Positions 1 through 64,000 of a stretch of DNA of 64,000 nt are shown one piece after another. The notes beneath the pieces are model-generated. The model was not told the origin of the DNA, did no database searches, and worked only from the letters and a program-made list of their open reading frames with translations. Positions within the stretch are counted from its first letter, which is position 1; every line of letters starts with the position of its first letter. This stretch comes from Brachyspira pilosicoli (GTDB lineage Bacteria; Spirochaetota; Brachyspiria; Brachyspirales; Brachyspiraceae). The stretch is taken from positions 310,001 to 374,000 of the forward strand of contig NZ_JAWLPU010000002.1 of NCBI RefSeq assembly GCF_036997485.1, written 5' to 3'. A program made the position numbers and the translations under genes.

Positions 1-263
1 TGCTTGACACTGCTTCTGGATTTGCTGCTTTAAGTGTTCTTGAAGATGGTAAGCATGTTGTAACATCTGATTTAAAAATTAATTATCTTCGCCCTGTTAT
101 ATGTAAAAAAGTAAAATGTATTGGTGAAGTTTTGAAGGCAGGAAAAACTTTAATAGTTGTTGAGGCTAGTGTTTTAGATGATGAAAATAAAATATTAGCT
201 AAAATGCTTGGCACTATGGTAGTAGTTCCAAATAGTTATAATAATAAAGGAGATATAAAATGA
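1..263 (+). CDS. PaaI-type hotdog thioesterase, C-terminal part (partial)
   Basis: The 5' part lies outside the window. Reading from position 3 gives 86 codons that start LDTASGFAALSVLEDG and end at the TGA at 261-263. The small-residue-rich helix start followed by alternating beta strands (TSDLKINYLRPV, then KCIGEVLKAGKTLIVVEASV) is typical of the C-terminal half of PaaI/YbgC-like hotdog acyl-CoA thioesterases, which hydrolyse thioesters in the cytoplasm. The stop overlaps the proC start (ATGA), so the two genes are probably translationally coupled. The substrate cannot be told from this fragment. Confidence 0.7.
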   Translation, partial: LDTASGFAALSVLEDGKHVVTSDLKINYLRPVICKKVKCIGEVLKAGKTLIVVEASVLDDENKILAKMLGTMVVVPNSYNNKGDIK

Positions 264-1048
264 TAGGCTTTATTGGTGCGGGTGCTATGGGATTAGCTCT
301 AATAGAAGGTTTTATTAAAGCTGGTATTAATAAAAATAATATAATAGCAAGCGTAAAGACAAAAGAAAAAAAAGAACAAATAGAAAAAAATATTGAAATA
401 AAAACATTCAATAATAATAAAAAAATAGCAGAAGAAGCAGATATTTTATTTATAGCTGTTAAGCCTTATATGGTTAAGGATATTGCTAAAGAGATAGAAA
501 ATAATATAAAAAAAGATACTACAATAGTAAGTGTTGCAGCTTCAGTATCTGTTTCTGAATTAAAACAATTATTTAATACAGAAAACATTATTAGAATAAT
601 GCCGAATACTCCTGTAAAAACTTGTAATGGTTTTATATCTATTGTGGAGTCTCAGAATAAAATACTTGAAGCGGCTATAGTTGAACTTTTAAGCAAAGTT
701 TCGATGGTAAAAATAATAGCAGAAGATAAAATACATGCTTATAATGCCATGGCAGGATGCTCACCTGCTTTTATGTATATATTAATAGAGGCTATGAGCG
801 ATGCTGGAGTGTTAATGGGAATAGACAGAAAAAGTGCTATAGAGATTGCAAGTCAGGTATTTAAAGGTGCTGGTTCTATGGTTTTAGAATCTAAGAAACA
901 TCCTGCAGAATTAAAAGATAATGTTTGTACTCCTGCTGGTATCACTATAAAAGGAGTTGAGCTATTAGAACAAAAATCTGTAAGGAGTGGTATGATAGAA
1001 GCTTTAATAGCAACTTATCAGAAATCGATAGACAGTGAGAAGAAATAA
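260..1048 (+). CDS. proC: Pyrroline-5-carboxylate reductase
   Basis: The 262-residue protein has the family's usual length. It catalyses the last step of proline synthesis, reducing 1-pyrroline-5-carboxylate with NAD(P)H in the cytoplasm. The N-terminus MIGFIGAGAMG is the Rossmann GxGxxG dinucleotide site. Further family signatures are FIAVKPYMVKDI, IIRIMPNTPV and, near the C-terminus, HPAELKDNVCTPAGITIKGVE, which is the ProC signature region. An SD (AAAGGAG) lies just before the ATG at 260, and the ATG overlaps the stop of the upstream thioesterase. No other proline genes are in the window. The function is secure. Confidence 0.93.
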   Translation: MIGFIGAGAMGLALIEGFIKAGINKNNIIASVKTKEKKEQIEKNIEIKTFNNNKKIAEEADILFIAVKPYMVKDIAKEIENNIKKDTTIVSVAASVSVSELKQLFNTENIIRIMPNTPVKTCNGFISIVESQNKILEAAIVELLSKVSMVKIIAEDKIHAYNAMAGCSPAFMYILIEAMSDAGVLMGIDRKSAIEIASQVFKGAGSMVLESKKHPAELKDNVCTPAGITIKGVELLEQKSVRSGMIEALIATYQKSIDSEKK

Positions 1049-1112
1049 TTGATAAAAAATAATATTTACACTTTTTATGAAATATTGTTATATTTATTGT
1101 GTAAAAATCTAT

Positions 1113-1140
1113 TTGACTTTTTTTATTGTATAATTATAAT
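1113..1140 (+). promoter_or_regulatory. Sigma-70 promoter for the response regulator-galT pair
   Basis: TTGACT (1113-1118), a 16-bp spacer and a perfect TATAAT (1135-1140). The start of transcription would fall near 1147, about 23 nt before the ATG at 1170. An SD (AAGGAG) precedes that ATG. Confidence 0.7.
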
Positions 1141-1169
1141 ATAAATTAAGATTATTAAGGAGCATTTAT

Positions 1170-1532
1170 ATGCCTAAGAAAACTATATTAGTGCTTGATG
1201 ATGAAAAAAGCATTAGAACACTTTTCGAAGAAGAGTTTAGAGATGAGGGATATAATGTAGTATCCACAGATAGCGGCGAAGAAGCCTTGGAAATGATTAA
1301 TAAAGATAATCCACATATAGATTTAATAACATTAGATATAAAAATGCCTAAAATGGACGGATTAGACTTCCTTGGAAAGGTGCGTGAAAATCATAGAGAA
1401 TTACCTATTATAATATGTACGGCTTATAATAATTATAGACATGAGTTTCAAGTATGGAATGCAGATGGATATATATTAAAATCTGGTAATCTCACAGAAA
1501 TTAAAGATAAAATAAAAAGGCTAATAGGATAA
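1170..1532 (+). CDS. Receiver-only response regulator (CheY-like)
   Basis: A single 120-residue REC domain with no output domain. The acidic pair D10/D11, the phospho-acceptor D56 (LDIKMP), T84 and K104 are all in place, so it should be phosphorylated. It probably acts by protein-protein contact, like CheY or Spo0F. It has a strong promoter, and its stop codon overlaps the galT start by one base, so the two are co-transcribed. No kinase is adjacent. The Nudix-histidine kinase at 18125-19669 is one orphan kinase in the window, but there is no evidence linking the two. The link with galT may be only positional. Confidence 0.85.
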   Translation: MPKKTILVLDDEKSIRTLFEEEFRDEGYNVVSTDSGEEALEMINKDNPHIDLITLDIKMPKMDGLDFLGKVRENHRELPIIICTAYNNYRHEFQVWNADGYILKSGNLTEIKDKIKRLIG

Positions 1533-2530
1533 TGCCTCATATAAGAAAAGACCCTATCACTAAACAATCTGTTATTATAGCTTCTGAAAGAATGGGCAGA
1601 CCAAGTGATTATATTAATATTGAAGAAAATTATAATGTAGTAACTTCTGAAGCTACTTGTCCGTTTTGTAAAGGGAATGAAGATAAAACACCGGAACATT
1701 CTACCATTATTTTTAATGATAAAAAAGAATGGATGGTAAGAATAGTACCAAATAAATACCCTATAATTGCACAAAGTAATCCTAATGAGCTGCCTAATAA
1801 AAATGATTTATTTGAAGCTGATATTTGTAAAGGATTTCATGATGTTATTATAGAAAACCCTAATCATAATTTTAATTATTATAATGCTACTGAAAAAGAT
1901 TTACTCTTTATATTTGAAGCTATAATAATGAGATTACAAGAGCTATCTAAAGAAAAAGACATGCTATATAGTTTGCTTTTTAAAAACTTTGGAAGAGAGG
2001 CAGGAGCTAGTTTAATACACTCACATGCTCAGATGATGACTACTCCTTTTATACCTATTCAAATAATGGAAGAAATATATGGTTCTTTAGAATATTATAA
2101 TGAAAATAATAAATGTGTTTATTGCAGTATGATAGAAGAAGAAAAAAAAATTAATGAAAGAGTGATATGCGAAAATGATGAGTTTATAGCTATATCCCCT
2201 TTCGCTTCAAAATCTCCATATCAAATTTATATATTGCCAAAAAAACATTCAGACAGTATAGTATATTCTGAAGACTGCATATCACAATTTGCAAGTATTG
2301 TTAAAGATGTATTTAACAGAATTAATAAAGTGCTTGGAGAAATTAGTTTTAATTATGTGCTTCATACACTTACGCCTGCATTAGAAAAAAAATACTCTCA
2401 TTCAAGTCATTGGTTTTTGGACATAATGCCTAAAATGAGCAAGCTTGCAGGATATGAGCTTGGAAGCGGTGTTTTTATAAACTCAATTACACCAGAAGAT
2501 GCTACAAAAGATTTAAAAAATGCTCTATAA
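1532..2530 (+). CDS. galT: Galactose-1-phosphate uridylyltransferase (HIT superfamily)
   Basis: A 332-residue protein with two CxxC zinc motifs (C43/C46 and C195/C198) and the active-site HxH motif H163-S-H165-A-Q, where the second histidine carries the nucleotidyl intermediate. RIVPNKYP and the C-terminal SHSSHWFLDIMPK also fit the GalT family. It would exchange UMP between UDP-glucose and galactose-1-phosphate in the Leloir pathway. ADP-glucose phosphorylases share this architecture and cannot be excluded, and galK and galE are not nearby. It follows the receiver protein with a one-base overlap and converges on prmA with 4 bp between stops. Confidence 0.8.
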   Translation: MPHIRKDPITKQSVIIASERMGRPSDYINIEENYNVVTSEATCPFCKGNEDKTPEHSTIIFNDKKEWMVRIVPNKYPIIAQSNPNELPNKNDLFEADICKGFHDVIIENPNHNFNYYNATEKDLLFIFEAIIMRLQELSKEKDMLYSLLFKNFGREAGASLIHSHAQMMTTPFIPIQIMEEIYGSLEYYNENNKCVYCSMIEEEKKINERVICENDEFIAISPFASKSPYQIYILPKKHSDSIVYSEDCISQFASIVKDVFNRINKVLGEISFNYVLHTLTPALEKKYSHSSHWFLDIMPKMSKLAGYELGSGVFINSITPEDATKDLKNAL

Positions 2531-2534
2531 AAAA

Positions 2535-3389
2535 TTATTTTAAAAGTAAAGATATCCAATCATTCTTCTGCTTTCTATCCAATATATTTAAATTATTTTG
2601 TTTTATAGCTTCATTCATAAAGCTCTCTTTTTCTGCTAGTATTCCAGATAATATTAAATGTCCATTCTCTTTTAGTATTTTTTTCAAATCAGGCAATATC
2701 TCTATCAATATATCTGTTTCAATATTTGCTATTACTAAATCATATTGAAAATTACTTAAACTCTCAGCACTTCCTAAAAATACATTATTTAATTTTATAT
2801 TATTATATTTAGCATTATCTAAAGTACAATTAACAGCATCATTATCTATATCTACAGAGGTAATATTTTTAGCACCTAATTTATAACAAAATAAAGAAAG
2901 TATACCGCTGCCGCATCCAATATCAGCTATCGTTTTAGAAGAAATATTATTATTTTTAGAGTAGTCATTAATCATATCTAAAGCTAAAGATGTTGTTTCA
3001 TGAGTGCCTGTACCAAAAGCATATTGCTTAGCTATATATAATGCATCTTCGTTATTATTCTCATCTTTTAAATTTGGTATTATAGTTATTTCCCCAACTT
3101 TAAAAGGTTTTAAAAACGCCATATATGATGTTAAATATTCATCTGAGTTTAGCTCTTTTACCTCATAATCATATTCTGCTATATCATCAATATTTTCTTT
3201 TATTATATTTAAATTGTTTTCTAACTTTTCTTGGTTTTCATTATATATATTAACTATAGCAATATTATTGTTGTTTATAGGAAACTCTATATTGTATCCT
3301 AATATATCTAGTTCGCCGCTTTCTATAGTAGCTTCTATTATGTCTTCAAAACCTATAGTTATATTTATTGAAAGTGAATACATTCTCAT
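2535..3389 (-). CDS. prmA: Ribosomal protein L11 methyltransferase
   Basis: The 284-residue protein has a divergent N-terminal substrate-recognition domain and a C-terminal class I methyltransferase domain. FGTGTHETTSLAL (residues 125-137) is the PrmA-specific signature, and DIGCGSGILSL (157-167) is SAM motif I. IANIETDILIEILPDL matches the NPxx-like region, here with IANIE. It would trimethylate ribosomal protein L11 using SAM. It lies 5 bp downstream of the DUF4954 gene on the same strand and is probably co-transcribed with it. Confidence 0.9.
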   Translation of the reverse strand: MRMYSLSINITIGFEDIIEATIESGELDILGYNIEFPINNNNIAIVNIYNENQEKLENNLNIIKENIDDIAEYDYEVKELNSDEYLTSYMAFLKPFKVGEITIIPNLKDENNNEDALYIAKQYAFGTGTHETTSLALDMINDYSKNNNISSKTIADIGCGSGILSLFCYKLGAKNITSVDIDNDAVNCTLDNAKYNNIKLNNVFLGSAESLSNFQYDLVIANIETDILIEILPDLKKILKENGHLILSGILAEKESFMNEAIKQNNLNILDRKQKNDWISLLLK

Positions 3390-3394
3390 ACTTA

Positions 3395-5380
3395 TTAATT
3401 TCCTAATTTCTTTATTAATTTATTTATATCTTCTATTTTTGTCTCTACATCATTTTTATATTTAACAACGAAAGCATTATCTTTAGCAGTTCCTCTTATA
3501 GCTTTAAAATCTTCTTCCATTACAGTTTTATCATCTATTCCGCAGCTAACCATTTTTGCTAAATCATATTCCTTTTTAACATCTCTATAAAATATTTCAT
3601 AAGAAGTAGTAAGAAGGGATAAATGCTCCTTTAACATTTTTAATATAACATCTATATTAATAGTACTTATATTATATCTTTTTTTAATCATATTAATAAC
3701 CCAAGATTTTTCATCTATGCTGTAATCATTGTATAATTTTTCAAAAGCTTTTATCAAATCTTGAACATTATTAATATTATTATTTTCTATATCTAATATA
3801 ATATTATCTAATTTCTCTTTTGCACATATAAGCCCTCCAACATCAACCCAAGTTTCATAAAATTTACATTGTTTTATATTATTAAAAATATCCTCTATTT
3901 TATCATAATCTTTTATATATTCAAGAAGTTTGTTATGTAAATATAAATCTATTGCAATAGAATATCTGTTTGAATATTTATTTAGAGATGAGGTTTTAAT
4001 AATCATATTCTTAAATTTTATATATTCTACTTTATCATTAACAATTTCTTTTTTCATATTATTTAATATTTCTTCCGCCTTAATCATTTTAGATACAGTA
4101 TAAGGACTAAATACATCAAATATAATTAAATCTTTTTTATCCCCTACTCTTCTATCTCTTTCTTTCCATTTCTTTTCATCTCTTGAAAGCCCAACACCAA
4201 ATAAATTTAAAGCGGGAATAAGTCTTGTTTGATGGTACCCATGTTCTGTAATATATGAAAAAGGGAAATCAGAAGTATCAACATTATCATAATGAGAACC
4301 AATAACTGTAGAAAAAGCACCAATATGTGAAGGCCATAATATATATGAATTACTTCCTGTTTTACAGCCTCTCTCCATAAATCCATGATGGTAAGGTCCA
4401 AGTTTGTACATGTGATTGCTTTGATTAGTGCCGCTTCCAGCGTTAAAAAAAGAAAAATGGCTAGCTATTAAAAGTGTAGCTTTATGATGTGTAACTGTAT
4501 ATGGACCTGCAAATATAGAAAACATCTCTCCATGTTCTCCTTCACAGTTTGCAAATAGTAAAGAATCCTCGCAAGAAAATTGTCTCCCTAATTTAACGCC
4601 CTCTCCAATAAATGCTTTTTTTATAACAGTGCCATCAACTATATGGGCACCTTTTAACACTATAGAATCTTTTAATATTACAGACGTACCTATATATGAT
4701 GGGCATTCTTTTGTACTTATTATTGTTGTGTTATTTATTTCATCTGTGTTTTCTACTTTGGCATAAGGGTCTATAAGAGAATTTTTTATTATCCTCGCAT
4801 TAATTATTTGAGCATGTCTTTTGATTTTTCCAAATTTCTTAGTTTTGCTTTTAGTATAAGCATCTACTATTTTATTTATATTATCACGCATTAATTTTTT
4901 ATGCCTATACATTGCAACTACGTATGCTATATGTGAGTTTAATCTATAAAATATTTTTACGCTTCTTCCATCTCCTTCCATAATAGGAGAGGTTTCTACT
5001 CCATTTCCAAAACTGCTCTCTCCTTCCATATATATAGCTCCAGCATTCTCTATTATAACCCCATTTTGTATTTTATAATTTGCAATAAAGCGTCCTATGT
5101 TGTTTATATAAACATTTCCATTTATAAATACATTTATTAAGGTAGCTCTATTTATTGATGCTGGTACTTTTAATTTATTATAATACATCACAGTTCCATT
5201 AAGCTCATTAATTTTTACTTTCCCATGAAAACTAACATCTTTTATTCTACTTAAATCAACATTCTTTATTAATATTTTATCCCAGCTTTGAGATATGCAG
5301 CCTTGACTTTTTAAAAAATCAATTTCATTTTCTTTTAATTTTCTAAACTCTTTATCTTCTTTAATAAAACAATAACTCAT
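3395..5380 (-). CDS. DUF4954 family protein (left-handed beta-helix)
   Basis: A 661-residue protein. The N-terminal ~320 residues contain repeating short beta turns (for example NATLINVFINGNVYINNIGRF-type rungs and SSFGNGVETSPIMEGDGR), typical of the left-handed beta-helix of hexapeptide transferases and sugar nucleotidyltransferases. The middle is rich in conserved His, Asn and Gly (HHKATLLIASHF, YKLGPYHHGFMERG), and the C-terminal ~200 residues are helical. This matches the DUF4954 family as I remember it from Bacteroidetes and spirochaetes, whose reaction is unknown. The SD AAGGA is 8 nt before the ATG. prmA follows 5 bp downstream. The family call is good; the function is open. Confidence 0.75.
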   Translation of the reverse strand: MSYCFIKEDKEFRKLKENEIDFLKSQGCISQSWDKILIKNVDLSRIKDVSFHGKVKINELNGTVMYYNKLKVPASINRATLINVFINGNVYINNIGRFIANYKIQNGVIIENAGAIYMEGESSFGNGVETSPIMEGDGRSVKIFYRLNSHIAYVVAMYRHKKLMRDNINKIVDAYTKSKTKKFGKIKRHAQIINARIIKNSLIDPYAKVENTDEINNTTIISTKECPSYIGTSVILKDSIVLKGAHIVDGTVIKKAFIGEGVKLGRQFSCEDSLLFANCEGEHGEMFSIFAGPYTVTHHKATLLIASHFSFFNAGSGTNQSNHMYKLGPYHHGFMERGCKTGSNSYILWPSHIGAFSTVIGSHYDNVDTSDFPFSYITEHGYHQTRLIPALNLFGVGLSRDEKKWKERDRRVGDKKDLIIFDVFSPYTVSKMIKAEEILNNMKKEIVNDKVEYIKFKNMIIKTSSLNKYSNRYSIAIDLYLHNKLLEYIKDYDKIEDIFNNIKQCKFYETWVDVGGLICAKEKLDNIILDIENNNINNVQDLIKAFEKLYNDYSIDEKSWVINMIKKRYNISTINIDVILKMLKEHLSLLTTSYEIFYRDVKKEYDLAKMVSCGIDDKTVMEEDFKAIRGTAKDNAFVVKYKNDVETKIEDINKLIKKLGN

Positions 5381-5611
5381 AATTATATCCTTGTTTTAAA
5401 ATACAATTTTATATCTATGCAAAAAAATGAAAAATTATGCTTATTATATATTTATTTAAAATAATTGTAAATATTATGTTTACCAATATTTTTTTATTAC
5501 CTGCCATATTAGCTTTTTTGTTTTATTTTCAATTTCTGTTTTAACCTTTTATAATACTAAACCAAAAAAGTATCCCCCCACAAAGTAATTATTAGATTAC
5601 AAATTTATTTC

Positions 5612-5693
5612 CCGCACGTTTAACAAATTCATAAATATAATTAAAATTGTATTTTCAGTTAATTTATATTTGATAGATTACCTTAACGTGCGG
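5612..5693. repeat. 82-bp CCGCACG/CGTGCGG inverted-end element, copy A
   Basis: The left end CCGCACGTTTAA (5612-5623) and the right end TTAACGTGCGG (5683-5693) are inverted repeats around a ~58-bp AT-rich centre. Copies B (28645-28726) and C (50247-50329) have the same ends and nearly the same length. It lies 95 bp upstream of the yfhO -35 box. The function is unknown. Confidence 0.7.
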
Positions 5694-5788
5694 TATATAA
5701 AAGCTATAATTAAATTTTTATTTTTTATACAATAATAAATTTTTAATTTATACTAATATATTGCAATACAAAAATATAATAAAACTCC

Positions 5789-5817
5789 TTGACAATACTA
5801 TATCTTTTATATATCAT
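5789..5817 (+). promoter_or_regulatory. Sigma-70 promoter for yfhO
   Basis: TTGACA (5789-5794), a 17-bp spacer and TATCAT (5812-5817), with transcription starting near 5824. The ATG at 5887 is preceded by AGGAA at 5871-5875. Confidence 0.65.
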
Positions 5818-5886
5818 AGCTTATTAAATGTTTTTATCTAATAACTATTATTTAATCGTATATACAAAAAAGGAAACAGTATAATT

Positions 5887-8451
5887 ATGAAATCAGTAAA
5901 AAGCGAAATAAAATACCCTATTATATTTATAATACTTTCCATACTTTTTTTTGCAAGCAATTTAACATTTTCTTATCTTCAAATGGGAGATGTCATTCTC
6001 TGGGACATAAAAAATGTTAAAGATGCAATATTAAATGGAAATCTATATTTTTGGAATAATGCTTATTTTACAATATCAGCACCTTCAACTGTGCCTATAC
6101 ACCCAAAATCTTTATTAATAGCTATTTTACCATATAAAATATACCCTCAAGTTACAATTATTCTCCATATAGCTATAATGGGTTATGGTTTATTTTTATT
6201 TTTAAGAGAAAAGAAATTATCAATAAATGCTTCTATGTTTGGAGCAATTGCTTTAATGTTTTCTAATGCAATATTTACTCTCATACTTCCTGGACATTTA
6301 GGTAAATTTGAAACTTATTGCTATTTTCCTTTGGTTTTATATTTCTTATCAAAAGCAATGAATACTGAAAAGTGGAGAGATTTCTTTTTTACTGGTGCTT
6401 TTTTAGGTATAGCATTTTTGGGAGGTGCTTTGGACGTAGCAATGTATTTTGCTTTATTTCTCTCTTGTTATTTTTTATATTTATTATACAGCAAGAAAAA
6501 CAATCTAAAATTATCTGGCTTTATAAAAACTAATATTAAAAAAATAATATTGTTGTGTGTAAAGTTTGCATTAGTTGCAATATTTTCTTTTCTAATGTCT
6601 ATACAAGTTATAATGGTTACAAAAAACACTCAAGACATGGGAGCTGCTGGAGTGCAAAATAAACAAGACTTATGGAATTGGGCTACAAGATGGTCTTATC
6701 CGCCAGAGGAAGTATTAGGATTTTTTGTACCAGGTCTTTTTGGATACTATTCTGGAAGTGAAACTCATCCATATTGGGGAAGAATAGCTAATATGGAAGG
6801 AGAACCGAAAACTTCAAACTTCTCTCTTACCGCTGTAAACATTGGATATATAACTTTTTTATTTATAATATTTGCATTGTTTATAAGCAAAAAGAAATAC
6901 AGTGAAAAATATTTTTGGATAGGTACTGCTTTATTCTTTTTAATAGCAAGCTTTGGAAGATATTTGCCTATCATATACGGAGCATTGTTTCAAATACCAA
7001 TATTTAGAGATGCAAGAAACCCTAATAAATTTATAGAAATTATACCTATACCATTTGCAATACTTTCAGCATTTGCTGCAGATTATATATTCAAAGCAAT
7101 AGAAGCAAAAAAAGAAGATAAACTGCTTAAATACTTAGAAGATGAATATAGAGGAGTAAGCATAGCACAAAAAATAATGTATGCTATATTAATTTTGTCT
7201 GTTGTATTTGCTGTTATCACTATACTATTAAATGGCTTTATACAAAACGCATTCCTCACTGACTGGCAAGACAAATCTGCATTAATAGCAAAAAATATAT
7301 CAATGTCTTTTGTAAGATTAGTTTTAATATCATCTGTAACAACTCTTTTAATGATTAATTCTATTTCTTTAAAAGAGATAACATTAAAAGATAAATATTT
7401 ATTGGCAGCTCCTTTAATAATATTTATTTTACTTTCAGTTTATGATACAGGTAAAATAAGCATATTAATAATAGGCACAATAATAACTTTTTTATATATC
7501 ATAATAGCAAATAAAGAAAAATTATACTATAAATATTTACCTTATGCTTTTATGGCCATACTATTTTTAGACTTAATGCAAACAGCAAATATATTTATAG
7601 TAAAATCAAATATAGATAAAATGTATGAAGGCACTCCAATCACAGAGCATATATTAAAACAAAAAGGCAATGAAACTACAATGCCTATACTTATTCCTTA
7701 TCTATATAGATACACAACGCACACAATGCCATATTACAATATTCCGCTAACAGAACCTCCAGCAGCAAGCAGATTAAGCAAAGAAATAACAGATATGTTT
7801 TCAGCATTTAGAATTAATGATTATGTAGGATATGAACCAAGATTAATGGATTTGCTCGGAGTAAGATATATATTAAGCCCTACATATTTAGATAACTCTA
7901 TGATTGCTAATGATATTACTAAAATAACAGAGTATCAGGATTCTTTTTCTGCTGCTGTATTATACGAACTTAATGGATATAGAAATAAATATGAGTTTGT
8001 AAATAGCATATATAATGCAAAAGATTTTAATGACGGTCTTGGAAGAATGAAGATACCTAATTTTAATTTAGCAAAAGAGGCTATTATAACAGACAATTCT
8101 AATAATATAGTTTTGAATGTGAGCAACTCTATAAACAAAGTAGAAATGCTTGAATACAGCAACAACAAAGTAGTATTTAATGTTCAAACACCTGATGCTG
8201 GTGTATTGGTATTAAAAGAGAGATATAGCCCTGATTGGACTGTAAGCATCAATGGAGAAAAAAAAGAATTGCTTAAGGCTAATTTATTATTTAGAGGGGT
8301 ATATGTTGAAGCTGGAGATAACAATATTATATTTGAGTTTATGCCTACAATGAAATATGCATACACTACAATAATTTGTTGGATAGTATTAATTATAGTT
8401 ACTATAATATCTATAATATTCAAAAAGAAAAATATTGTAAATGAAAAATAA
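5887..8451 (+). CDS. YfhO-family multi-pass membrane protein
   Basis: An 854-residue protein with about a dozen hydrophobic segments spread over residues 1-590 and one at the extreme C-terminus. Between them is a large extracytoplasmic domain that ends VLKERYSPDWTVSINGE and a beta-sandwich, the typical C-terminal signature of YfhO proteins. In Gram-positives YfhO is linked to glycosylation of lipoteichoic acid, and these proteins resemble GT-C glycosyltransferases. Here the acceptor is unknown and is probably a cell-envelope glycan. Its end overlaps the next gene by 11 bp. Family confidence is good; the exact reaction is inference. Confidence 0.75.
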   Translation: MKSVKSEIKYPIIFIILSILFFASNLTFSYLQMGDVILWDIKNVKDAILNGNLYFWNNAYFTISAPSTVPIHPKSLLIAILPYKIYPQVTIILHIAIMGYGLFLFLREKKLSINASMFGAIALMFSNAIFTLILPGHLGKFETYCYFPLVLYFLSKAMNTEKWRDFFFTGAFLGIAFLGGALDVAMYFALFLSCYFLYLLYSKKNNLKLSGFIKTNIKKIILLCVKFALVAIFSFLMSIQVIMVTKNTQDMGAAGVQNKQDLWNWATRWSYPPEEVLGFFVPGLFGYYSGSETHPYWGRIANMEGEPKTSNFSLTAVNIGYITFLFIIFALFISKKKYSEKYFWIGTALFFLIASFGRYLPIIYGALFQIPIFRDARNPNKFIEIIPIPFAILSAFAADYIFKAIEAKKEDKLLKYLEDEYRGVSIAQKIMYAILILSVVFAVITILLNGFIQNAFLTDWQDKSALIAKNISMSFVRLVLISSVTTLLMINSISLKEITLKDKYLLAAPLIIFILLSVYDTGKISILIIGTIITFLYIIIANKEKLYYKYLPYAFMAILFLDLMQTANIFIVKSNIDKMYEGTPITEHILKQKGNETTMPILIPYLYRYTTHTMPYYNIPLTEPPAASRLSKEITDMFSAFRINDYVGYEPRLMDLLGVRYILSPTYLDNSMIANDITKITEYQDSFSAAVLYELNGYRNKYEFVNSIYNAKDFNDGLGRMKIPNFNLAKEAIITDNSNNIVLNVSNSINKVEMLEYSNNKVVFNVQTPDAGVLVLKERYSPDWTVSINGEKKELLKANLLFRGVYVEAGDNNIIFEFMPTMKYAYTTIICWIVLIIVTIISIIFKKKNIVNEK

Positions 8452-8860
8452 ACTTATAAAATATAAAATAACACTATTTATAATGGCTTCATTATTTTTA
8501 TTTTGCTTTATAATGATGAATTATATTAATATCACTAATATAATAAAATACAAAAAAGGAGACATTATAAAAGTTCAAGCAAATATTGAAAATGAAAGCT
8601 ATTATGAATATGGACTTATAAAAAAGAAATATCCATACTTAGTTTATAGCTTCGTTTACAATGATAAAAAAATTATAATAAGCAATATGTTAAGCGATTA
8701 TTCTCTTACAAATAAAAAAGTTATAACAATATATTATGATAAAATAAATGGTAGAGAAGTTATGCTTCCATCTATAAAAAGTTTTATATTGCCTTTTATT
8801 TTATTTGTTTTGGGAATGATTATTATGGTATATGCTATAAAGTTAAATAGAATATACTAA
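8441..8860 (+). CDS. Small membrane protein, DUF3592-like
   Basis: A 139-residue protein. One transmembrane helix lies near the N-terminus (about 9-31) and one near the C-terminus (about 112-134), flanking an extracytoplasmic beta-rich segment (VQANIENESYYEYGLIKKKYPYLVYSFVYNDKK then KKVITIYYDKINGREVMLP). This layout and the VxIYYDPxNP-like motif resemble DUF3592 domains, whose function is unknown. It starts 11 bp inside yfhO and is probably translationally coupled to it. Confidence 0.6.
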   Translation: MKNKLIKYKITLFIMASLFLFCFIMMNYINITNIIKYKKGDIIKVQANIENESYYEYGLIKKKYPYLVYSFVYNDKKIIISNMLSDYSLTNKKVITIYYDKINGREVMLPSIKSFILPFILFVLGMIIMVYAIKLNRIY

Positions 8861-8955
8861 TATTTGATTATTCATAGAAGCAATAAATACTATTTGCAAA
8901 AAGATAGAAAAAATAATAAAATACTATAGTTAATACAATATATTAGTAGGTGTTT

Positions 8956-11190
8956 ATGAAAAAGAAGATTATTATCCTTGTCATACTTTTTGAATTAATT
9001 ATTATAATAATGACTTCTGGACTAGGAGCTCAGAGGAAATCAGAAATACCAGATATTGTATCAAAAAACAAAATAAATTACGGTAGTGCATTAAAACTAT
9101 ATAATGAAAAGCAATACAAAAAAGCATACGCACAATTTACAAATCTAATAAACAGCAGCAATGATTTATTAATAAGAGATTATATTATATATTATGGAGC
9201 AAAAAGTGCATTAAATACTAATATGTATGATGAAGCGATAGATTTATATTCTAAACTTATGGAAGAATATCCAAGATCATCATTATACCCTTTTGCTGAA
9301 CAATATAAAGCATTAGCAGAGTTTTATAAAGATGATTATCCTATAAGTAATTTTTTTAATAGCAATAAGCAAAAATGGATAAAAGAATTCGTTGGTCTAA
9401 ATGCAATGCGAGAAACTGATGATACAAATAAATCCAAATTAATAGCATTAGAGTTAACTAAAAAATATATAAACAGAGAAGCTTTAATATATTTGAATAA
9501 TAATTTTGAAGAAGAGATATATAAGTTTAATAATGATGTGAAATATAAATCAGCAGTAGAATTATATGATGCTGGATATAGAACTGCTGCTTTAAAATAT
9601 TTTGATAATCTTATAGAGCTTAATGCCTACAAAAACAATTCAATATATTATAAAGCAAGAATAAACCAATTAGCAGGAAATAGAGAAAGTGCTTCTACAT
9701 TATTTAATGAATACCTTGCCAATACTAACAATAGAGAATATAGAAAGTTAGCGATTTACTGGAATGCTAATAATTATGAAAGATTAAAGAATTATACTAA
9801 AGCAAGAGAATTGTATAATACTTTTTTAAGAAATTATCCAAAAGATAGCTATGTGCCAAGAATTTATAATAGTTTTATTAATGCAAGCCTAAACAGCAAT
9901 AATTTACCAGAAGCTAAAAAATATTTAACAAACACATTAAAAAACTTTCATAATAATAGATATACAGAACTTTCATTAAAAAGCTATTTAAGAAAGGCAT
10001 TAAAATTAAAAAATAAAACAGAAACATATTATGCTATTAGTGAATTAGACAAAATATATCCAAAATACAGACATGACTTTGTATTATCATGGTATATGTG
10101 GGCTGCTGAAGAATTGGGTGATACAGAAACAAGAGATAAGTACATAATGAAAAGTCTGCTTGAAAGCAAAAATCCATTTTATGTAAAAGGGGCTTTAAGT
10201 TTAGCAACTGATGAAATGGTAAATTATGTTTCTCAAAGCAACACTTACTACTTAAATGAAGCTAAAAAATATTATGCTGATTCAAATTATACAAAAACTA
10301 TGCAAATGCTTGATAAAATGCAGTTTATAGATTATATAGTAACAAAAAAAGAAGATAACTTAGTAAAAGAAGCAAGGGCTATAGCTAAAGAAATATTTAT
10401 GCAAAACAAATTTGTTCAGGACTTTTATTCTAACAAAAAAGAAAATGAAATATTTAATGAATTATCTTTACAAACAAGAGAGGAAGTAAATAAACCTATA
10501 TTATTATATTATTATGGGGACATGGATAATGCATACAGAGAGTTTAATGGTATTTATCAAAAAACGCAGGTCACTTATCCTTTATTTTATTATGCAGAAA
10601 AAATATATAAGTCATCATTAAATACAAAAAGATTTATGCAGATTTGTGCTAACATAGGAAAATATTTTGGATATAATTATTATGACAATGTAGATTTACT
10701 TCCAGATGAGTTTAGAAAGTACGTTTATCCAAGATATTTTGATGAATATGTTGTACCTGAGGCAAAATATTATAAAATAGAGCCCAATTTTGTATATTCT
10801 ATAATGAGAGAAGAGAGTTTATTTGATGTAAAGGCAAGGTCTTATGTTGGAGCAATGGGACTTATGCAATTAATGCCTACAACTGCTGCTGCTGAAAATA
10901 AAAAAGCAAGATACAGATATAACCCTCTAAACCTAACAGATGCCAAACAAAACATTAATATTGGTATATCTCATTTAAGCTGGTTATTCCAAAGTCAAAA
11001 TGCCAGCAATTATGCCTTAGTTGCTGCTAGCTATAATGCTGGTTCTGGAAGAGGAAACAGGTGGAAAAAAGAATACGGCACAAACAATATGTATCGTACT
11101 GCAAGATTTATAGATATAGAAGAGACAGAGTTCTATGTTGAAAGAGTAATGAAAAGTTATGAATATTATAGCAGATATTATAAAAATTAA
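8956..11190 (+). CDS. Lytic transglycosylase with TPR-like solenoid (Slt70 type)
   Basis: A 744-residue periplasmic protein. It has an N-terminal signal or anchor (residues 1-25), a long helical TPR-like solenoid (about 40-580) and a C-terminal SLT domain (about 600-720). The SLT signature is clear: SIMREESLFDVKARSYVGAMGLMQLMP carries the catalytic glutamate, likely E620, and LVAASYNAGSGR is the second motif. It would cleave murein glycan strands to anhydromuropeptides. I chose the ATG at 8956 rather than the in-frame GTG at 8950 because AGTAGG at 8945-8950 makes a good SD only for the ATG. The stop abuts the stop of the opposing gene with no gap. Confidence 0.88.
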   Translation: MKKKIIILVILFELIIIIMTSGLGAQRKSEIPDIVSKNKINYGSALKLYNEKQYKKAYAQFTNLINSSNDLLIRDYIIYYGAKSALNTNMYDEAIDLYSKLMEEYPRSSLYPFAEQYKALAEFYKDDYPISNFFNSNKQKWIKEFVGLNAMRETDDTNKSKLIALELTKKYINREALIYLNNNFEEEIYKFNNDVKYKSAVELYDAGYRTAALKYFDNLIELNAYKNNSIYYKARINQLAGNRESASTLFNEYLANTNNREYRKLAIYWNANNYERLKNYTKARELYNTFLRNYPKDSYVPRIYNSFINASLNSNNLPEAKKYLTNTLKNFHNNRYTELSLKSYLRKALKLKNKTETYYAISELDKIYPKYRHDFVLSWYMWAAEELGDTETRDKYIMKSLLESKNPFYVKGALSLATDEMVNYVSQSNTYYLNEAKKYYADSNYTKTMQMLDKMQFIDYIVTKKEDNLVKEARAIAKEIFMQNKFVQDFYSNKKENEIFNELSLQTREEVNKPILLYYYGDMDNAYREFNGIYQKTQVTYPLFYYAEKIYKSSLNTKRFMQICANIGKYFGYNYYDNVDLLPDEFRKYVYPRYFDEYVVPEAKYYKIEPNFVYSIMREESLFDVKARSYVGAMGLMQLMPTTAAAENKKARYRYNPLNLTDAKQNINIGISHLSWLFQSQNASNYALVAASYNAGSGRGNRWKKEYGTNNMYRTARFIDIEETEFYVERVMKSYEYYSRYYKN

Positions 11191-12210
11191 TTAATATTTT
11201 ATACTATCTTTATAATATTTAACTCCTTTATATGGAGCTCTTAACTCATAATTTATAATATTATTGTACCAATCAACATAATCAAAATTTTCAACTTCTG
11301 ACATAATAGAATGCTTTTCTTCTGTATGTATATCGTATTTATTAAACATCATAGCAATAGTTTGAAGTATATAATAAGCAAATATATCATTTAAAGTTTT
11401 GCTGTCAATTTTTACAACACCTCTTTGTGATGAAAAAACTTTATTATTAGAAAGAAAAGGATAAGTACTAATTACAGCTAAGGATTTTGTGTTTTCAATA
11501 TTTTTATTTTCAAGCACTAATCTATCAATAATTCCGCCCTCAGATATAGCTTTAGCATTAGCTCCTTTATAGTTTGCAGTGATTGGCATATTTATTATTA
11601 GAAGATGCGAATCTATTTTAGAATCCTTTAACGCACTTCCTATAACTCTCCAATACTGTGCCGTATACATAGCTACAATATCTTCTCTAAGTAATTTTTT
11701 ACCGTTTGGTAATGGTGTATTCCAAAGTGTTAATATATTTTGTTTAAAAGTTGGTGCTATATTTGAGGCTAATTCTTCTAATGAAGCTTTGGAACTATCA
11801 TAATCGAATAAAGTATTTAGACTGCTATAAGTTTCATTAGAAAGAGAATAATAAAGAATATTTTTTGCTAAAATATCATTACTTGTTTTTTTTATATCTA
11901 TATAATCTCTTTTAAAAAGCTCAATATTATTATTTAAAAGCTTTATATTATTTTTATAAAAATCTTCAGCATTAATTCCCTCTTTTAATACATACTTTAT
12001 TTTATACCCTAATAAATCGTAAGTTAATAATGGAAGTTTGGCATTAAAAATATAGAAAAAATCAGATGGATTTAATGCTGCTATACTACTATCTTTAATA
12101 TAAGTAATATTGACAACATATATTTTATTTTTATTTAACGGTTTTATAGTTTTATTACAAGAGAAAAGTATAAACATTAGATATAATGTAAGCAAAAATA
12201 TTTTATTCAT
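11191..12210 (-). CDS. Lipoprotein of unknown function
   Basis: A 339-residue protein with a hydrophobic leader and lipobox LFSC (C18), so it is probably lipid-anchored. The rest is soluble with alternating helices and strands, and I recognise no domain. It starts 9 bp after the LptA-like gene and appears to be the last gene of the tRNA-kdsC-lptC-lptA transcript, which hints at an envelope-assembly role. That is inference from context only. Its stop codon directly abuts the stop of the convergent transglycosylase. Confidence 0.7.
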   Translation of the reverse strand: MNKIFLLTLYLMFILFSCNKTIKPLNKNKIYVVNITYIKDSSIAALNPSDFFYIFNAKLPLLTYDLLGYKIKYVLKEGINAEDFYKNNIKLLNNNIELFKRDYIDIKKTSNDILAKNILYYSLSNETYSSLNTLFDYDSSKASLEELASNIAPTFKQNILTLWNTPLPNGKKLLREDIVAMYTAQYWRVIGSALKDSKIDSHLLIINMPITANYKGANAKAISEGGIIDRLVLENKNIENTKSLAVISTYPFLSNNKVFSSQRGVVKIDSKTLNDIFAYYILQTIAMMFNKYDIHTEEKHSIMSEVENFDYVDWYNNIINYELRAPYKGVKYYKDSIKY

Positions 12211-12219
12211 AAATAAAAA

Positions 12220-13557
12220 TCACTCATACATAGAACCGCTTACACCATACGCTTCTATTCTTTCTGTATCTATATAGTACCTAATTTCCCTTCCTCTAAC
12301 AATACTTTTTTCTTGTGATAGATATGGATTTTCTCCCCATAATCTTAAATATTTAGCTTTATCAAAATATGTAGCCCAAGCACTTTTAGAGTTCATATCC
12401 TTCATCTCAACATGAACATTACCATTAGCTCTTAACTTTTCATCATCATTAAATATCTGCATAGTAACCGAAGTTATTTTCATACTTCTATTTTCTAAAT
12501 AAGCATGCGGAGCTCCGCTAATAGTAGCTACCTTAGTATCCGGATCAAGATGAAGCAAGTCACCTTCTAACGAAATACTTTCATCATAATCTACCATAAC
12601 AACATCATTATGAAATATGATATCTCTAAACTTCTCATCTCTTTTATATTCTATCCACTCACCAAAAGATATTATTCCCCTATCTGGTATTCTAACTGAA
12701 GGTTCTTGATACATATATATATGTTCATTATCCATATCATATATAATGTATCCGCCTCTAAGTATCATATTCTCTTCAAAAAAATAAGCATTAACATTCC
12801 CATAAGCATACAAATATCTATTAGTTTGATTTACCCCGCCTTTTTCATCTAAAAAAAGCCTGTCTGCCGTTACAATATTATAATTACTAACTTTACTATT
12901 TTTATTAGTATCATCACTTTGAACATAATCATTTGTTTGAAGTATATATATTTTACTTCTTCCCATCACATTTGCCGTAGAAGTTTTAGCATTATACTCT
13001 AATATCTCGCCTTCTATTCTATCACTGCCCTGATATAGTCTTGGATTTCCTTTTAATATGGAAATCTGTGTATCCATATCATATATTAACTCATCAGAAT
13101 ATCCATCTGTTCTTCTATCATTTTCTTTATCTATATGTGTAAGATGGACATTACTTATGGCTTTTGCCAAAGGTGTATTAAAATCTCTCTCCATGAGAGT
13201 GCTTTTTATAGTCATATTATTTGTAGAAGAGCGAAGGATTGGATTATTTCTAACGTATGCATATCTGGTTTTAGCATTATAACTTGCATATCCTGCATCT
13301 ATTGTAGAGCCATTGGTTTTACTTAAAAGTCTAACCTTTCCTGTAAATGTAGCAAGCTCTGTTTCTTTGTAGAAAGTCATCTTATAGCTTGTTATTAAAG
13401 CTGATTTATCTTCTAATCTTGAATTACCTGTATATTGAAAGACTTGATTTTTATTGTCGTAGGTAAATTTATCGGCACTTCTTTGGGACTGAGGCATTAA
13501 TGGAGATATTAAAACAAATAAAATTATTAATGAATAAAAAAGCTTATTCTTCAGCAA
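12220..13557 (-). CDS. LptA/OstA-type periplasmic lipopolysaccharide transport protein
   Basis: A 445-residue protein with an N-terminal signal (residues 1-21). The rest is long stretches of repeated beta-jellyroll strands: FQYTGNSRLEDKSALITSYKMTFYKETELATFTGKVRLLSK, then GNVNAYFFEENMILRGGYIIYDMDNEHIYMYQEPSVRI. The alternating features of stored mass and lost structure (GxVxL-x-x-A-x-Y) are the OstA/LptA signature, here repeated beyond a normal LptA (~180 aa). It would bridge the periplasm for export of lipo-oligosaccharide. It follows lptC with a 14-bp overlap, as in the kdsC-lptC-lptA order of enterics. Being longer than LptA and shorter than LptD, it may be a spirochaete-specific form. Confidence 0.75.
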   Translation of the reverse strand: MLKNKLFYSLIILFVLISPLMPQSQRSADKFTYDNKNQVFQYTGNSRLEDKSALITSYKMTFYKETELATFTGKVRLLSKTNGSTIDAGYASYNAKTRYAYVRNNPILRSSTNNMTIKSTLMERDFNTPLAKAISNVHLTHIDKENDRRTDGYSDELIYDMDTQISILKGNPRLYQGSDRIEGEILEYNAKTSTANVMGRSKIYILQTNDYVQSDDTNKNSKVSNYNIVTADRLFLDEKGGVNQTNRYLYAYGNVNAYFFEENMILRGGYIIYDMDNEHIYMYQEPSVRIPDRGIISFGEWIEYKRDEKFRDIIFHNDVVMVDYDESISLEGDLLHLDPDTKVATISGAPHAYLENRSMKITSVTMQIFNDDEKLRANGNVHVEMKDMNSKSAWATYFDKAKYLRLWGENPYLSQEKSIVRGREIRYYIDTERIEAYGVSGSMYE

Positions 13558-14110
13558 TTTGCACTCCTATAGCATTACCCTCATCTTTTTCATTATATAC
13601 AGTTATATTTTCCATAGCAACATCCCCTTCCATACTGCTTCCAGTAAGCCAACTTCCATCTTCCTGCTCTACTCTAATTGGTACAGGGCTTTTAAAATGT
13701 CTTTTCTCATGATCATACTGTACATACTCAGTATATAAAGTGCTATTATTAGAAGCTTTTGCAACCACATTAGTAAATATTTCTGTATATAAAGTATTTT
13801 TATTTATTTTAGCAAACTCGCCTGACACTTTAGCAGCAATAGTGCCATCAGCATCATAAGTATAATTACGCGAATCATATAACTCTATTAAAGCTCTGCT
13901 ATCATAAAATTTAGCATTAGTTGCAAACATATCCATTTGCTTAAAATTTGTAATATAGCTTTCTCTTTTAAAACCATAAAATTCCATCTCAGGAGGACGC
14001 TCAAAATTATCGTCGCCAATACCTTGACCTATTTTACTAAAATCAGTACAAGAGATTAAAGAAAATATTATTATACTAAAAAGAAGAAAAATCTTTAATA
14101 ATTCTTTCAT
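13544..14110 (-). CDS. lptC: LptC-type lipopolysaccharide export protein
   Basis: A 188-residue protein with a single N-terminal membrane segment ending LISC (C21), so it may be lipid-modified, followed by a beta-jellyroll domain. YITNFKQMDMFATNAKFYDSRALIELYD and TVYTEIFTNVVAKASNNSTLYTEYVQYDHEKRHFKSP-type strands fit LptC, which passes LPS from the inner-membrane LptBFG extractor to LptA. It overlaps kdsC by 35 bp and the lptA-like gene by 14 bp, so it is tightly coupled. lptB, lptF and lptG are not in the window. Confidence 0.75.
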   Translation of the reverse strand: MKELLKIFLLFSIIIFSLISCTDFSKIGQGIGDDNFERPPEMEFYGFKRESYITNFKQMDMFATNAKFYDSRALIELYDSRNYTYDADGTIAAKVSGEFAKINKNTLYTEIFTNVVAKASNNSTLYTEYVQYDHEKRHFKSPVPIRVEQEDGSWLTGSSMEGDVAMENITVYNEKDEGNAIGVQIAEE

Positions 14111-14636
14111 AATCCCCCCTCGCTTTTAATATCATATTTATGGCAAGCCTCACAGCCCCTTTTCCACCTTCCTTATTCAATACTATATTAACATTTTTTT
14201 TCACTTCATCAATAGCATTTTTTGGTGCAAAAGAAAATCCAACATATTTTATTGGCGCTAAATCTATGACATCATCACCCATATAGGCAACTTCCTCACT
14301 TTTTAAACCATATTTTTCTATTAATGTCAAAAGAGCAGGAATTTTATATTCTTCTCCCTGTATCAAATCTTCAAAGCCATGTATTTTAAATTTATCAAAT
14401 CTTTTTTTCACGCAAGCAGCCTTACTTCCAGTAATAATAGCAATTTTAATCCCAGATTTTAATGCCATCACTATCCCCATACCATCTAAAGTATTGAAAA
14501 ATTTAGTCTCTATTCCATTATCATCAAATATAAGTTTTCCATCAGTCATAACGCCGTCTACATCAAAGACAAATAATTTGATTTTTTTTAGTTTTTTAAG
14601 ATTAAGATAGTAAGAAAAAAAAAGCTTTAAATTCAT
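14076..14636 (-). CDS. kdsC: KdsC-type HAD phosphatase (3-deoxy-manno-octulosonate-8-phosphate phosphatase)
   Basis: A 186-residue protein with the compact cap-less C0 HAD fold. LFVFDVDGVMTDG gives the nucleophile D25 and the acid D27. Motif II is IITG (T69) and motif IV is MGDDVID (D121/D122). EEVAYMGDDVIDLAPIKYVGFSFAPKNA is characteristic of KdsC/YrbI, which dephosphorylates Kdo-8-phosphate in the cytoplasm during LPS core synthesis. Only one start codon is available before the DxD motif. It lies 14 nt after the 3' end of tRNA-Arg and has no SD. Neighbouring lptC and lptA support an LPS role. Confidence 0.82.
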   Translation of the reverse strand: MNLKLFFSYYLNLKKLKKIKLFVFDVDGVMTDGKLIFDDNGIETKFFNTLDGMGIVMALKSGIKIAIITGSKAACVKKRFDKFKIHGFEDLIQGEEYKIPALLTLIEKYGLKSEEVAYMGDDVIDLAPIKYVGFSFAPKNAIDEVKKNVNIVLNKEGGKGAVRLAINMILKARGDYERIIKDFSSF

Positions 14637-14650
14637 GATTGTAATATAAT

Positions 14651-14723
14651 TGGGGCTTACAGGACTCGAACCTGCCCACCCGGTTTAGGAAACCAGTGCT
14701 CTATCCTGATGAGCTAAAGCCCC
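14651..14723 (-). tRNA. tRNA-Arg (anticodon CCT)
   Basis: A 73-nt cloverleaf on the minus strand. The acceptor GGGGCTT pairs with AAGCCCC and is followed by discriminator A. The anticodon stem CTGGT/ACCGG carries the loop TTCCTAA, giving CCT, which reads AGG. The T arm contains GGTTCGAGTCC. The CCA end is not encoded. It follows tRNA-Ser after a 25-nt spacer. Confidence 0.95.
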
Positions 14724-14748
14724 TTGTTTAAGGAAGCTAAAACTAAAT

Positions 14749-14831
14749 CGGAGAGTGTGGGACTCGAACCCACATGGGTGTTAGCCCGGCGGTTTTCAAG
14801 ACCGCTGCTCTACCAATTGAACGAACTCTCC
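14749..14831 (-). tRNA. tRNA-Ser (anticodon TGA)
   Basis: An 83-nt tRNA with the long variable arm of serine tRNAs. The acceptor GGAGAGT pairs with ACTCTCC and is followed by discriminator G. The anticodon stem GCGGT/ACCGC carries the loop CTTGAAA, giving TGA. The T arm is GTGGG-TTCGAGT-CCCAC. The CCA end is not encoded. It is the first gene after a strong promoter. Confidence 0.95.
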
Positions 14832-14851
14832 AAAAATTAAATATGTGATAC

Positions 14852-14879
14852 ATTATAACATATAAAAAATAAATTTCAA
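14852..14879 (-). promoter_or_regulatory. Promoter for tRNA-Ser, tRNA-Arg and probably kdsC-lpt
   Basis: Minus strand: TTGAAA (14874-14879), a 16-bp spacer and a perfect TATAAT (14852-14857), placing the start of transcription just before tRNA-Ser. No other promoter is obvious before kdsC. Confidence 0.65.
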
Positions 14880-14905
14880 GTTTTTATTATAAAAAAATTA
14901 GAAAT

Positions 14906-15646
14906 CTATACACCGTTCCAAGAAGCAGCATTATTTTGATAAGCCCACTGATAAGTATTGTTTGCCCCTATCAAAACTTTTGCCAAAGCTGTACCATCAT
15001 AAAATATATAAAGACCATTAACTAAATACGGAGCATCATTATCAAAACCATTCATATTAGTAACAACAACTACATTATTAAAATTAGTCTGATATCCAAA
15101 ATACTGTACTTTCCATGCACCTGAAACATTAATCATATTACCATTAATTGTAGCAACAGTTCCAGCACCTGTAACATTTATATTATTGGCAGCGTCAATA
15201 GTTCCTGTGCCCTCCGGTCTTGGTATCACTGGTACCGCTGTGTTAATCTTTGTCTCAATATATTTTTCTTCTATAAGTTCATTTGTGCCGTATGCTGTTA
15301 CTGTTATAAAATATTTTGTGCCGTTTACAAAATTATAATTTGGAATCTCTATTGTAAAGTTAGTACGGGTATGATTTGTACCCTTTATAGTAGGAAGTGC
15401 TTGGGTTGTAGCATCTTTTATGGCATCATCTGGCTGATTCATATTTTCTGAAGTTTTGGCATATATATTAAATCCTGCAAAATCTGATGCTAATATTCCT
15501 GACCAAAAAGATATACTCACCTTACTATCTCCAGGTATAGCTTTTATTTCATAAGGCATATTATATTCATCTATTATAGTAACAAGCTCTTCGGCACAGG
15601 AACTGAAAAATATAGTAAATAGAATAAGCAAAAATATTTTCTTCAT
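14906..15646 (-). CDS. Lipoprotein with fibronectin III-like domain
   Basis: A 246-residue protein with signal peptide and lipobox FFSSC (C17). The region YEIKAIPGDSKVSISFWSGILASDFAGFNIYAKTSE looks like a fibronectin type III fold (SVSLSWxxxxxxDxxGYxIYR pattern), followed by a beta-rich C-terminus with VNGLYIFYDGTALAKV. It resembles its upstream neighbour (15649-16485) in leader, domain order and EEL/QEMNxPYEIKAI-like start, so the two are probably tandem duplicates. It is likely exposed in the periplasm or on the cell surface. The partner is unknown. Confidence 0.7.
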   Translation of the reverse strand: MKKIFLLILFTIFFSSCAEELVTIIDEYNMPYEIKAIPGDSKVSISFWSGILASDFAGFNIYAKTSENMNQPDDAIKDATTQALPTIKGTNHTRTNFTIEIPNYNFVNGTKYFITVTAYGTNELIEEKYIETKINTAVPVIPRPEGTGTIDAANNINVTGAGTVATINGNMINVSGAWKVQYFGYQTNFNNVVVVTNMNGFDNDAPYLVNGLYIFYDGTALAKVLIGANNTYQWAYQNNAASWNGV

Positions 15647-15648
15647 CT

Positions 15649-16485
15649 TTAATAACTTAATATGTCGGCACTAATCTGATAACAGTAATCTGCTACTATA
15701 CTATTAACACCGTTAACACTCCTTACAAATATCTTGGCATAATAATTTGCATTATTTTTATTAATCTTTATTAAATATAATCTATCAGCAATAACCTCCA
15801 AACTCTCTGTAGTATATCCTTCAGTTGGAGGAACTACAACATCATAAAGAGAAGTACCAGCCACTCGCTGCACAGACCATGTTTCATTTGCTGCTTGAGG
15901 ACTAGAAAAATAAAGCTTATTATTATTTAATGTCAAATTGGCTAAATTACCCTCTGAAAAAACTATAGTAGTATTAGCTGTGACAGTTTGATTTAATGCT
16001 TCTGGCCTTGGTGTCGCCATCTTTACATAATTATCATAATAATAATAACTTTCATTTTGAGGCGTTATTTGATAAGAACTCACCCACACATATATAGGTA
16101 TGCCGTTTCTTATCTCAGTTTCTGGAAGAAGTGAAATTTCTGTAATATTACTTCCTGTATAATAAATATTTTTTTCTATCGTAAAAGTAAATGTTTGCAA
16201 AGTTGTGCTTCTTGTACTTACTATAGTAGGAATTGTTTTTTGCTGGCTATAAACTCTATATATCCTCGGATTAACACTGTCTCCAAAATATATATTGTAT
16301 CCGCTAAACGCTGGTTCATTATTTTGTGCCTGAAACTCTATAACTATTTTTTTATCCATGGGAGTAATCTTTGTTATAAAGGGCTGATTCATCTCTTGTG
16401 TAATGCTGGTAATATCCGGAAGTCCGCAAGAAACAAAAATAATTAAAAATAAAACATACACAATAACTTTAACAAAATAATTCAT
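15649..16485 (-). CDS. Lipoprotein with fibronectin III-like domain (paralogue of next gene)
   Basis: A 278-residue protein with lipobox FVSC (C20). After the leader comes MNQPFITKITPMDKKIVIEFQAQNNEPAFSGYNIYFG, the same fibronectin III-like pattern as the gene at 14906-15646. The C-terminal half has the same 'value printed after label' beta-rich layout (NLTLNNNKLYFSS, SLEVIADRLYLIKI). The two genes are 2 bp apart and form one transcript. No function is known to me. Confidence 0.7.
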   Translation of the reverse strand: MNYFVKVIVYVLFLIIFVSCGLPDITSITQEMNQPFITKITPMDKKIVIEFQAQNNEPAFSGYNIYFGDSVNPRIYRVYSQQKTIPTIVSTRSTTLQTFTFTIEKNIYYTGSNITEISLLPETEIRNGIPIYVWVSSYQITPQNESYYYYDNYVKMATPRPEALNQTVTANTTIVFSEGNLANLTLNNNKLYFSSPQAANETWSVQRVAGTSLYDVVVPPTEGYTTESLEVIADRLYLIKINKNNANYYAKIFVRSVNGVNSIVADYCYQISADILSY

Positions 16486-16618
16486 AATATGATTGTATAA
16501 TTAATACAAAATAATATCAATATAAAACTTAAAAACAATTTTTTATAAGCATAAATATTTTTATATTCAAGTTTTTTAATCCATCATTATCATATATATA
16601 GCTATTATTATAAATGTA

Positions 16619-16647
16619 TTGACTTTTTTAATCAAAAAATATATATT
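16619..16647 (+). promoter_or_regulatory. Promoter for the small outer-membrane barrel gene
   Basis: TTGACT (16619-16624), a 17-bp spacer and TATATT (16642-16647). An SD (TTGGAGA) precedes the ATG at 16677. Confidence 0.6.
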
Positions 16648-16676
16648 GAAATTATATTAATAATTGGAGATGTATT

Positions 16677-17243
16677 ATGTTAAGAAGAATTGTGTTATCT
16701 GTTATTCTTGCATTAGCAGTAATAACAACTATTCCTACTAAAGCACAAGCAGCTTATGCTGATGGAGCTGCTATTGGTGCTGCATTTGTAGGAGGATTTC
16801 CTGCTCAAGCTTCTTTAGGCTTAACTGGACAATTTGATGGCGTTCCTTTAATGTTTGGATTAACAGGAAGAATATTGTTTACTGATAATTATCAGTATTT
16901 TGGTATTGGATTTACTATGGATTGGTGGGGCTTGAAAATTCCTTTATTACAGGATTCAGTTGGTATTCATTTCTATTTAGGTCCTGGTTTGGGATTAAGT
17001 GCTGACTTTGGAAGCAAATATTGGAATATTAATGCTGCTTTAAGAGTACCTATAGGTTTCTCTTTTATATTTGCTAAAGACTGGGAAGTATTTGTGGAAG
17101 TAGCTCCTAGTATAAATGCTCTTAGTATTGGCAGCGGCGGATTTAGACTATTAGGATTATATATAGGCGATGGCGGAAGCGGTTGGGCTCCTGATGCATT
17201 CTTCGGATTTGCTGGTCAATTAGGATTCAGATACTGGTTCTAA
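16677..17243 (+). CDS. Small outer-membrane beta-barrel protein
   Basis: A 188-residue protein. It has a Sec signal peptide with AQA-AYA type cleavage near residue 25, then alternating hydrophobic/glycine strands (GVPLMFGLTGRILF, YFGIGFTMDWWGLKIP, VGIHFYLGPGLGLSADFG) and a terminal aromatic (YWF), as outer-membrane barrels have for BAM recognition. It resembles the small DUF3996-type barrels of spirochaetes. It is monocistronic, with its own promoter and a strong terminator. The role, such as a pore or adhesin, is unknown. Confidence 0.75.
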   Translation: MLRRIVLSVILALAVITTIPTKAQAAYADGAAIGAAFVGGFPAQASLGLTGQFDGVPLMFGLTGRILFTDNYQYFGIGFTMDWWGLKIPLLQDSVGIHFYLGPGLGLSADFGSKYWNINAALRVPIGFSFIFAKDWEVFVEVAPSINALSIGSGGFRLLGLYIGDGGSGWAPDAFFGFAGQLGFRYWF

Positions 17244-17266
17244 TATTTAAATTTGCTAAAAATTAC

Positions 17267-17300
17267 GGCTTAATCTTTTTATTTAAGATTAAGCCTTTTT
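17267..17300 (+). terminator. Intrinsic terminator after the barrel gene
   Basis: An 11-bp perfect stem GGCTTAATCTT (17267-17277) / AAGATTAAGCC (17285-17295) with a 7-nt loop, followed by TTTTT. Confidence 0.9.
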
Positions 17301-17556
17301 AATATAAATTATAATATATATAAAACCTTATTCTTTTATAAACTCGCATATATCTATTAATTTTTTCCTTCATTATTTATAGAATTTCTATTTCTTATAA
17401 TTTTTTACATTATCAGTATTCATCAAAAAGTGTTTATCAAATTTACATATTATTTAAACCTTTAGTTTTAATATTTATTATCTATATAATGTTATACTAT
17501 AATATAAAAATAAGAATTAAACAAATACTGATTTAGAAAAAATATAAATATTAAAT

Positions 17557-17585
17557 TTGATATAATATCATTATAATGGTATACT
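17557..17585 (+). promoter_or_regulatory. Promoter of the RsbW-like / Nudix-kinase operon
   Basis: TTGATA (17557-17562), a 17-bp spacer and TATACT (17580-17585), with transcription starting near 17592. A perfect 13-bp inverted repeat frames the -10 box: its left arm lies in the -35/spacer and its right arm starts at about +1. This looks like an operator. Confidence 0.6.
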
Positions 17586-17604
17586 TTAGAATAATGATAT
17601 TATA
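17561..17604. repeat. 13-bp perfect inverted repeat (candidate operator)
   Basis: TATAATATCATTA (17561-17573) and TAATGATATTATA (17592-17604) are exact reverse complements separated by 18 bp. The right arm ends where the SD (AGGG, 17604-17607) begins. It could bind a dimeric regulator across the promoter or fold in RNA only if transcription starts further upstream. Confidence 0.65.
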
Positions 17605-17617
17605 GGGTTGTTTTGAA

Positions 17618-18100
17618 GTGGAAAAGTATATACTTGACAATGATTTAGACAAAATCAGCAAACTCATAGAAAATATATGCCTAAAAATAAATAAATATAT
17701 AACAGATATAGACCTTTTTTCATCAGCATTGTATGAAGTAATAATAAATGCTATAGAACATGGAAATCTTAATATATTATATGAGCAAAAAAAAGAATGG
17801 CTACAAAAAAATATATATAATAAAAAATTAAAAGAATTATTGAAAAGTGAACTTGCTAAGAATACTAATATAGAATTGACTTTAGATATTAATGAAAAAG
17901 AAAATAATATAACAATTAAAGTTAAAGATAATGGAGAAGGCTTTAATATAAAAAGAGCATTAAAATCAATTAAAGATGATGGTTTTACAAGAGAAAGCGG
18001 AAGAGGAATTATAATAATAAAATCATATTTTGATGATGTAAAACATAATAGAAAAGGAAATGTTATTACACTCATTAAAAGATTCGATAAAAATATATAA
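17618..18100 (+). CDS. RsbW-like ATP-binding protein (HATPase_c_2)
   Basis: A 160-residue protein. SALYEVIINAIEHGN is the N box and KVKDNGEGFN the G1 box, and SGRGIIIIKSYFDDV is the G2 region. This is the GHKL fold of anti-sigma serine kinases such as RsbW/SpoIIAB. Family members phosphorylate STAS-domain antagonists or act as output domains of switches, but no STAS or PP2C partner is in the window. Translation starts at GTG 17618, the only start with an SD (AGGG at 17604-17607) at workable distance. It is followed 24 bp later by the Nudix-histidine kinase gene, so the two probably form one signalling operon. Confidence 0.78.
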   Translation: MEKYILDNDLDKISKLIENICLKINKYITDIDLFSSALYEVIINAIEHGNLNILYEQKKEWLQKNIYNKKLKELLKSELAKNTNIELTLDINEKENNITIKVKDNGEGFNIKRALKSIKDDGFTRESGRGIIIIKSYFDDVKHNRKGNVITLIKRFDKNI

Positions 18101-18124
18101 AATAATAATAAAGAGAAAACTGTT

Positions 18125-19669
18125 ATGTCTAATAAAAAAAAAGTTAAAGATACTAAATTTTTTCATAAATCTCCTGAAATAAAATTGGATACTGGGTTTG
18201 TTACATTAGAGAGATTTGTTGCTATAAATGAATATGATGACGGAAGTTTTTCAAAAGAATATAATTGTGATATTATTAACAGAAAAGGCTCTGATGCTGT
18301 TATAATAGTTCCATACGCTTACATAGACAATCAAATGCATGTGCTTATGATTAAAAATTTCAGACCAGTAGTTTATTATAAAGAAAAAGTATTAAATAAT
18401 AAAAATACTGATGAAATAGATGAAAATATTATGTCATTTTTAGAGTTTCCTGCGGGAATGCTTGAAGAAGATGAACTTAATATGAAAGACAGTAATATGG
18501 GTATAAGAAAATGCGCCCAAAGAGAATTGGAAGAAGAGACTGGATATAGTGTCAATATAAAAAACATTAAAGTTTTAGGTCATCAATATTATAGTTCTTC
18601 TGGAATTATTACAGAAAGGATAAATATTGCAACATGTAATATAACAGGGTTAAAACCTAAAAAAGTAAAAACTGATGGCTCTGTTATGGAAGAAAATATT
18701 GATTCTTTTTTCATAGAGTTCAATGAGGCTATAAAATGGTGTAAAGAAGGCATAATAAAAAATGCAGGTACAGAGATAGGCTTAAACAGACTTTATTTCT
18801 CAATACTCTATGAACAGCAAAAAAAGCATAGCGATATTTTGCAAAAAAGATTAGTTTCTTTATTTAATGAAATAAACTCTCTAAAAAAGAATGTTAATTA
18901 TTATAATAAACTTATAAGGGAGTTCAAAGCAACTATCACTCATGAACTTAGACATCCATTTACAGAGATAATGGGTTATATTAATTTATTAAAGAAAAGA
19001 ACTCTCGATGAAGAAAAAAAAGAAGAAGCTATTAATGTTATATCAAGAAGTATAAAAAAATTATATGACAATAATAATAATTTAATACAGATTGCTATTA
19101 AAGATGATGAGAGCTATAGTTATACTTCTGAATTCAATGTAGAGGACGAATTAAACTCAATAATAGAAGGGTATAAAATTTTATACCCAAAGGATATTAA
19201 AACAGAAATAGCAATAGAAGAAAATTGTAAAACTTTAATAGGATATAAAGAAAGATTTAGATTGATAATGGAAGGTATAGTTTCTAATGCATTTAAATTT
19301 ACAAAGTTCGGTACAATATCTATAAATGTTAGAATGCTTGACCCTATTGAAACTAAAGTTATAGATTTATCTCCAGACTTATTTAATTATCATTCTATGC
19401 AAAACATTATTCCAAATGAAATAGAAATTACAGTAAAAGATACAGGTAAAGGAATAAAGCAAAGCAAATTAAAGAAAATATTTATACCATTCTATCAAAG
19501 CGACTCAAGATTTGAAAGAGAATATGGCGGTATAGGAATAGGTTTATCTGTAGTCAAAGATCTTCTTGATACTATGCAAGGCGCCATTGCAATAGATAGC
19601 TCTGAAGGTGCTGGTACTATAGTAAAATTAAGAATACCTTTTGGAGTTGTAAACACTTCCAAAAATTAA
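18125..19669 (+). CDS. Nudix hydrolase domain fused to a histidine kinase
   Basis: A 514-residue soluble protein with no signal or membrane segment. Residues ~20-225 form a Nudix domain of the ADP-ribose pyrophosphatase type: LEFPAGM at 106-112, then R133-E-L-E-E-E138-T-G-Y, which matches the REUxEExGU core of the Nudix box, with about eight extra residues between G111 and the RE pair. Residues ~235-255 look like a coiled-coil linker. HisKA follows with THELRHPFTE (phospho-acceptor H273), then HATPase_c with N388 (SNAFKFTKFG), D439-T-G-K-G-I, an F box and GGIGIGLS (468-474). All kinase motifs look intact. The fusion suggests that a nucleotide metabolite controls phosphorylation, but that is inference; so is whether the Nudix site still hydrolyses. 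No cognate response regulator is adjacent. Confidence 0.85.
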   Translation: MSNKKKVKDTKFFHKSPEIKLDTGFVTLERFVAINEYDDGSFSKEYNCDIINRKGSDAVIIVPYAYIDNQMHVLMIKNFRPVVYYKEKVLNNKNTDEIDENIMSFLEFPAGMLEEDELNMKDSNMGIRKCAQRELEEETGYSVNIKNIKVLGHQYYSSSGIITERINIATCNITGLKPKKVKTDGSVMEENIDSFFIEFNEAIKWCKEGIIKNAGTEIGLNRLYFSILYEQQKKHSDILQKRLVSLFNEINSLKKNVNYYNKLIREFKATITHELRHPFTEIMGYINLLKKRTLDEEKKEEAINVISRSIKKLYDNNNNLIQIAIKDDESYSYTSEFNVEDELNSIIEGYKILYPKDIKTEIAIEENCKTLIGYKERFRLIMEGIVSNAFKFTKFGTISINVRMLDPIETKVIDLSPDLFNYHSMQNIIPNEIEITVKDTGKGIKQSKLKKIFIPFYQSDSRFEREYGGIGIGLSVVKDLLDTMQGAIAIDSSEGAGTIVKLRIPFGVVNTSKN

Positions 19670-19671
19670 TT

Positions 19672-20142
19672 TTATTCCATATAAGCCATATAAGCAGATA
19701 ATACTGTTATGCTATCTTCTTCATTGCTTTGATTTTCTTCGGAATAATCGAAGTATGTAGACAAAAGTGCATAATCACTGTAAACATCTTCGCTATATAC
19801 ATTCTCTTCTTGTTCTTGCGAAATAGTTGTTGAAGCTATTATTGGAGAAGATGCTGTATTATTATTATTGTTAATGACTACGCCTATTCCAACAAATATT
19901 AAAAGCATAGCTGCTATAGAAGCAATATAAGGCACGAATTTAAATTTCTTTTTAGAATTATTTACTTCTATAGGCATCTTCCCTGTTAAAATAGATGACA
20001 TAGCAAAAATTTCTTCTTTAAACTTTCTGCATTTAGCACATTCATGCAAATGATTTTCCATTTCCAATATTTCTTCATCATTTAAATCATCATCTTTATA
20101 TCTGCTAATAAGCATTTCATAATACTCATGTGTGTTGTTCAT
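19672..20142 (-). CDS. Anti-sigma factor with zinc-finger (ZAS type)
   Basis: A 156-residue protein. The N-terminal domain has H31-x3-C35-x2-C38 (HLHECAKC), the ZAS motif that binds ECF sigma factors. One transmembrane helix (about 70-88) follows, then an acidic Ser/Tyr-rich extracytoplasmic tail. It should hold the adjacent sigma factor at the inner membrane until an envelope signal arrives. Its start overlaps the sigma gene stop (ATGA), fixing the start. The stop is 2 bp from that of the convergent Nudix-kinase gene. Confidence 0.85.
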   Translation of the reverse strand: MNNTHEYYEMLISRYKDDDLNDEEILEMENHLHECAKCRKFKEEIFAMSSILTGKMPIEVNNSKKKFKFVPYIASIAAMLLIFVGIGVVINNNNNTASSPIIASTTISQEQEENVYSEDVYSDYALLSTYFDYSEENQSNEEDSITVLSAYMAYME

Positions 20143-20693
20143 AAAGTTACCCCCATTTTTTTTATTATTTCTAATAATTTCTTTCTTGCCCTAAATATCC
20201 TTGTTCTTACGGTATTAACAGGCAAGTCCAATTTCTCAGATATCTCAGTATAAGAATAATTCTCATATTCTGCCATCATAAGAGGTATTCTAAAATCATC
20301 TTCCAATTTAGATAAACTCTCGGCTATAATTATTTTATTTATACTATCATTATCATGAGCTTCCTGCATCTGGGCATTTCTATATTCTTTAAGTCTGTAT
20401 CTCTTTTCTCTCTCTTTTTTTCTTATATGATCAACTGCCCTATTGAAAGAAACCCTATAAAGCCAAGTATAAATCTTAGACCTTCCTTCAAAGCTCTCCC
20501 TCTTTATATAAAAACTCACAAAAACATCTTGTACAATCTCTTCTGCCTCATCATAATTAGAAATAAGAGAATATACTAAATTAATTAAAGGTTTTTTATA
20601 AGCCTCCATAAGCTCTTTGAAAGCTTCTTCATCTCCTTTTTTAAAGGCCTCTAAAAAATTGTTTTCATCAAACGCCATCTCTACACCACTCAT
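20139..20693 (-). CDS. ECF RNA polymerase sigma factor (RpoE-like)
   Basis: A 184-residue protein of group 4 sigma-70 architecture. Region 2 contains NYDEAEEIVQDVFVSFYIKRESFEGRSKIYTWLYRVSFNRAVDHIRKKER (the DAEDLVQEVFL-like helix and the RTWLYRIARN-like helix). Region 4 ends LDLPVNTVRTRIFRARKKLLEI. Regions 1.1 and 3 are absent. It is followed by its anti-sigma factor (4-bp overlap) and preceded by a Spy-like periplasmic gene. The operon promoter at 21200-21228 matches the recognition pattern of this sigma class, so autoregulation is likely. Confidence 0.9.
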   Translation of the reverse strand: MSGVEMAFDENNFLEAFKKGDEEAFKELMEAYKKPLINLVYSLISNYDEAEEIVQDVFVSFYIKRESFEGRSKIYTWLYRVSFNRAVDHIRKKEREKRYRLKEYRNAQMQEAHDNDSINKIIIAESLSKLEDDFRIPLMMAEYENYSYTEISEKLDLPVNTVRTRIFRARKKLLEIIKKMGVTL

Positions 20694-20702
20694 AAAAAAT
20701 AA

Positions 20703-21149
20703 TTACCTCATTTTGCAATTACGAAGCTGAGATCTTTGCTGAGGTGTTAATACATTTATTATATCTAAATCTCGAACCATTTTCAAATAATCTCTTTCTG
20801 CCTCGTAGTCTTTTTTAGACTTAATAAGATTCTTTAGCATATTTCTGTCTGGATTATCTTTAATAAGTTCTTCTCTTATATTATAATCTATTTTTTCTAT
20901 TTCCAACCTAATGCTTTCTTCTTCCTGAACAAATTTAATAGCTATTTCATAAACTTTTTTTGTTTGTTCTTCAGTTAAGACTATACCTGCCATTTGCAGA
21001 AAACGTAAAGCATCAGGTCCCAATTTATCAGTTCCTCTATGCATTCCTCTTCCACGCATCATTCCTCTCCCATGCCCAGGTGCAGGAGGTTGAGCAATAA
21101 CGAGTGATGAAAATAATAATATAAATAATAATACAAACCTTTTTTTCAT
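20703..21149 (-). CDS. Spy/CpxP-like periplasmic protein (LTxxQ motif)
   Basis: A 148-residue protein with an N-terminal signal peptide ending VIAQ. A Gly/His/Met/Arg-rich stretch (GHGRGMMRGRGMHRG) follows, then an all-helical domain with two LTxxQ motifs, VLTEEQTKKV and LTPQQRSQL. This is the Spy/CpxP/CnrX fold, a periplasmic chaperone or sensor of envelope or metal stress. The His/Met-rich segment suggests metal binding (inference). It is the first gene of the sigma/anti-sigma operon, 10 bp before the sigma gene, so it is probably the sensor, the target, or both. Confidence 0.8.
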   Translation of the reverse strand: MKKRFVLLFILLFSSLVIAQPPAPGHGRGMMRGRGMHRGTDKLGPDALRFLQMAGIVLTEEQTKKVYEIAIKFVQEEESIRLEIEKIDYNIREELIKDNPDRNMLKNLIKSKKDYEAERDYLKMVRDLDIINVLTPQQRSQLRNCKMR

Positions 21150-21199
21150 GTATCAATTAACCCTCTTTAATCAAATATATCTCTTTTTTCTATAATATG

Positions 21200-21228
21200 T
21201 TAGACGAATATATATTAAAAAAGTTCCC
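21200..21228 (-). promoter_or_regulatory. ECF sigma promoter (GGGAACTT-N16-TCTAA) for the Spy-sigma-anti-sigma operon
   Basis: Minus strand: GGGAACTT (21221-21228), a 16-bp spacer and TCTAA (21200-21204). This is identical to the sigma-E class consensus GGAACTT-N16-TCTRA. It lies 50 bp before the first gene of the operon that encodes the sigma factor. I saw no second copy by eye. Confidence 0.8.
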
Positions 21229-21545
21229 TATTATTTATATATATTTTTATAATAATTAAAATATATTTGAATAAAATTATGCAAAAACTATTTAAATAAA
21301 TATATTCTTATACTAAGAATACACTAAAATTTAAATATTTCTACTAAATAGCTATATAATTTTTTCTTATCTATATGTAATTATGGATATATACTATTTT
21401 TCATCTACTAATAACTACATAAAATAATATATTTAAATTGATGATTGCACTTATCAATAATTAAAAATTGAGAAATGTAATCATCAAAATATATTTTCAA
21501 AATTAATTTAGCCATATCTTAAAATAACAATTAAACATGCTTCTT
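21229..21545. other. Intergenic region upstream of the ECF operon
   Basis: Beyond the ECF promoter there are ~317 bp of AT-rich sequence with no supported gene. The one structure is a 21-bp imperfect inverted repeat at 21438-21487, downstream of the NSS transporter's stop. Confidence 0.5.
21438..21487. repeat. 21-bp imperfect inverted repeat downstream of the NSS transporter
   Basis: The left arm 21438-21458 and the right arm 21467-21487 match at 18 of 21 positions around an 8-nt loop; the outer nine bases (TTGATGATT / AATCATCAA) are perfect. It sits about 60 nt after the transporter stop and could be its 3'-end hairpin, although the following sequence is only moderately T-rich. Confidence 0.45.
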
Positions 21546-22928
21546 CTAAGAAAACTTAACAATATAATTAATTATAAATATTACAAATATAATTATAGGA
21601 AGAATATACGTTACATAAAACCTTGTAAATTGCGGAAATTTAACTCCCATTCCCATATCAGCTTCTTTTATAAAATTATCCCAACCCCAACCATATTTGG
21701 AAACACAAAATATTATTATATATACCCCGCCAAGCTCAACTAAATTGTATGTAACAATAAAATCATACAAGTCTAAAAAACTACTACCCCTTCCCATAGG
21801 CTCTATAAATGATAATACATTAAAACCTAATGCTGTAGTAGAACCTAAAACAAACACTACAATACCAACTATTACTGAAGAAATATTTCTTTTTAAGTTA
21901 AACTCAGACATAGTAAAAGCAATTAAGTTTTCAAAAACAGTTATAACAGTAGTAAGTGCTGCCATAGATAAAAATACAAAGAAGAGCAACCCCCAAACTT
22001 TGGATAAAGGCATTGAATTAAATATATTAGGAAGAGTAACAAAAGCTAATCCCGGGCCTTCTCCTGGGTTAACTCCAAAAGCAAAACTTGCAGGAAATAT
22101 AACAAGCCCAGATAAAAAAGCAATTAAAGTATCTAATACCACTATTATAAGAGTTTCATTTGTTATAGTTCTCTCTTTTCCTATATAGCTCCCAAAAATA
22201 GTCATGCTTCCTATACCAATGCCTAAGGTAAAAAATGCCTGCCCAACAGCAGCATAAACTACTTCAAAAAAGTTTTTTATTCCGCCATCAAACATTTTTC
22301 CCAAGTCTGGAAGCAAGTAGAATTTAACACCCTCAATAGCATTAGGTAAAGTAATAGACCTTATTATAAGTATAACTACTATTACAAATAAAGAAGACAT
22401 CATAAATTTAGAGTATTTTTCAACTCCCTTCTGAAGCCCAATAAAACATATTATAGTAGCTAATAAAACAGTTACAAATAAACCAGCAAGGCTAATATAA
22501 GGGTTAGAAATAGTAGCCCCAAAAAGCTCACCTACCCCCTCAGCACTAAGATTATCTACCTTTCCAATTAACATATAAAAAGCGTATATTATACTCCAAC
22601 CTGCAACCGTAGTATAGAACATCATGAGTATTAAGCAGCCTATTATTTGCACATAACCAATTATATGCCATTTATGCCCCTTTTTTTCTAATACTTTATA
22701 AGAACCAGCAATATCTCTTTGCCCAGCACGTCCTATGCTAAACTCCATTATAAGTATTGGTATGCCTACTACTAATAATGATATTATATATATTATAACA
22801 AAAGCAGCTCCGCCGTATTTTCCAGTAATGTAGGGAAATCGCCATATATTGCCAAGCCCTATAGCACATCCAGCTGATACAAGCAAAAAACCTAATCTAC
22901 TCGACAATCTCTCCCTTTTGGTATCCAT
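21546..22928 (-). CDS. Sodium-dependent transporter of the NSS/SNF family
   Basis: A 460-residue integral membrane protein with 11-12 transmembrane helices. The N-terminus is diagnostic: GFLLVSAGCAIGLGNIWRFPYITGKYGGAAF, the TM1 signature with the unwound GN(I/V)WRFP sodium/substrate site. Family members use the sodium gradient to import amino acids or related amines. The specific substrate cannot be read from the sequence. It has its own promoter (22960-22987) and a clean SD (AAAGGAG). It is monocistronic. Confidence 0.9.
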   Translation of the reverse strand: MDTKRERLSSRLGFLLVSAGCAIGLGNIWRFPYITGKYGGAAFVIIYIISLLVVGIPILIMEFSIGRAGQRDIAGSYKVLEKKGHKWHIIGYVQIIGCLILMMFYTTVAGWSIIYAFYMLIGKVDNLSAEGVGELFGATISNPYISLAGLFVTVLLATIICFIGLQKGVEKYSKFMMSSLFVIVVILIIRSITLPNAIEGVKFYLLPDLGKMFDGGIKNFFEVVYAAVGQAFFTLGIGIGSMTIFGSYIGKERTITNETLIIVVLDTLIAFLSGLVIFPASFAFGVNPGEGPGLAFVTLPNIFNSMPLSKVWGLLFFVFLSMAALTTVITVFENLIAFTMSEFNLKRNISSVIVGIVVFVLGSTTALGFNVLSFIEPMGRGSSFLDLYDFIVTYNLVELGGVYIIIFCVSKYGWGWDNFIKEADMGMGVKFPQFTRFYVTYILPIIIFVIFIINYIVKFS

Positions 22929-22959
22929 TAAAAACTCCTTTAATAAAATATTGAATATT

Positions 22960-22987
22960 ATTATACAATATTACAAAATTACTTCAA
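22960..22987 (-). promoter_or_regulatory. Promoter for the NSS transporter
   Basis: Minus strand: TTGAAG (22982-22987), a 16-bp spacer and a perfect TATAAT (22960-22965), about 30 nt before the ATG. Confidence 0.6.
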
Positions 22988-23085
22988 GTAGTAATTAACT
23001 CTTTTTAAATAAAATTAAAAATAAATAAAGCATTTTTTTAAAAATACGAGATTTATTGTATTGCTATTTTTTATGATATGTGTTA

Positions 23086-23118
23086 AGTTAACATAATTAT
23101 TAGTTAGTTAACATAATT
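23086..23118. repeat. Direct repeat AGTTAACATAATT, 20-bp period, upstream of yaaR
   Basis: Two exact 13-bp copies at 23086-23098 and 23106-23118, phased two helical turns apart. Each contains the palindrome GTTAAC. They lie just before the SD of the YaaR gene and could be an operator, though AT-rich chance repeats are possible. Confidence 0.4.
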
Positions 23119-23132
23119 CGAGGGATTCTATT

Positions 23133-23579
23133 ATGAGAGTACAAGAGAGAAGAAATACTGATATAAACTTAAATAATATATTAATGCATCCTGAAACTAC
23201 ATCTATGAAAGCTGCAACCTCATCATCTTCTTTCGCTGCAATGCTTGAAGAAGAGAGAGAAATTAGGAAATACTCATTAGAATTAGATGAATTGAAAAAA
23301 CAAATTTATGATGCCGGCAATGCATTAGAAAGAAGTGCAAATATTAAAGACTTTTATAAATTTAGGGATTTAATAACATCTTTAGTAGAAAAATTAATAA
23401 AAGACACATATAAAGTAAGAACTGTATTCTCAAACTTAAAAAGATTCCAAGTAATATCAAAAATAAATGAAGAATTAGATACACTATATAGAGAAATTAT
23501 GAAAGAACAAAAGAATCATATAGCAATAGCTAACAATATGATGAGACTTAAAGGTTTAGTATTAAATTTAATGTCATGA
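23133..23579 (+). CDS. YaaR family protein (DUF327)
   Basis: A 148-residue, mostly helical cytoplasmic protein with a disordered Ser/Thr-rich start (TSSSSFAAMLEEE). The core KFRDLITSLVEKLIKDTYKVRTVFSNLKRFQVISKINEELDTLYREIMKEQK matches the YaaR/DUF327 family found in Firmicutes and spirochaetes. The family's function is unknown to me. An SD (GAGGG) precedes the ATG, and the stop overlaps the tsaB start (ATGA), so the two are coupled. Confidence 0.75.
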   Translation: MRVQERRNTDINLNNILMHPETTSMKAATSSSSFAAMLEEEREIRKYSLELDELKKQIYDAGNALERSANIKDFYKFRDLITSLVEKLIKDTYKVRTVFSNLKRFQVISKINEELDTLYREIMKEQKNHIAIANNMMRLKGLVLNLMS

Positions 23580-24274
23580 ATAATATATTAGCATTCGACA
23601 CTGTATCATCAAGCTTTTCTATAGCATTAAAAAAAGATAATGATATAATTGAAATAAATAAAGAAAATATAAAAAATCATAATGAAGAATTACTTCCTAT
23701 ATTAAGTAGTTTTTTAGAAGATAATAAAACATCACTAAATGAAATTAATTGTATAGTTATGGGAATAGGACCTGGGTCATTTACGGCAATTAGAATAGCA
23801 TTTGCTACAATCAAAACAATATGCTATGCAAAAAACATACCAATTATAGGGGTATCAAGTTTAGATACATTATATCAAAATATAGTATCATATAATGGCA
23901 TAAAACTATCTATGGTAGATGCAAGAAAGGGAAGCATTTACGCTAATATATATAAAGATAATAACAAAATAAAAGAAAATTTAGATTTAACTTATGAAGA
24001 AGTGGTAAATTTAATAAAAGATATAGCAAAAAAAGATGATTCTATCACATTATGCGGAGATGGATTTTCAAAAAATGAACCATATTTTTTAGAAAAATTA
24101 CAAGAATACAGATTAAACAAATTAGATAATTCCTACAATATTATAAAAGCATCAAATTCTATATTAATATCAGAAGAACGCTACAATAAAAAAGAATTCG
24201 ATAACATATTTTCTCTAAATCCTCTATATATAAGAAAAAGTGAAGCAGAAAATAAGCTACATATTAAAAATTAA
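23576..24274 (+). CDS. tsaB: tRNA threonylcarbamoyladenosine biosynthesis protein TsaB
   Basis: A 232-residue protein with the ASKHA fold. The start NILAFDTVSSSFSIAL is the phosphate-1 loop, HNEELLPIL is the TsaB signature around residues 35-43, and MGIGPGSFTAIRIAFA (61-76) matches the conserved GPGSFTGxR motif, here with A in place of G. TsaB scaffolds TsaD in the t6A-modification complex for ANN-decoding tRNAs. It starts within the yaaR stop codon. tsaD, tsaE and tsaC are not in the window. Confidence 0.88.
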   Translation: MNNILAFDTVSSSFSIALKKDNDIIEINKENIKNHNEELLPILSSFLEDNKTSLNEINCIVMGIGPGSFTAIRIAFATIKTICYAKNIPIIGVSSLDTLYQNIVSYNGIKLSMVDARKGSIYANIYKDNNKIKENLDLTYEEVVNLIKDIAKKDDSITLCGDGFSKNEPYFLEKLQEYRLNKLDNSYNIIKASNSILISEERYNKKEFDNIFSLNPLYIRKSEAENKLHIKN

Positions 24275-24335
24275 CTATCTATTTTACGATAATAATAAAC
24301 AGCATAAAAAAGTATAAAAAACAAGTTGAGAGTAC

Positions 24336-24364
24336 TTGACTTGATTAAAAATAGTAGTTATTAT
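24336..24364 (+). promoter_or_regulatory. Promoter of the chemoreceptor gene
   Basis: TTGACT (24336-24341), a 17-bp spacer and TATTAT (24359-24364). Transcription would start near 24371, after the ATG at 24366, which argues that translation begins at the GTG at 24399. Confidence 0.6.
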
Positions 24365-24398
24365 TATGCAATTAATAATAGAAAATTGGAGTTTAAAA

Positions 24399-26528
24399 GT
24401 GAAAAAGTTGCAATCTTTGTCGGTAAAAGTACCTTTGTTTGTTACAGCTATTATAACAGTAATGACCACTATACTGGTTGCTATAATATTAAATATAGGT
24501 GCTCAAGGTATAAGGCAAGGGGCTATATTTGGTTTAGAATCATCTACTAAGATATATTCAAGAATGGTTAATGTGTGGTTAAAACAGGCTATGGTTTTAG
24601 CTGATTCAATATCTAAAAGTCATACAGAATTAACTGAATATTTAGCTTTAAACACTCCTGAAACTGCTCTTGCGGCTCAAGATGTATTAAAAAAACTCGC
24701 TAATAATAATGACCAATTAAATGGATTAGCTTTATATGATATTAACGGTAACATAGTATTAGACAGTGCTGACGGAAAAATTGTAAATTCCCCTACTATG
24801 GTAAAATTAAATACTACAGAGGCTTGGGGAAAAGTAAGAGCTGGACAAACTGCTATGTATAAAACGGTAATACCTTCTTCTATTACTGACGGGCTATATT
24901 TAGTAGTAGTATTCAGTCCTATAAAAAACTCATTAGGAAATATAATAGGAAGTGTTGGTATATTAGTAGATTGGCTTGGTTTTATAGATGATGAATTAGA
25001 GTTAGTTAAGTTCGGAAATACTGGACACCCTTTTGTTATAGACACAGATAGAAATGTTATAGCTGACCCTGTTCCTGAACATGTTAGAAATGAAACTCTT
25101 AAAAATGCTGATTATATTATTTATGCTTCTGAAAATGAATCTGGTACTTATGAGTTCAAATCTCCATTCAATGGTGAAGATTCTTTTTCTGCATTCTATA
25201 AAGAGCCTATTTCTGGTTGGTCTATAGTAATGAGTGTAGCATCAAAAGAATTATTTGCTCATACCTATTCTATGAGACTTTATTCAATAATTGGTACTGT
25301 AGTTATATTAATAATTACATGTTTTATAATATTCTTATATATAAGAAGTATTACTACTACATTAAAATTATTATCAAAAGATTTGACAAGACTATCTGAA
25401 GGCGATTTAGACTGGCATGTACCAGAACCTGTGCTTAATAGAAAAGATGAGTTTGCTATAATAGCTGGTGCTATAGCAAGTACATTAAATACTCTTAATG
25501 AAAAAGTAAAAACTGTATATTGCAGTGCTGATATAGTAAAAGCTTCTGCTCAGGAAGTAGCACAGCAAAATATAGAATTATCAAATAGAACAGAAAATCA
25601 GGCTTCTGGTCTTGAGGAAACTGCTTCTTCTATGGAAGAGATTGCTTCTACAATAAAAACTTCTGCCGAGCATACTGTTGAAGGAAATAATATGATGATT
25701 AATTCTCGTCATGCTATAGATGAGGCTGGAAGAATTATTGAAGAGACTACTAAAAACATTGAAGCTGTTTATGAATCAAGCTCAAAAATCAGTGCTATTA
25801 CAAAAATAATTGAATCTATTGCATTCCAAACAAACATACTTGCTTTGAATGCTGCTGTTGAGGCTGCTCGTGCTGGAGAACAAGGAAGAGGATTTGCTGT
25901 TGTTGCTTCTGAGGTTAGAAACTTAGCTCAAACTACTCAGGCTTCTGTTAAAGATATTACTACTTTAGTTTCTGACTCTGAAGAGAAAATTGCTACTGCT
26001 ACAGAAACTGCTAGAGAATCAACAGAAATATTCAAAAACTTAAAAGAACAAATTGAAGAAACTGCTAAGATTATGCAGGATTTAAGCTCTACTGCTATGG
26101 AACAACAGGCTGGAGTTGATCAGGTTAATATAGCTATAGCTCAAATGGATATGGCTACTCAGCAAAATGCTGCTTTAGTAGAACAAGCTAGTGCTTCTTC
26201 TGAAACTTTATTCTCTCAATCTAAAGAATTATTAAATGCTATGGCATTCTTTAAGTTGAGAAATGCTGATTGTAAAATACCTGTAAAACCAAATAATCAA
26301 GAAAAGAAAGAAGATACAAAAGCTAATAATACTTCAAAAAAAGAAGAACCTAAAAAAGAGTATACTGCATATAAAAAACCAGAATTAAAAAGCCCATTAA
26401 AAAAATCATCAGAACCTACTAAAAAACCTTATGAGGAAACTAAACCTTCAAGTGTTTCTTCTGATAAAGAATTTGGTTCTACTTTTAATGCACCTGCAAA
26501 TGATGATGATGAGTTTGAATCATTCTAA
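24399..26528 (+). CDS. Methyl-accepting chemotaxis protein
   Basis: A 709-residue receptor. TM1 is at about 7-33, a periplasmic dCache-like ligand domain at 35-300 ([35 protein letters not shown]), TM2 near 305-325, then HAMP ([20 protein letters not shown]) and a long cytoplasmic coiled coil. The hairpin tip [41 protein letters not shown] is diagnostic. I start at GTG 24399 (SD GGAG at 24388-24391), because an ATG at 24366 lies upstream of the expected transcript start. After a Lys/Pro-rich tether the protein ends in E-F-E-S-F, like the CheR-docking pentapeptide. The ligand is unknown. A terminator follows. Confidence 0.93.
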
Positions 26529-26550
26529 TAAAAAATAGAATAAAAAATAA

Positions 26551-26584
26551 AAGGATTAGCCAAAAATGGTTAATCCTTTTTTTA
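26551..26584. terminator. Bidirectional intrinsic terminator between the chemoreceptor and mnmH
   Basis: Stem AAGGATTAGCCA (26551-26562) / TGGTTAATCCTT (26567-26578), 12 bp with one G-T wobble and a 4-nt loop. T-runs on both strands serve the two converging genes. Confidence 0.85.
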
Positions 26585-26603
26585 TGTATAAAAAATAATA
26601 AAA

Positions 26604-27632
26604 TTAAGATTTAAGTTTTGAAATTGAAGATACTATATCATCTATAGTTAAATTATTACATTCTATATTAATTATTTTATTTTCTTCTTGAATACTTAAT
26701 CTATAAGCCTTATCATAATAGTATAATAAAACCAAAACACATTCATATATTTTATCTTCTTCTAATAAAGATAAAGCCTCTCTCATTCTTTCATTACCAA
26801 GGCGTTTTTTTATTTTTATTATAGATTCTTTTAAATCATCAATGCTATATTTTCCATAAGTATCTGTTATATATTTAGCCCTATCTTCTATAGGGACATT
26901 TAAATATATGATATTCTCAGGACTTTTCATATTATCAAAAAGCCCTCTTGGTATAGCTCTTTTTCCTATTAATAAGCTCTCATCCTCAAGCCATAAAGAA
27001 GAACCATTATCATATTTAGATAATTCAAAGCATAAATTGTTCTCAAATTGTTCCTGACTAGGCTGCTCTCCTTCATTAATCCACCCAAAAGCAGAACCCT
27101 TATGTTTAGCAATACCCTCTAAATCTACAACATTATATTCTAATTCTTTTAATTTATTGAGTATCAAAGTTTTTTTACTTCCTGTTCTTCCTGTAACCAA
27201 ATTGATTTTATATTTCTTATTATTAAAAGACTCTAAAACATATCGTCTATAGCTTTTATATCCGCCTTCAAGCACATAAACATCATATTTATAATTAGAG
27301 CATAACCAAGCAACAGACTCACTTCTCATGCCTCCCCTAAAACAATGCATTAATATAATATTATTATTATTGGATATCTTATCAACCTCTTTTAATATGT
27401 TAGCCATTCTATTTCCAACACATTCAAGTCCCTTTAATATAGCAGCTTCCCTACCCATTTCTTTATATATGGTCCCAACTACTTTTCTCTCTTCATCATT
27501 AAACAAATAAACATTTTTAGCATTAGGTATATGTCCATGAGTAAACTCTGAAGGCGAACGCACATCTATAATAGGCAAGTTCTCTTCTATTTGTAATCTC
27601 AAAAACTCTTCTATATCTATTCTTTTTACCAT
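26604..27632 (-). CDS. mnmH: tRNA 2-selenouridine synthase
   Basis: A 342-residue protein. The N-terminal rhodanese domain (residues 1-130) has active-site C97 in MHCFRGGMRS, and a P-loop NTPase-like domain follows with G148-R-T-G-S-K-K-T155. Together with LKGLECVGNRMA and AFGWINEGEQPSQEQFEN this is MnmH/SelU, which replaces sulfur by selenium in mnm5s2U34 tRNAs through geranyl-thiouridine. Its presence implies selenophosphate synthesis (selD), not seen here. It lies 21 bp downstream of the methyltransferase gene and is probably co-transcribed. Confidence 0.9.
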   Translation of the reverse strand: MVKRIDIEEFLRLQIEENLPIIDVRSPSEFTHGHIPNAKNVYLFNDEERKVVGTIYKEMGREAAILKGLECVGNRMANILKEVDKISNNNNIILMHCFRGGMRSESVAWLCSNYKYDVYVLEGGYKSYRRYVLESFNNKKYKINLVTGRTGSKKTLILNKLKELEYNVVDLEGIAKHKGSAFGWINEGEQPSQEQFENNLCFELSKYDNGSSLWLEDESLLIGKRAIPRGLFDNMKSPENIIYLNVPIEDRAKYITDTYGKYSIDDLKESIIKIKKRLGNERMREALSLLEEDKIYECVLVLLYYYDKAYRLSIQEENKIINIECNNLTIDDIVSSISKLKS

Positions 27633-27653
27633 ATCATTACAACTCCAAAATAA

Positions 27654-28430
27654 TTACATCATTTTTCCTATAGAAGCCTGCTGACAATAACTATTATACC
27701 TATTATCTCTTATACGCTTTTCAATTACAATTAAACTCTCATAATAAGAAATAGAATAAGCACTATTCGTAAAATTATTAGCCTCTAAACTATCACCTTC
27801 TATAGCAGAATATGCATTCAAATAATCAATCAAGTTTTTTGTATATTCTATAAATGAATTAGGATTTTTATACCCTCCATTACAATTAGGCCAATAAGAA
27901 GTATAAACATCTTCGCATAAATAAATACCGTCATCTTTAATATGTCCATACATCTCTTCAAAAGTAATTCTCTGGTCTTCCATTAAATGACTTCCATCAT
28001 CAATAAGTATATCTAATTTTGGTATTTCTTTTTTTATTTTTCTTAGAAACTCTCTATCATTTTGAGAGCCTATATATATTTTAATATTATCATCTTCAAA
28101 ACGTTTGCATTTCTCTTTTTTATCAATACCATAAATATTGACTTTAGCACCATTTACAGAAAAATAATTTTTCCACATCTTTAATGAACCGCCATATCCT
28201 ACACCTATCTCAAGCAGATTAATATCTTTACCTCTAAACTTTGAAAAATATCTCTCATAAACATCAAAATAAGATAAATGCTTATAAACAGCTTCTTCCC
28301 TATTCTCTATAAAATATTTGTGTAAATCTGACTTTTCTTTATTTTCATCATTAATTAAAATATCTCTCAAAATTTCTCTATTATTATCATCTCTTATACT
28401 AATTGTTTTTTTCTCAACTTTAAGCTTCAT
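27654..28430 (-). CDS. Class I SAM-dependent methyltransferase (CmcI/sugar O-methyltransferase-like)
   Basis: A 258-residue protein. NLLEIGVGYGGSLKMWKNYF (SAM motif I), NIYGIDKKEKC (acidic ribose-binding D at the end of beta2) and LDILIDDGSHLMEDQRITFEEMY fit the metal-assisted O-methyltransferases acting on sugars or antibiotics (CmcI, MycE, TylE/TylF type). IDDGSH gives likely metal-binding acids and a histidine. The substrate is unknown; a surface glycan is plausible for a spirochaete. The ATG is forced by an in-frame TAA just upstream, and the best SD (GGAGGGG) is 15 nt away, further than usual. mnmH follows 21 bp later. Confidence 0.75.
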   Translation of the reverse strand: MKLKVEKKTISIRDDNNREILRDILINDENKEKSDLHKYFIENREEAVYKHLSYFDVYERYFSKFRGKDINLLEIGVGYGGSLKMWKNYFSVNGAKVNIYGIDKKEKCKRFEDDNIKIYIGSQNDREFLRKIKKEIPKLDILIDDGSHLMEDQRITFEEMYGHIKDDGIYLCEDVYTSYWPNCNGGYKNPNSFIEYTKNLIDYLNAYSAIEGDSLEANNFTNSAYSISYYESLIVIEKRIRDNRYNSYCQQASIGKMM

Positions 28431-28465
28431 TATATAATTTATTTACCCCTCCATTTATTCTTTGT

Positions 28466-28494
28466 ATTTTATTTTTTATATAATAAATTGTCAA
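28466..28494 (-). promoter_or_regulatory. Promoter of the methyltransferase-mnmH unit
   Basis: Minus strand: TTGACA (28489-28494), a 17-bp spacer and TAAAAT (28466-28471). Confidence 0.6.
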
Positions 28495-28644
28495 TACATT
28501 ATTTTACTAAGTTTTTAACCTTTTTTTAATACCCCACCCTATTATATTTTTTATTTTTTCTAAAATTTTTGTTTTTATTTTTATTAAAATATCAACTAAA
28601 AAGCATGCCCTCCCAAGCTTTAATGAAATTATAAAATCTACTTA

Positions 28645-28726
28645 CCGCACGTTTAATCTATTAAAAAACATAATAAAAATTCTATTTCAAATTAATCAAA
28701 ATATTTTTATTTATCTTACCGTGCGG
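28645..28726. repeat. 82-bp CCGCACG/CGTGCGG inverted-end element, copy B
   Basis: Left end CCGCACGTTTAA (28645-28656) and right end TTACCGTGCGG (28716-28726). The length is exactly that of copy A (82 bp). The centre is AT-rich and not obviously conserved. It lies 150 bp upstream of the methyltransferase -35 box. Confidence 0.7.
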
Positions 28727-28867
28727 TGTATAGTTTTTAATTTTAAAAATTCAAGAGTGGGATATAATTTTTAAGGATGCAATAAATATAATAAAAATTA
28801 AATTATCAAAATATAACAAAAAGAAATAAAGTGTGAGATTTATAAATAATTTTTTAATATGTTATTT

Positions 28868-29299
28868 TTAATAAAGTCTTTTAAAAATAAGTTTAATATC
28901 TTTATCTAAAGTATTTATCACTATCTCTTCTCCATCAAACTCTATAGATGAGGCTGTATTTAAATATTTTAAATAATCTTCTTCTTTTTTTAAAGCCTCT
29001 TCTTCTTCAGATATTTTTGTGACTTCTATTCTCTTTATAAGCAAAATATTTCCCCTTCTAATCTCATATTCTCCAAAATACGTGTTAGCTCCGCCATATC
29101 CATAAAACTCTGCATTATAAAAAGATATTGTAATTCCAGAATTTTCAAACATATTAATTAGTTTATAAGTTTTACCGCTAAGCGTGCTTGAAGATACAGA
29201 TAAAGATTTCTTAGTAGAAGAACAAGAAAATACTACCAAAAAGATAGTAAATAATATTATAAATATTTTTTTTAAATTATTCAAATTATATATTCTCAT
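28868..29299 (-). CDS. META/HslJ-domain lipoprotein
   Basis: A 143-residue protein with leader and lipobox VFSC (C26), then SGKTYKLINMFENSGITISFYNAEFYGYGGANTYFGEYEIRRGNILLIKRIEVTK. This is the META/HslJ fold (GxxWxL...ItLxFxxxxxxGxxGCNxYxGxYxxxG), with the usual GCN as GAN. Family members are outer-membrane or periplasmic proteins linked to novobiocin resistance or motility; the biochemical role is unclear. It overlaps the upstream META paralogue by 4 bp (ATGA), so they are translationally coupled duplicates. Confidence 0.75.
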   Translation of the reverse strand: MRIYNLNNLKKIFIILFTIFLVVFSCSSTKKSLSVSSSTLSGKTYKLINMFENSGITISFYNAEFYGYGGANTYFGEYEIRRGNILLIKRIEVTKISEEEEALKKEEDYLKYLNTASSIEFDGEEIVINTLDKDIKLIFKRLY

Positions 29300-29706
29300 A
29301 TCTCTTCAAAAATCAAATAATTATTAGAAAGCAAGGTATATAAAGTTAATTTTCTATCTTCAATTTTATACGATGTAGCATCCTTTAAAAGCTTTAGATA
29401 TTCATATTCGGCATTCATTTTATCTTTAGGACCAGACATTAACGTCGTTATTAAATTATATACAGTGAAAATATCTCCATCTATGTTATATAGAGATGAA
29501 TACCTATTAACCGCTGAAAAACCATTTATTTTATCCTCATTAAATTCTATTGTGATATTCATATCTTTATACATACTAACCAATTTAAACTTTCTGCCAT
29601 CTAATACATTTTTTTTAGATGTTATATTATTTTCCACAGTTTTAGTTCTATCTATAGTAGAACATGAACATATTAATAATAATATAAAAACTAATAATTT
29701 TTTCAT
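29296..29706 (-). CDS. META/HslJ-domain lipoprotein (paralogue)
   Basis: A 136-residue protein with lipobox ICSC (C14 or C16 of LLLICSCS). The domain LDGRKFKLVSMYKDMNITIEFNEDKINGFSAVNRYSSLYNIDGDIFTVYNLITTLMSGPKDKMNAEYEYLKLLKDATSY follows the META pattern, including the conserved ExxYLxxLxxAxxY segment. It is a tandem paralogue of the gene downstream (4-bp overlap). No enzyme motif was found. Confidence 0.72.
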   Translation of the reverse strand: MKKLLVFILLLICSCSTIDRTKTVENNITSKKNVLDGRKFKLVSMYKDMNITIEFNEDKINGFSAVNRYSSLYNIDGDIFTVYNLITTLMSGPKDKMNAEYEYLKLLKDATSYKIEDRKLTLYTLLSNNYLIFEEI

Positions 29707-29850
29707 AAACGTCCCAATAATAAATTATTCAAAAATAATTAAATTAGTATAATTATCGGTATTAATAGAATTATTTTTTATAATAGATTACTTATATTTA
29801 TAGCACTCCATCATCAAAAAATGATAAGAGAGTACTATAAATATAATAAT

Positions 29851-31449
29851 TTATTCTAAATAAGCATAATGAAATTGATATTCTTGTAATGGAGTTAGAA
29901 CATAGTCTTTTAATCTTTTACTTACTAAAGTTGGATTTGATGGGTTGTATATTGGAATAAGCAAATTATCTTCTGCTACCAATAATTTTTCAGCATTATG
30001 CATAGCTTCCATTCTTATACTTTGATTGGCAGTAGACCTAGCAGTTTCTATGTATTTATCAAAAATAACATTGCTGTATCCTGTAGTATTTTGACTTCTA
30101 TAACTTAAATAATTTTCTAAGAAAGTCATAGGGTCACTATAATCACCAATCCATAAAGTTCTTATAAGCTGATAATCTTTTTCACTTCTCATTTGCTGAT
30201 AAGCTGCCCATTCTAAAGAAGTAATTTGTAAATCAATACCTAAATTTTCTTTCCACATCTGCTGCACTGCTTCAGCTACTTGCATATAAACTAAATCTGA
30301 AGTAGTTTTATATTCTAATACAGGGAAATTCTCCCCATTAGGATATCCCGCCTCAGCCAATAATTTTTTAGCCATCTCAACATTATTAAAATAAGCCTCT
30401 TTAGATAAATCAATATATTCTCCCCCATTTTCTCTAAAATCTCCAGTAACATCATAAGCTCCCACAGGAACCCAAGCACTTGTAGGCGATTTTGCAGTAG
30501 GAACAACATTTTCAACTATATAATTTCTATCTATAGCCAAAGATAATGCCTTTCTTATCCTTACATCTTTTAAGACTTCATTAGTGGCATTTATTCCAAA
30601 AGCAACTGTAGAAAAATATGGAGCTATATTAACGATTCCCTCTTCCTTAAGCTTTTCTAAATCCTGCTCTATAATATTTACAGAAAAATCTAATGAACCG
30701 TCTTTTATGCCAGCAAGTGCTAAAGTAGCATCCTTCATCATCACAAAAGTAATCTTTTCAGGAACAATATTATCTTTATTCCAATAATTAGTATTTTTTA
30801 TTACAACTATTTTTTCATCAGGGTTTCTCTCTGTCATAATAAATGCACCATTCCCAATATAGCTTTCTGGGCTTAATGACCACTTATCTCCATACTTCTC
30901 TATAATATCTTTTCTAACAGGAGCAAATATCGGATAAGTAAGTATATCTAAAAAATATCCCGTAGGAGCTTCTAAGGTTATTTCTAAAGTATAATCATCT
31001 ATAGCTTTCACTCCAAGTTCCTCTACCGAAAGCTCACTTGAAAGTATCTTTACAGCATTTTTTATATATTCTACAAATGAAGTATACTCTGCCCCACTGG
31101 CAGGATTAGCAGCTCTTTGCAAAGCATAAACAAAATCATTCGCTGTTACATTAAGTCCGTCAGACCATTTAGCATTCTCTCTCAAATGAAAAATATATCT
31201 AAGTCCGTCATCTGAAATCTCCCAACTTTCACAAGCTCCGCCAGCTAAATTTCCATTTTTATCTTTAATTATCAAAGTTTCAAATACATGCCTTGGATAA
31301 ACAAAGTCATTTCCAGATAATGTAGGGTCTATTGTCTTTGGCTCTTCACCAGCATTAATAAATAATTCCTTTGAAGAACGATTCACGTTATTTGTACATG
31401 AAGTAATTAAAATAAAAATATACAAAAACAATAATATTCTTTTTAACAT
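29851..31449 (-). CDS. oppA: Oligopeptide ABC transporter substrate-binding lipoprotein (OppA-like)
   Basis: A 532-residue protein with lipobox ITSC (C18) and the whole SBP_bac_5 fold: EPKTIDPTLSGNDFVYPRHVFETLIIKDKNG at the start, LRENAKWSDGLNVTANDFVYALQRA as the family signature, and RIRKALSLAIDRNYIV in the middle. It binds peptides outside the inner membrane for an Opp permease that is not encoded here, so it is an orphan binding protein. SD GGGGAG before the ATG. A weak promoter-like TTGCAT / TAGTAT lies upstream near 31480-31520. Confidence 0.9.
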   Translation of the reverse strand: MLKRILLFLYIFILITSCTNNVNRSSKELFINAGEEPKTIDPTLSGNDFVYPRHVFETLIIKDKNGNLAGGACESWEISDDGLRYIFHLRENAKWSDGLNVTANDFVYALQRAANPASGAEYTSFVEYIKNAVKILSSELSVEELGVKAIDDYTLEITLEAPTGYFLDILTYPIFAPVRKDIIEKYGDKWSLSPESYIGNGAFIMTERNPDEKIVVIKNTNYWNKDNIVPEKITFVMMKDATLALAGIKDGSLDFSVNIIEQDLEKLKEEGIVNIAPYFSTVAFGINATNEVLKDVRIRKALSLAIDRNYIVENVVPTAKSPTSAWVPVGAYDVTGDFRENGGEYIDLSKEAYFNNVEMAKKLLAEAGYPNGENFPVLEYKTTSDLVYMQVAEAVQQMWKENLGIDLQITSLEWAAYQQMRSEKDYQLIRTLWIGDYSDPMTFLENYLSYRSQNTTGYSNVIFDKYIETARSTANQSIRMEAMHNAEKLLVAEDNLLIPIYNPSNPTLVSKRLKDYVLTPLQEYQFHYAYLE

Positions 31450-31655
31450 AATTCTCCCCTTCTATAATAGTTAAGTAATAATACTATATTTAGAAATATA
31501 ATGCAATTAATTAGTTGTATTTTGTTACAAATATTAAATAGCATATTTTTATTTTTTTCATTTATAATAAGAATATTAGATTAATTGTTTATTTTTTTGT
31601 GAATAAGTATAATAATCTAAAATTACATAAAAAATGAAAAATTATATATTTTATA

Positions 31656-31683
31656 TTGACTTATATATTTTTTATATTAAAAT
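31656..31683 (+). promoter_or_regulatory. Promoter of the DtxR-type gene (leaderless)
   Basis: TTGACT (31656-31661), a 16-bp spacer and TAAAAT (31678-31683). The ATG at 31691 is 7 nt past the -10 box, so transcription should start at or next to the start codon. No SD is present. Confidence 0.6.
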
Positions 31684-31690
31684 CATTTAT

Positions 31691-32110
31691 ATGAAACAAC
31701 AAGAAATGACACCAATATTAGAAAATTATTTAGAAACTATCTACAACTTGGAAGTAGAAAAACAATTTAAAGAAGCAATTAGAATTACAGATATAGCAGA
31801 TTTAGTAGGACGTTCAAAAGCAAGCGTTAATACAGCAATAAAAACATTATGCAAATTAGGTCATATAAAACATGAACATTATGGAGATATAGAGTTGACT
31901 GATTCTGGACGAGCTATAGGAAAAGATATAGCAGAAAGACATGCAATATTCTATTATTTCTTAACTAAAGTTTTAAATATAGATGAAAAAATAGCAGATG
32001 AAGAAGCTTGTTTAATAGAGCATGCTATGAGCAGAGATACTGTGCATAAGTTTAAAGAGTTTTTATGTGATTATTGCAAGAAAGAAAATATTTTAAACAA
32101 ACAAAATTAA
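31691..32110 (+). CDS. DtxR/MntR-family metal-dependent regulator
   Basis: A 139-residue protein. The winged helix-turn-helix is at residues 6-70 (RITDIADLVGRSKASVNTAIKTLCKLGHIKHEHYGDIELTDSG), then the dimerisation/metal domain with H84 and EEACLIEHAMS (C107, E110, H111), matching the ligand pattern of DtxR/IdeR. The C-terminal SH3 domain is absent, as in MntR-size proteins. Metal (iron or manganese) cannot be fixed. I start at ATG 31691, where homology begins (MTPILENYLETIY). A longer in-frame reading from 31634 would lie upstream of the promoter. It appears leaderless, and nearby AT-rich repeats may be its operator. Confidence 0.85.
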   Translation: MKQQEMTPILENYLETIYNLEVEKQFKEAIRITDIADLVGRSKASVNTAIKTLCKLGHIKHEHYGDIELTDSGRAIGKDIAERHAIFYYFLTKVLNIDEKIADEEACLIEHAMSRDTVHKFKEFLCDYCKKENILNKQN

Positions 32111-32309
32111 TAATATAAATCAAATAAATATTCTTACTATTTTATAAATATTTCTATTGATAAAAACAATAATATAGCTTTACATATTTTCTAAATAAAA
32201 AATCATTGTTATCATTACTTAATTTTTTGTAAAGTTCTAACAATATTATTATGGTGTGAATAACATAAACACTTAATCAAAGTCTATTGAAAACAGATAA
32301 TAATATAAA

Positions 32310-33548
32310 TTATATTATCTCATCTTTTATCATATCTTCAAAACTCTGTCTTTTTCTTATAATATAATGTTTATCTTTATCTATCATTACCTGCGATATT
32401 AATGGACGAGAGTTATAATTGCTAGACATACTAAAACCATAAGCACCCGCATCAAGCAAAGCAACATAATCTCCCTCTTTGAGGGTTTCGCATTCTCTGT
32501 CATTAGCAAACACATCCGAGCTTTCGCATATAGGTCCTACAAAATCATAATTTGAATATTTATCAGTTTTTACTAAAGGCATTATTTCATTATAAGCCTC
32601 ATACATAGCAACCCTAACATAATCATTCATACCGCCGTCTAAAATAGCATACTTTCTGCTAAGCTCTTCTTTTATATATTCCACTCTCATTATCAAAGCA
32701 CCAGACTCCGCAACAAAATATCTTCCAGGCTCTGTTGTAACGCTAAGATTCATCTCTTTAAGAAGACTTATACTATCTTTTTTAAACTTATCAAAATCAA
32801 ATCCAGAATGCGCCCTATTGTATCTTACTCCAAATCCTCCGCCTATATCTATGTTTGTTATATTAAAGCCTAAACTATTAACCTCTGCTATCAAATCTCT
32901 CATTACAAGTATTGCCTTATAAAAAGGTTCAGCATCCACCATTTGGGAGCCTATATGCATAGATAATGATTCTATTTCTATATTGTCCAAAGATTTTAAC
33001 ATATTAGCATTTTCTCTAATTGTCTTTATACTAATACCAAATTTGTTCCCGTTAATTCCTGTTGTAATTTTTTCATGAGTATGGGCATCTATATTTGGAT
33101 TAACTCTTATAGAACATTTTACTCTTCTTTTTAATTCTTTTGCTATAGAGTTTATCCTTATTGCCTCTGGAATAGATTCTATATTAAAACGCTTTATATT
33201 TAATTCTATTGATTTTCTTATCTCTTCTTCTGTTTTAGCAACCCCAGAAAATACTATATTCTCAGCCTTTCCGCCTGCTTTTATATATTTTAACGTTTCA
33301 CCAATAGATACTACATCTCCCCCTATTCCCTCTTCTATCATCATCTTTAATATAGATAAATTATTCTCTGCCTTAATAGCATAAACTATAGAATGATTCT
33401 CTATCTCTGAAAATACATTTTTTAAAAACCTAATCTTTTCTAAAATATCATTTTTTGAATAAATATAAAAAGGAGTCTTATAAACATCTGTAATATTTCT
33501 AATCTCAATATCTTCACACATTAAAATATTATCTTTATAGTATATCAT
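32310..33548 (-). CDS. lysA: Diaminopimelate decarboxylase
   Basis: A 412-residue PLP enzyme of the fold III (alanine racemase-like) decarboxylase family. YAIKA (K59) is the PLP-lysine, GGGFGVRY the phosphate loop, EPGRYFVAESG the substrate region and GPICESSDVFA the motif contributed across the dimer. It makes L-lysine from meso-diaminopimelate. Spirochaetes may use ornithine in peptidoglycan, but here lysine synthesis is the safe call. It has its own promoter and a short 5' leader (about 28 nt). Confidence 0.92.
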   Translation of the reverse strand: MIYYKDNILMCEDIEIRNITDVYKTPFYIYSKNDILEKIRFLKNVFSEIENHSIVYAIKAENNLSILKMMIEEGIGGDVVSIGETLKYIKAGGKAENIVFSGVAKTEEEIRKSIELNIKRFNIESIPEAIRINSIAKELKRRVKCSIRVNPNIDAHTHEKITTGINGNKFGISIKTIRENANMLKSLDNIEIESLSMHIGSQMVDAEPFYKAILVMRDLIAEVNSLGFNITNIDIGGGFGVRYNRAHSGFDFDKFKKDSISLLKEMNLSVTTEPGRYFVAESGALIMRVEYIKEELSRKYAILDGGMNDYVRVAMYEAYNEIMPLVKTDKYSNYDFVGPICESSDVFANDRECETLKEGDYVALLDAGAYGFSMSSNYNSRPLISQVMIDKDKHYIIRKRQSFEDMIKDEII

Positions 33549-33583
33549 TTAATAAACTCCTATTTTCTATTTAAAGATAATCT

Positions 33584-33611
33584 ATGATACTATACATAGA
33601 ATAAAAGTCAA
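33584..33611 (-). promoter_or_regulatory. Promoter of lysA
   Basis: Minus strand: TTGACT (33606-33611), a 16-bp spacer and TATCAT (33584-33589). SD AGGAG lies before the ATG. Confidence 0.65.
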
Positions 33612-33715
33612 TGATTTTATTATGATTATATTTTTAACTTGCAATAAAATAAAAATTATATATATTTATTAATATAGGATAAATTTATGGCATAAAATAC
33701 GGAGATTTATAAAAA

Positions 33716-34081
33716 ATGCCTATAGCACCTTTAGATTTACAAGTGCTTTATATGCAGCAATCGCATATAGGCAGAATGGAACATGTAAGAATGGCAGCCA
33801 AAACAATAGCCATGCAATCTGAAGATAAAGACATACATAGAGATTCATATATAAAAGATTCAACAGTTGTAAAATCAGAAAATGTTTCAGAAGATAATAA
33901 AATTAAAGAAAAAAAAGATGAACAAAAAAATAAAGGGTATATGTCATATAGGAAAAAAAATAAAAAGAAATCTGTATTTAATCAAAATAATGATGATGCC
34001 CAAAATGATAATAATATAGAAATAGAAGAAGTATCATCTACTGAACAAAGTAAAGGACTAAAAATAGATATATTTGGATAA
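33716..34081 (+). CDS. Conserved small protein of unknown function, MPIAPLDLQ start
   Basis: A 121-residue protein. The start MPIAPLDLQVLYMQQSHIGRMEH is a distinct amphipathic block, the middle is a charged low-complexity linker (KIKEKKDEQKNKGYMSYRKKNKKK), and the C-terminus GLKIDIFG looks conserved. I recall similar short proteins in other spirochaetes next to a DUF6115 gene, as here; this is memory, not a search result. No signal peptide. The next gene starts 20 bp later, so they are one transcript. Confidence 0.6.
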   Translation: MPIAPLDLQVLYMQQSHIGRMEHVRMAAKTIAMQSEDKDIHRDSYIKDSTVVKSENVSEDNKIKEKKDEQKNKGYMSYRKKNKKKSVFNQNNDDAQNDNNIEIEEVSSTEQSKGLKIDIFG

Positions 34082-34101
34082 AAATAGGATAAATCTTAAA
34101 A

Positions 34102-34890
34102 ATGCAAATCTTAATTAGTATAATAATCAATGTTATAATATTAGCAGTTGTAATGCCTTTATTTTATGTATATATAGTTTCGAGGGCAAGGGAAAGATTA
34201 GAAAAAGAGGTTATAAAAAAAGCAAGAGATGAAATTGAAGCATTGGTAAAGGAATTCAATAATATAGCATTAAGTAGAATATCATTATTAGAAGATGCTA
34301 TAAATAGAGCTAATAATTTAAACAAACAGCTAAATGAAAAAGACCCTCAAATTAAAGAATTAAAAGAAAAAAAAGAAGCTGCTTTAAATGCCAACATTAA
34401 AACGAAATACGAGGTATCTGAAGCAGACAAAAAGAGTATATTAGATATAAAGATAGAAGATAATAAAAATAACGAAAATATTCTTATTGAAGAAAATAAA
34501 GAATCATTAAATAATAATAATAATATTTTAGATATTACAATAAAAAATGAAGATAACAAAATAATTGAAAACAATCCTCAAAAAGAAGAAACGAAAACTA
34601 ATAGGTATGATGAAATAAGAAAAATAAAAGAAAATAGTAAAAAAGAGGCAATAGAAAAATTAAGAAATCAATTAGACATGACTATACGAAATAATATAAA
34701 CCTAAATAGAAATAATAACCAAAAAGATATTATAAACAATTCTAATAATAGCAACAATACTGATGAAAAAATAAAACATGATAATATACTAAAGCTTCAC
34801 AAGGAAGGTTTTAGCAATAAGGAAATAGCAGCACAACTAAAATGTTCATTAACAGAAGTTGATATTGTAATAGAATTAAACAATAATTAA
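34102..34890 (+). CDS. DUF6115-like membrane-anchored coiled-coil protein with C-terminal HTH
   Basis: A 262-residue protein. One N-terminal transmembrane helix (about 3-25) is followed by a coiled coil (27-90), an Asn/Lys-rich flexible middle and a C-terminal helix-turn-helix-like segment (ILKLHKEGFSNKEIAAQLKCSLTEVDIVIEL). The tail matches the DUF6115 pattern (LxxEGxSxxEIAxxLxxxxxEVELIL). It is probably cytoplasm-facing. The HTH may bind protein rather than DNA (inference). Its stop is 6 bp from the convergent response-regulator stop. Confidence 0.65.
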   Translation: MQILISIIINVIILAVVMPLFYVYIVSRARERLEKEVIKKARDEIEALVKEFNNIALSRISLLEDAINRANNLNKQLNEKDPQIKELKEKKEAALNANIKTKYEVSEADKKSILDIKIEDNKNNENILIEENKESLNNNNNILDITIKNEDNKIIENNPQKEETKTNRYDEIRKIKENSKKEAIEKLRNQLDMTIRNNINLNRNNNQKDIINNSNNSNNTDEKIKHDNILKLHKEGFSNKEIAAQLKCSLTEVDIVIELNNN

Positions 34891-34896
34891 ACACTA

Positions 34897-35319
34897 TTAT
34901 AAATAATCAAATCTTCCAAGTATTCTTGCTAAGTGCGCAATAATTATCTGACGCTGAATAGGTTTTGCAATATAAGTATCTACTTTAAGATTTACAAATT
35001 CCATAAAAGTTTCTTTATTGGTATGTGAAGTAACAACCACTATTTTACCTTCATAATTTAATGCTCTTATTCTTTTGAGCAAATCTAATCCATTCATTTG
35101 CGGCATTTCAAAGTCAAGCATTATAATATCAGGTTTTTCTGGTATTTCTCTTAAATATTTTAAAGCTGCCATAGCATTGTCTGCTTCCATAACAACATTA
35201 AAATCTTCTGAAAGTAATATTTTTTTTTCGGCTATTCTTATAATACTAGAATCATCTACTAACATCACTTTATACTGTTTGCCGCTTTTACTATTAAAAC
35301 CTAATGGAGCTGTAGCCAT
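34897..35319 (-). CDS. Receiver-only response regulator
   Basis: A 140-residue single REC domain with a 16-residue N-terminal extension. Acidic pair D22/D23, phospho-acceptor D69 (MLDFEMP), T97 and K119 (AKPIQ) are all present. There is no output domain, so it acts as a CheY-like messenger. It has its own promoter and an SD (GGAG). It is divergent from the DUF115 gene. No kinase is adjacent. Confidence 0.85.
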   Translation of the reverse strand: MATAPLGFNSKSGKQYKVMLVDDSSIIRIAEKKILLSEDFNVVMEADNAMAALKYLREIPEKPDIIMLDFEMPQMNGLDLLKRIRALNYEGKIVVVTSHTNKETFMEFVNLKVDTYIAKPIQRQIIIAHLARILGRFDYL

Positions 35320-35371
35320 AATTAATTCTCCAAATAAAAAAGTGTAAATTTTTACAATTATAACGCATAAT

Positions 35372-35400
35372 ATAATATTATATTATTACAGTTTTGTCAA
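35372..35400 (-). promoter_or_regulatory. Promoter of the response regulator
   Basis: Minus strand: TTGACA (35395-35400), a 17-bp spacer and TATTAT (35372-35377). It is back-to-back with the DUF115 promoter, only 8 bp away. Confidence 0.6.
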
Positions 35401-35408
35401 TTACATAT

Positions 35409-35437
35409 TTGATTTTTATTTACTTTTTTGTTATCAT
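35409..35437 (+). promoter_or_regulatory. Promoter of the DUF115 gene (leaderless)
   Basis: TTGATT (35409-35414), a 17-bp spacer and TATCAT (35432-35437). The ATG at 35446 is 8 nt past the -10 box. There is no SD. Confidence 0.55.
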
Positions 35438-35445
35438 ACTTAGAT

Positions 35446-37173
35446 ATGAATATATCTATAAAATTACACAATAAATTACAAAAAGAAGAATTATCTGATA
35501 TTTATAAAATTGATACCAATAAAGATGGATTAAAAATAATATACAAAAATAATAGAGCAATACATAGTAAATATAATATAGAAAATGAATGTAAAAGAGC
35601 ATTAGAAAATATAAATAAAAACAAAAATCTAATAATAATATATGGTTATGGATTAGGATATGTATTAAAATATTTGTTAGAAAATATTAACGATTATTTT
35701 AATGATGAAATTATAGAAACCCTCAAAATAGTTATTGTTGTAGAGGATGCAGCCATTTTTAAGTATTCATACTATAATATTTATTCTACAAACAATGAAA
35801 ACGTTTTTTTTATAGATACTGAAGATGATATAGACTATATAAACAAAATAGTAGATTATAAAAATATTAATGGTATAAATCTTGTGCTGCTCCCATCACT
35901 TACTAAAGAAGAAAAAGAAAAAGCTAATTTATTTTATACTGATATATTAAATAATATGGAAAAAGAATTGTCTAATATATTAACAAATATGTATTTTGAA
36001 AATATATGGACAAAAAATATTATATTTAATAGCGAGTATATTAGCAAATCATCTGATGTATCTATATTAAAAAATGCATTCAAAGATTTCAAGGCTTTAT
36101 TAATATGCCCCGGGCCTACTTTAGAATATTCTATAAAAAAAATAAAAAATAATAGAGAATCATTTATAGTAATATGCGTAGATACAGCTTATAGTGTACT
36201 TTGTAAGAATAATATAATACCAGATTTTGTCGTTACTGTAGACGGCGGATTTTTTAATTCTTTAGATTTTATTTATGAAAGTGATGATTTTCCATATTTA
36301 ATAATGGATATAGCATGCAATAAAATAATACCTAAAAGATTAGAAAATAAAACTAATTTAATAAGATTTAGTTCAAATGAAAATTTAGAATTGGTAAAAT
36401 ATATTAATGAGTACGCTGCTATATCAGCATTAAATACTTCAAGTACAGTAGCAAGCACCATGATAGATTTTGCATATTATGCAGGTTTTAAAGATGTGCT
36501 TTTAATAGGTTTTGACAATAGCTATCCATTTTATCAAAGGCATATTAAGCATACATTGTCATACGAATATATGATAAACAAAACAAATAAAATAAAAACG
36601 TTTGAGTCTTATTATTTTAATACAATAAAAAATAATACTAATATTGATGTTTATCCTCCTACAGAGTTTATATTTGAAAACCAAATAGAATATTTTAAAA
36701 GTTTCAAAGATAAATACAAAGACATGAATATAAAAAGACTGACTTATGATGCTGTAAAGATAGAATATATTGAAGAGGGAAATATTGATGATTTCGTATT
36801 CGATAGAAATATGGCATTAATTGTAGCAAATAAAAGATATAAAGAAAATAATAAAACTAACATAAAAGAAGCTTATAATAAATTAAAAACTATATTAGAA
36901 GAGTTTAAAATTAAAATATTTAATATTTATAATGAAGCAAAAAATAATAATGATGAAGAGAAAGTAAATAGTATTTATGATGAATCTATAAAAACAATAA
37001 AAGTTTATCAAGAGAAAGCAAATATATTAAAAACAATACTCTCTTCTACTATGATGATGACAAATAGAGCTAATTCAACAAAAAGAAATAAACTTATATT
37101 CCTACTAACTGAAACATTAAGCAATGTTACCTATTTTTTAAGCAGAATAGATATAGCTATAAAAAAATTATAA
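35446..37173 (+). CDS. DUF115 (6-hydroxymethylpterin pyrophosphokinase MptE-like / motility accessory factor) protein
   Basis: A 575-residue protein. The central DUF115 core is FKALLICPGPTLEYSIKKIKNNRESFIVICVDTAYSVLCKNNIIPDFVVTVDGG, followed by CxNTSSTVASTMIDFAYYAGFKDVLLIGFDNSY. Members include the Maf flagellin glycosyltransferases, which add nonulosonic acids to flagellins, and the N-terminal helical region (LIIIYGYGLGYVLKYLLE) fits that type. Brachyspira-like flagella are periplasmic and can be glycosylated, so a flagellin-sugar role is plausible but inferred. I start at ATG 35446; the upstream TTG reading would precede the transcript. No flagellar gene is adjacent. Confidence 0.75.
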   Translation: MNISIKLHNKLQKEELSDIYKIDTNKDGLKIIYKNNRAIHSKYNIENECKRALENINKNKNLIIIYGYGLGYVLKYLLENINDYFNDEIIETLKIVIVVEDAAIFKYSYYNIYSTNNENVFFIDTEDDIDYINKIVDYKNINGINLVLLPSLTKEEKEKANLFYTDILNNMEKELSNILTNMYFENIWTKNIIFNSEYISKSSDVSILKNAFKDFKALLICPGPTLEYSIKKIKNNRESFIVICVDTAYSVLCKNNIIPDFVVTVDGGFFNSLDFIYESDDFPYLIMDIACNKIIPKRLENKTNLIRFSSNENLELVKYINEYAAISALNTSSTVASTMIDFAYYAGFKDVLLIGFDNSYPFYQRHIKHTLSYEYMINKTNKIKTFESYYFNTIKNNTNIDVYPPTEFIFENQIEYFKSFKDKYKDMNIKRLTYDAVKIEYIEEGNIDDFVFDRNMALIVANKRYKENNKTNIKEAYNKLKTILEEFKIKIFNIYNEAKNNNDEEKVNSIYDESIKTIKVYQEKANILKTILSSTMMMTNRANSTKRNKLIFLLTETLSNVTYFLSRIDIAIKKL

Positions 37174-37184
37174 AAATATTAATT

Positions 37185-37212
37185 TTGACAAAATATAATT
37201 TATTAGTATAAT
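37185..37212 (+). promoter_or_regulatory. Promoter of the Xaa-Pro peptidase-nuclease unit
   Basis: TTGACA (37185-37190), a 16-bp spacer and a perfect TATAAT (37207-37212). The ATG is at 37250 with SD AAGGTAGG. Confidence 0.75.
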
Positions 37213-37249
37213 ATTAAGTTATATAAACAATTATTAAGGTAGGCAAACT

Positions 37250-38365
37250 ATGTCAACATTAAAAACTTTTATAAGCAAAGAAAATAATAAATTTGATTAT
37301 GATTCAAGATTAAATAGACTATTAGATATTACAAAAGAAACAATTTTAATAACAAAAAATGAAAACATATTTTATTTGACAGGTTTTAAAGGTACAGCAG
37401 GCTGGCTTTTAATATATGATTCTAAAAAGTATTTATTTGTAGATTCAAGATATTTTGAAGTAGCATCTAAAATTACTCATAAAACTACAGTTGTTTTGGT
37501 TGCGAATACTTATCAAGATGCTTTAGCTGATTTTATAAAAGAAAACAATATAAAAGAAATAACTGTTGCTAAGAATGCATTATATCTTACTGATTATGAA
37601 AACGTAGTAGCTGCTATGGTAAATAACTCTATTAAGGTATCTATAAGTAAAGCTGATATAGACTCTATAAGAATAGTAAAAGAAAAAGAAGAAATTAATA
37701 TAATAAAAGAGAATCTACACAGTGCTGAAAAGGCTATGATAAAAATGCTATCAACTGTAAAAGAAGGAGTTACAGAAAAAGATTTGGCTGCAGAATTAGA
37801 ATATCAAATGAGAAAAGAAGGCGGAGATAAAACAGCATTTGACACTATACTTCTTTTTGGCGATAGAACATCTCTTCCTCATGGAGTTCCGTCAGATAGA
37901 AAATTAAAACTTGGGGATAATATTTTAATGGACTTTGGCTTATCAAGAGATGGATATAAAAGTGATATTACAAGAACTTTCTTTTTTGGCAAAGGCGATA
38001 AATTTGATAAAATGCAAAAAATATACAATATAGTAAAAGAAGCAAATGAGAAAGGAGCAGCTGCTATACATTCTGGAATAACAGGAAAAGAAGTTGATAA
38101 TGTTGCAAGAGAAGTAATAAAAAATGCTGGATATGGACAGTATTTCGGACATGGTCTTGGACATGGTGTTGGACTTGAGATACATGAATCTCCTAGGTTA
38201 TCACCTATAGTTGATCATATACTTGATGGGGGGGCTGTAGTTACTATTGAGCCTGGAATATATCTTCCAGATTTTGGAGGAGTGAGAATAGAGAATATGG
38301 CTATAGTAACTAAAGATGGTCCTGCAATTTTAAATAGCACACCAACTGATTTAATTATATTATAA
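37250..38365 (+). CDS. M24 family Xaa-Pro aminopeptidase/dipeptidase
   Basis: A 371-residue protein with an N-terminal creatinase-like domain (1-130) and a pita-bread catalytic domain (140-371). Metal ligands are visible in order: D-x10-D in MDFGLSRDGYKSDITRT, H in GHGLGHGVGLEIHESP, E in TIEPGIYLPDFGG and E in VRIENM. It removes N-terminal residues before proline using two Mn or Co ions, in the cytoplasm. Strong promoter upstream. The nuclease gene follows after 3 bp, probably as the same transcript. Confidence 0.88.
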   Translation: MSTLKTFISKENNKFDYDSRLNRLLDITKETILITKNENIFYLTGFKGTAGWLLIYDSKKYLFVDSRYFEVASKITHKTTVVLVANTYQDALADFIKENNIKEITVAKNALYLTDYENVVAAMVNNSIKVSISKADIDSIRIVKEKEEINIIKENLHSAEKAMIKMLSTVKEGVTEKDLAAELEYQMRKEGGDKTAFDTILLFGDRTSLPHGVPSDRKLKLGDNILMDFGLSRDGYKSDITRTFFFGKGDKFDKMQKIYNIVKEANEKGAAAIHSGITGKEVDNVAREVIKNAGYGQYFGHGLGHGVGLEIHESPRLSPIVDHILDGGAVVTIEPGIYLPDFGGVRIENMAIVTKDGPAILNSTPTDLIIL

Positions 38366-38368
38366 AAT

Positions 38369-38974
38369 ATGGCAAGAAGAAAAAATAAAAAGTTAAATAA
38401 ATTATTTGTGCTTTTTATAGCAGTTGTTTTTGCTTTAATATATTATTGTTATGATAAATATGACATAATAGAAGCTAAATATTTTACTAAAAAAATAGAA
38501 AGATATAACAGAGATGATTGGGGAAAATGGAGAGATGATGACAATGATGGGCTTAATACAAGAAATGAAGTTCTTTTGGAAGAGTCTTTAATAAAACCTA
38601 TAATATCAAATAATAAAGTAGTATCTGGAAGATGGTATGATAAATACACCGGCAAATATTTTGATGACCCTAAAGATTTGGATATAGACCATTTGGTGCC
38701 TTTAAAAAACGCTTATATGAGCGGTGCTAGTAATTGGAGCAAAGAGAAAAAAAATAGATATTATAATTATTTGAAAAACGAGCATCATTTAATAGCTGTT
38801 TCAAGAAGTGCTAATCGTTCTAAGGGAGATAAATCACCTCTCGAATGGCTTCCAGAAAATGAAGAGTATCAATGCGAATATATTAGAGAGTGGTATAAAA
38901 TAAAAACAGATTGGGGACTTACTGTTGAAGAAGGTTTTGATGAATTATCAAATAGAATCTGTAAAGGAAAATAA
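38369..38974 (+). CDS. Membrane-anchored HNH nuclease (DUF1524 family)
   Basis: A 201-residue protein. A basic start and one hydrophobic segment (about 10-28) act as signal or anchor, so the domain faces the periplasm or outside. D56-x-D-x-D60-G-x-N-T-R-N-E67 fits a 12-residue EF-hand-like Ca loop. The HNH core is LDIDHLVPLKNAY, then NEHHLIAVSRSANRSKGDKSPLEWLP, then YQCEYIREW. This is the DUF1524/HNH secreted endonuclease family with the catalytic DH pair and downstream N. It may scavenge DNA or act on incoming DNA. It follows the peptidase gene by 3 bp and has no recognisable immunity partner. Confidence 0.8.
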   Translation: MARRKNKKLNKLFVLFIAVVFALIYYCYDKYDIIEAKYFTKKIERYNRDDWGKWRDDDNDGLNTRNEVLLEESLIKPIISNNKVVSGRWYDKYTGKYFDDPKDLDIDHLVPLKNAYMSGASNWSKEKKNRYYNYLKNEHHLIAVSRSANRSKGDKSPLEWLPENEEYQCEYIREWYKIKTDWGLTVEEGFDELSNRICKGK

Positions 38975-38998
38975 AAATATTTATATTCTCATTTTTAA

Positions 38999-39026
38999 TT
39001 GACAAAATATAATAATAGCTTATTAT
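38999..39026 (+). promoter_or_regulatory. Promoter of the outer-membrane barrel gene
   Basis: TTGACA (38999-39004), a 16-bp spacer and TATTAT (39021-39026). SD AAGGAG precedes the ATG at 39057. Confidence 0.6.
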
Positions 39027-39056
39027 AAAAATACTTAATTATATAAGGAGACTATA

Positions 39057-39755
39057 ATGAAAAAGTATCTATTTCTAATGATATTAATAATCAATAGTTC
39101 TGTTTTTGCTAAAAGCGGTTTTGAAGCAATAATCAATGCTGATATTGGTAAATCTATTGGCATACCTATTGGAGATGCTGGTTTTGAGAGAAAAGCTTCT
39201 TTTGGTTTTGATGGTGCTCTTACTGCTCAGCTTGGTTTTTTAGCAGATTTTAATAATAATATGGCTATGAGTATATTAGGAGAAATAGGTTTTAGTCATG
39301 ATAGTTTTTCTTATAAAGTTCCTAATACAGTATATCAAAGGCATACTATTCGTAATCGTTTTACTAGTTTACAATTAGGAGTATTGCCTAAATTTAATAT
39401 TAATAATTTTGCTCTTGGATTAGGAGCTGGGGTAAAAATTCCTTTTCATGGAAGAATAGAAACATATACAAGAGTATCAGATACTGAAAGTTATAGACGT
39501 TATGAAAGAATTAATTTTAATGATATAAAATCAATATACAATCAAATGTATGTTATACCATATATAAAATTAACTTTTGAATGGTTTTTCTCAGATATTA
39601 ATTATAAAACTAGAGAATTTGTTGATACAAGAGATTTGGGTATTGGATTTTATTTGGGATATGATTTCGGACCTAAATCAAGAACTTATATAGGAACAGA
39701 CAGCTTTGATATTGGTTTACAGCTTTCTTTAAGATTTAAGCCTGCTAAAAATTAA
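39057..39755 (+). CDS. Outer-membrane beta-barrel protein
   Basis: A 232-residue protein. Signal peptide cleaved near FAK (residues 1-19). The rest is repeated amphipathic strands (ASFGFDGALTAQLGFLADF, TSLQLGVLPKFNINNFALGLGAGVKIPF, IPYIKLTFEWFF) and a terminal strand IGLQLSLRFKPAKN. This is typical of small porin or OmpA-barrel-like proteins, without an obvious C-terminal Phe. It is monocistronic with promoter and terminator. Function unknown. Confidence 0.7.
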   Translation: MKKYLFLMILIINSSVFAKSGFEAIINADIGKSIGIPIGDAGFERKASFGFDGALTAQLGFLADFNNNMAMSILGEIGFSHDSFSYKVPNTVYQRHTIRNRFTSLQLGVLPKFNINNFALGLGAGVKIPFHGRIETYTRVSDTESYRRYERINFNDIKSIYNQMYVIPYIKLTFEWFFSDINYKTREFVDTRDLGIGFYLGYDFGPKSRTYIGTDSFDIGLQLSLRFKPAKN

Positions 39756-39775
39756 AAAAATTAAAAATATAATAT

Positions 39776-39810
39776 AAAGAGCATTATTTAATAAAAATAA
39801 TGTTCTTTTA
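39776..39810. terminator. Intrinsic terminator between barrel gene and moaC
   Basis: Stem AAAGAGCATTATT (39776-39788) / AATAATGTTCTTT (39796-39808), 13 bp with one wobble and a 7-nt loop, followed by T-rich sequence. It serves the plus-strand gene and may help the converging mo operon. Confidence 0.8.
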
Positions 39811-40260
39811 TTAAATATCCTCTTTAGTTTTTGAAATTAATACAATATCGCCTATTTGCATTTTTTTATCTACTGCCTTACACATATCCCATATAGTTAA
39901 AAGAGATATACTAACTGCAGTTAAAGCTTCCATTTCTATTCCTGTTTTATAGCTGCATCTGCAATAAGACATTGCAATTATTCCGTCATCTTCCAAAATA
40001 AAATCAATAGACACTTTTTCTATATTAATATTATGGCATAAAGGTATAAGATTAGAAGTTTGTTTTGCCCCCATTATACCAGCTATTCTTGCAACAGATA
40101 TAACATCGCCTTTTTTTATATTGTTTTCTTTTATTAAATAAATAGTCTCTTTAGACAAATATATTTTTCCTTGAGCTTTGGCTTCTCTTTTTACAATATC
40201 TTTATTTCCAACATCAACCATATTGGCATTTCCATTTTCATCTATATGAGTTAATTCCAT
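39811..40260 (-). CDS. moaC: Cyclic pyranopterin monophosphate synthase
   Basis: A 149-residue protein of normal family length. LTHIDENGNANMVDVGNK, ARIAGIMGAKQTSNLIPLCHNI (the PLCHxL motif) and GIEMEALTAVSISLLTIWDMCKAVDK, with conserved E, M and D residues, are the MoaC signatures. With MoaA it converts GTP to cyclic pyranopterin monophosphate, the first stage of molybdopterin synthesis. It is the last gene of the cluster (1 bp after moaA). Confidence 0.93.
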   Translation of the reverse strand: MELTHIDENGNANMVDVGNKDIVKREAKAQGKIYLSKETIYLIKENNIKKGDVISVARIAGIMGAKQTSNLIPLCHNINIEKVSIDFILEDDGIIAMSYCRCSYKTGIEMEALTAVSISLLTIWDMCKAVDKKMQIGDIVLISKTKEDI

Positions 40261-40261
40261 A

Positions 40262-41062
40262 TTATCCTCCTATCATACTAATAGATTTAACATCGCTATA
40301 AGTGCCATTCTCAGGCTTCCCTTCAATGCATTTTATAATAGAGCCTCTTATATCGTTAAAGTCAATTTTAAACTTAATATTACTATGCAAACAGCTAAGC
40401 AAATAACCATCAGAAAGAAGCCTTATTCTATTACAATATTTGCATCTATGAGGTCTGTCATAATTAATACTATCAACCTTTTGAGCATTAATATTATAAT
40501 ATTGAATAGTTTGTAATTTAGCATTAATACTACTTGCATATTTTTCTAATAATGGTAGTTCCTCCCTACTCTTCTTATCATAAACAACAACATTAATCTT
40601 TAATTGAAAACCAAGTTTAGAAGCTGTTTCAATTCCTCTTAAAGCATCTTTCAAATTACCGCCTCTTGTAATATATTTATATCTTTCATCGTCTAAAGTA
40701 TCAAGAGAAACATTAATAGAATCAAGCCCTGATTTTTTTAATTTTTCTGCGATAGTAGAGAGAAGCAAAGCATTTGTAGTCATAGCTATAGTTTCAATTT
40801 TTTTTACCATTCTAATCATAGAAACAAGATTATCAATATCTTTTCTCACCAAAGGCTCTCCTCCAGTAAGACGAACCTTTTTAACTCCAAGCTCTGCTGC
40901 CTCTTTTACAACATTACATATTTGTTCATAAGATAAAATTTCATTATGACTTTTTTTTTCAAAATCCTCTTCAGGCATACAATAAACACACCTTAAATTG
41001 CATCTATCTGTAACAGATACCCTAATATAATTAATCTCTCTATTAAATGAATCTAACATCAA
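40262..41062 (-). CDS. moaA: GTP 3',8-cyclase MoaA (compact form)
   Basis: A 266-residue radical SAM enzyme. The N-terminal cluster is C21-x3-C25-x2-C28 (TDRCNLRCVYCMPEE), and the second cluster is C207-x2-C210 with C224 (HRCKYCNRIRLLSDGYLLSC). The C-terminal GG tail (ISMIGG) is present. Typical MoaA proteins have about 325-340 residues. The segment between the barrel and the second cluster (residues ~184-204) is much shorter here, about 60 residues less. The frame is open, so this is a compact variant, not a visible frameshift. It overlaps moeA by 20 bp and leads into moaC. Confidence 0.85.
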   Translation of the reverse strand: MMLDSFNREINYIRVSVTDRCNLRCVYCMPEEDFEKKSHNEILSYEQICNVVKEAAELGVKKVRLTGGEPLVRKDIDNLVSMIRMVKKIETIAMTTNALLLSTIAEKLKKSGLDSINVSLDTLDDERYKYITRGGNLKDALRGIETASKLGFQLKINVVVYDKKSREELPLLEKYASSINAKLQTIQYYNINAQKVDSINYDRPHRCKYCNRIRLLSDGYLLSCLHSNIKFKIDFNDIRGSIIKCIEGKPENGTYSDVKSISMIGG

Positions 41063-42251
41063 CTATACTCCCTTTTTTTATATTAGAAACACCTATATCT
41101 ATTTTTAGTATTCCATTAGCCTCGGAGAAGGATGCTATCATAGAAGAATTATTATAATTTATAAGCCTTGCTTCTAACTTTGTATTATTATGAATGAGCT
41201 TTACAGGTACATATTCAAGTCTTTCATTATCTTTTCTGTTAAACTCATCTGTTAATACAGCATTTGTATAACTACTTTCATATTTCAAACCTAAACAACT
41301 TAATATATAAGCCTTAACCATAATCTCAAAAGTCATAAATGAAGAAACAGTGTTACCAGGCAAAGCAAACACAGCCTTTTTATTAAGCTTACCAAAAAAT
41401 AAAGGTTTGCCAGGCTTCATAGCTATACCATGAAATATTTGTTTTACTCCAAGCTCCAATAACTCTTTATGCACATAATCAAAATCTCCCATAGATACTC
41501 CGCCGCTTATAAGCACAATATCATTTTCTTCTATAGCTTTAGAAAGTATATTTTTTATCTCTCTTTCATCATCATTTACTTTGCCATAAAACTTACTATC
41601 ACAAGATAATGCTAAAGTTCTTGATACAAGCATAGGAGCATTAGCATCATATATCTGACCATCTTTTAACCTCTCTCCAATATTTGCTATTTCATCTCCT
41701 GTAGAAACAACTGCTACTTTGATTTTTTTCTTCACATCAATATTTGAAAAACCAAAACCTGCTAATATCGCTATATCTTTTGGAAGTAAAAATTTTTTAT
41801 CTAGTATCTTTTCACCTGTTTTTTTATTGTTTCCTTTTTTTATTACATTATTACTAATTTCTTTTTTTGTAAATTTAATAGTAGTTTTATCTGCTTCTAT
41901 TTTTTCAGTCCATTCAACTCTCTGTACAGCATTGCAATTTTCTGGCAGCATTGCTCCTGTCATAATCTTTACACATTCACCGCTATTAATTTTTATTTTC
42001 TCACAAAGCCCGGCATATATTATTTTGTCTTCAATTAAAACATAATTATCTTTATTTTCATCTTCTTTATTATAGGCATACCCGTCCATAGATGATTTAC
42101 TAAAAGGAGGGTCATCATTCAAAGCATAAATATCATTAACTAAAACTCTATTATAAGAATCAAGTACAGATATTTTCTCTTCGCCATAATCCTCTATATT
42201 TTCTAATACCAATTTTAAAGCCTCATCAGGATGCAAAAAAGTTCTAGACAT
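41043..42251 (-). CDS. moeA: Molybdopterin molybdotransferase MoeA
   Basis: A 402-residue protein, the usual length. NDDPPFSKSSMDGYA is the substrate-contact block, IMTGAMLPENCNAVQRVE a conserved patch, and LISGGVSMGDFDYVHKELLELGV the MPT-binding motif shared with MogA. FALPGNTVSSFMTFE is the MoeA C-terminal signature. It inserts molybdate into adenylated molybdopterin. It overlaps the downstream moaA and follows modC by 35 bp. Confidence 0.93.
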   Translation of the reverse strand: MSRTFLHPDEALKLVLENIEDYGEEKISVLDSYNRVLVNDIYALNDDPPFSKSSMDGYAYNKEDENKDNYVLIEDKIIYAGLCEKIKINSGECVKIMTGAMLPENCNAVQRVEWTEKIEADKTTIKFTKKEISNNVIKKGNNKKTGEKILDKKFLLPKDIAILAGFGFSNIDVKKKIKVAVVSTGDEIANIGERLKDGQIYDANAPMLVSRTLALSCDSKFYGKVNDDEREIKNILSKAIEENDIVLISGGVSMGDFDYVHKELLELGVKQIFHGIAMKPGKPLFFGKLNKKAVFALPGNTVSSFMTFEIMVKAYILSCLGLKYESSYTNAVLTDEFNRKDNERLEYVPVKLIHNNTKLEARLINYNNSSMIASFSEANGILKIDIGVSNIKKGSIVDVRFI

Positions 42252-42286
42252 TTTTAATTACCTCAAAAATAAAATATTAAACTATA

Positions 42287-43321
42287 TTATTCTAAAAACA
42301 TAATATTATCAATATTAATAGCTAAATTTATCTCCATTCCAATATAATAATCTTTTTTATAATTATCTTTATTCAAATGCCATATTATTTCACTTTCAGT
42401 ATTTATAGGAGTAACAGTGATAACATAAGAAAAAATCTCTTCTACTATCTTTTTAATACGGCATTTCATATTAATGTTTTGAGAATTATTAAAATCATTA
42501 TATTCAAAAAAACTATTAGCCCTAACTCCAACATAATTTATATTATTATTATTATTATTAATTATAATATTCCAATCAACACACTCTATTTTTTTATCAC
42601 CTAATAATCTCACTTTCGAAAAGTTCTCACACCCAACAAGCAAAGCAGAAAAATATGTCTTTGGAGTTTTAAAAATATTATGCTTAGAATCTATAACTTC
42701 AAATTTACCTCTGTTTAATATACCTATATTATCAGCCATCTTATAAACTTCTTCTCTATTATGGGATACAAATAATGTAGTGCCGTTAAACTCTTTTATA
42801 TTAAATAAAATAAACTTTTCTAACTCCAACTTTATATGATAATCTAAAGCACTCAAAGGTTCATCTAATAATAACATATTAGGTGATGATACAAATATTC
42901 TTGCTAAAGCTGTCCTCTGCTGTTCGCCTCCAGATATCTCTCTTGGCTTTTTATTTCTTATATCATATATAAAAAACTTTTTCGTTATATCTTCAATATT
43001 AATATCTTTATTTCTAATTCCTGTTTTTATATTTTCTTCGACTGTCATGTTTGGAAATAAAGCATAATTTTGAAATAAAAATCCAACATTTCTTTTTTGC
43101 GGTTTAATATTAATATGTCTTTTAGAATCATAAAAAATTTTTCCGTCAAGTTCTATATATCCGCTGTCTGGTTTCTCTATACCTGCAATACATTTCAAAG
43201 CCATACTCTTACCGCTTCCAGAAGCCCCAAGTATAGCGAACACTCCTCCACCACTCGCCTCAAATTGCAAATCTAAATCAAAATTAGATAATCTCTTTTT
43301 AATATCAACTATTAAGCTCAA
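42287..43321 (-). CDS. modC: Molybdate ABC transporter ATP-binding protein
   Basis: A 344-residue ATPase: Walker A GASGSGKS, Q-loop FLFQNYALFPNMTVEEN, signature ISGGEQQRTALAR, Walker B MLLLDEPLSALD and H-loop VSHNREE. After the ATPase a ~115-residue C-terminal domain (TOBE-like, NYVGVRANSFF) matches the regulatory MOP/TOBE domain of ModC. Gene order modA-modB-modC confirms the role. Confidence 0.9.
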   Translation of the reverse strand: MSLIVDIKKRLSNFDLDLQFEASGGGVFAILGASGSGKSMALKCIAGIEKPDSGYIELDGKIFYDSKRHINIKPQKRNVGFLFQNYALFPNMTVEENIKTGIRNKDINIEDITKKFFIYDIRNKKPREISGGEQQRTALARIFVSSPNMLLLDEPLSALDYHIKLELEKFILFNIKEFNGTTLFVSHNREEVYKMADNIGILNRGKFEVIDSKHNIFKTPKTYFSALLVGCENFSKVRLLGDKKIECVDWNIIINNNNNNINYVGVRANSFFEYNDFNNSQNINMKCRIKKIVEEIFSYVITVTPINTESEIIWHLNKDNYKKDYYIGMEINLAINIDNIMFLE

Positions 43322-43345
43322 TATTAAAACCTCAAAATATATTTT

Positions 43346-44014
43346 TTATAATCTTTTTTTAATGCTATTAGAAACAGGTATTATAATATTCATCATCATT
43401 ATGCTTATAAACGATATAGCAACAATTATTGCAACCCACCTAAAAGCTAAATCTCTATCTCCAGCCTGCACGGCTGTATATATAGCAAGAGATATAGTTT
43501 GAGTTCTATTAGGTATGTTTCCAGCAATCATAATAGTAGCGCCAAATTCTCCTAAAGCCCTTGTAAAAGAAAGTATAGTTCCACCTAATATAGATTGCCA
43601 GCTATTTGGAAGTATTATTCTCCAAAATATCCAATTTTCAGATTTACCTAATGTTTTAGCGGCATTTATAATATTAGTGTCTATCTGCTCAAAAGCTCCT
43701 TTACTAGTTCTGTACATTAATGGAAAAGAAACTATAAAAGAAGCAAGTATAGCCCCCCTCAAAGTAAAGATAAAAGGAAAACCTAATTTTTCAACTATGC
43801 TTCCTATAAAAGAATTTCTTCCGAAAAATATAAGCAAAAAAAATCCAACAACCGTAGGAGGAAGTACTAAAGGAAGAGTAAATACTATATCAAATATAGA
43901 TGAAAATCTCTTTATCTTAAAAACTGCAAAAGCAATATATATTCCAACAAAAAAAGTAATTATAGTAGAATAGAATGCTGTTTTTAAAGAAAGTATTAAT
44001 GGAGAATATTCCAT
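43346..44014 (-). CDS. modB: Molybdate ABC transporter permease
   Basis: A 222-residue inner-membrane protein with about five transmembrane helices. The EAA-type cytoplasmic loop is seen as DTNIINAAKTLGKSENWIFWRIILP, and LPLVLPPTVVGFFLL together with GFTRALGEFGATIMIAGN-like sequence (SFTRALGEFGATIMIAGNIP) is the ModB signature. It forms the channel for molybdate (or tungstate). It lies 14 bp after modA and 24 bp before modC. Confidence 0.93.
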   Translation of the reverse strand: MEYSPLILSLKTAFYSTIITFFVGIYIAFAVFKIKRFSSIFDIVFTLPLVLPPTVVGFFLLIFFGRNSFIGSIVEKLGFPFIFTLRGAILASFIVSFPLMYRTSKGAFEQIDTNIINAAKTLGKSENWIFWRIILPNSWQSILGGTILSFTRALGEFGATIMIAGNIPNRTQTISLAIYTAVQAGDRDLAFRWVAIIVAISFISIMMMNIIIPVSNSIKKRL

Positions 44015-44028
44015 ATTATTCTACTACA

Positions 44029-44808
44029 TTATTTTACTACAGTAAAACCATAATTTTGAAATATCTCTTTTGATTTATCTGTAGAAATATACTCTATAAA
44101 CTTCTTTGCTTCTTCTTTGTTTTGAGAAGATTTTATTATCGATATAGGATAAATAACTTTTTTATGAGTACCTTCTGGAGCTTCTGCTATTATATTAATA
44201 TTTTTTGCTATTTTAGCATCTGTAGCATACACTATTCCGCAATCAACTTCAGCAGTCTCTACCCAATCAAGAACATTTCTAACATCAGAACCATAAACAG
44301 CTTTTTCTTTAGCAATATCTAATATAGATAAATTACTTAATATCTCTTCAGAATACTGTCCTACTGGCACACTTTTTGGCTCGCCAAGTCCAATTTTTTT
44401 CACATTAGAATTAGTTATATCTGTAAATGATTTAATATTTAAATTAGAGTTTTTTGGAGTAATTAAAACAACTTTATTTTCAAGTAAATCTTTTCTAGTT
44501 TCACTGTCAATTAAACCTTTTTCTTCTAAAGCATTCATTTGTTTTTGAGCTGCAGAGAAAAATATATCGGCAGGAGCAGAGGCTTCTATTTGAGCTTGCA
44601 AAGCACCTGATGAAGCAAAAGAAAATATAACTTCTGTTGATGTTTCTTGTTTATAATTATTAGCTAATTCTGTAAGTACATCTGTTAGGCTTGCTGCTGC
44701 TAATACATATATTTCTTTATTTTCTGAATTAGATTGAGTATTATTTGATTGATTACATGATACAAACAAATATGATATTAAAAAAAATGCAAACATAATC
44801 TTTTTCAT
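44029..44808 (-). CDS. modA: Molybdate-binding lipoprotein ModA
   Basis: A 259-residue protein with lipobox LFVSC (C18), so it is membrane-tethered. Core motifs: LAAASLTDVLTELANNYKQET, FSFASSGALQAQIEASAPADIFFSAA and SDVRNVLDWVETAEVDCGIVYATDA. The serine, alanine and tyrosine that bind the oxyanion are present. It captures molybdate for ModBC. Tungstate cannot be excluded. It is separated from mog by a 44-bp gap. Confidence 0.92.
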   Translation of the reverse strand: MKKIMFAFFLISYLFVSCNQSNNTQSNSENKEIYVLAAASLTDVLTELANNYKQETSTEVIFSFASSGALQAQIEASAPADIFFSAAQKQMNALEEKGLIDSETRKDLLENKVVLITPKNSNLNIKSFTDITNSNVKKIGLGEPKSVPVGQYSEEILSNLSILDIAKEKAVYGSDVRNVLDWVETAEVDCGIVYATDAKIAKNINIIAEAPEGTHKKVIYPISIIKSSQNKEEAKKFIEYISTDKSKEIFQNYGFTVVK

Positions 44809-44852
44809 AAAATTTCCTTATATTTCTTTTAATAAAATTTTATTAAATATTA

Positions 44853-45323
44853 TTAATGCCCTTCACCTTTTATCATAGCTATAATATGTTCAAGCAAAGG
44901 TATAATTAATTTAGTGCAATATTTTGCTGCTTTCTCACTTCCTGGAAAGTTTACCACAAATACATTATCATTAATCCCAGCATAACCTCTTGAAAGAGAA
45001 GCAAATATAGTCTCTTTTATAGATTCCTGCCTTAAATAATCAGATACTCCCCTAACCTCTTTCTTACAAAACGCCATTGTAGCTTCAGGAGTTACATCTC
45101 TTTTTGATAAACCTGTTCCTCCTGTAGTTATTATTATATCAAACTTATCTTTATTATTTTCTAATGTATTTAATATTACATCATATTCATCTGGTATAAT
45201 AATTTTATTTATAATTTTATCTTTTAATTCTTCTTCCAAAGTTTTTATAATAATCTCACCAGATTTATCTTGATATATGCCTTTATATGCCCTATCAGAT
45301 ACAGTAATAACAAGTATCCTCAA
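44853..45323 (-). CDS. mog: Molybdopterin adenylyltransferase (MogA/MoaB family)
   Basis: A 156-residue protein. ITTGGTGLSKRDVTPEATMAFCKKEV is the MogA/MoaB signature with TTGGTG and DVTPEA motifs, and ITVSDRAYKGIYQDKSG starts the fold. It adenylates molybdopterin before MoeA acts. Its start lies 29 bp inside the MOSC gene, so translation is coupled. The MogA and MoaB branches are not separable by eye. Confidence 0.88.
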   Translation of the reverse strand: MRILVITVSDRAYKGIYQDKSGEIIIKTLEEELKDKIINKIIIPDEYDVILNTLENNKDKFDIIITTGGTGLSKRDVTPEATMAFCKKEVRGVSDYLRQESIKETIFASLSRGYAGINDNVFVVNFPGSEKAAKYCTKLIIPLLEHIIAMIKGEGH

Positions 45324-45744
45324 CTGTAATCTCTCCTCCCTTAATTACCCTTGCAAATATGCCCCTCTTAGGCATAATACAATCGCCAACCAACTTTTTT
45401 ATGTCGCAGCCTTTATGGCATTCTTTTCCTATTTTTGAAACTTCTAATATTGTATCACCTATATATATTTTAGTGCCTATTTTTAAACTATAAAGCTCTA
45501 CACCTTTGGTAGTAATATTTTCAGCAAAATCACCAGGCTTTAAATTAGTATTCATTTTTTTATTTGTGTACTCTATATCTTCAATTGCAAGCAAAGAAAC
45601 TTGTCTATCTGTCAATTTACCAAAATGAGCATCATTAAATACACCTTTATCCTCAACTAAAACAATGTTTTTTACAGGTATTTTTATAGTACCAGTATTC
45701 TCAGATATATTTAAAGACACTAAACTAAATTCTTTATTTTCCAT
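45295..45744 (-). CDS. MOSC-domain protein
   Basis: A 149-residue protein made up of a MOSC (molybdenum cofactor sulfurase C-terminal) domain. ISENTGTIKIPV...DAHFG, QVSLLAIE, LKPGDFAENITTKGVELYSLKIGTKIYIGDTILEVSKIGKECHKGCDIKKLVGDCIMPKRGIFARVIKGGEI shows the conserved GDFGENLTTxG and the cysteine near the C-terminus. Such domains bind or transfer Moco sulfur or other ligands. It is first in the mo cluster, immediately downstream of a leaderless promoter. Confidence 0.88.
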   Translation of the reverse strand: MENKEFSLVSLNISENTGTIKIPVKNIVLVEDKGVFNDAHFGKLTDRQVSLLAIEDIEYTNKKMNTNLKPGDFAENITTKGVELYSLKIGTKIYIGDTILEVSKIGKECHKGCDIKKLVGDCIMPKRGIFARVIKGGEITVEDTCYYCI

Positions 45745-45753
45745 ATTTGTATT

Positions 45754-45781
45754 AGTATATTAAAAAAACAAAAATAGTCAA
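45754..45781 (-). promoter_or_regulatory. Promoter of the MOSC-mog-mod-moe-moa cluster (leaderless)
   Basis: Minus strand: TTGACT (45776-45781), a 16-bp spacer and TATACT (45754-45759). Nine nt separate the -10 box from the ATG at 45744, and no SD is present. Confidence 0.65.
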
Positions 45782-45786
45782 TAAAA

Positions 45787-46323
45787 TTATCTATTATTTT
45801 TATTAACATATTTTTTTAATTTAATCAAAAACTCATTTTTACCATTCTCATCTGTAAGAATATATTTAAAAATAAATCTAAAATAAGGATGATAAACATA
45901 TATAGTTTCTTTTATTGTTATTTTTGTCTTATCTTCACCTTCATCTTCCAATATATATGTCCACAAAACAGTAAATTCATTCTCTAATTTAACAATAGAC
46001 ACTTCTGTTCTATCATCAGTATTGATTCTTCTCACTTCAGTTAGCTCTTGATATGTTTTCCTGTTACTATAGGTTTGCATAATCTTTAATTTATCATTTT
46101 CTATATTTTCTACTTGTACTAATGATAAATATTTTAACCATATAGGATAATTCTCATAATTTACTAACAAATCAAATAAATCATTTCTTTTTATTTGTAA
46201 AATAGAAGATTTTGATTTTGTAAATGATGGATATAATTTTTTTCCTATATGGTTAGGTACTAATATCATTACAGCCATTAATATTAATGGAAGAATTATA
46301 AACACTGGAACTAAATAGAACAT
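45787..46323 (-). CDS. SRPBCC-type protein with N-terminal membrane segment
   Basis: A 178-residue protein. A hydrophobic segment (residues 3-23) is followed by a START/SRPBCC fold: ILQIKRNDLFDLLVNYENYPIWLKYLSLVQVENIENDKLKIMQTY and TVLWTYILEDEGEDKTKITIKETIYVYHPYFRFIFKYIL. The family binds lipids or aromatic ligands; the ligand is not known here. It lies 28 bp after the ankyrin gene on the same strand and probably shares its promoter. Confidence 0.7.
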   Translation of the reverse strand: MFYLVPVFIILPLILMAVMILVPNHIGKKLYPSFTKSKSSILQIKRNDLFDLLVNYENYPIWLKYLSLVQVENIENDKLKIMQTYSNRKTYQELTEVRRINTDDRTEVSIVKLENEFTVLWTYILEDEGEDKTKITIKETIYVYHPYFRFIFKYILTDENGKNEFLIKLKKYVNKNNR

Positions 46324-46351
46324 AATATTTCTTTAATCTATTATAAAAGCA

Positions 46352-47044
46352 TTAATTACAAGATGCCTTACCTGTTCTTATATTTGTTCCGCCTGCTGCT
46401 TTTATCATACTTATAATATTCTGATTTTTTGACTCGCAAGCATAAGTATAGGCTGTCTTATTTAATTGCTTGCTTACAATATTTACATCTACTTTTTTAT
46501 CCAAAAGAAATTTAACAGCTTCTTCTCTGCTATTACCTGCTGCTACCATTAGCATAGTTTCTCCGTCTCTTTTATCCTGCTCATTTAAATCAAGCTTACC
46601 ATTATATAAAGGATACAAATATTCAATTACATCTATATTTCCGCCAAGTATAGCAGATTTGAAAGCACTTGTAACATCAGCAGTGTCCCCAGCATATAAA
46701 TTAGCTCCTCTATCTACTAAATACTCAACTATATCCAAATATCCTATAAATGCCGCCCAACCTAAAGCTGTTTGTTTTAAGCTTGCTGTATCTTGAACTT
46801 CAATATCCTGTCCTGCTTCAACCATTCTTTTTATCTCTTCTAAATTACCCTCTTTAACAGCATCAAACCATTTTGCATTAGGGCCTTTAGATTTTTCTCT
46901 ATAAAATATTCTATGAGAAAGCCTTCTTGGATTTGCTAAATTAGTTAATTGTTCCGGAGTTAATCTTGTAAATCTAGTAACTTGAGAATACAAAGATAAT
47001 GACATAAATAAACTAATAACTATAAAAAATACACTTCTTTTCAT
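46352..47044 (-). CDS. Periplasmic ankyrin-repeat protein
   Basis: A 230-residue protein with a signal peptide (residues 1-20). Three to four ankyrin repeats follow: FDAVKEGNLEEIKRMVEAGQDIEVQD, TALGWAAFIGYLDIVEYLVDRGANLYAG, AFKSAILGGNIDVIEYLYP, ETMLMVAAGNSREEAVKFLLDKKVDVNI. Exported ankyrin proteins are common in Brachyspira-like spirochaetes and probably bind envelope proteins (inference). It has a strong own promoter and an SRPBCC protein downstream. Confidence 0.82.
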   Translation of the reverse strand: MKRSVFFIVISLFMSLSLYSQVTRFTRLTPEQLTNLANPRRLSHRIFYREKSKGPNAKWFDAVKEGNLEEIKRMVEAGQDIEVQDTASLKQTALGWAAFIGYLDIVEYLVDRGANLYAGDTADVTSAFKSAILGGNIDVIEYLYPLYNGKLDLNEQDKRDGETMLMVAAGNSREEAVKFLLDKKVDVNIVSKQLNKTAYTYACESKNQNIISMIKAAGGTNIRTGKASCN

Positions 47045-47075
47045 TTTTACCCCCTATTATGATAAAATTAGGATT

Positions 47076-47103
47076 ATTATACTTTATATTATAATATTAT
47101 CAA
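47076..47103 (-). promoter_or_regulatory. Promoter of the ankyrin-SRPBCC unit
   Basis: Minus strand: TTGATA (47098-47103), a 16-bp spacer and a perfect TATAAT (47076-47081). SD AGGGGG precedes the ATG. Confidence 0.6.
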
Positions 47104-47185
47104 TACATTATATAAACAAAAATCAATATACTTTATATTAAGAAAATCATTAAAACCATAAACTATATTTTCAAATAACAAAAAA

Positions 47186-47213
47186 TTGACAACTAAAAAA
47201 AAGTTAGTATAAT
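47186..47213 (+). promoter_or_regulatory. Promoter of the ankyrin lipoprotein gene
   Basis: A consensus promoter: TTGACA (47186-47191), a 16-bp spacer and TATAAT (47208-47213). SD AAGGAAAG lies before the ATG at 47262. Confidence 0.75.
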
Positions 47214-47261
47214 ACTTAACATAATTAAAAAATAAGGTTTAAATAAGTTTAAGGAAAGTTT

Positions 47262-48845
47262 ATGAAAAAAATTATATTATTAATAATGGCTTTCTTAATA
47301 AGCTGCAATAATAACAAATCAGATAACACACAAAACAATACAACAGTTAATAACAATACAAACATAATAATCAATAATAATACTCAAAATACAAATCAAA
47401 TTATAAATAACCAAACAACTGCAACAAGAAATAAAAAACCTGAATTCAAAAATAAATATCCAATTAAAAATTACACAGAAGAAGAAATCGATGAAATATT
47501 ATACAAAACTATTGACTCAGAATTAGCAGATTATGGAATATCCGACAATTCCAAAAAAGAAAGAAGAGAAGAAGAGAAACAAAGATTAGAGCCTATAAAA
47601 GATTTATTATTAAAAGGCATAAATAGCAAAGATGAAAATGGAAATAATGTATTAATGTTAATACCTAAACTTGATTATAGAAATTATGCTTATAATGATT
47701 TAGTAAGATGGCTTGTTGAACATGGCATTAGTTTAGATGATACTGAAATACTAAATTACAATTATACTGATAAAATAATAGATTATTTATTAGATAGCGG
47801 AGTTAATTTTGACTATCAAACAGTATATAATAAAATTGACTTAAACAATAATAATTATAATTTAATATCAAAATTGATTAAAAAGTTAGAATCTGCAGGT
47901 TATTATTTTTCTGATATAGATTATCAATTACAAAGCGATTTATTATTTCAATCAATTTTAGCTGATAATTTAGATTTAGTAAAATTATTTTTAAAACTTG
48001 GTGCTGATATTAATTCCATAAACAGAATGAGAGATGGTTATGTGGGAACTCCTTTAATGTATAGTGCCTATTATGAAAAGTATGATATTATGGATTATTT
48101 AAAAGATAAAAATGCGGATATTACTATTCACTGCTTTCAAGATACAGAAGAATTAGAAAGTATCCATAATGATAGCCATATATCTTTTGTATTGATGGAA
48201 GATTTTCCTGTTTTAAGTCCTACAAATTTAATTAATACTGTTATCACTGGAAATAATAATGAAGATTTAATGATAAGAATATTAAATAAAATATCTCAAA
48301 CTTTTAAATTTGCAGATACAAGCTATATTTATTCACCTGCATCGCAAACTGAATTTACAAATAATAATGAAAAATATATTTTAATACAAAGTCATATATT
48401 AAATGAAGAATATGTAGAAAACCTTATATCAATGGAAAAATATGTATACGATTTTGAAGTAAATGATAAATATTTTAATTATGTAACTATGTGGAAAAGA
48501 GATAAAAACGATGAAAATAAAGCAGAGTTTATAACAGGCTTTTATCCGATGCAAAATGAAGACTATTCACAAACTTATGATATTGCTTCATCAGGAAATT
48601 ACGTTACAATAGAAGCAATAGATGACGGTACATATTATTATACATTTATAATAGAAGATAATGATTTTTATTTAGATAAATTTTCTTTTTCTAAGTATAA
48701 TATATCAGATATGAAACAACAAAAAGAAGAACATTATTATAATTACAAAACAGATGCTGCTAAATTTAATCACACAAGCAGAATAAAAGCTATTGATTTA
48801 GAAAGAAGTTTCTTTAGTAAGTTAATAGAAGAATACAATAAATAA
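47262..48845 (+). CDS. Ankyrin-like lipoprotein with Asn-rich linker
   Basis: A 527-residue protein. Lipobox LISC (C15) is followed by a ~45-residue Asn/Thr-rich linker, then ankyrin-like repeats (NLDLVKLFLKLGADINSINRMRDGYVGTPLMYSAYYEKYDIMDYLKDKNADI). The C-terminal half (330-527) is beta-rich and unrecognised. The linker suggests tethering away from the membrane. It is divergent from the ankyrin protein at 46352-47044, so the two may belong to one local family. No enzymatic motif was found. Confidence 0.75.
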   Translation: MKKIILLIMAFLISCNNNKSDNTQNNTTVNNNTNIIINNNTQNTNQIINNQTTATRNKKPEFKNKYPIKNYTEEEIDEILYKTIDSELADYGISDNSKKERREEEKQRLEPIKDLLLKGINSKDENGNNVLMLIPKLDYRNYAYNDLVRWLVEHGISLDDTEILNYNYTDKIIDYLLDSGVNFDYQTVYNKIDLNNNNYNLISKLIKKLESAGYYFSDIDYQLQSDLLFQSILADNLDLVKLFLKLGADINSINRMRDGYVGTPLMYSAYYEKYDIMDYLKDKNADITIHCFQDTEELESIHNDSHISFVLMEDFPVLSPTNLINTVITGNNNEDLMIRILNKISQTFKFADTSYIYSPASQTEFTNNNEKYILIQSHILNEEYVENLISMEKYVYDFEVNDKYFNYVTMWKRDKNDENKAEFITGFYPMQNEDYSQTYDIASSGNYVTIEAIDDGTYYYTFIIEDNDFYLDKFSFSKYNISDMKQQKEEHYYNYKTDAAKFNHTSRIKAIDLERSFFSKLIEEYNK

Positions 48846-48853
48846 AAAATAAT

Positions 48854-48892
48854 AAAGGGCTTTAAGTCAATTAAAAACCTCAAAACCCTTTT
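48854..48892 (+). terminator. Weak terminator-like hairpin
   Basis: AAAGGG (48854-48859) pairs with CCCTTT (48886-48891) and inner TTT/AAA, with a ~20-nt loop and a short T-run. It lies between converging genes. Confidence 0.35.
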
Positions 48893-48917
48893 GTATTTAA
48901 ATTAATTATAGTTTAAA

Positions 48918-49367
48918 TTAGATTTCCTCGCCGTTCTCTATTTTAGTAAGTAAGGCAACTCTCCTATCATGTCTTCCGCCTTCATATTCAGCATCAAGCC
49001 ACTCTTTTACTATCATCTTAGCTAAGTCAACTCCTACCACTCTCGCACCAAAAGCTATGATGTTAGAATTGTTATGCTGTTTGGAAAGTTTAGCAGAATA
49101 TGGCTCACTGCAAACTGCCGCTCTTATGCCTTTAACTTTATTAGCAGCAAGTGAAATACCTATACCAGTTCCGCATATTAAAACTCCGCATTCACATTCT
49201 TTACTTACAATGGCATCAGCAACCTTTTTCCCATATATTGGATAGTCAACACTATCTGTGGTATGTGTACCATAATCAGTAACAGTATGTCCTAATTCCT
49301 CTAAATATTTTATTACCTCTTTTTTTAATTCAACAGCTGAATGATCGCAGCCTATAGCAATTTTCAT
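48918..49367 (-). CDS. rpiB: Ribose-5-phosphate isomerase B
   Basis: A 149-residue protein. MKIAIGCDHSAVELK gives the phosphate-binding start, YPIYGKKVADAIVSKECECGVLICGTGIGISLAANKVKGIRAAVC the active-site cysteine and GTGIGIS loop, and EPYSAKLSKQHNNSNIIAFGARVVG the family signature. It interconverts ribose-5-phosphate and ribulose-5-phosphate in the pentose phosphate pathway. It is monocistronic. Confidence 0.93.
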   Translation of the reverse strand: MKIAIGCDHSAVELKKEVIKYLEELGHTVTDYGTHTTDSVDYPIYGKKVADAIVSKECECGVLICGTGIGISLAANKVKGIRAAVCSEPYSAKLSKQHNNSNIIAFGARVVGVDLAKMIVKEWLDAEYEGGRHDRRVALLTKIENGEEI

Positions 49368-49438
49368 AATTTTATTTCCTTTTTATATATATTGTTTCTA
49401 ATATTAAAATCAATTTATAACAAACAATGTAAAATTAT

Positions 49439-50146
49439 TTATAAATTATAAGAAAACTCTAATATAGCATAAGTTTTATTATCTTCACTATCAAACTTTA
49501 GTAAAACTTTATCATCAATTACAGCTTTCTTTACAACAATAGTGTCTCCCAAAGCAGCTGGAACCCTGTATTCTATTCTTATTCTTTTATAATTATCTTC
49601 TACATAATCTATTGCCATATCAATATATCTTGCATTATTCACATGATTATTATCATCTATAAAATATTTTTTTACTTTAAATCTATCAACTTCTTTTAAA
49701 GTATTATTATCAACTTTTATCTTTCTAGGCAAATAATTCATTTCCTGCTTTTTATCAAATTTAATTTTTTTAATAAAATCAGAAGGTACTCTAATTAAAT
49801 TACCATTGGATAAATCAACAAACCCGCCTATAGCATAACAAATAACAAGCTCATTATAATTCTCATCATATATCACAGTGTTTCTGTATCCGTAAGCCTC
49901 ATTGCATTCATACACATAAGTACGCACTATAACTTTGTCGCTATATTTTGGAAGCTTGTATATATCAACCTGTCTTGATACTAAAAACATACTAACATTA
50001 TTTTCATTAAAATATTTTGTAAGTTCTTCCTCAGAATCTAATTGAAAAAATGAACAATCCTGCATTAAATCAAATATTGATGAAGTTTTTAAAAGTCCGT
50101 CTTTATCAATTTGACTAGTACCAACAACTGCTTTCATTTCATACAT
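49439..50146 (-). CDS. Acyl-ACP thioesterase
   Basis: A 235-residue double-hotdog protein. LLKTSSIFDLMQDCSFFQL, MFLVSRQVDIYKLPKYSDKVIVRTYVYECNEAYGYRNTVIYDENYNELVICYAIGGFVDL and a second half with KYFIDDNNHVNNARYIDMA fit the bacterial FatA-like acyl-ACP thioesterases (DDNNHVNNxRY motif with catalytic Asn and His). It releases free fatty acids from ACP. A perfect promoter lies upstream, and the 82-bp element C lies behind that. Confidence 0.85.
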   Translation of the reverse strand: MYEMKAVVGTSQIDKDGLLKTSSIFDLMQDCSFFQLDSEEELTKYFNENNVSMFLVSRQVDIYKLPKYSDKVIVRTYVYECNEAYGYRNTVIYDENYNELVICYAIGGFVDLSNGNLIRVPSDFIKKIKFDKKQEMNYLPRKIKVDNNTLKEVDRFKVKKYFIDDNNHVNNARYIDMAIDYVEDNYKRIRIEYRVPAALGDTIVVKKAVIDDKVLLKFDSEDNKTYAILEFSYNL

Positions 50147-50184
50147 AATTAGTAAACCTTTTTAATTAAAATACTTTTTTAAAT

Positions 50185-50212
50185 ATTATAATACTAAAAT
50201 AATAATTGTCAA
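50185..50212 (-). promoter_or_regulatory. Promoter of the acyl-ACP thioesterase
   Basis: Minus strand: TTGACA (50207-50212), a 16-bp spacer and TATAAT (50185-50190). Element copy C starts 35 bp upstream. Confidence 0.75.
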
Positions 50213-50246
50213 AGAGATTATAATATTTTGATTATGAGCAAATTTA

Positions 50247-50329
50247 CCGCACGGTTAATAATTTTATATAAATATAAAAAAATTAAAAAATGAAATTTAT
50301 ATAATTTATAAAATATGTTTAGCGTGAGG
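50247..50329. repeat. 83-bp CCGCACG/CGTGAGG inverted-end element, copy C
   Basis: Left end CCGCACGGTTAA (50247-50258); right end CGTGAGG (50323-50329), with one change from copies A and B. Length 83 bp against 82 in the others. The right end is degenerate, so this may be a decaying copy. Confidence 0.6.
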
Positions 50330-50345
50330 ATAAAGAAATTTAAAA

Positions 50346-51059
50346 TTATTTTAATACCCCTATAGTAAGCATTCTTCCAATCTGAAGAGCATCTCTTCTA
50401 TAAGAATAAAAATTATCATCATAACTATTAAGATTAGAAAGTTCAATATTATTCTCTAAAATACCGCATTCTATCATTTGACTCTTTACTTCTAAACCAT
50501 TATCAATATGCCATTTATTATTAATTATAGTTTTATTTTTAAAATGAATTGCTACTTCTTCGCCTACTTCATAATCTTTTAAAGCTATGTAAGGACCAAT
50601 ATAAGCATACATTTTAGATGGATTAGCATTATATTCTTTTATCATAGTATTAATAGTTTTTTCTGTAATATTTTGAACTGTACCTCTCCAACCAGAATGA
50701 ATTGCCGCCATAGAATTACTTTCACTGCAATAAAGTATTATAGGAACACAATCAGCTGTCTGAACTACTAATGGAATATTTTTTAAGCTGGTTATTATAG
50801 AATCAGTTTCTTTAACTAATTTTTCTCTGCTTCCAAATAAATTAATATTAGTTTCATCTATTTTTACTATATTATCTTTATGGACTTGATTCATAAAAAT
50901 GGCTTTATTAATATCAAAACCAATAGTATTAAAAAAAGTCTTCTCTTGATTGTCTCTATATTCTAAAGTAATGTCTTTAGGATTTACATTCGATTCTTTA
51001 GAAAGCACAGCTATATATATATTATCATTTTTATTATTAGGATAATAAATATTATGCAT
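50346..51059 (-). CDS. pgeF: Peptidoglycan editing factor (YfiH/PgeF laccase-domain protein)
   Basis: A 237-residue protein. MNQVHKDNIV, TDSIITSLKNIPLVVQTADCVPIIL (active-site Cys), AAIHSGWRGTVQNI (HSGWRG) and YAYIGPYIALKDYEVG are the PgeF signatures, with zinc ligands His, Cys and His visible. It is reported to correct peptidoglycan precursors carrying wrong L-amino acids and can act on purine nucleosides. It overlaps the small coiled-coil gene upstream by 8 bp. Confidence 0.88.
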   Translation of the reverse strand: MHNIYYPNNKNDNIYIAVLSKESNVNPKDITLEYRDNQEKTFFNTIGFDINKAIFMNQVHKDNIVKIDETNINLFGSREKLVKETDSIITSLKNIPLVVQTADCVPIILYCSESNSMAAIHSGWRGTVQNITEKTINTMIKEYNANPSKMYAYIGPYIALKDYEVGEEVAIHFKNKTIINNKWHIDNGLEVKSQMIECGILENNIELSNLNSYDDNFYSYRRDALQIGRMLTIGVLK

Positions 51060-51288
51060 TCTTTAGCCTTTTAATCTCCGCCTCTAATTCTTTTACTTTA
51101 TTAGTAAGGTCTTTAGTTTCGCTTCTGGATTGTTCCATAATATTTTCATACAAAACAAAAAACTTCTGTGCATATTCCAATTTTTGCTTTAATTCATTTA
51201 TCTCTTCTTTATAGATGTCTATTTTAGAAGCGAGAAGTTTATTATCTTCCTGCAATTCTAAAATAGTTTCTTTATCATTATATTCCAC
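51052..51288 (-). CDS. Small coiled-coil protein
   Basis: A 78-residue protein, almost entirely heptad-patterned (LELQEDNKLLASKIDIYKEEINELKQKLEYAQKFF and TNKVKELEAEIKRLKNA). Translation starts at GTG 51288, with AGGA nine nt before it. It resembles ZapB-like or other short coiled coils in size only. It is coupled to pgeF by an 8-bp overlap, which suggests a cell-wall connection but does not prove it. Confidence 0.6.
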   Translation of the reverse strand: MEYNDKETILELQEDNKLLASKIDIYKEEINELKQKLEYAQKFFVLYENIMEQSRSETKDLTNKVKELEAEIKRLKNA

Positions 51289-51425
51289 TTATACAAATCC
51301 TAATTTTTTCTATATAATATAATTATGTACATTAAAATTAAATTGTCAAGTTAAATTACATAATTATATTATCATAATCAAGTAAATATGAACTATAATA
51401 CAAATAATTATTTAACAATTAATTA

Positions 51426-52514
51426 TTATATGTTAGATACAATAATGTCTGATATTTCAGAACATTTTACTAATTTGTATAAATTAGATATATTTTTATC
51501 TTTAGGCATAATATCTATAGTTCTATAGCCTTCTTCTATGGTTTTATAAACGGCATTTTCTATATTTTCTGCCTCTTTATCTAAATTAAAAGAATGTCTA
51601 AACATCATAGCAAGAGAAAGTATAGTACCTATAGGATTAACCAAATCCTTACCTGCAATATCAGGAGCAGAACCATGAATAGGCTCATACATGCCAACTG
51701 TATTATCAGCAAGACTTGCAGAAGGAGCCATACCAATAGAACCAGTTATAACGCTAGCCTCATCAGAAAGTATATCTCCAAACATGTTTTCTGTAACTAT
51801 AATACCAAATTGAGAAGGATTAGCAATAATCTGCATAGCAGCATTGTCAACATACATATCATTATATTTAATGTCGCTATACTCTTTTGATAAATTATTC
51901 ATAACCTCACGCCATAATTTAGAAGTATGAAGCACATTAGCTTTATCAACGGAAGTTAAAGGCTTTTTAAGTTTTCTAGCCATCTCAAAAGCAACCTTAC
52001 CTATTCTTTTTATTTCATTTTCATCATAAGGCATAATGTCTATTGCTTTTTTTGTGTTATTAGTGTTTTCAAATTTATGCTCTCCAAAATATACTCCCCC
52101 TGTAAGCTCTCTCACTATAACAAAATCAATATCATTTTTAGTGATAATTTCTTTTAGAGGTGAAGCATATTCTAATGGTTTAAGCATTTTTATAGGTCTA
52201 ATATTAGCATAAAGCCCCATACCTTTTCTTAATTTAAGAAGCCCTTTCTCTGGTCTGTTTTCTGGAAGAACATTATCCCATTTAGGTCCTCCAACAGCAC
52301 CCAAAAGCACAGAATCAGAAGATTTGCATTTTTCTAAATTTTCATCAGTTAAAGGAACTCCATATTTATCTATAGAAGCTCCGCCCATATCAACATATTC
52401 TAAATTGAATTTATGAGAATATTTTTGCTCTATTTTTTTTAATACATCAATAGCCTTAGAAATAATTTCAGGACCAACCCCGTCCCCTTCAATAACAACA
52501 ATATTTTTTTCCAT
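51426..52514 (-). CDS. leuB: 3-isopropylmalate dehydrogenase
   Basis: A 362-residue protein. IEGDGVGPEIISKA at the start, LLGAVGGPKWDNV, RELTGGVYFGEH and NMFGDILSDEASVITGSIGMAPSASL (metal/substrate site) are the LeuB signatures. It oxidatively decarboxylates 3-isopropylmalate with NAD. It is the last gene of the leu cluster, 18 bp after leuD. Confidence 0.95.
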   Translation of the reverse strand: MEKNIVVIEGDGVGPEIISKAIDVLKKIEQKYSHKFNLEYVDMGGASIDKYGVPLTDENLEKCKSSDSVLLGAVGGPKWDNVLPENRPEKGLLKLRKGMGLYANIRPIKMLKPLEYASPLKEIITKNDIDFVIVRELTGGVYFGEHKFENTNNTKKAIDIMPYDENEIKRIGKVAFEMARKLKKPLTSVDKANVLHTSKLWREVMNNLSKEYSDIKYNDMYVDNAAMQIIANPSQFGIIVTENMFGDILSDEASVITGSIGMAPSASLADNTVGMYEPIHGSAPDIAGKDLVNPIGTILSLAMMFRHSFNLDKEAENIENAVYKTIEEGYRTIDIMPKDKNISNLYKLVKCSEISDIIVSNI

Positions 52515-52532
52515 AAATAATTATCCCTTAAA

Positions 52533-53015
52533 TTAATTTTTTAAAGAGTTCAAAAGCCCATTAGAATTAATAATATTTTTTATAAACTCTGGAAAAGGCT
52601 CTGCTTTGTAGCTTTCATTTTTAGTAATGTTTGTAATAATACCGCTGTCAAAATCAACTTCAACCTCATCACCAGCATTTATTTTTTTACTAGCCTCATC
52701 GCATTCTAATATAGCAAGCCCTATGTTAATAGAGTTTCTATAAAATATTCTAGCAAAAGATGAAGCTATAACGCAGGATATACCAGATTCTTTAATAGCA
52801 ATAGGAGCATGCTCTCTTGAAGAACCGCATCCGAAATTCTCTCCTCCCACCATTATATCGCCTGCTTTAACCTTGCCTACAAAATCTTTATCAATATCTT
52901 CCATACAATGAGAAGCCAACTCTGTATGATTAGCAGTATTTAAATATCTTGCAGGAATGATAACATCAGTATCAACATTATCTCCATATTTATGAACGAA
53001 ACCTTTAGCTTTCAT
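52533..53015 (-). CDS. leuD: 3-isopropylmalate dehydratase small subunit
   Basis: A 160-residue protein, the short form of the small subunit. [36 protein letters not shown] and [13 protein letters not shown] are the LeuD motifs. With LeuC it isomerises 2- to 3-isopropylmalate. It sits behind a 278-bp gap after leuC that contains a repeat cassette and a hairpin. Confidence 0.94.
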
Positions 53016-53293
53016 ATTTTCTCCTAATTTAATTATTATTAATAATAAATACGGCTATAAAAAACTACATTCCTAAAAACTTTAAGCCGTAAAATTAATT
53101 AAATACACTAAAAATTTTATATTTTGTTGTAAATATTTCTGGGGCTTTGCCCCAGACCCCACTTCTTTTGGTGACCCAAAGAAGCAAAAGGACTGCAATT
53201 TTATATCCAAAATTATAATTTATATAATGTATTATATCTATAATTAAAAAATTTTATACTTAATTATTCTAAATACATTTTGAAATATTTCTA
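53016..53293. other. leuC-leuD intergenic region with hairpins
   Basis: A 278-bp gap inside the leu cluster. It contains composite hairpin cassette copy 1 (53139-53191) and a hairpin TACGGCT/AGCCGTA (53050-53091) that on the minus strand is followed by TTTATTATT, a weak terminator candidate ahead of leuD. Confidence 0.5.
53139..53191. repeat. Composite hairpin cassette, copy 1
   Basis: Two adjacent stems. The first is CTGGGGC-TTT-GCCCCAG (53139-53155), followed by ACCCCA and a second palindromic stem from CTTCTTTTGG to CCCAAAGAAG (53162-53184), then CAAAAGG. It is far more GC-rich than its surroundings. Copy 2 is at 56231-56282. Confidence 0.85.
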
Positions 53294-54541
53294 TTATTTA
53301 GGCTCTGTTATGTATCCTGTCAAAGCACTATATGCTGCTGTAGCAGGACTAGCCAAATATACTTTTGAAGTTTTATCTCCCATTCTTCCAACAAAGTTTC
53401 TATTAGTTGTAGTAACAGCAACCTCATCATGTGCAAGTATTCCCATATATCCGCCTAAACAAGGTCCGCATGTAGGAGTTGATACTGCACAACCAGCGTC
53501 AATAAATATATCCATATAGCCTAATTTTATGCACTCTTTATAAACTTTCTGCGTAGCAGGAATAATTATGCATCTTACATTCTTAGCTACTTTTTTTCCT
53601 TTTAAAATGTTGGCAGCTATAGCCATGTCGGATAATCTTCCATTAGTACAAGAACCTATAACAACCTGATCAACTTTTATGTCTTTTAATTCTTTAGCTT
53701 CTTTTGTGTTTTCAGGTAAATGCGGGCAAGCAACTGTAGGCTCAATTGCAGATAAATCAATATCATACTCTTTTTCATAAACTGCATCATCATCAGCTTT
53801 AAAAATAGTATAATCTCTTTTTACTATGTCTTTCAAGAATTCTATAGTTTTGTCATCAACTTCAAATATTCCGTTTTTAGCGCCTGCCTCAATAGCCATA
53901 TTAGAAATACAAGCCCTGTCGTCCATAGTAAGAGATGAAACACCCTCTCCCCTAAACTCCATAGATTTATATAATGCACCGTCAACTCCTATCATACCTA
54001 TAATATGAAGTATAACATCTTTTCCAGATACATTTGGCTTTAACTTTCCTTTAAGATTAAACTTAATAGCAGCAGGGACCTTAAACCAAACCTTTCCAGT
54101 AGCCATAGCAGCAGCCATATCTGTACTTCCAACACCAGTAGAAAAAGCACCAAAAGCCCCATAAGTACAAGTATGAGAATCCGCCCCAATTATAACTTCA
54201 CCAGGAGCAACTAAACCCTTTTCTGGCAAAAGTGCATGCTCAACACCCATATCACCCACATCATAATAATGAGTAATATCATGCTTATTAGCAAAATCTC
54301 TACATTGTTTGCACTGCTCTGCAGCTTTAATATCTTTGTTTGGAGCGAAATGGTCCATAACCAAAGCTATTTTTTCTTTGTCAAAAACTTTATTAAAACC
54401 ATGCTTTTCAAATTCATTTATAGCAACAGGACTTGTTATGTCATTGCCTAAAACTAAATCGGTTCTAACCATTATAAGCTCACCTGCTTCAACTTTATCA
54501 ACTCCAGCATGTGCAGCTAAAATCTTTTGTGTGATAGTCAT
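53294..54541 (-). CDS. leuC: 3-isopropylmalate dehydratase large subunit
   Basis: A 415-residue protein of the two-subunit aconitase-like type. Fe-S cysteines lie in VIGSCTNGR and CGPCLGG, and [38 protein letters not shown] is the substrate region. I start at ATG 54541 ([13 protein letters not shown]), preceded by AAGGA at good spacing. An upstream TTG reading adds five residues and has no SD. It follows a terminator after leuA, so it may be partly uncoupled from leuA. Confidence 0.93.
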
Positions 54542-54596
54542 TTTTATATCCTTCAATAATTAATTAGCATAAATATATAAAATCATAATATATCAT

Positions 54597-54636
54597 AAAA
54601 AAGGGCTTCTACAATATTAAAAATTGCATAAGCCCT
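54597..54636 (-). terminator. Intrinsic terminator between leuA and leuC
   Basis: Minus strand: stem AGGGCTT (54630-54636) / AAGCCCT (54602-54608), with further weak inner pairing, then a run of T residues (54597-54601). It would stop most transcripts after leuA. Confidence 0.75.
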
Positions 54637-54645
54637 ATATAAAAA

Positions 54646-56142
54646 TTATAATTTATTCAAACCATTAATATAAGCCATCAAACTTGCCTGTATAATATCT
54701 GTACTTACAGCTCTTCCAATAACTGTTTTATTATCAGAAGCAAGTCTCACAATAACCTCTCCTAAAGCATCTTCACCTTCTGTAATGGCATTAATGCTAT
54801 ATGTAACCAATTTAGCTCTATTTGATGTTACAGAGTCAATAGCTCCAAATGCCGCATCAATAGGTCCGTTTCCTTTTCCTATAGCCTCAACAACATTCTC
54901 TTTATTGTCAATTATAGATACAGAAGCAAAAGAAGATATTGAATCACTGTCATTAACCATAAAGCTTTTTAATGTGTATGTAGGATTTTCTATATTTGTA
55001 TTTCCTATTAACAATGCTTCAATATCAGAATCAGTAACTATCTTCTTCTTATCTGCCAAAGCTTTAAACTCTGTAAACTTATCCTCTAAGACTTTATCAT
55101 CAATGTCATAACCCAAAGATTCAATTCTGTCTTTAAAAGCATGCTTACCAGAATGTTTTCCTAATACCATTTTATTTTGAGGTATTCCTATATCTTCAAC
55201 ATTCATAATCTCATAAGTAGAACGTTCTTTCAATACACCATGTTGATGAATACCAGCCTCATGAGCAAAAGCATTAGCTCCAACTATAGCCTTATTTGGA
55301 GCAACCACCATACCAGAAATTGTAGATAATAATTTTGAAACTTTATAAATGCGTTTAGTGTTAATATCAGTATAAGCATTATAAAAATCTTTTCTTGTTT
55401 TTATGCCCATTACAATCTCTTCTAAACTAGCATTACCAGCACGCTCACCTATACCATTAATAGTACATTCTACCTGAGTAGCACCAGCTAACACTGCAGA
55501 TAAAGAATTAGCAGTACCAAGTCCTAAATCATCATGACAATGCACAGATATATCAACATTCTCTATACCTTTAACATTCTCTTTTAAATATTTTATTAAG
55601 TCAGCCATTTCAATAGGAGTAGTATATCCTACAGTATCAGGAACATTTATAGTAGTAGCCCCGTTCTCAATAGCAACAGAATAAGCCTTAGCCAAAAACT
55701 CTCTGTCGCTTCTTGATGCATCCTCAGCAGAAAACTCTATAAATTCGAATTTGGTTTTAGCATAAGAAACAGATTCTTTTATAGTTTCTAATACTTGCTC
55801 TCTGGTCATCTCTAATTTATGCTTTAAGTGTATATCACTTGTAGCTATAAATGTATGAAGCATAGGGTGTTTTGCCTCAGCAAGTGCCTCATAAGCTCTG
55901 TCTATATCTTTTTTGTTGCATCTTGCTAAGCTTACCAATTTTGCATTTTCTACAACCTTACTTACTTCTCTTATGGCATTGAAATCATCATCAGAACATA
56001 TAGCAAAACCTGCTTCTATGATATCAACACCTAATTTGTCTAATTCAGCTGCCATCTCTAATTTTTCAGCCAAATTCATAGTACAACCAGGAGACTGCTC
56101 TCCATCTCTTAAAGTAGTATCAAAAATTTTAATCTTTCTCAT
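54646..56142 (-). CDS. leuA: 2-isopropylmalate synthase
   Basis: A 498-residue protein. KIFDTTLRDGEQSPGCTM is the catalytic start, HCHDDLGLGTANSLSAVLAGATQVECTINGIGERAGNASLEEIVM the metal-binding region, and EAGIHQHGVLKERSTYEIM a later motif. The C-terminal regulatory domain (about 390-498, AFGAIDSVT...INAITEGEDALGEVIVRLA) is present, so leucine feedback is expected. It condenses acetyl-CoA with 2-oxoisovalerate. It lies 335 bp after ilvC. Confidence 0.95.
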   Translation of the reverse strand: MRKIKIFDTTLRDGEQSPGCTMNLAEKLEMAAELDKLGVDIIEAGFAICSDDDFNAIREVSKVVENAKLVSLARCNKKDIDRAYEALAEAKHPMLHTFIATSDIHLKHKLEMTREQVLETIKESVSYAKTKFEFIEFSAEDASRSDREFLAKAYSVAIENGATTINVPDTVGYTTPIEMADLIKYLKENVKGIENVDISVHCHDDLGLGTANSLSAVLAGATQVECTINGIGERAGNASLEEIVMGIKTRKDFYNAYTDINTKRIYKVSKLLSTISGMVVAPNKAIVGANAFAHEAGIHQHGVLKERSTYEIMNVEDIGIPQNKMVLGKHSGKHAFKDRIESLGYDIDDKVLEDKFTEFKALADKKKIVTDSDIEALLIGNTNIENPTYTLKSFMVNDSDSISSFASVSIIDNKENVVEAIGKGNGPIDAAFGAIDSVTSNRAKLVTYSINAITEGEDALGEVIVRLASDNKTVIGRAVSTDIIQASLMAYINGLNKL

Positions 56143-56230
56143 TGTTAAAACCTTTTTATAAATAAACCATTGTATAATTAAATATTTTTATTAATTTTGC
56201 TTGTGTAAAATTATATTTTTATTTTGATAT

Positions 56231-56282
56231 CTGGGGCTTTGCCCCAGACCCCACTTCTTTTGTTGCCACAAAGAAGCAAAAA
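56231..56282. repeat. Composite hairpin cassette, copy 2
   Basis: The first stem CTGGGGC-TTT-GCCCCAG is identical to copy 1, and the same ACCCCA spacer follows. The second stem runs from CTTCTTTTGT to ACAAAGAAG (56254-56276). Where copy 1 has GG...CC, copy 2 has GT...AC, so the pairing is kept. Confidence 0.85.
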
Positions 56283-56367
56283 GGCTATATTTTAATATAA
56301 ATTTAATATTCATATCAAACAATCATAGTTAATATACATTATAATTATTTTTTACTTGCACTTTTTG

Positions 56368-56393
56368 GTTCTTTTTGCGGCGGGAAAAAGAAC
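56368..56393. repeat. Hairpin GTTCTTTTT-GCGGCGGG-AAAAAGAAC
   Basis: A 9-bp perfect stem with an 8-nt G-rich loop GCGGCGGG, 86 bp from composite cassette copy 2. The loop is the most GC-rich short segment in this gap. It may belong to the same mobile or regulatory cassette. Confidence 0.7.
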
Positions 56394-56477
56394 AATAAAA
56401 AATTACAAACTTAAAAATTTTAAATATAAAACTCCTATATAAAAATATTTAATTATAGCTCTGAGTTTGGATAAAAA

Positions 56478-57527
<1,050 letters not shown>

Positions 57528-57540
57528 TTATTTAAAATTA

Positions 57541-58068
57541 TCAAAAATCAAAATTATTTATTATATTCATATCAGGCACATCATCACCCAGCTGTATTGA
57601 TGTTACCCCTGTCCTTGAAAGCTCTAATATGTTAAAATCTTTTAACGCCTCTAAATAACCGTCTATTATAGAAGCAGAAGCAGTAATCTCTACTATCATG
57701 CTCTTACTTCCTATATCAAGTATAAGCCCATTATGAGCATTGGTTATATCGCAAATTCTACGTTTATTAGAATCATCTATCTCTATTTTTACTAATAATA
57801 AATCTCTTATTATGCTATTACAATGGTCTATTAAATGAACTGAATGAACCTCTATAAGTTTAGAAGTTTGTTTCATAATCTGAGTAATATGCAAATCATC
57901 TCCCTCTGTAACTATAGTCATTCTTGATATACTTGGAACACAAGTTACTGAACAAGTAATAGTTTCTATATTAAAACCTTTTTGACTAAATAATAATGTA
58001 ATTCTGTTTAATACACCAGAACTATTATCTACAAATAAAACTAAAACTCTTCTTTGTTTGCTATTCAT
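57541..58068 (-). CDS. ilvN: Acetolactate synthase small subunit
   Basis: A 175-residue regulatory subunit with an N-terminal ACT domain (VLVLFVDNSSGVLNRITLLFSQKGFNIETITC) and a C-terminal domain starting near residue 80. It binds valine and activates IlvB. It starts 18 bp after ilvB. Confidence 0.92.
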   Translation of the reverse strand: MNSKQRRVLVLFVDNSSGVLNRITLLFSQKGFNIETITCSVTCVPSISRMTIVTEGDDLHITQIMKQTSKLIEVHSVHLIDHCNSIIRDLLLVKIEIDDSNKRRICDITNAHNGLILDIGSKSMIVEITASASIIDGYLEALKDFNILELSRTGVTSIQLGDDVPDMNIINNFDF

Positions 58069-58086
58069 TTTTCACTCCTACTATTT

Positions 58087-59760
58087 TTAATCTACTATTA
58101 TATCATCTACTGTTCCGCCAGCTGGAATCATAGGCAAAACTCTCAAATCTTTATCTATAACACATTCTATCCACACAGGAGATTTGCATTTTAATGCCTC
58201 TTCAAAAACACTTTCAAATTCACTTATAGTTTCGCATCTAAAACCTTTAGCCCCAAAACCTTCGGCAACTTTTACATAATCCATTCTTTTATTTATATCT
58301 GTACTTGAGTATCTTTTGTCATAAAATATAGTTTGCCATTGTCTAACCATACCCAATGTACTATTATTAAGTATTATAGTTATAATAGGTAAATTATACT
58401 CAACAGCTGTTGCTACTTCATTTAAATTCATATAAAAAGAACCGTCTCCTGTTATATGTATGACTTTCCTATCTGGTTTAGCCACCTGAACGCCTAAAGC
58501 AGCTCCATATCCAAAGCCCATAGTTCCCAAACCTCCGCTTGTTATAAAGCTCCTTGGTTTAGTATGACGTATATACTGAACAGCCCACATCTGATGCTGA
58601 CCTACATCTGTAACATAAATAGCATCATCTTTAGTTTTATCACCTATTATATTCATAACTCTGCTTGGATAAATGCCGTCTTTATTAGTGTTTCTCTTAA
58701 AATTTTCTTCTTTTTCTTTTGATATTAAATCAGATAAATATTTTACCCATTCATCATCTTTCACTCTTTTTACAAGTTTATTAAACCTATCTAATACATC
58801 ATTCAAATCGCCTATTATGCTATAATCAACATTAACATTTTTATTAATCTCACTTCTGTCAATGTCTATATGCACCTTTTTAGCGGCTCCTCCAAATTTA
58901 GAAGTATTCAAAGCAACCCTATCACTAAACCTAGTACCAATAGCAAGTATTAAATCAGCTTCATTCATAACCTTATTGGCAGTAGCAGAGCCATGCATTC
59001 CCAAAAGCCCTATATTTAATTTATCATTATATCCTAATACACCAGCCCCCATTAAGGTATGCACTGAAGGGATATTAGTATTAATCATAAACTCTCTTAA
59101 TTTGTCGCTTGAATCTTTAGCCCCTCCTCCAAAATATATGATAGGCTTTTTAGATTCATTTATTAATTTTGCTACTTCTTTTATAGTGTTTTCATCTTCA
59201 GAACTTATTTGAACTTGTTTTGGAGTAATTTTTTGTCTTTTAGTAAATTCTGTTTCTGCTATTGTAATGTTTTTTGGTATGTCTATTAAAACAGGTCCCT
59301 TTCTTCCAGTATTTGCTATATAGAAAGCCTTTCTAATAGTATCAGCCAAATCATTAACATCTCTAACAACGAAATTATGTTTTGTAATAGTCATTGTTAT
59401 TCCTGCAATATAAACCTCTTGAAAAGAATCTTTACCTATCAAACTTGTAGGCACGTTTGCAGTAATAGCAATCAAAGGCACACTATCCATATATGCTGTA
59501 GCTAATGGTGTTACTAAATTAGTAGCTCCCGGTCCGCTTGTTGCAATTACTACTCCTGTTTTTCCGCTTGCTCTTGCATACCCATCAGCTGCATGACAGG
59601 CTCCTGTTTCATCAACTGGCATTATATGCCTTATTTTATCTCTATATTTATAAATAGCATCGTATATGTTTAAAGCAGCTCCGCCCGGATAACCAAATAC
59701 AGTATCTACTCCCTCCTCTATTAAAACTTCAATTAAGATGTCTGAACCGTTCAATTGCAT
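58087..59760 (-). CDS. ilvB: Acetolactate synthase large subunit
   Basis: A 557-residue thiamine-diphosphate enzyme. FGYPGGAALNIYDA, ATSGPGATNLVTPLATAYMDSVPLIAITANV (FAD/ThDP-fold), ITGDGSFYMNLNEVATAVEYNLPIITIILNN (ThDP GDG-N27-NN) and GGxGTMGFG are typical. The catalytic glutamate (E51) sits in PVDETGACHAADGYARA, where most family members read RHEQAAAHAADGYAR, a small local variation. It makes acetolactate or acetohydroxybutyrate. SD AGGAG precedes the ATG. It heads the operon behind a leader peptide region. Confidence 0.95.
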   Translation of the reverse strand: MQLNGSDILIEVLIEEGVDTVFGYPGGAALNIYDAIYKYRDKIRHIMPVDETGACHAADGYARASGKTGVVIATSGPGATNLVTPLATAYMDSVPLIAITANVPTSLIGKDSFQEVYIAGITMTITKHNFVVRDVNDLADTIRKAFYIANTGRKGPVLIDIPKNITIAETEFTKRQKITPKQVQISSEDENTIKEVAKLINESKKPIIYFGGGAKDSSDKLREFMINTNIPSVHTLMGAGVLGYNDKLNIGLLGMHGSATANKVMNEADLILAIGTRFSDRVALNTSKFGGAAKKVHIDIDRSEINKNVNVDYSIIGDLNDVLDRFNKLVKRVKDDEWVKYLSDLISKEKEENFKRNTNKDGIYPSRVMNIIGDKTKDDAIYVTDVGQHQMWAVQYIRHTKPRSFITSGGLGTMGFGYGAALGVQVAKPDRKVIHITGDGSFYMNLNEVATAVEYNLPIITIILNNSTLGMVRQWQTIFYDKRYSSTDINKRMDYVKVAEGFGAKGFRCETISEFESVFEEALKCKSPVWIECVIDKDLRVLPMIPAGGTVDDIIVD

Positions 59761-59886
59761 AAAAATCTCCTAAAATCTACTAAATTCTATATATAGTATT
59801 ATAAATATATACAAATATAACAGAATATAATTATTATTTTTGTTTTATTTTTTTATGTATGTGTATTGTTTTTTATGATAGAAACT
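59761..59886 (-). promoter_or_regulatory. ilvB 5' leader after the leader peptide
   Basis: About 126 nt between the leader stop and ilvB. I see no GC-rich terminator hairpin with a U-run. The SD region TAGGAGA (59766-59772) is complementary to TCTCCTA (59908-59914) inside the Ile/Leu codon run, which would allow a translational control switch. Confidence 0.45.
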
Positions 59887-59961
59887 TTACAGGATAATAA
59901 TGAGAGATAGGAGAATAATAGATATGTTAGTTTGATTGAAATGTTTGAAAAATGACTTCAT
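59887..59961 (-). CDS. Predicted ilv operon leader peptide (Ile/Leu-rich)
   Basis: A 24-codon ORF ending in ISIILLSLIIIL and a TAA stop. Its last twelve codons are six Ile, four Leu and two Ser. All four Leu codons are CTC, CTA or CTG, although TTA dominates in this genome. The SD AAGGGGA is 6 nt before the ATG. A promoter (59992-60020) lies just upstream, and ilvB starts ~126 nt after the stop. This is the arrangement of an amino-acid attenuator peptide. It is too short to rest on coding statistics; the composition and position are the evidence. Confidence 0.8.
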   Translation of the reverse strand: MKSFFKHFNQTNISIILLSLIIIL

Positions 59962-59991
59962 ACATCTTCCCCTTATCTTATTTTTGTATAT

Positions 59992-60020
59992 ATTATATAA
60001 TACTTCTAACAATATTGCAA
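59992..60020 (-). promoter_or_regulatory. Promoter of the ilv-leu operon
   Basis: Minus strand: TTGCAA (60015-60020), a 17-bp spacer and TATAAT (59992-59997), with transcription starting near 59985, about 24 nt before the leader peptide ATG. Confidence 0.65.
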
Positions 60021-60105
60021 TAGCAAAAACAAATATTTTGATAAAAAAATTATGTTATCTAATAAAATATAATTCAAAAAAATACAAATATGTAATTTAA
60101 GAGTG

Positions 60106-60133
60106 TTGACTTTTTATTTAAAAAAAAGATAAT
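60106..60133 (+). promoter_or_regulatory. Promoter of the phasin-like / UbiB unit
   Basis: TTGACT (60106-60111), a 16-bp spacer and GATAAT (60128-60133). SD AGGAGG lies before the ATG at 60173. It is divergent from the ilv promoter. Confidence 0.6.
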
Positions 60134-60172
60134 TATAATATATAAAATTAATACTTTTTAGGAGGAATAATT

Positions 60173-60481
60173 ATGGGTATTTCAGATGAAATAAAATCCG
60201 GCATTTATACTGGTATAGGATTTATGCTTAAAGGCAAAGAAAAAGTAGAAGAAGCAGCAAAAGAGTTTATAAAAGATAAGAATATGAGCACTGAAGAAGG
60301 CGAGAAATTTGTAAAAGAAATGGTTACTAAGGCTAATGAAACTAAAGAAGAAATTACTCAGTATTTAGATGAAAGAATAAAAACTACTATGGATAAAGCT
60401 GGATATGTAAAAAAAGAAGAATATGATGCTATAAAAAAAGAGTTAGAAGAATTAAAAAGCAAAATAAACAATCAGCAGTAA
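60173..60481 (+). CDS. Phasin-like helical protein
   Basis: A 102-residue, all-helical, highly charged protein: KSGIYTGIGFMLKGKEKVEEAAKEFIKDKNMSTEEGEKFVKEMVTKANETKEEITQYLDERIKTTMDKAGYVKKEEYDAIKKELEELKSKI. This pattern (long amphipathic helix, then a K-K-E-E-Y-D-xI-KKELEELK coiled coil) matches small phasin/polyhydroxyalkanoate-regulator-like proteins, often found before an AarF-type kinase gene, as here. Granule binding is not shown by sequence. A strong SD (AGGAGG) precedes it. Confidence 0.65.
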   Translation: MGISDEIKSGIYTGIGFMLKGKEKVEEAAKEFIKDKNMSTEEGEKFVKEMVTKANETKEEITQYLDERIKTTMDKAGYVKKEEYDAIKKELEELKSKINNQQ

Positions 60482-60522
60482 TTTGTAAATTATAAACATT
60501 ATTAAAACATTTGGGGCATATT

Positions 60523-62199
60523 GTGAAAGGAAAAAAGTCTTTAAATAGAACAAAAGAAATTATATCAGTTATAATGGCATACGGTTTTAAAGATATAATT
60601 GCTGTTACGCCTATACTAAAATTAGTAAAAAATCCAATACAGAAATTTAACGTAAAATACAAAGGTATAGATTTAAGAGGCTACACACGAGGTCAGAGAA
60701 TAAGAATGGCCTGCGAAGAACTTGGCACTACATTTGTAAAGTTAGGTCAAATACTTTCAAATAGAAGCGATATACTTCCTAAAGACATTATTGATGAATT
60801 AAAAAAACTTCAAAATAATGTTAAGCCTTTTGATGAAAAAGAAGCCGTAGCAATAGTAGAACAAGAATTGAAAAAAACTATAACTGAAGCTTTTGAATCT
60901 TTTGATACTACTCCTAAAGCAAGTGCCTCAATTTCTCAAGTGCATACTGCTGTATTAAAAACTGGTGAAAAAGTTGCTATAAAAGTAAAAAGACCAAACA
61001 TAGAAGAAAATATACTTAATGATATTGAAATAATAACTTGGCTTTCTTCTATATTAGAAAAATATAATGAAGAGTTTGCTTTGATAAGACCGGAAAAATT
61101 AATAAAGGCTTTTAAAAATCAGCTTTTACAGGAATTAGATTTTAATTTCGAAAAAAATAACACTATAAAATTTCAAAAGTTTTTCAAAAATAATAAAAAT
61201 ATAAAAATAGCTAAAATCTACGAAGAATACAGCACAAAAAATATATTAACTATGGAATATATAGAAGGAATTAAGATCTCTGATATTAGTCCTGATGATA
61301 CAAAATATGATAGAAAAAAGTTAGTTTCTATTGGTGTTGATTGTGTATTAGAGCAGATATTTAAATTAGGTTTCTTTCATGCTGACCCGCACCCTGGTAA
61401 TTTAATGGCTTTAGATAATAATGTATTATGTTTTTTAGATTTTGGTATGATTGGGTTTATACCTCCTACTTCAAAAGAGGCTTTCTCTTCTCTTATAATG
61501 AGCATCAATAATGCTGATTATATTAATCTTGCTAAAGCTGTATTAGATTTGTGTAATCATAGCGAAATACAGAATATGGAAGATTTTAATATGGCTATAT
61601 TTATGCTGGTAAATAAATATATAGATATGCCATTAGAAAACATAAACATAGAAGATATATTTAATGAACTTATATCTATAATAAGAGAGTTTAGATTAAT
61701 GCTCTCTGGAAATATAATGCTTCTTATAAAATCTTTAATAGTATTAGAAGGGGTTGGAAGAGATTTGGATAAAGACCTTAAATTGGTAGAACATATAAAG
61801 CCTTTTGCTTTTAAATATGTTAAAGAACAATTAAAACCTGATAATCTATTAAAACAATCGAGGAATTTAATTAATGATTATTTTCATGTTTTAAAAAATG
61901 TGCCTTCCGATTTAGGTGAAGTTATAAACCTAATGAGAAAAGGAAATATTAGAATACAGCTTGAACATAAAAAACTCGACACTCTTGCAAATACTTTAGA
62001 CAGTTTGGGAGATAGATTAAGTTATTCTATAGTATTAGCTTCATTAATCATTTCAAGCGGACTCATAATAGCTACAAAAATGCCGCCTCTAATACATGGT
62101 ATATCATTAGTTGGGCTTGTTGGTTTTTTATTATCTGGAATCATGGGGTTTATTATGATTATAAGCAGATTTATAAGAAAGTATGTAAAGAAAAAATAA
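60523..62199 (+). CDS. ABC1/UbiB-family atypical kinase
   Basis: A 558-residue protein. FVKLGQILSNRSDILPKDIIDELKKLQ is the KxGQ-type N-terminal extension. PKASASISQVHTAVLKTGEKVAIKVKRPNIE holds the A-rich nucleotide loop and the lysine, GFFHADPHPGNLMAL the catalytic loop and FLDFGMIG the DFG-like motif. Two C-terminal transmembrane helices (about 505-550) anchor it. UbiB relatives support ubiquinone synthesis or lipid transport. No quinone genes are nearby, so the role here is unclear. I start at GTG 60523 (GGGG six nt before), not at the upstream TTG 60511 that lacks an SD. It abuts the batE stop with no gap. Confidence 0.85.
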   Translation: MKGKKSLNRTKEIISVIMAYGFKDIIAVTPILKLVKNPIQKFNVKYKGIDLRGYTRGQRIRMACEELGTTFVKLGQILSNRSDILPKDIIDELKKLQNNVKPFDEKEAVAIVEQELKKTITEAFESFDTTPKASASISQVHTAVLKTGEKVAIKVKRPNIEENILNDIEIITWLSSILEKYNEEFALIRPEKLIKAFKNQLLQELDFNFEKNNTIKFQKFFKNNKNIKIAKIYEEYSTKNILTMEYIEGIKISDISPDDTKYDRKKLVSIGVDCVLEQIFKLGFFHADPHPGNLMALDNNVLCFLDFGMIGFIPPTSKEAFSSLIMSINNADYINLAKAVLDLCNHSEIQNMEDFNMAIFMLVNKYIDMPLENINIEDIFNELISIIREFRLMLSGNIMLLIKSLIVLEGVGRDLDKDLKLVEHIKPFAFKYVKEQLKPDNLLKQSRNLINDYFHVLKNVPSDLGEVINLMRKGNIRIQLEHKKLDTLANTLDSLGDRLSYSIVLASLIISSGLIIATKMPPLIHGISLVGLVGFLLSGIMGFIMIISRFIRKYVKKK

Positions 62200-62877
62200 T
62201 TATATCTTCTCCAAATACTCTTTGTTAATCCAGCCCTTTGATATGCCGTTAACATAATACCAATTAGATGATTCTTTTATCACTTTAAATTTTTCACCTT
62301 CATACACACTCGAAACAATATCAGACTTTACACTGCTTCCGCTATATATGTTAGTGTTTTTAACAATTATAATATAATCTGATATTATGATGTTATATGA
62401 ATATATGGAAAAAATAAGAAAAATAATAGAGCTAATCAATAATAACCAATTTATGTTTTTATTTTTAATGAATAATACAAATAAAAATGCACTAAAAAAC
62501 ACAAATAAAACTAAAGCTATATAAAATCCAATTATATAAAAAGAATCATAATCTTTTCTTTCTGTTATTTTATTTATATTGTTTTTAATCTCTTTATCAA
62601 AAGGCTCTATATTCAAAGCCCTCTCATACCATAATACTGCATAACCATTACTATTAATCTCATAATATGAAGAAGCTAAATTATAATACAAATCTTTAGA
62701 CACCACATTAGAGCTTATTAAATTAAGATACAAATTATTAGCTTCTATATATTGCCCTTGATTATATAAATCATTTGCACTTTTAAATATATTATTAATA
62801 CTTTCCAAATCATTTTGAGCAAAAAGGAAATTGCATCCAAAAAGTAAAAACATTATAATAATTTTTTTTATACACAT
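62200..62877 (-). CDS. batE: BatE-like TPR and SH3-domain membrane protein
   Basis: A 225-residue protein. Signal peptide (1-20), two TPR repeats (ANDLYNQGQYIEANNLYLNLIS; DLYYNLASSYYEINSNGYAVLWYERALNIEPFDKEI), two transmembrane helices (about 110-155), then an SH3-like domain ending IVKNTNIYSGSSVKSDIVSSVYEGEKFKVIKESSNWYYVNGISKGWINKEYLEKI. This is the BatE layout of the spirochaete and Bacteroides Bat (aerotolerance) operon. It follows batD by 14 bp. Confidence 0.82.
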   Translation of the reverse strand: MCIKKIIIMFLLFGCNFLFAQNDLESINNIFKSANDLYNQGQYIEANNLYLNLISSNVVSKDLYYNLASSYYEINSNGYAVLWYERALNIEPFDKEIKNNINKITERKDYDSFYIIGFYIALVLFVFFSAFLFVLFIKNKNINWLLLISSIIFLIFSIYSYNIIISDYIIIVKNTNIYSGSSVKSDIVSSVYEGEKFKVIKESSNWYYVNGISKGWINKEYLEKI

Positions 62878-62891
62878 AAATAAAAGTCCAA

Positions 62892-64000
62892 TTACTTCTT
62901 TTTGTTAATATTAGTAATTATCTCAATAGCCTTACTATGATAATCTATATTTTCAATTTGTTTATTTCCAGAATAAAGCTCTCTCTCACAAGAATCTATT
63001 ATAGACTTTATCTCTTTTATTTTTTCTTCTTCTACTCTGCCCTTTAAGTCTAAATAAATATCTTTGGAGTTTGTATTTGATTTCTTTTTAATCTCTTTTT
63101 CTATATACGAAATAACACTTTTACAATACTCTTCTCTATTTCCTTCATTATAATTTGAAATCATTATACTAATACCAGACTCTTTATTATTATTTGAATG
63201 TGCCAAAGATAATGTTTTAATCTTTTTTGAAAATACTATAATAAAAGAAAATATTATCAAAATAAGAATATATATATAAATAATATTGATGTTTAACAAA
63301 TTAAAATATTTTTCATTTTTTTTAATGTAAGTATCTCTAATATTAATAACATTAGGCTGATTATTATTATCAATAAAAGAAGAAGAGTCAATATTGCCGC
63401 CCATCATATTAAAAGATATATTTTCTGAATAAACATTACTATAACTTTTAGCCTCTGGAGAAAAATAACAAAAAGCGATATTTGACAAGCTAAACTCTCC
63501 GCTATTAGTAGCCACCATCACATATTGTTTTGTCTTTTTAGCCATCATTCTATCATCTTCAAACCAATTAGTTTCATAAGTTTTAGGCTGATAAACAGAA
63601 AAATATTTATTGATGTTTGTATCAATACTAGGCATATTTATAATAGAAGTATTTCCCTCTCCAGAAACCTCTAAACTAACAACAACCTCTTCGCCTATTT
63701 TTAAATTAGTTTTATTAGCCTTAACAGTAAAATCAAACTCACCAACCCCGCCGGAAAAGTTTTTGTATCCAGTATTATCAGGAAGAGGCAGTACCTTTAT
63801 ATTATACTCTTCTTCTCCATAAAGCACTCTATCAAAAAACATATTATTCTTTTCAAAAACAAATTCAGTAGTGATAATACTTTTATCTCCCTCTTTTAAA
63901 GCGTATAATACTTCTTTTTTTAATGGTATAACACTCACTCTCTTGCCGTCAATTATCTCTGTAAAAGAGTTGTATTCAGAAGAATCTGTATAAGAAATAA
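62892..64000 (-). CDS. batD: BatD-like oxygen-tolerance protein (partial, 5' end outside window)
   Basis: At least 369 codons are open up to the edge; the frame reads ISYTDSSEYNSFTEIIDGKR before the internal GTG at 63938, so the start lies beyond the window. FDFTVKANKTNLKIGEEVVVSLEVSGEGNTSIINMPSIDTNINKYFSVYQPKTYETN is a BatD-type beta-sandwich, and another precedes it. A transmembrane helix follows (around IIYIYILILIIFSFIIVF), then a cytoplasmic helical tail (EYCKSVISYIEKEIKKKS). BatD is an envelope protein of the Bat complex with BatA/BatB-like VWA proteins, which would lie upstream. Confidence 0.8.
   Translation of the reverse strand, partial: ISYTDSSEYNSFTEIIDGKRVSVIPLKKEVLYALKEGDKSIITTEFVFEKNNMFFDRVLYGEEEYNIKVLPLPDNTGYKNFSGGVGEFDFTVKANKTNLKIGEEVVVSLEVSGEGNTSIINMPSIDTNINKYFSVYQPKTYETNWFEDDRMMAKKTKQYVMVATNSGEFSLSNIAFCYFSPEAKSYSNVYSENISFNMMGGNIDSSSFIDNNNQPNVINIRDTYIKKNEKYFNLLNINIIYIYILILIIFSFIIVFSKKIKTLSLAHSNNNKESGISIMISNYNEGNREEYCKSVISYIEKEIKKKSNTNSKDIYLDLKGRVEEEKIKEIKSIIDSCERELYSGNKQIENIDYHSKAIEIITNINKKK

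Follow-up and report, generated by a model that had tools for sequence, protein, structure and literature searches.

A Nudix domain as the putative sensor half of a cytoplasmic histidine kinase conserved in the Brachyspirales

The sensor domains of histidine kinases are mostly non-catalytic binding modules. An open reading frame of Brachyspira pilosicoli, in which a Nudix hydrolase domain precedes a histidine kinase, raises the question of whether such a fusion is real and what a domain of enzymatic type does at the input end of a signalling protein. The frame occupies positions 18125 to 19669 on the plus strand of the window, i.e., the whole stretch of 64,000 nucleotides that was analysed, and is a single uninterrupted gene from ATG to stop, which encodes 514 amino acids. 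A first-pass annotation had described it as a fusion of a Nudix domain with a histidine kinase; the coordinates were exact, and three Pfam domains score above their curated cut-offs within the one reading frame, namely NUDIX (residues 107-156, E = 6.7e-6), HisKA (PF00512, residues 265-323, E = 4.2e-8) and HATPase_c (PF02518, residues 375-506, E = 4.6e-19). Joined reading frames, or a sequencing or assembly artefact fusing two genes, can be ruled out with a negligible residual chance, since the frame is single here and intact orthologues with the identical fusion are found in 31 independent assemblies, which represent all 31 Brachyspirales genomes searched. These full-length orthologues belong to two families and share 40-96% identity; the closest named ones are 96% identical and come from B. 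pilosicoli. The Brachyspira genome that contains the window measures 2.7 Mb. The fusion has not been lost in any of the 31 genomes.

From the N to the C terminus, the protein consists of the Nudix domain (residues 1-232), a continuous helix, the HisKA domain with H273 and the HATPase_c domain, and by every sequence test run it is a HisKA-type histidine kinase. The HisKA dimerisation and phosphoacceptor domain recognised by Pfam spans residues 263-325 (18911-19099), with the codon of H273 at 18941-18943; both the LIREF stretch and the H-box H273-E274-L275-x-H277-P278 are invariant. The HATPase_c domain (residues 333-508; 19121-19648), also a Pfam match, had been called complete, which is borne out by the residues of its N, G1, F and G2 boxes, all of them invariant in the 31 sequences. 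Over the kinase half as a whole, invariance extends to H273, E274, N388, K391, D439, G441, G443, F456, G469, G471 and G473. One of the most conserved stretches is a family-specific element of the ATPase domain, D-x-SPDLFNYH (residues 414-423; 19364-19393), which is nearly invariant throughout the order, with D414 and P417 to H423 never varying, and which matches no histidine-kinase motif known to us. The predicted structure is in keeping with the earlier remark that the protein has no membrane segment, as it accounts for the chain with a Nudix fold (first 213 residues) and a kinase and contains no spare hydrophobic helix. Sequence, conservation and predicted fold all give good support to a cytoplasmic histidine kinase whose sensor half is a Nudix domain.

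The Nudix half appears to be of the ADP-ribose/NDP-sugar pyrophosphatase type, to which Pfam, TIGR00052, the AlphaFold2 model, the structural alignment and a subfamily profile all point. Its core comprises residues 57-232 (18293-18820) and is preceded by an N-terminal beta segment (residues 1-56; 18125-18292), which in the alignment with whole ADPRase and NudK chains is the counterpart of the N-terminal part involved in the domain swap of ADPRase/NDPSase family dimers (PMC4629899). The NCBIfam model TIGR00052 (YffH/AdpP) matches residues 22-222 with an E-value of 1.2e-17 and 64.1 bits, which is below the curated cut-off of 79.55, and the solved proteins nearest to the subfamily profile are NudK (E = 1.2e-13) and ADPRase (E = 2.1e-12). 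In the AlphaFold2 model, the Nudix half mostly reaches pLDDT values of 75-95, and residues from 1-9 to 231 superpose on whole ADPRase and NudK chains. Aligned along its entire length with E. coli NudK, E. coli ADPRase and Bdellovibrio NDPSase, it gives Z-scores of 18.4-18.6 and deviations of 2.9-3.4 Å over 179-192 residues; with a Z-score of 18.6 to solved Nudix pyrophosphatases, the predicted fold is a Nudix fold. The pTM of the whole monomer model is 0.47, at which the placing of the domains is not reliable.

The Nudix box (18455-18547) reads G111...R133-E134-x2-E137-E138-x-G140-Y141 and contains the REUxEExGU catalytic helix; R133-E134 to Y141, the EFPAGM stretch and H273 all sit where the first-pass annotation had placed them. 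The box deviates from the canonical G-x5-E-x7-R spacing, with 15 instead of 7 residues from E117 to R133. This insertion of about eight residues had been reported before, together with the concern that it could destroy the fold. The extra residues precede the catalytic helix, and since the excess differs between relatives (+5 to +9 in the fused proteins, with +8 here and +5 in the sister family; the standalone cousins have about +4 or more), the insert reads as a loop of variable length in the subfamily. Disruption of the Nudix fold is ruled out by this length variation, the confident model and the end-to-end structural match. In the Nudix half, R80, E107, G111, R133, E134, E137, E138, E164, D184, E189 and E190 are invariant in the 31 sequences, as is G140. 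A DGSVMEE loop (residues 184-190; 18674-18694), whose M188 is also invariant among the fused proteins, aligns to the loop of NudK and ADPRase that gates the catalytic base. The invariance of both the Nudix catalytic residues and the kinase motifs indicates that both halves are under selection; the two domains diverge at broadly similar rates, the linker is less constrained, and both halves look functional.

The identity of the ligand can be approached through residues associated with specificity. A D-x-K motif has been proposed as a marker of NDP-sugar hydrolases (PMC4629899). The fused proteins carry N-A-[GVA] or N-G-A at this position and the enterobacterial ADPRase D-N-A-A-S, a likeness which gives a mild hint towards ADP-ribose. 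This hint is countered at position 159, however, where the proline of the SPG motif, which is found in ADPRases and in the sister genera, is replaced by serine in Brachyspira proper (26 of the 31 sequences); the exchange may alter specificity or activity. Since the fold matches ADPRases and the GDP-mannose pyrophosphatase equally well, ADP-ribose has the rank of a candidate, and NDP-sugars stay candidates beside it.

The closest relatives of the Nudix half are 29 standalone Nudix proteins with a DGSVMEE loop from Planctomycetota, Myxococcota and unplaced bacteria, with which it shares 30-36% identity, the DGSVMEE and Y-x-C-D motifs and the extended box loop. These cousins differ in being unfused, in keeping the D-x-K motif (D-M-K or D-A-K) and in having lost the box arginine in those that were aligned. 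Close by on the same strand, 26 of the 29 loci have a gene of the Gfo/Idh/MocA type and 25 one of the radical-SAM type, families which were identified on representatives; in NCBIfam, the radical-SAM enzyme is matched best by prokaryotic viperin, tungsten-cofactor maturase and MoaA, in each case far below the cut-off. We know of no description of a pathway that combines a DGSVMEE Nudix protein with these two enzymes. The operon was dropped as a clue to the substrate of the kinase, as a search of ten Brachyspirales genomes for the two neighbours yielded just weak generic matches and no clear orthologue.

Among 393 Spirochaetota genomes, the Nudix subfamily of the kinase is restricted to the 31 Brachyspirales and is missing from the other approximately 360 genomes, one weak generic match aside. 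The Nudix domains of the fused proteins group in a single clade (support 100/100), which makes it most likely that the fusion arose once, before the two families split. The first-pass annotation had considered that the architecture might prove to be common and already characterised. A scan of 84,980 species, each represented by one genome, relied on two short peptide patterns including the SPDLFNYH motif and was not exhaustive; the full-length relatives that it returned came from Brachyspirales only. In addition, searches of full-text literature that is open access rather than by subscription (Nudix and histidine kinase, NrtR, Brachyspira two-component systems) retrieved no description of a Nudix-histidine kinase. 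The rarity of the architecture is judged from homology searches with this family, and unrelated fusions may exist.

The first-pass annotation had further compared the protein with NrtR-type transcription factors and had offered hydrolysis of the signal during sensing as one of its options. The layout of Nudix input, helix and output supports the comparison; however, the state of the active site does not, because the Nudix domains of NrtR and AraR have impaired Nudix boxes (PMC4666351), whereas the box is intact here and its catalytic glutamates do not vary in any of the 31 sequences. Among the options offered, hydrolysing the signal while sensing it fits better for this reason, and with its active site intact, the domain would likely cleave the ligand. 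A Nudix domain that, like those of NrtR and AraR, serves purely to bind its ligand and has no useful catalysis would account for the common layout, the loss of the specificity-associated SPG proline in Brachyspira proper and the longer box loop, but would leave R133, E134, E137, E138, E189 and E190, which never vary, at odds with the impaired boxes of both regulators, and we consider it unlikely.

We favour a soluble, dimeric sensor kinase which is gated by a Nudix input of the ADP-ribose/NDP-sugar type and has its output in trans, and assign this reading a probability of roughly 0.6. An NDP-linked metabolite (ADP-ribose or an NDP-sugar) would bind together with Mg2+ between the N-terminal beta segment and the Nudix core, the DGSVMEE catalytic loop would close, and the last Nudix helix would move. 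In the AlphaFold2 model, this helix runs unbroken into the signalling helix (residues 214-262; 18764-18910) and on into HisKA, residues 214-289 forming one continuous helix. The motion could travel along it into the HisKA bundle and alter the autophosphorylation of H273, with both halves presumably contributing to the dimer. As an analogous precedent, ligand binding to AraR shifts a 'Nudix switch' region, and the output domain rotates via a hinge helix (PMC4666351). The intact active site would probably cleave the ligand, which would render the signal self-terminating, and an unlinked response regulator would receive the phosphoryl group in trans.

Control could also run in the opposite direction. 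The enzyme half would then be under the control of the kinase half, the Nudix hydrolase would be switched on or off by phosphorylation or ATP binding, and the protein would be a regulated NDP-X hydrolase and not a sensor. However, Nudix domain, helix, HisKA and ATPase are arranged from input to output as is normal for histidine kinases, the protein has no receiver domain, and its HisKA and ATP motifs are of the transmitter type. Even in view of the invariant Nudix active-site residues, the absence of an adjoining response regulator and the presence in the same genome of a receiver domain with an enzyme as its output (REC-LpxC), this reversal seems improbable. In the Nudix-gated kinase, regulation would pass from the Nudix half to the kinase half.

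The kinase is the second gene of an apparent operon. The preceding gene (17618-18100, plus strand) ends 24 bp upstream and encodes an RsbW-like ATPase of 160 amino acids with a HATPase_c_2 domain (Pfam, E = 6.6e-13). Upstream of it lies a promoter-like site on the plus strand, TTGATA-17-TATACT with a TG extension (17557-17585), which was recognised by its match to the consensus alone, and a terminator-like hairpin, seen in the sequence as an 11-bp stem and a T run (17267-17295, plus strand), parts the operon from the gene before. The partner possesses the N, G1 and G2 boxes of the HATPase_c_2 domain and reaches 17-27 bits against the RsbW/SpoIIAB equivalog cut-offs of 135-155. The pair is kept in all Brachyspiraceae examined except one lineage (G010), with a gap of 4-39 bp in the loci compared. 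In the sister family, the partner is absent, and the kinase start is overlapped by a lipoprotein-like gene, whose copies in the two genomes of this family are homologous. Since neither G010 nor the sister family has it, the partner is not essential to the kinase; in the Brachyspiraceae, the co-expressed ATPase would likely act in the same pathway.

Whether the output itself is a partner switch, in which the kinase and the RsbW-like ATPase form a circuit that is completed by the five STAS proteins and the REC-SpoIIE phosphatase encoded in the genome, appears doubtful. The tight gene pair and the presence of STAS and REC-SpoIIE proteins agree with such a circuit, as does a REC-HATPase_c_2 fusion that is among the nearest relatives of the partner in other spirochaetes; a HATPase_c_2-cNMP-binding fusion is a further homologue there. 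However, G010 and the sister family keep the kinase without the partner, the operon contains neither a STAS nor a sigma gene, and there is no obvious way for a histidine kinase to act on a receiver-less RsbW-like protein. On the other side of the kinase gene, separated by 2 bp and convergent with it, genes for an ECF sigma factor, a zf-HC2 anti-sigma-like membrane protein and a Spy/Metal_resist-like protein are located on the minus strand (19672-21149). They are adjacent to the kinase in part of the ten loci compared, lie on the opposite strand and were treated as neighbours rather than members of the pathway. Two further adjoining genes of the window (14906-16485, minus strand) encode lipoprotein-like proteins with similar FN3-like sequence and match no Pfam family above the cut-off.

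The B. pilosicoli genome encodes five sensor-type kinases besides two CheA proteins. A response-regulator gene adjoins three of the five; the Nudix kinase and a GAF-HisKA-HATPase_c kinase are without one. Receiver domains gave 15 hits in the genome. Possible outputs of the Nudix-gated kinase are a REC-LpxC fusion, the REC-SpoIIE phosphatase, single-domain receivers and the RsbW-like partner. REC-LpxC is encoded outside the window (G000:C3:290933-292213, corresponding to L051:562-1842; REC E = 2.9e-32, LpxC E = 4.3e-70), is the sole strong match of its kind in the genome and suggests that lipid A synthesis is under phosphorylation control. It occurs in 31 of 31 Brachyspirales (in one genome a contig end leaves just a fragment) and in full length in two other spirochaetes. 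As these two lack the Nudix kinase, and as no locus has a telling kinase neighbour, REC-LpxC was rejected as the cognate regulator and kept as a lead. Elsewhere in the window, a single-domain receiver gene (1170-1532, plus strand) overlaps the start of a gene for a GalT-like UDP-hexose transferase (1532-2530, plus strand) by one base, which is a second possible link between a receiver and a nucleotide-sugar enzyme.

More tentatively, and with rather low confidence, the kinase could be a self-resetting metabolic timer used throughout the order: the Nudix input would sense and hydrolyse an NDP-linked metabolite, and the output would go to an unlinked enzyme-type regulator such as REC-LpxC or to the RsbW-like partner. 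If REC-LpxC were the output, the kinase would be tied to lipid A synthesis. In general terms, the kinase may link signalling to how much of a nucleotide-linked metabolite is present, and, if true, this would give Brachyspira, spirochaetes of the gut that have few sensor kinases, a defined path from the metabolism of NAD or nucleotide sugars to signalling. A sensor with an intact, invariant hydrolase site also makes signal turnover as part of sensing directly testable.

Besides the standalone cousins, three groups of known systems resemble the protein in part. Like NrtR and AraR, it has an N-terminal, putatively ligand-binding Nudix input, which a helix connects with a signalling output, and would act as a cytoplasmic dimer; the output of these regulators is a winged helix, whereas here it is HisKA-HATPase_c. 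In the comparison with structures of the AdpP/NudK type, its Nudix half matches the full-length enzymes including their N-terminal segment. With ADPRase (NudF/AdpP) and the GDP-mannose pyrophosphatase NudK, it shares the fold over residues 1-231, the Nudix glutamates and the gating loop, but differs from these members of the TIGR00052 family in an identity of about 25%, a score under the family cut-off, the fusion to a kinase, the longer box loop and the absence of D-x-K. It is not filed as an AdpP/NudK enzyme because it lacks the canonical Nudix spacing and falls short of the TIGR00052 score; it may, however, work like one. Finally, soluble HisKA-type kinases have the same HisKA and HATPase_c domains with every H-box and ATP-site motif, but not the Nudix input, the SPDLFNYH element and the lack of a neighbouring response regulator. 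Beyond the first-pass annotation, the analysis adds the operon pairing with an RsbW-like ATPase, the absence of a neighbouring regulator and the finding that the active-site residues are intact, unlike those of NrtR and AraR.
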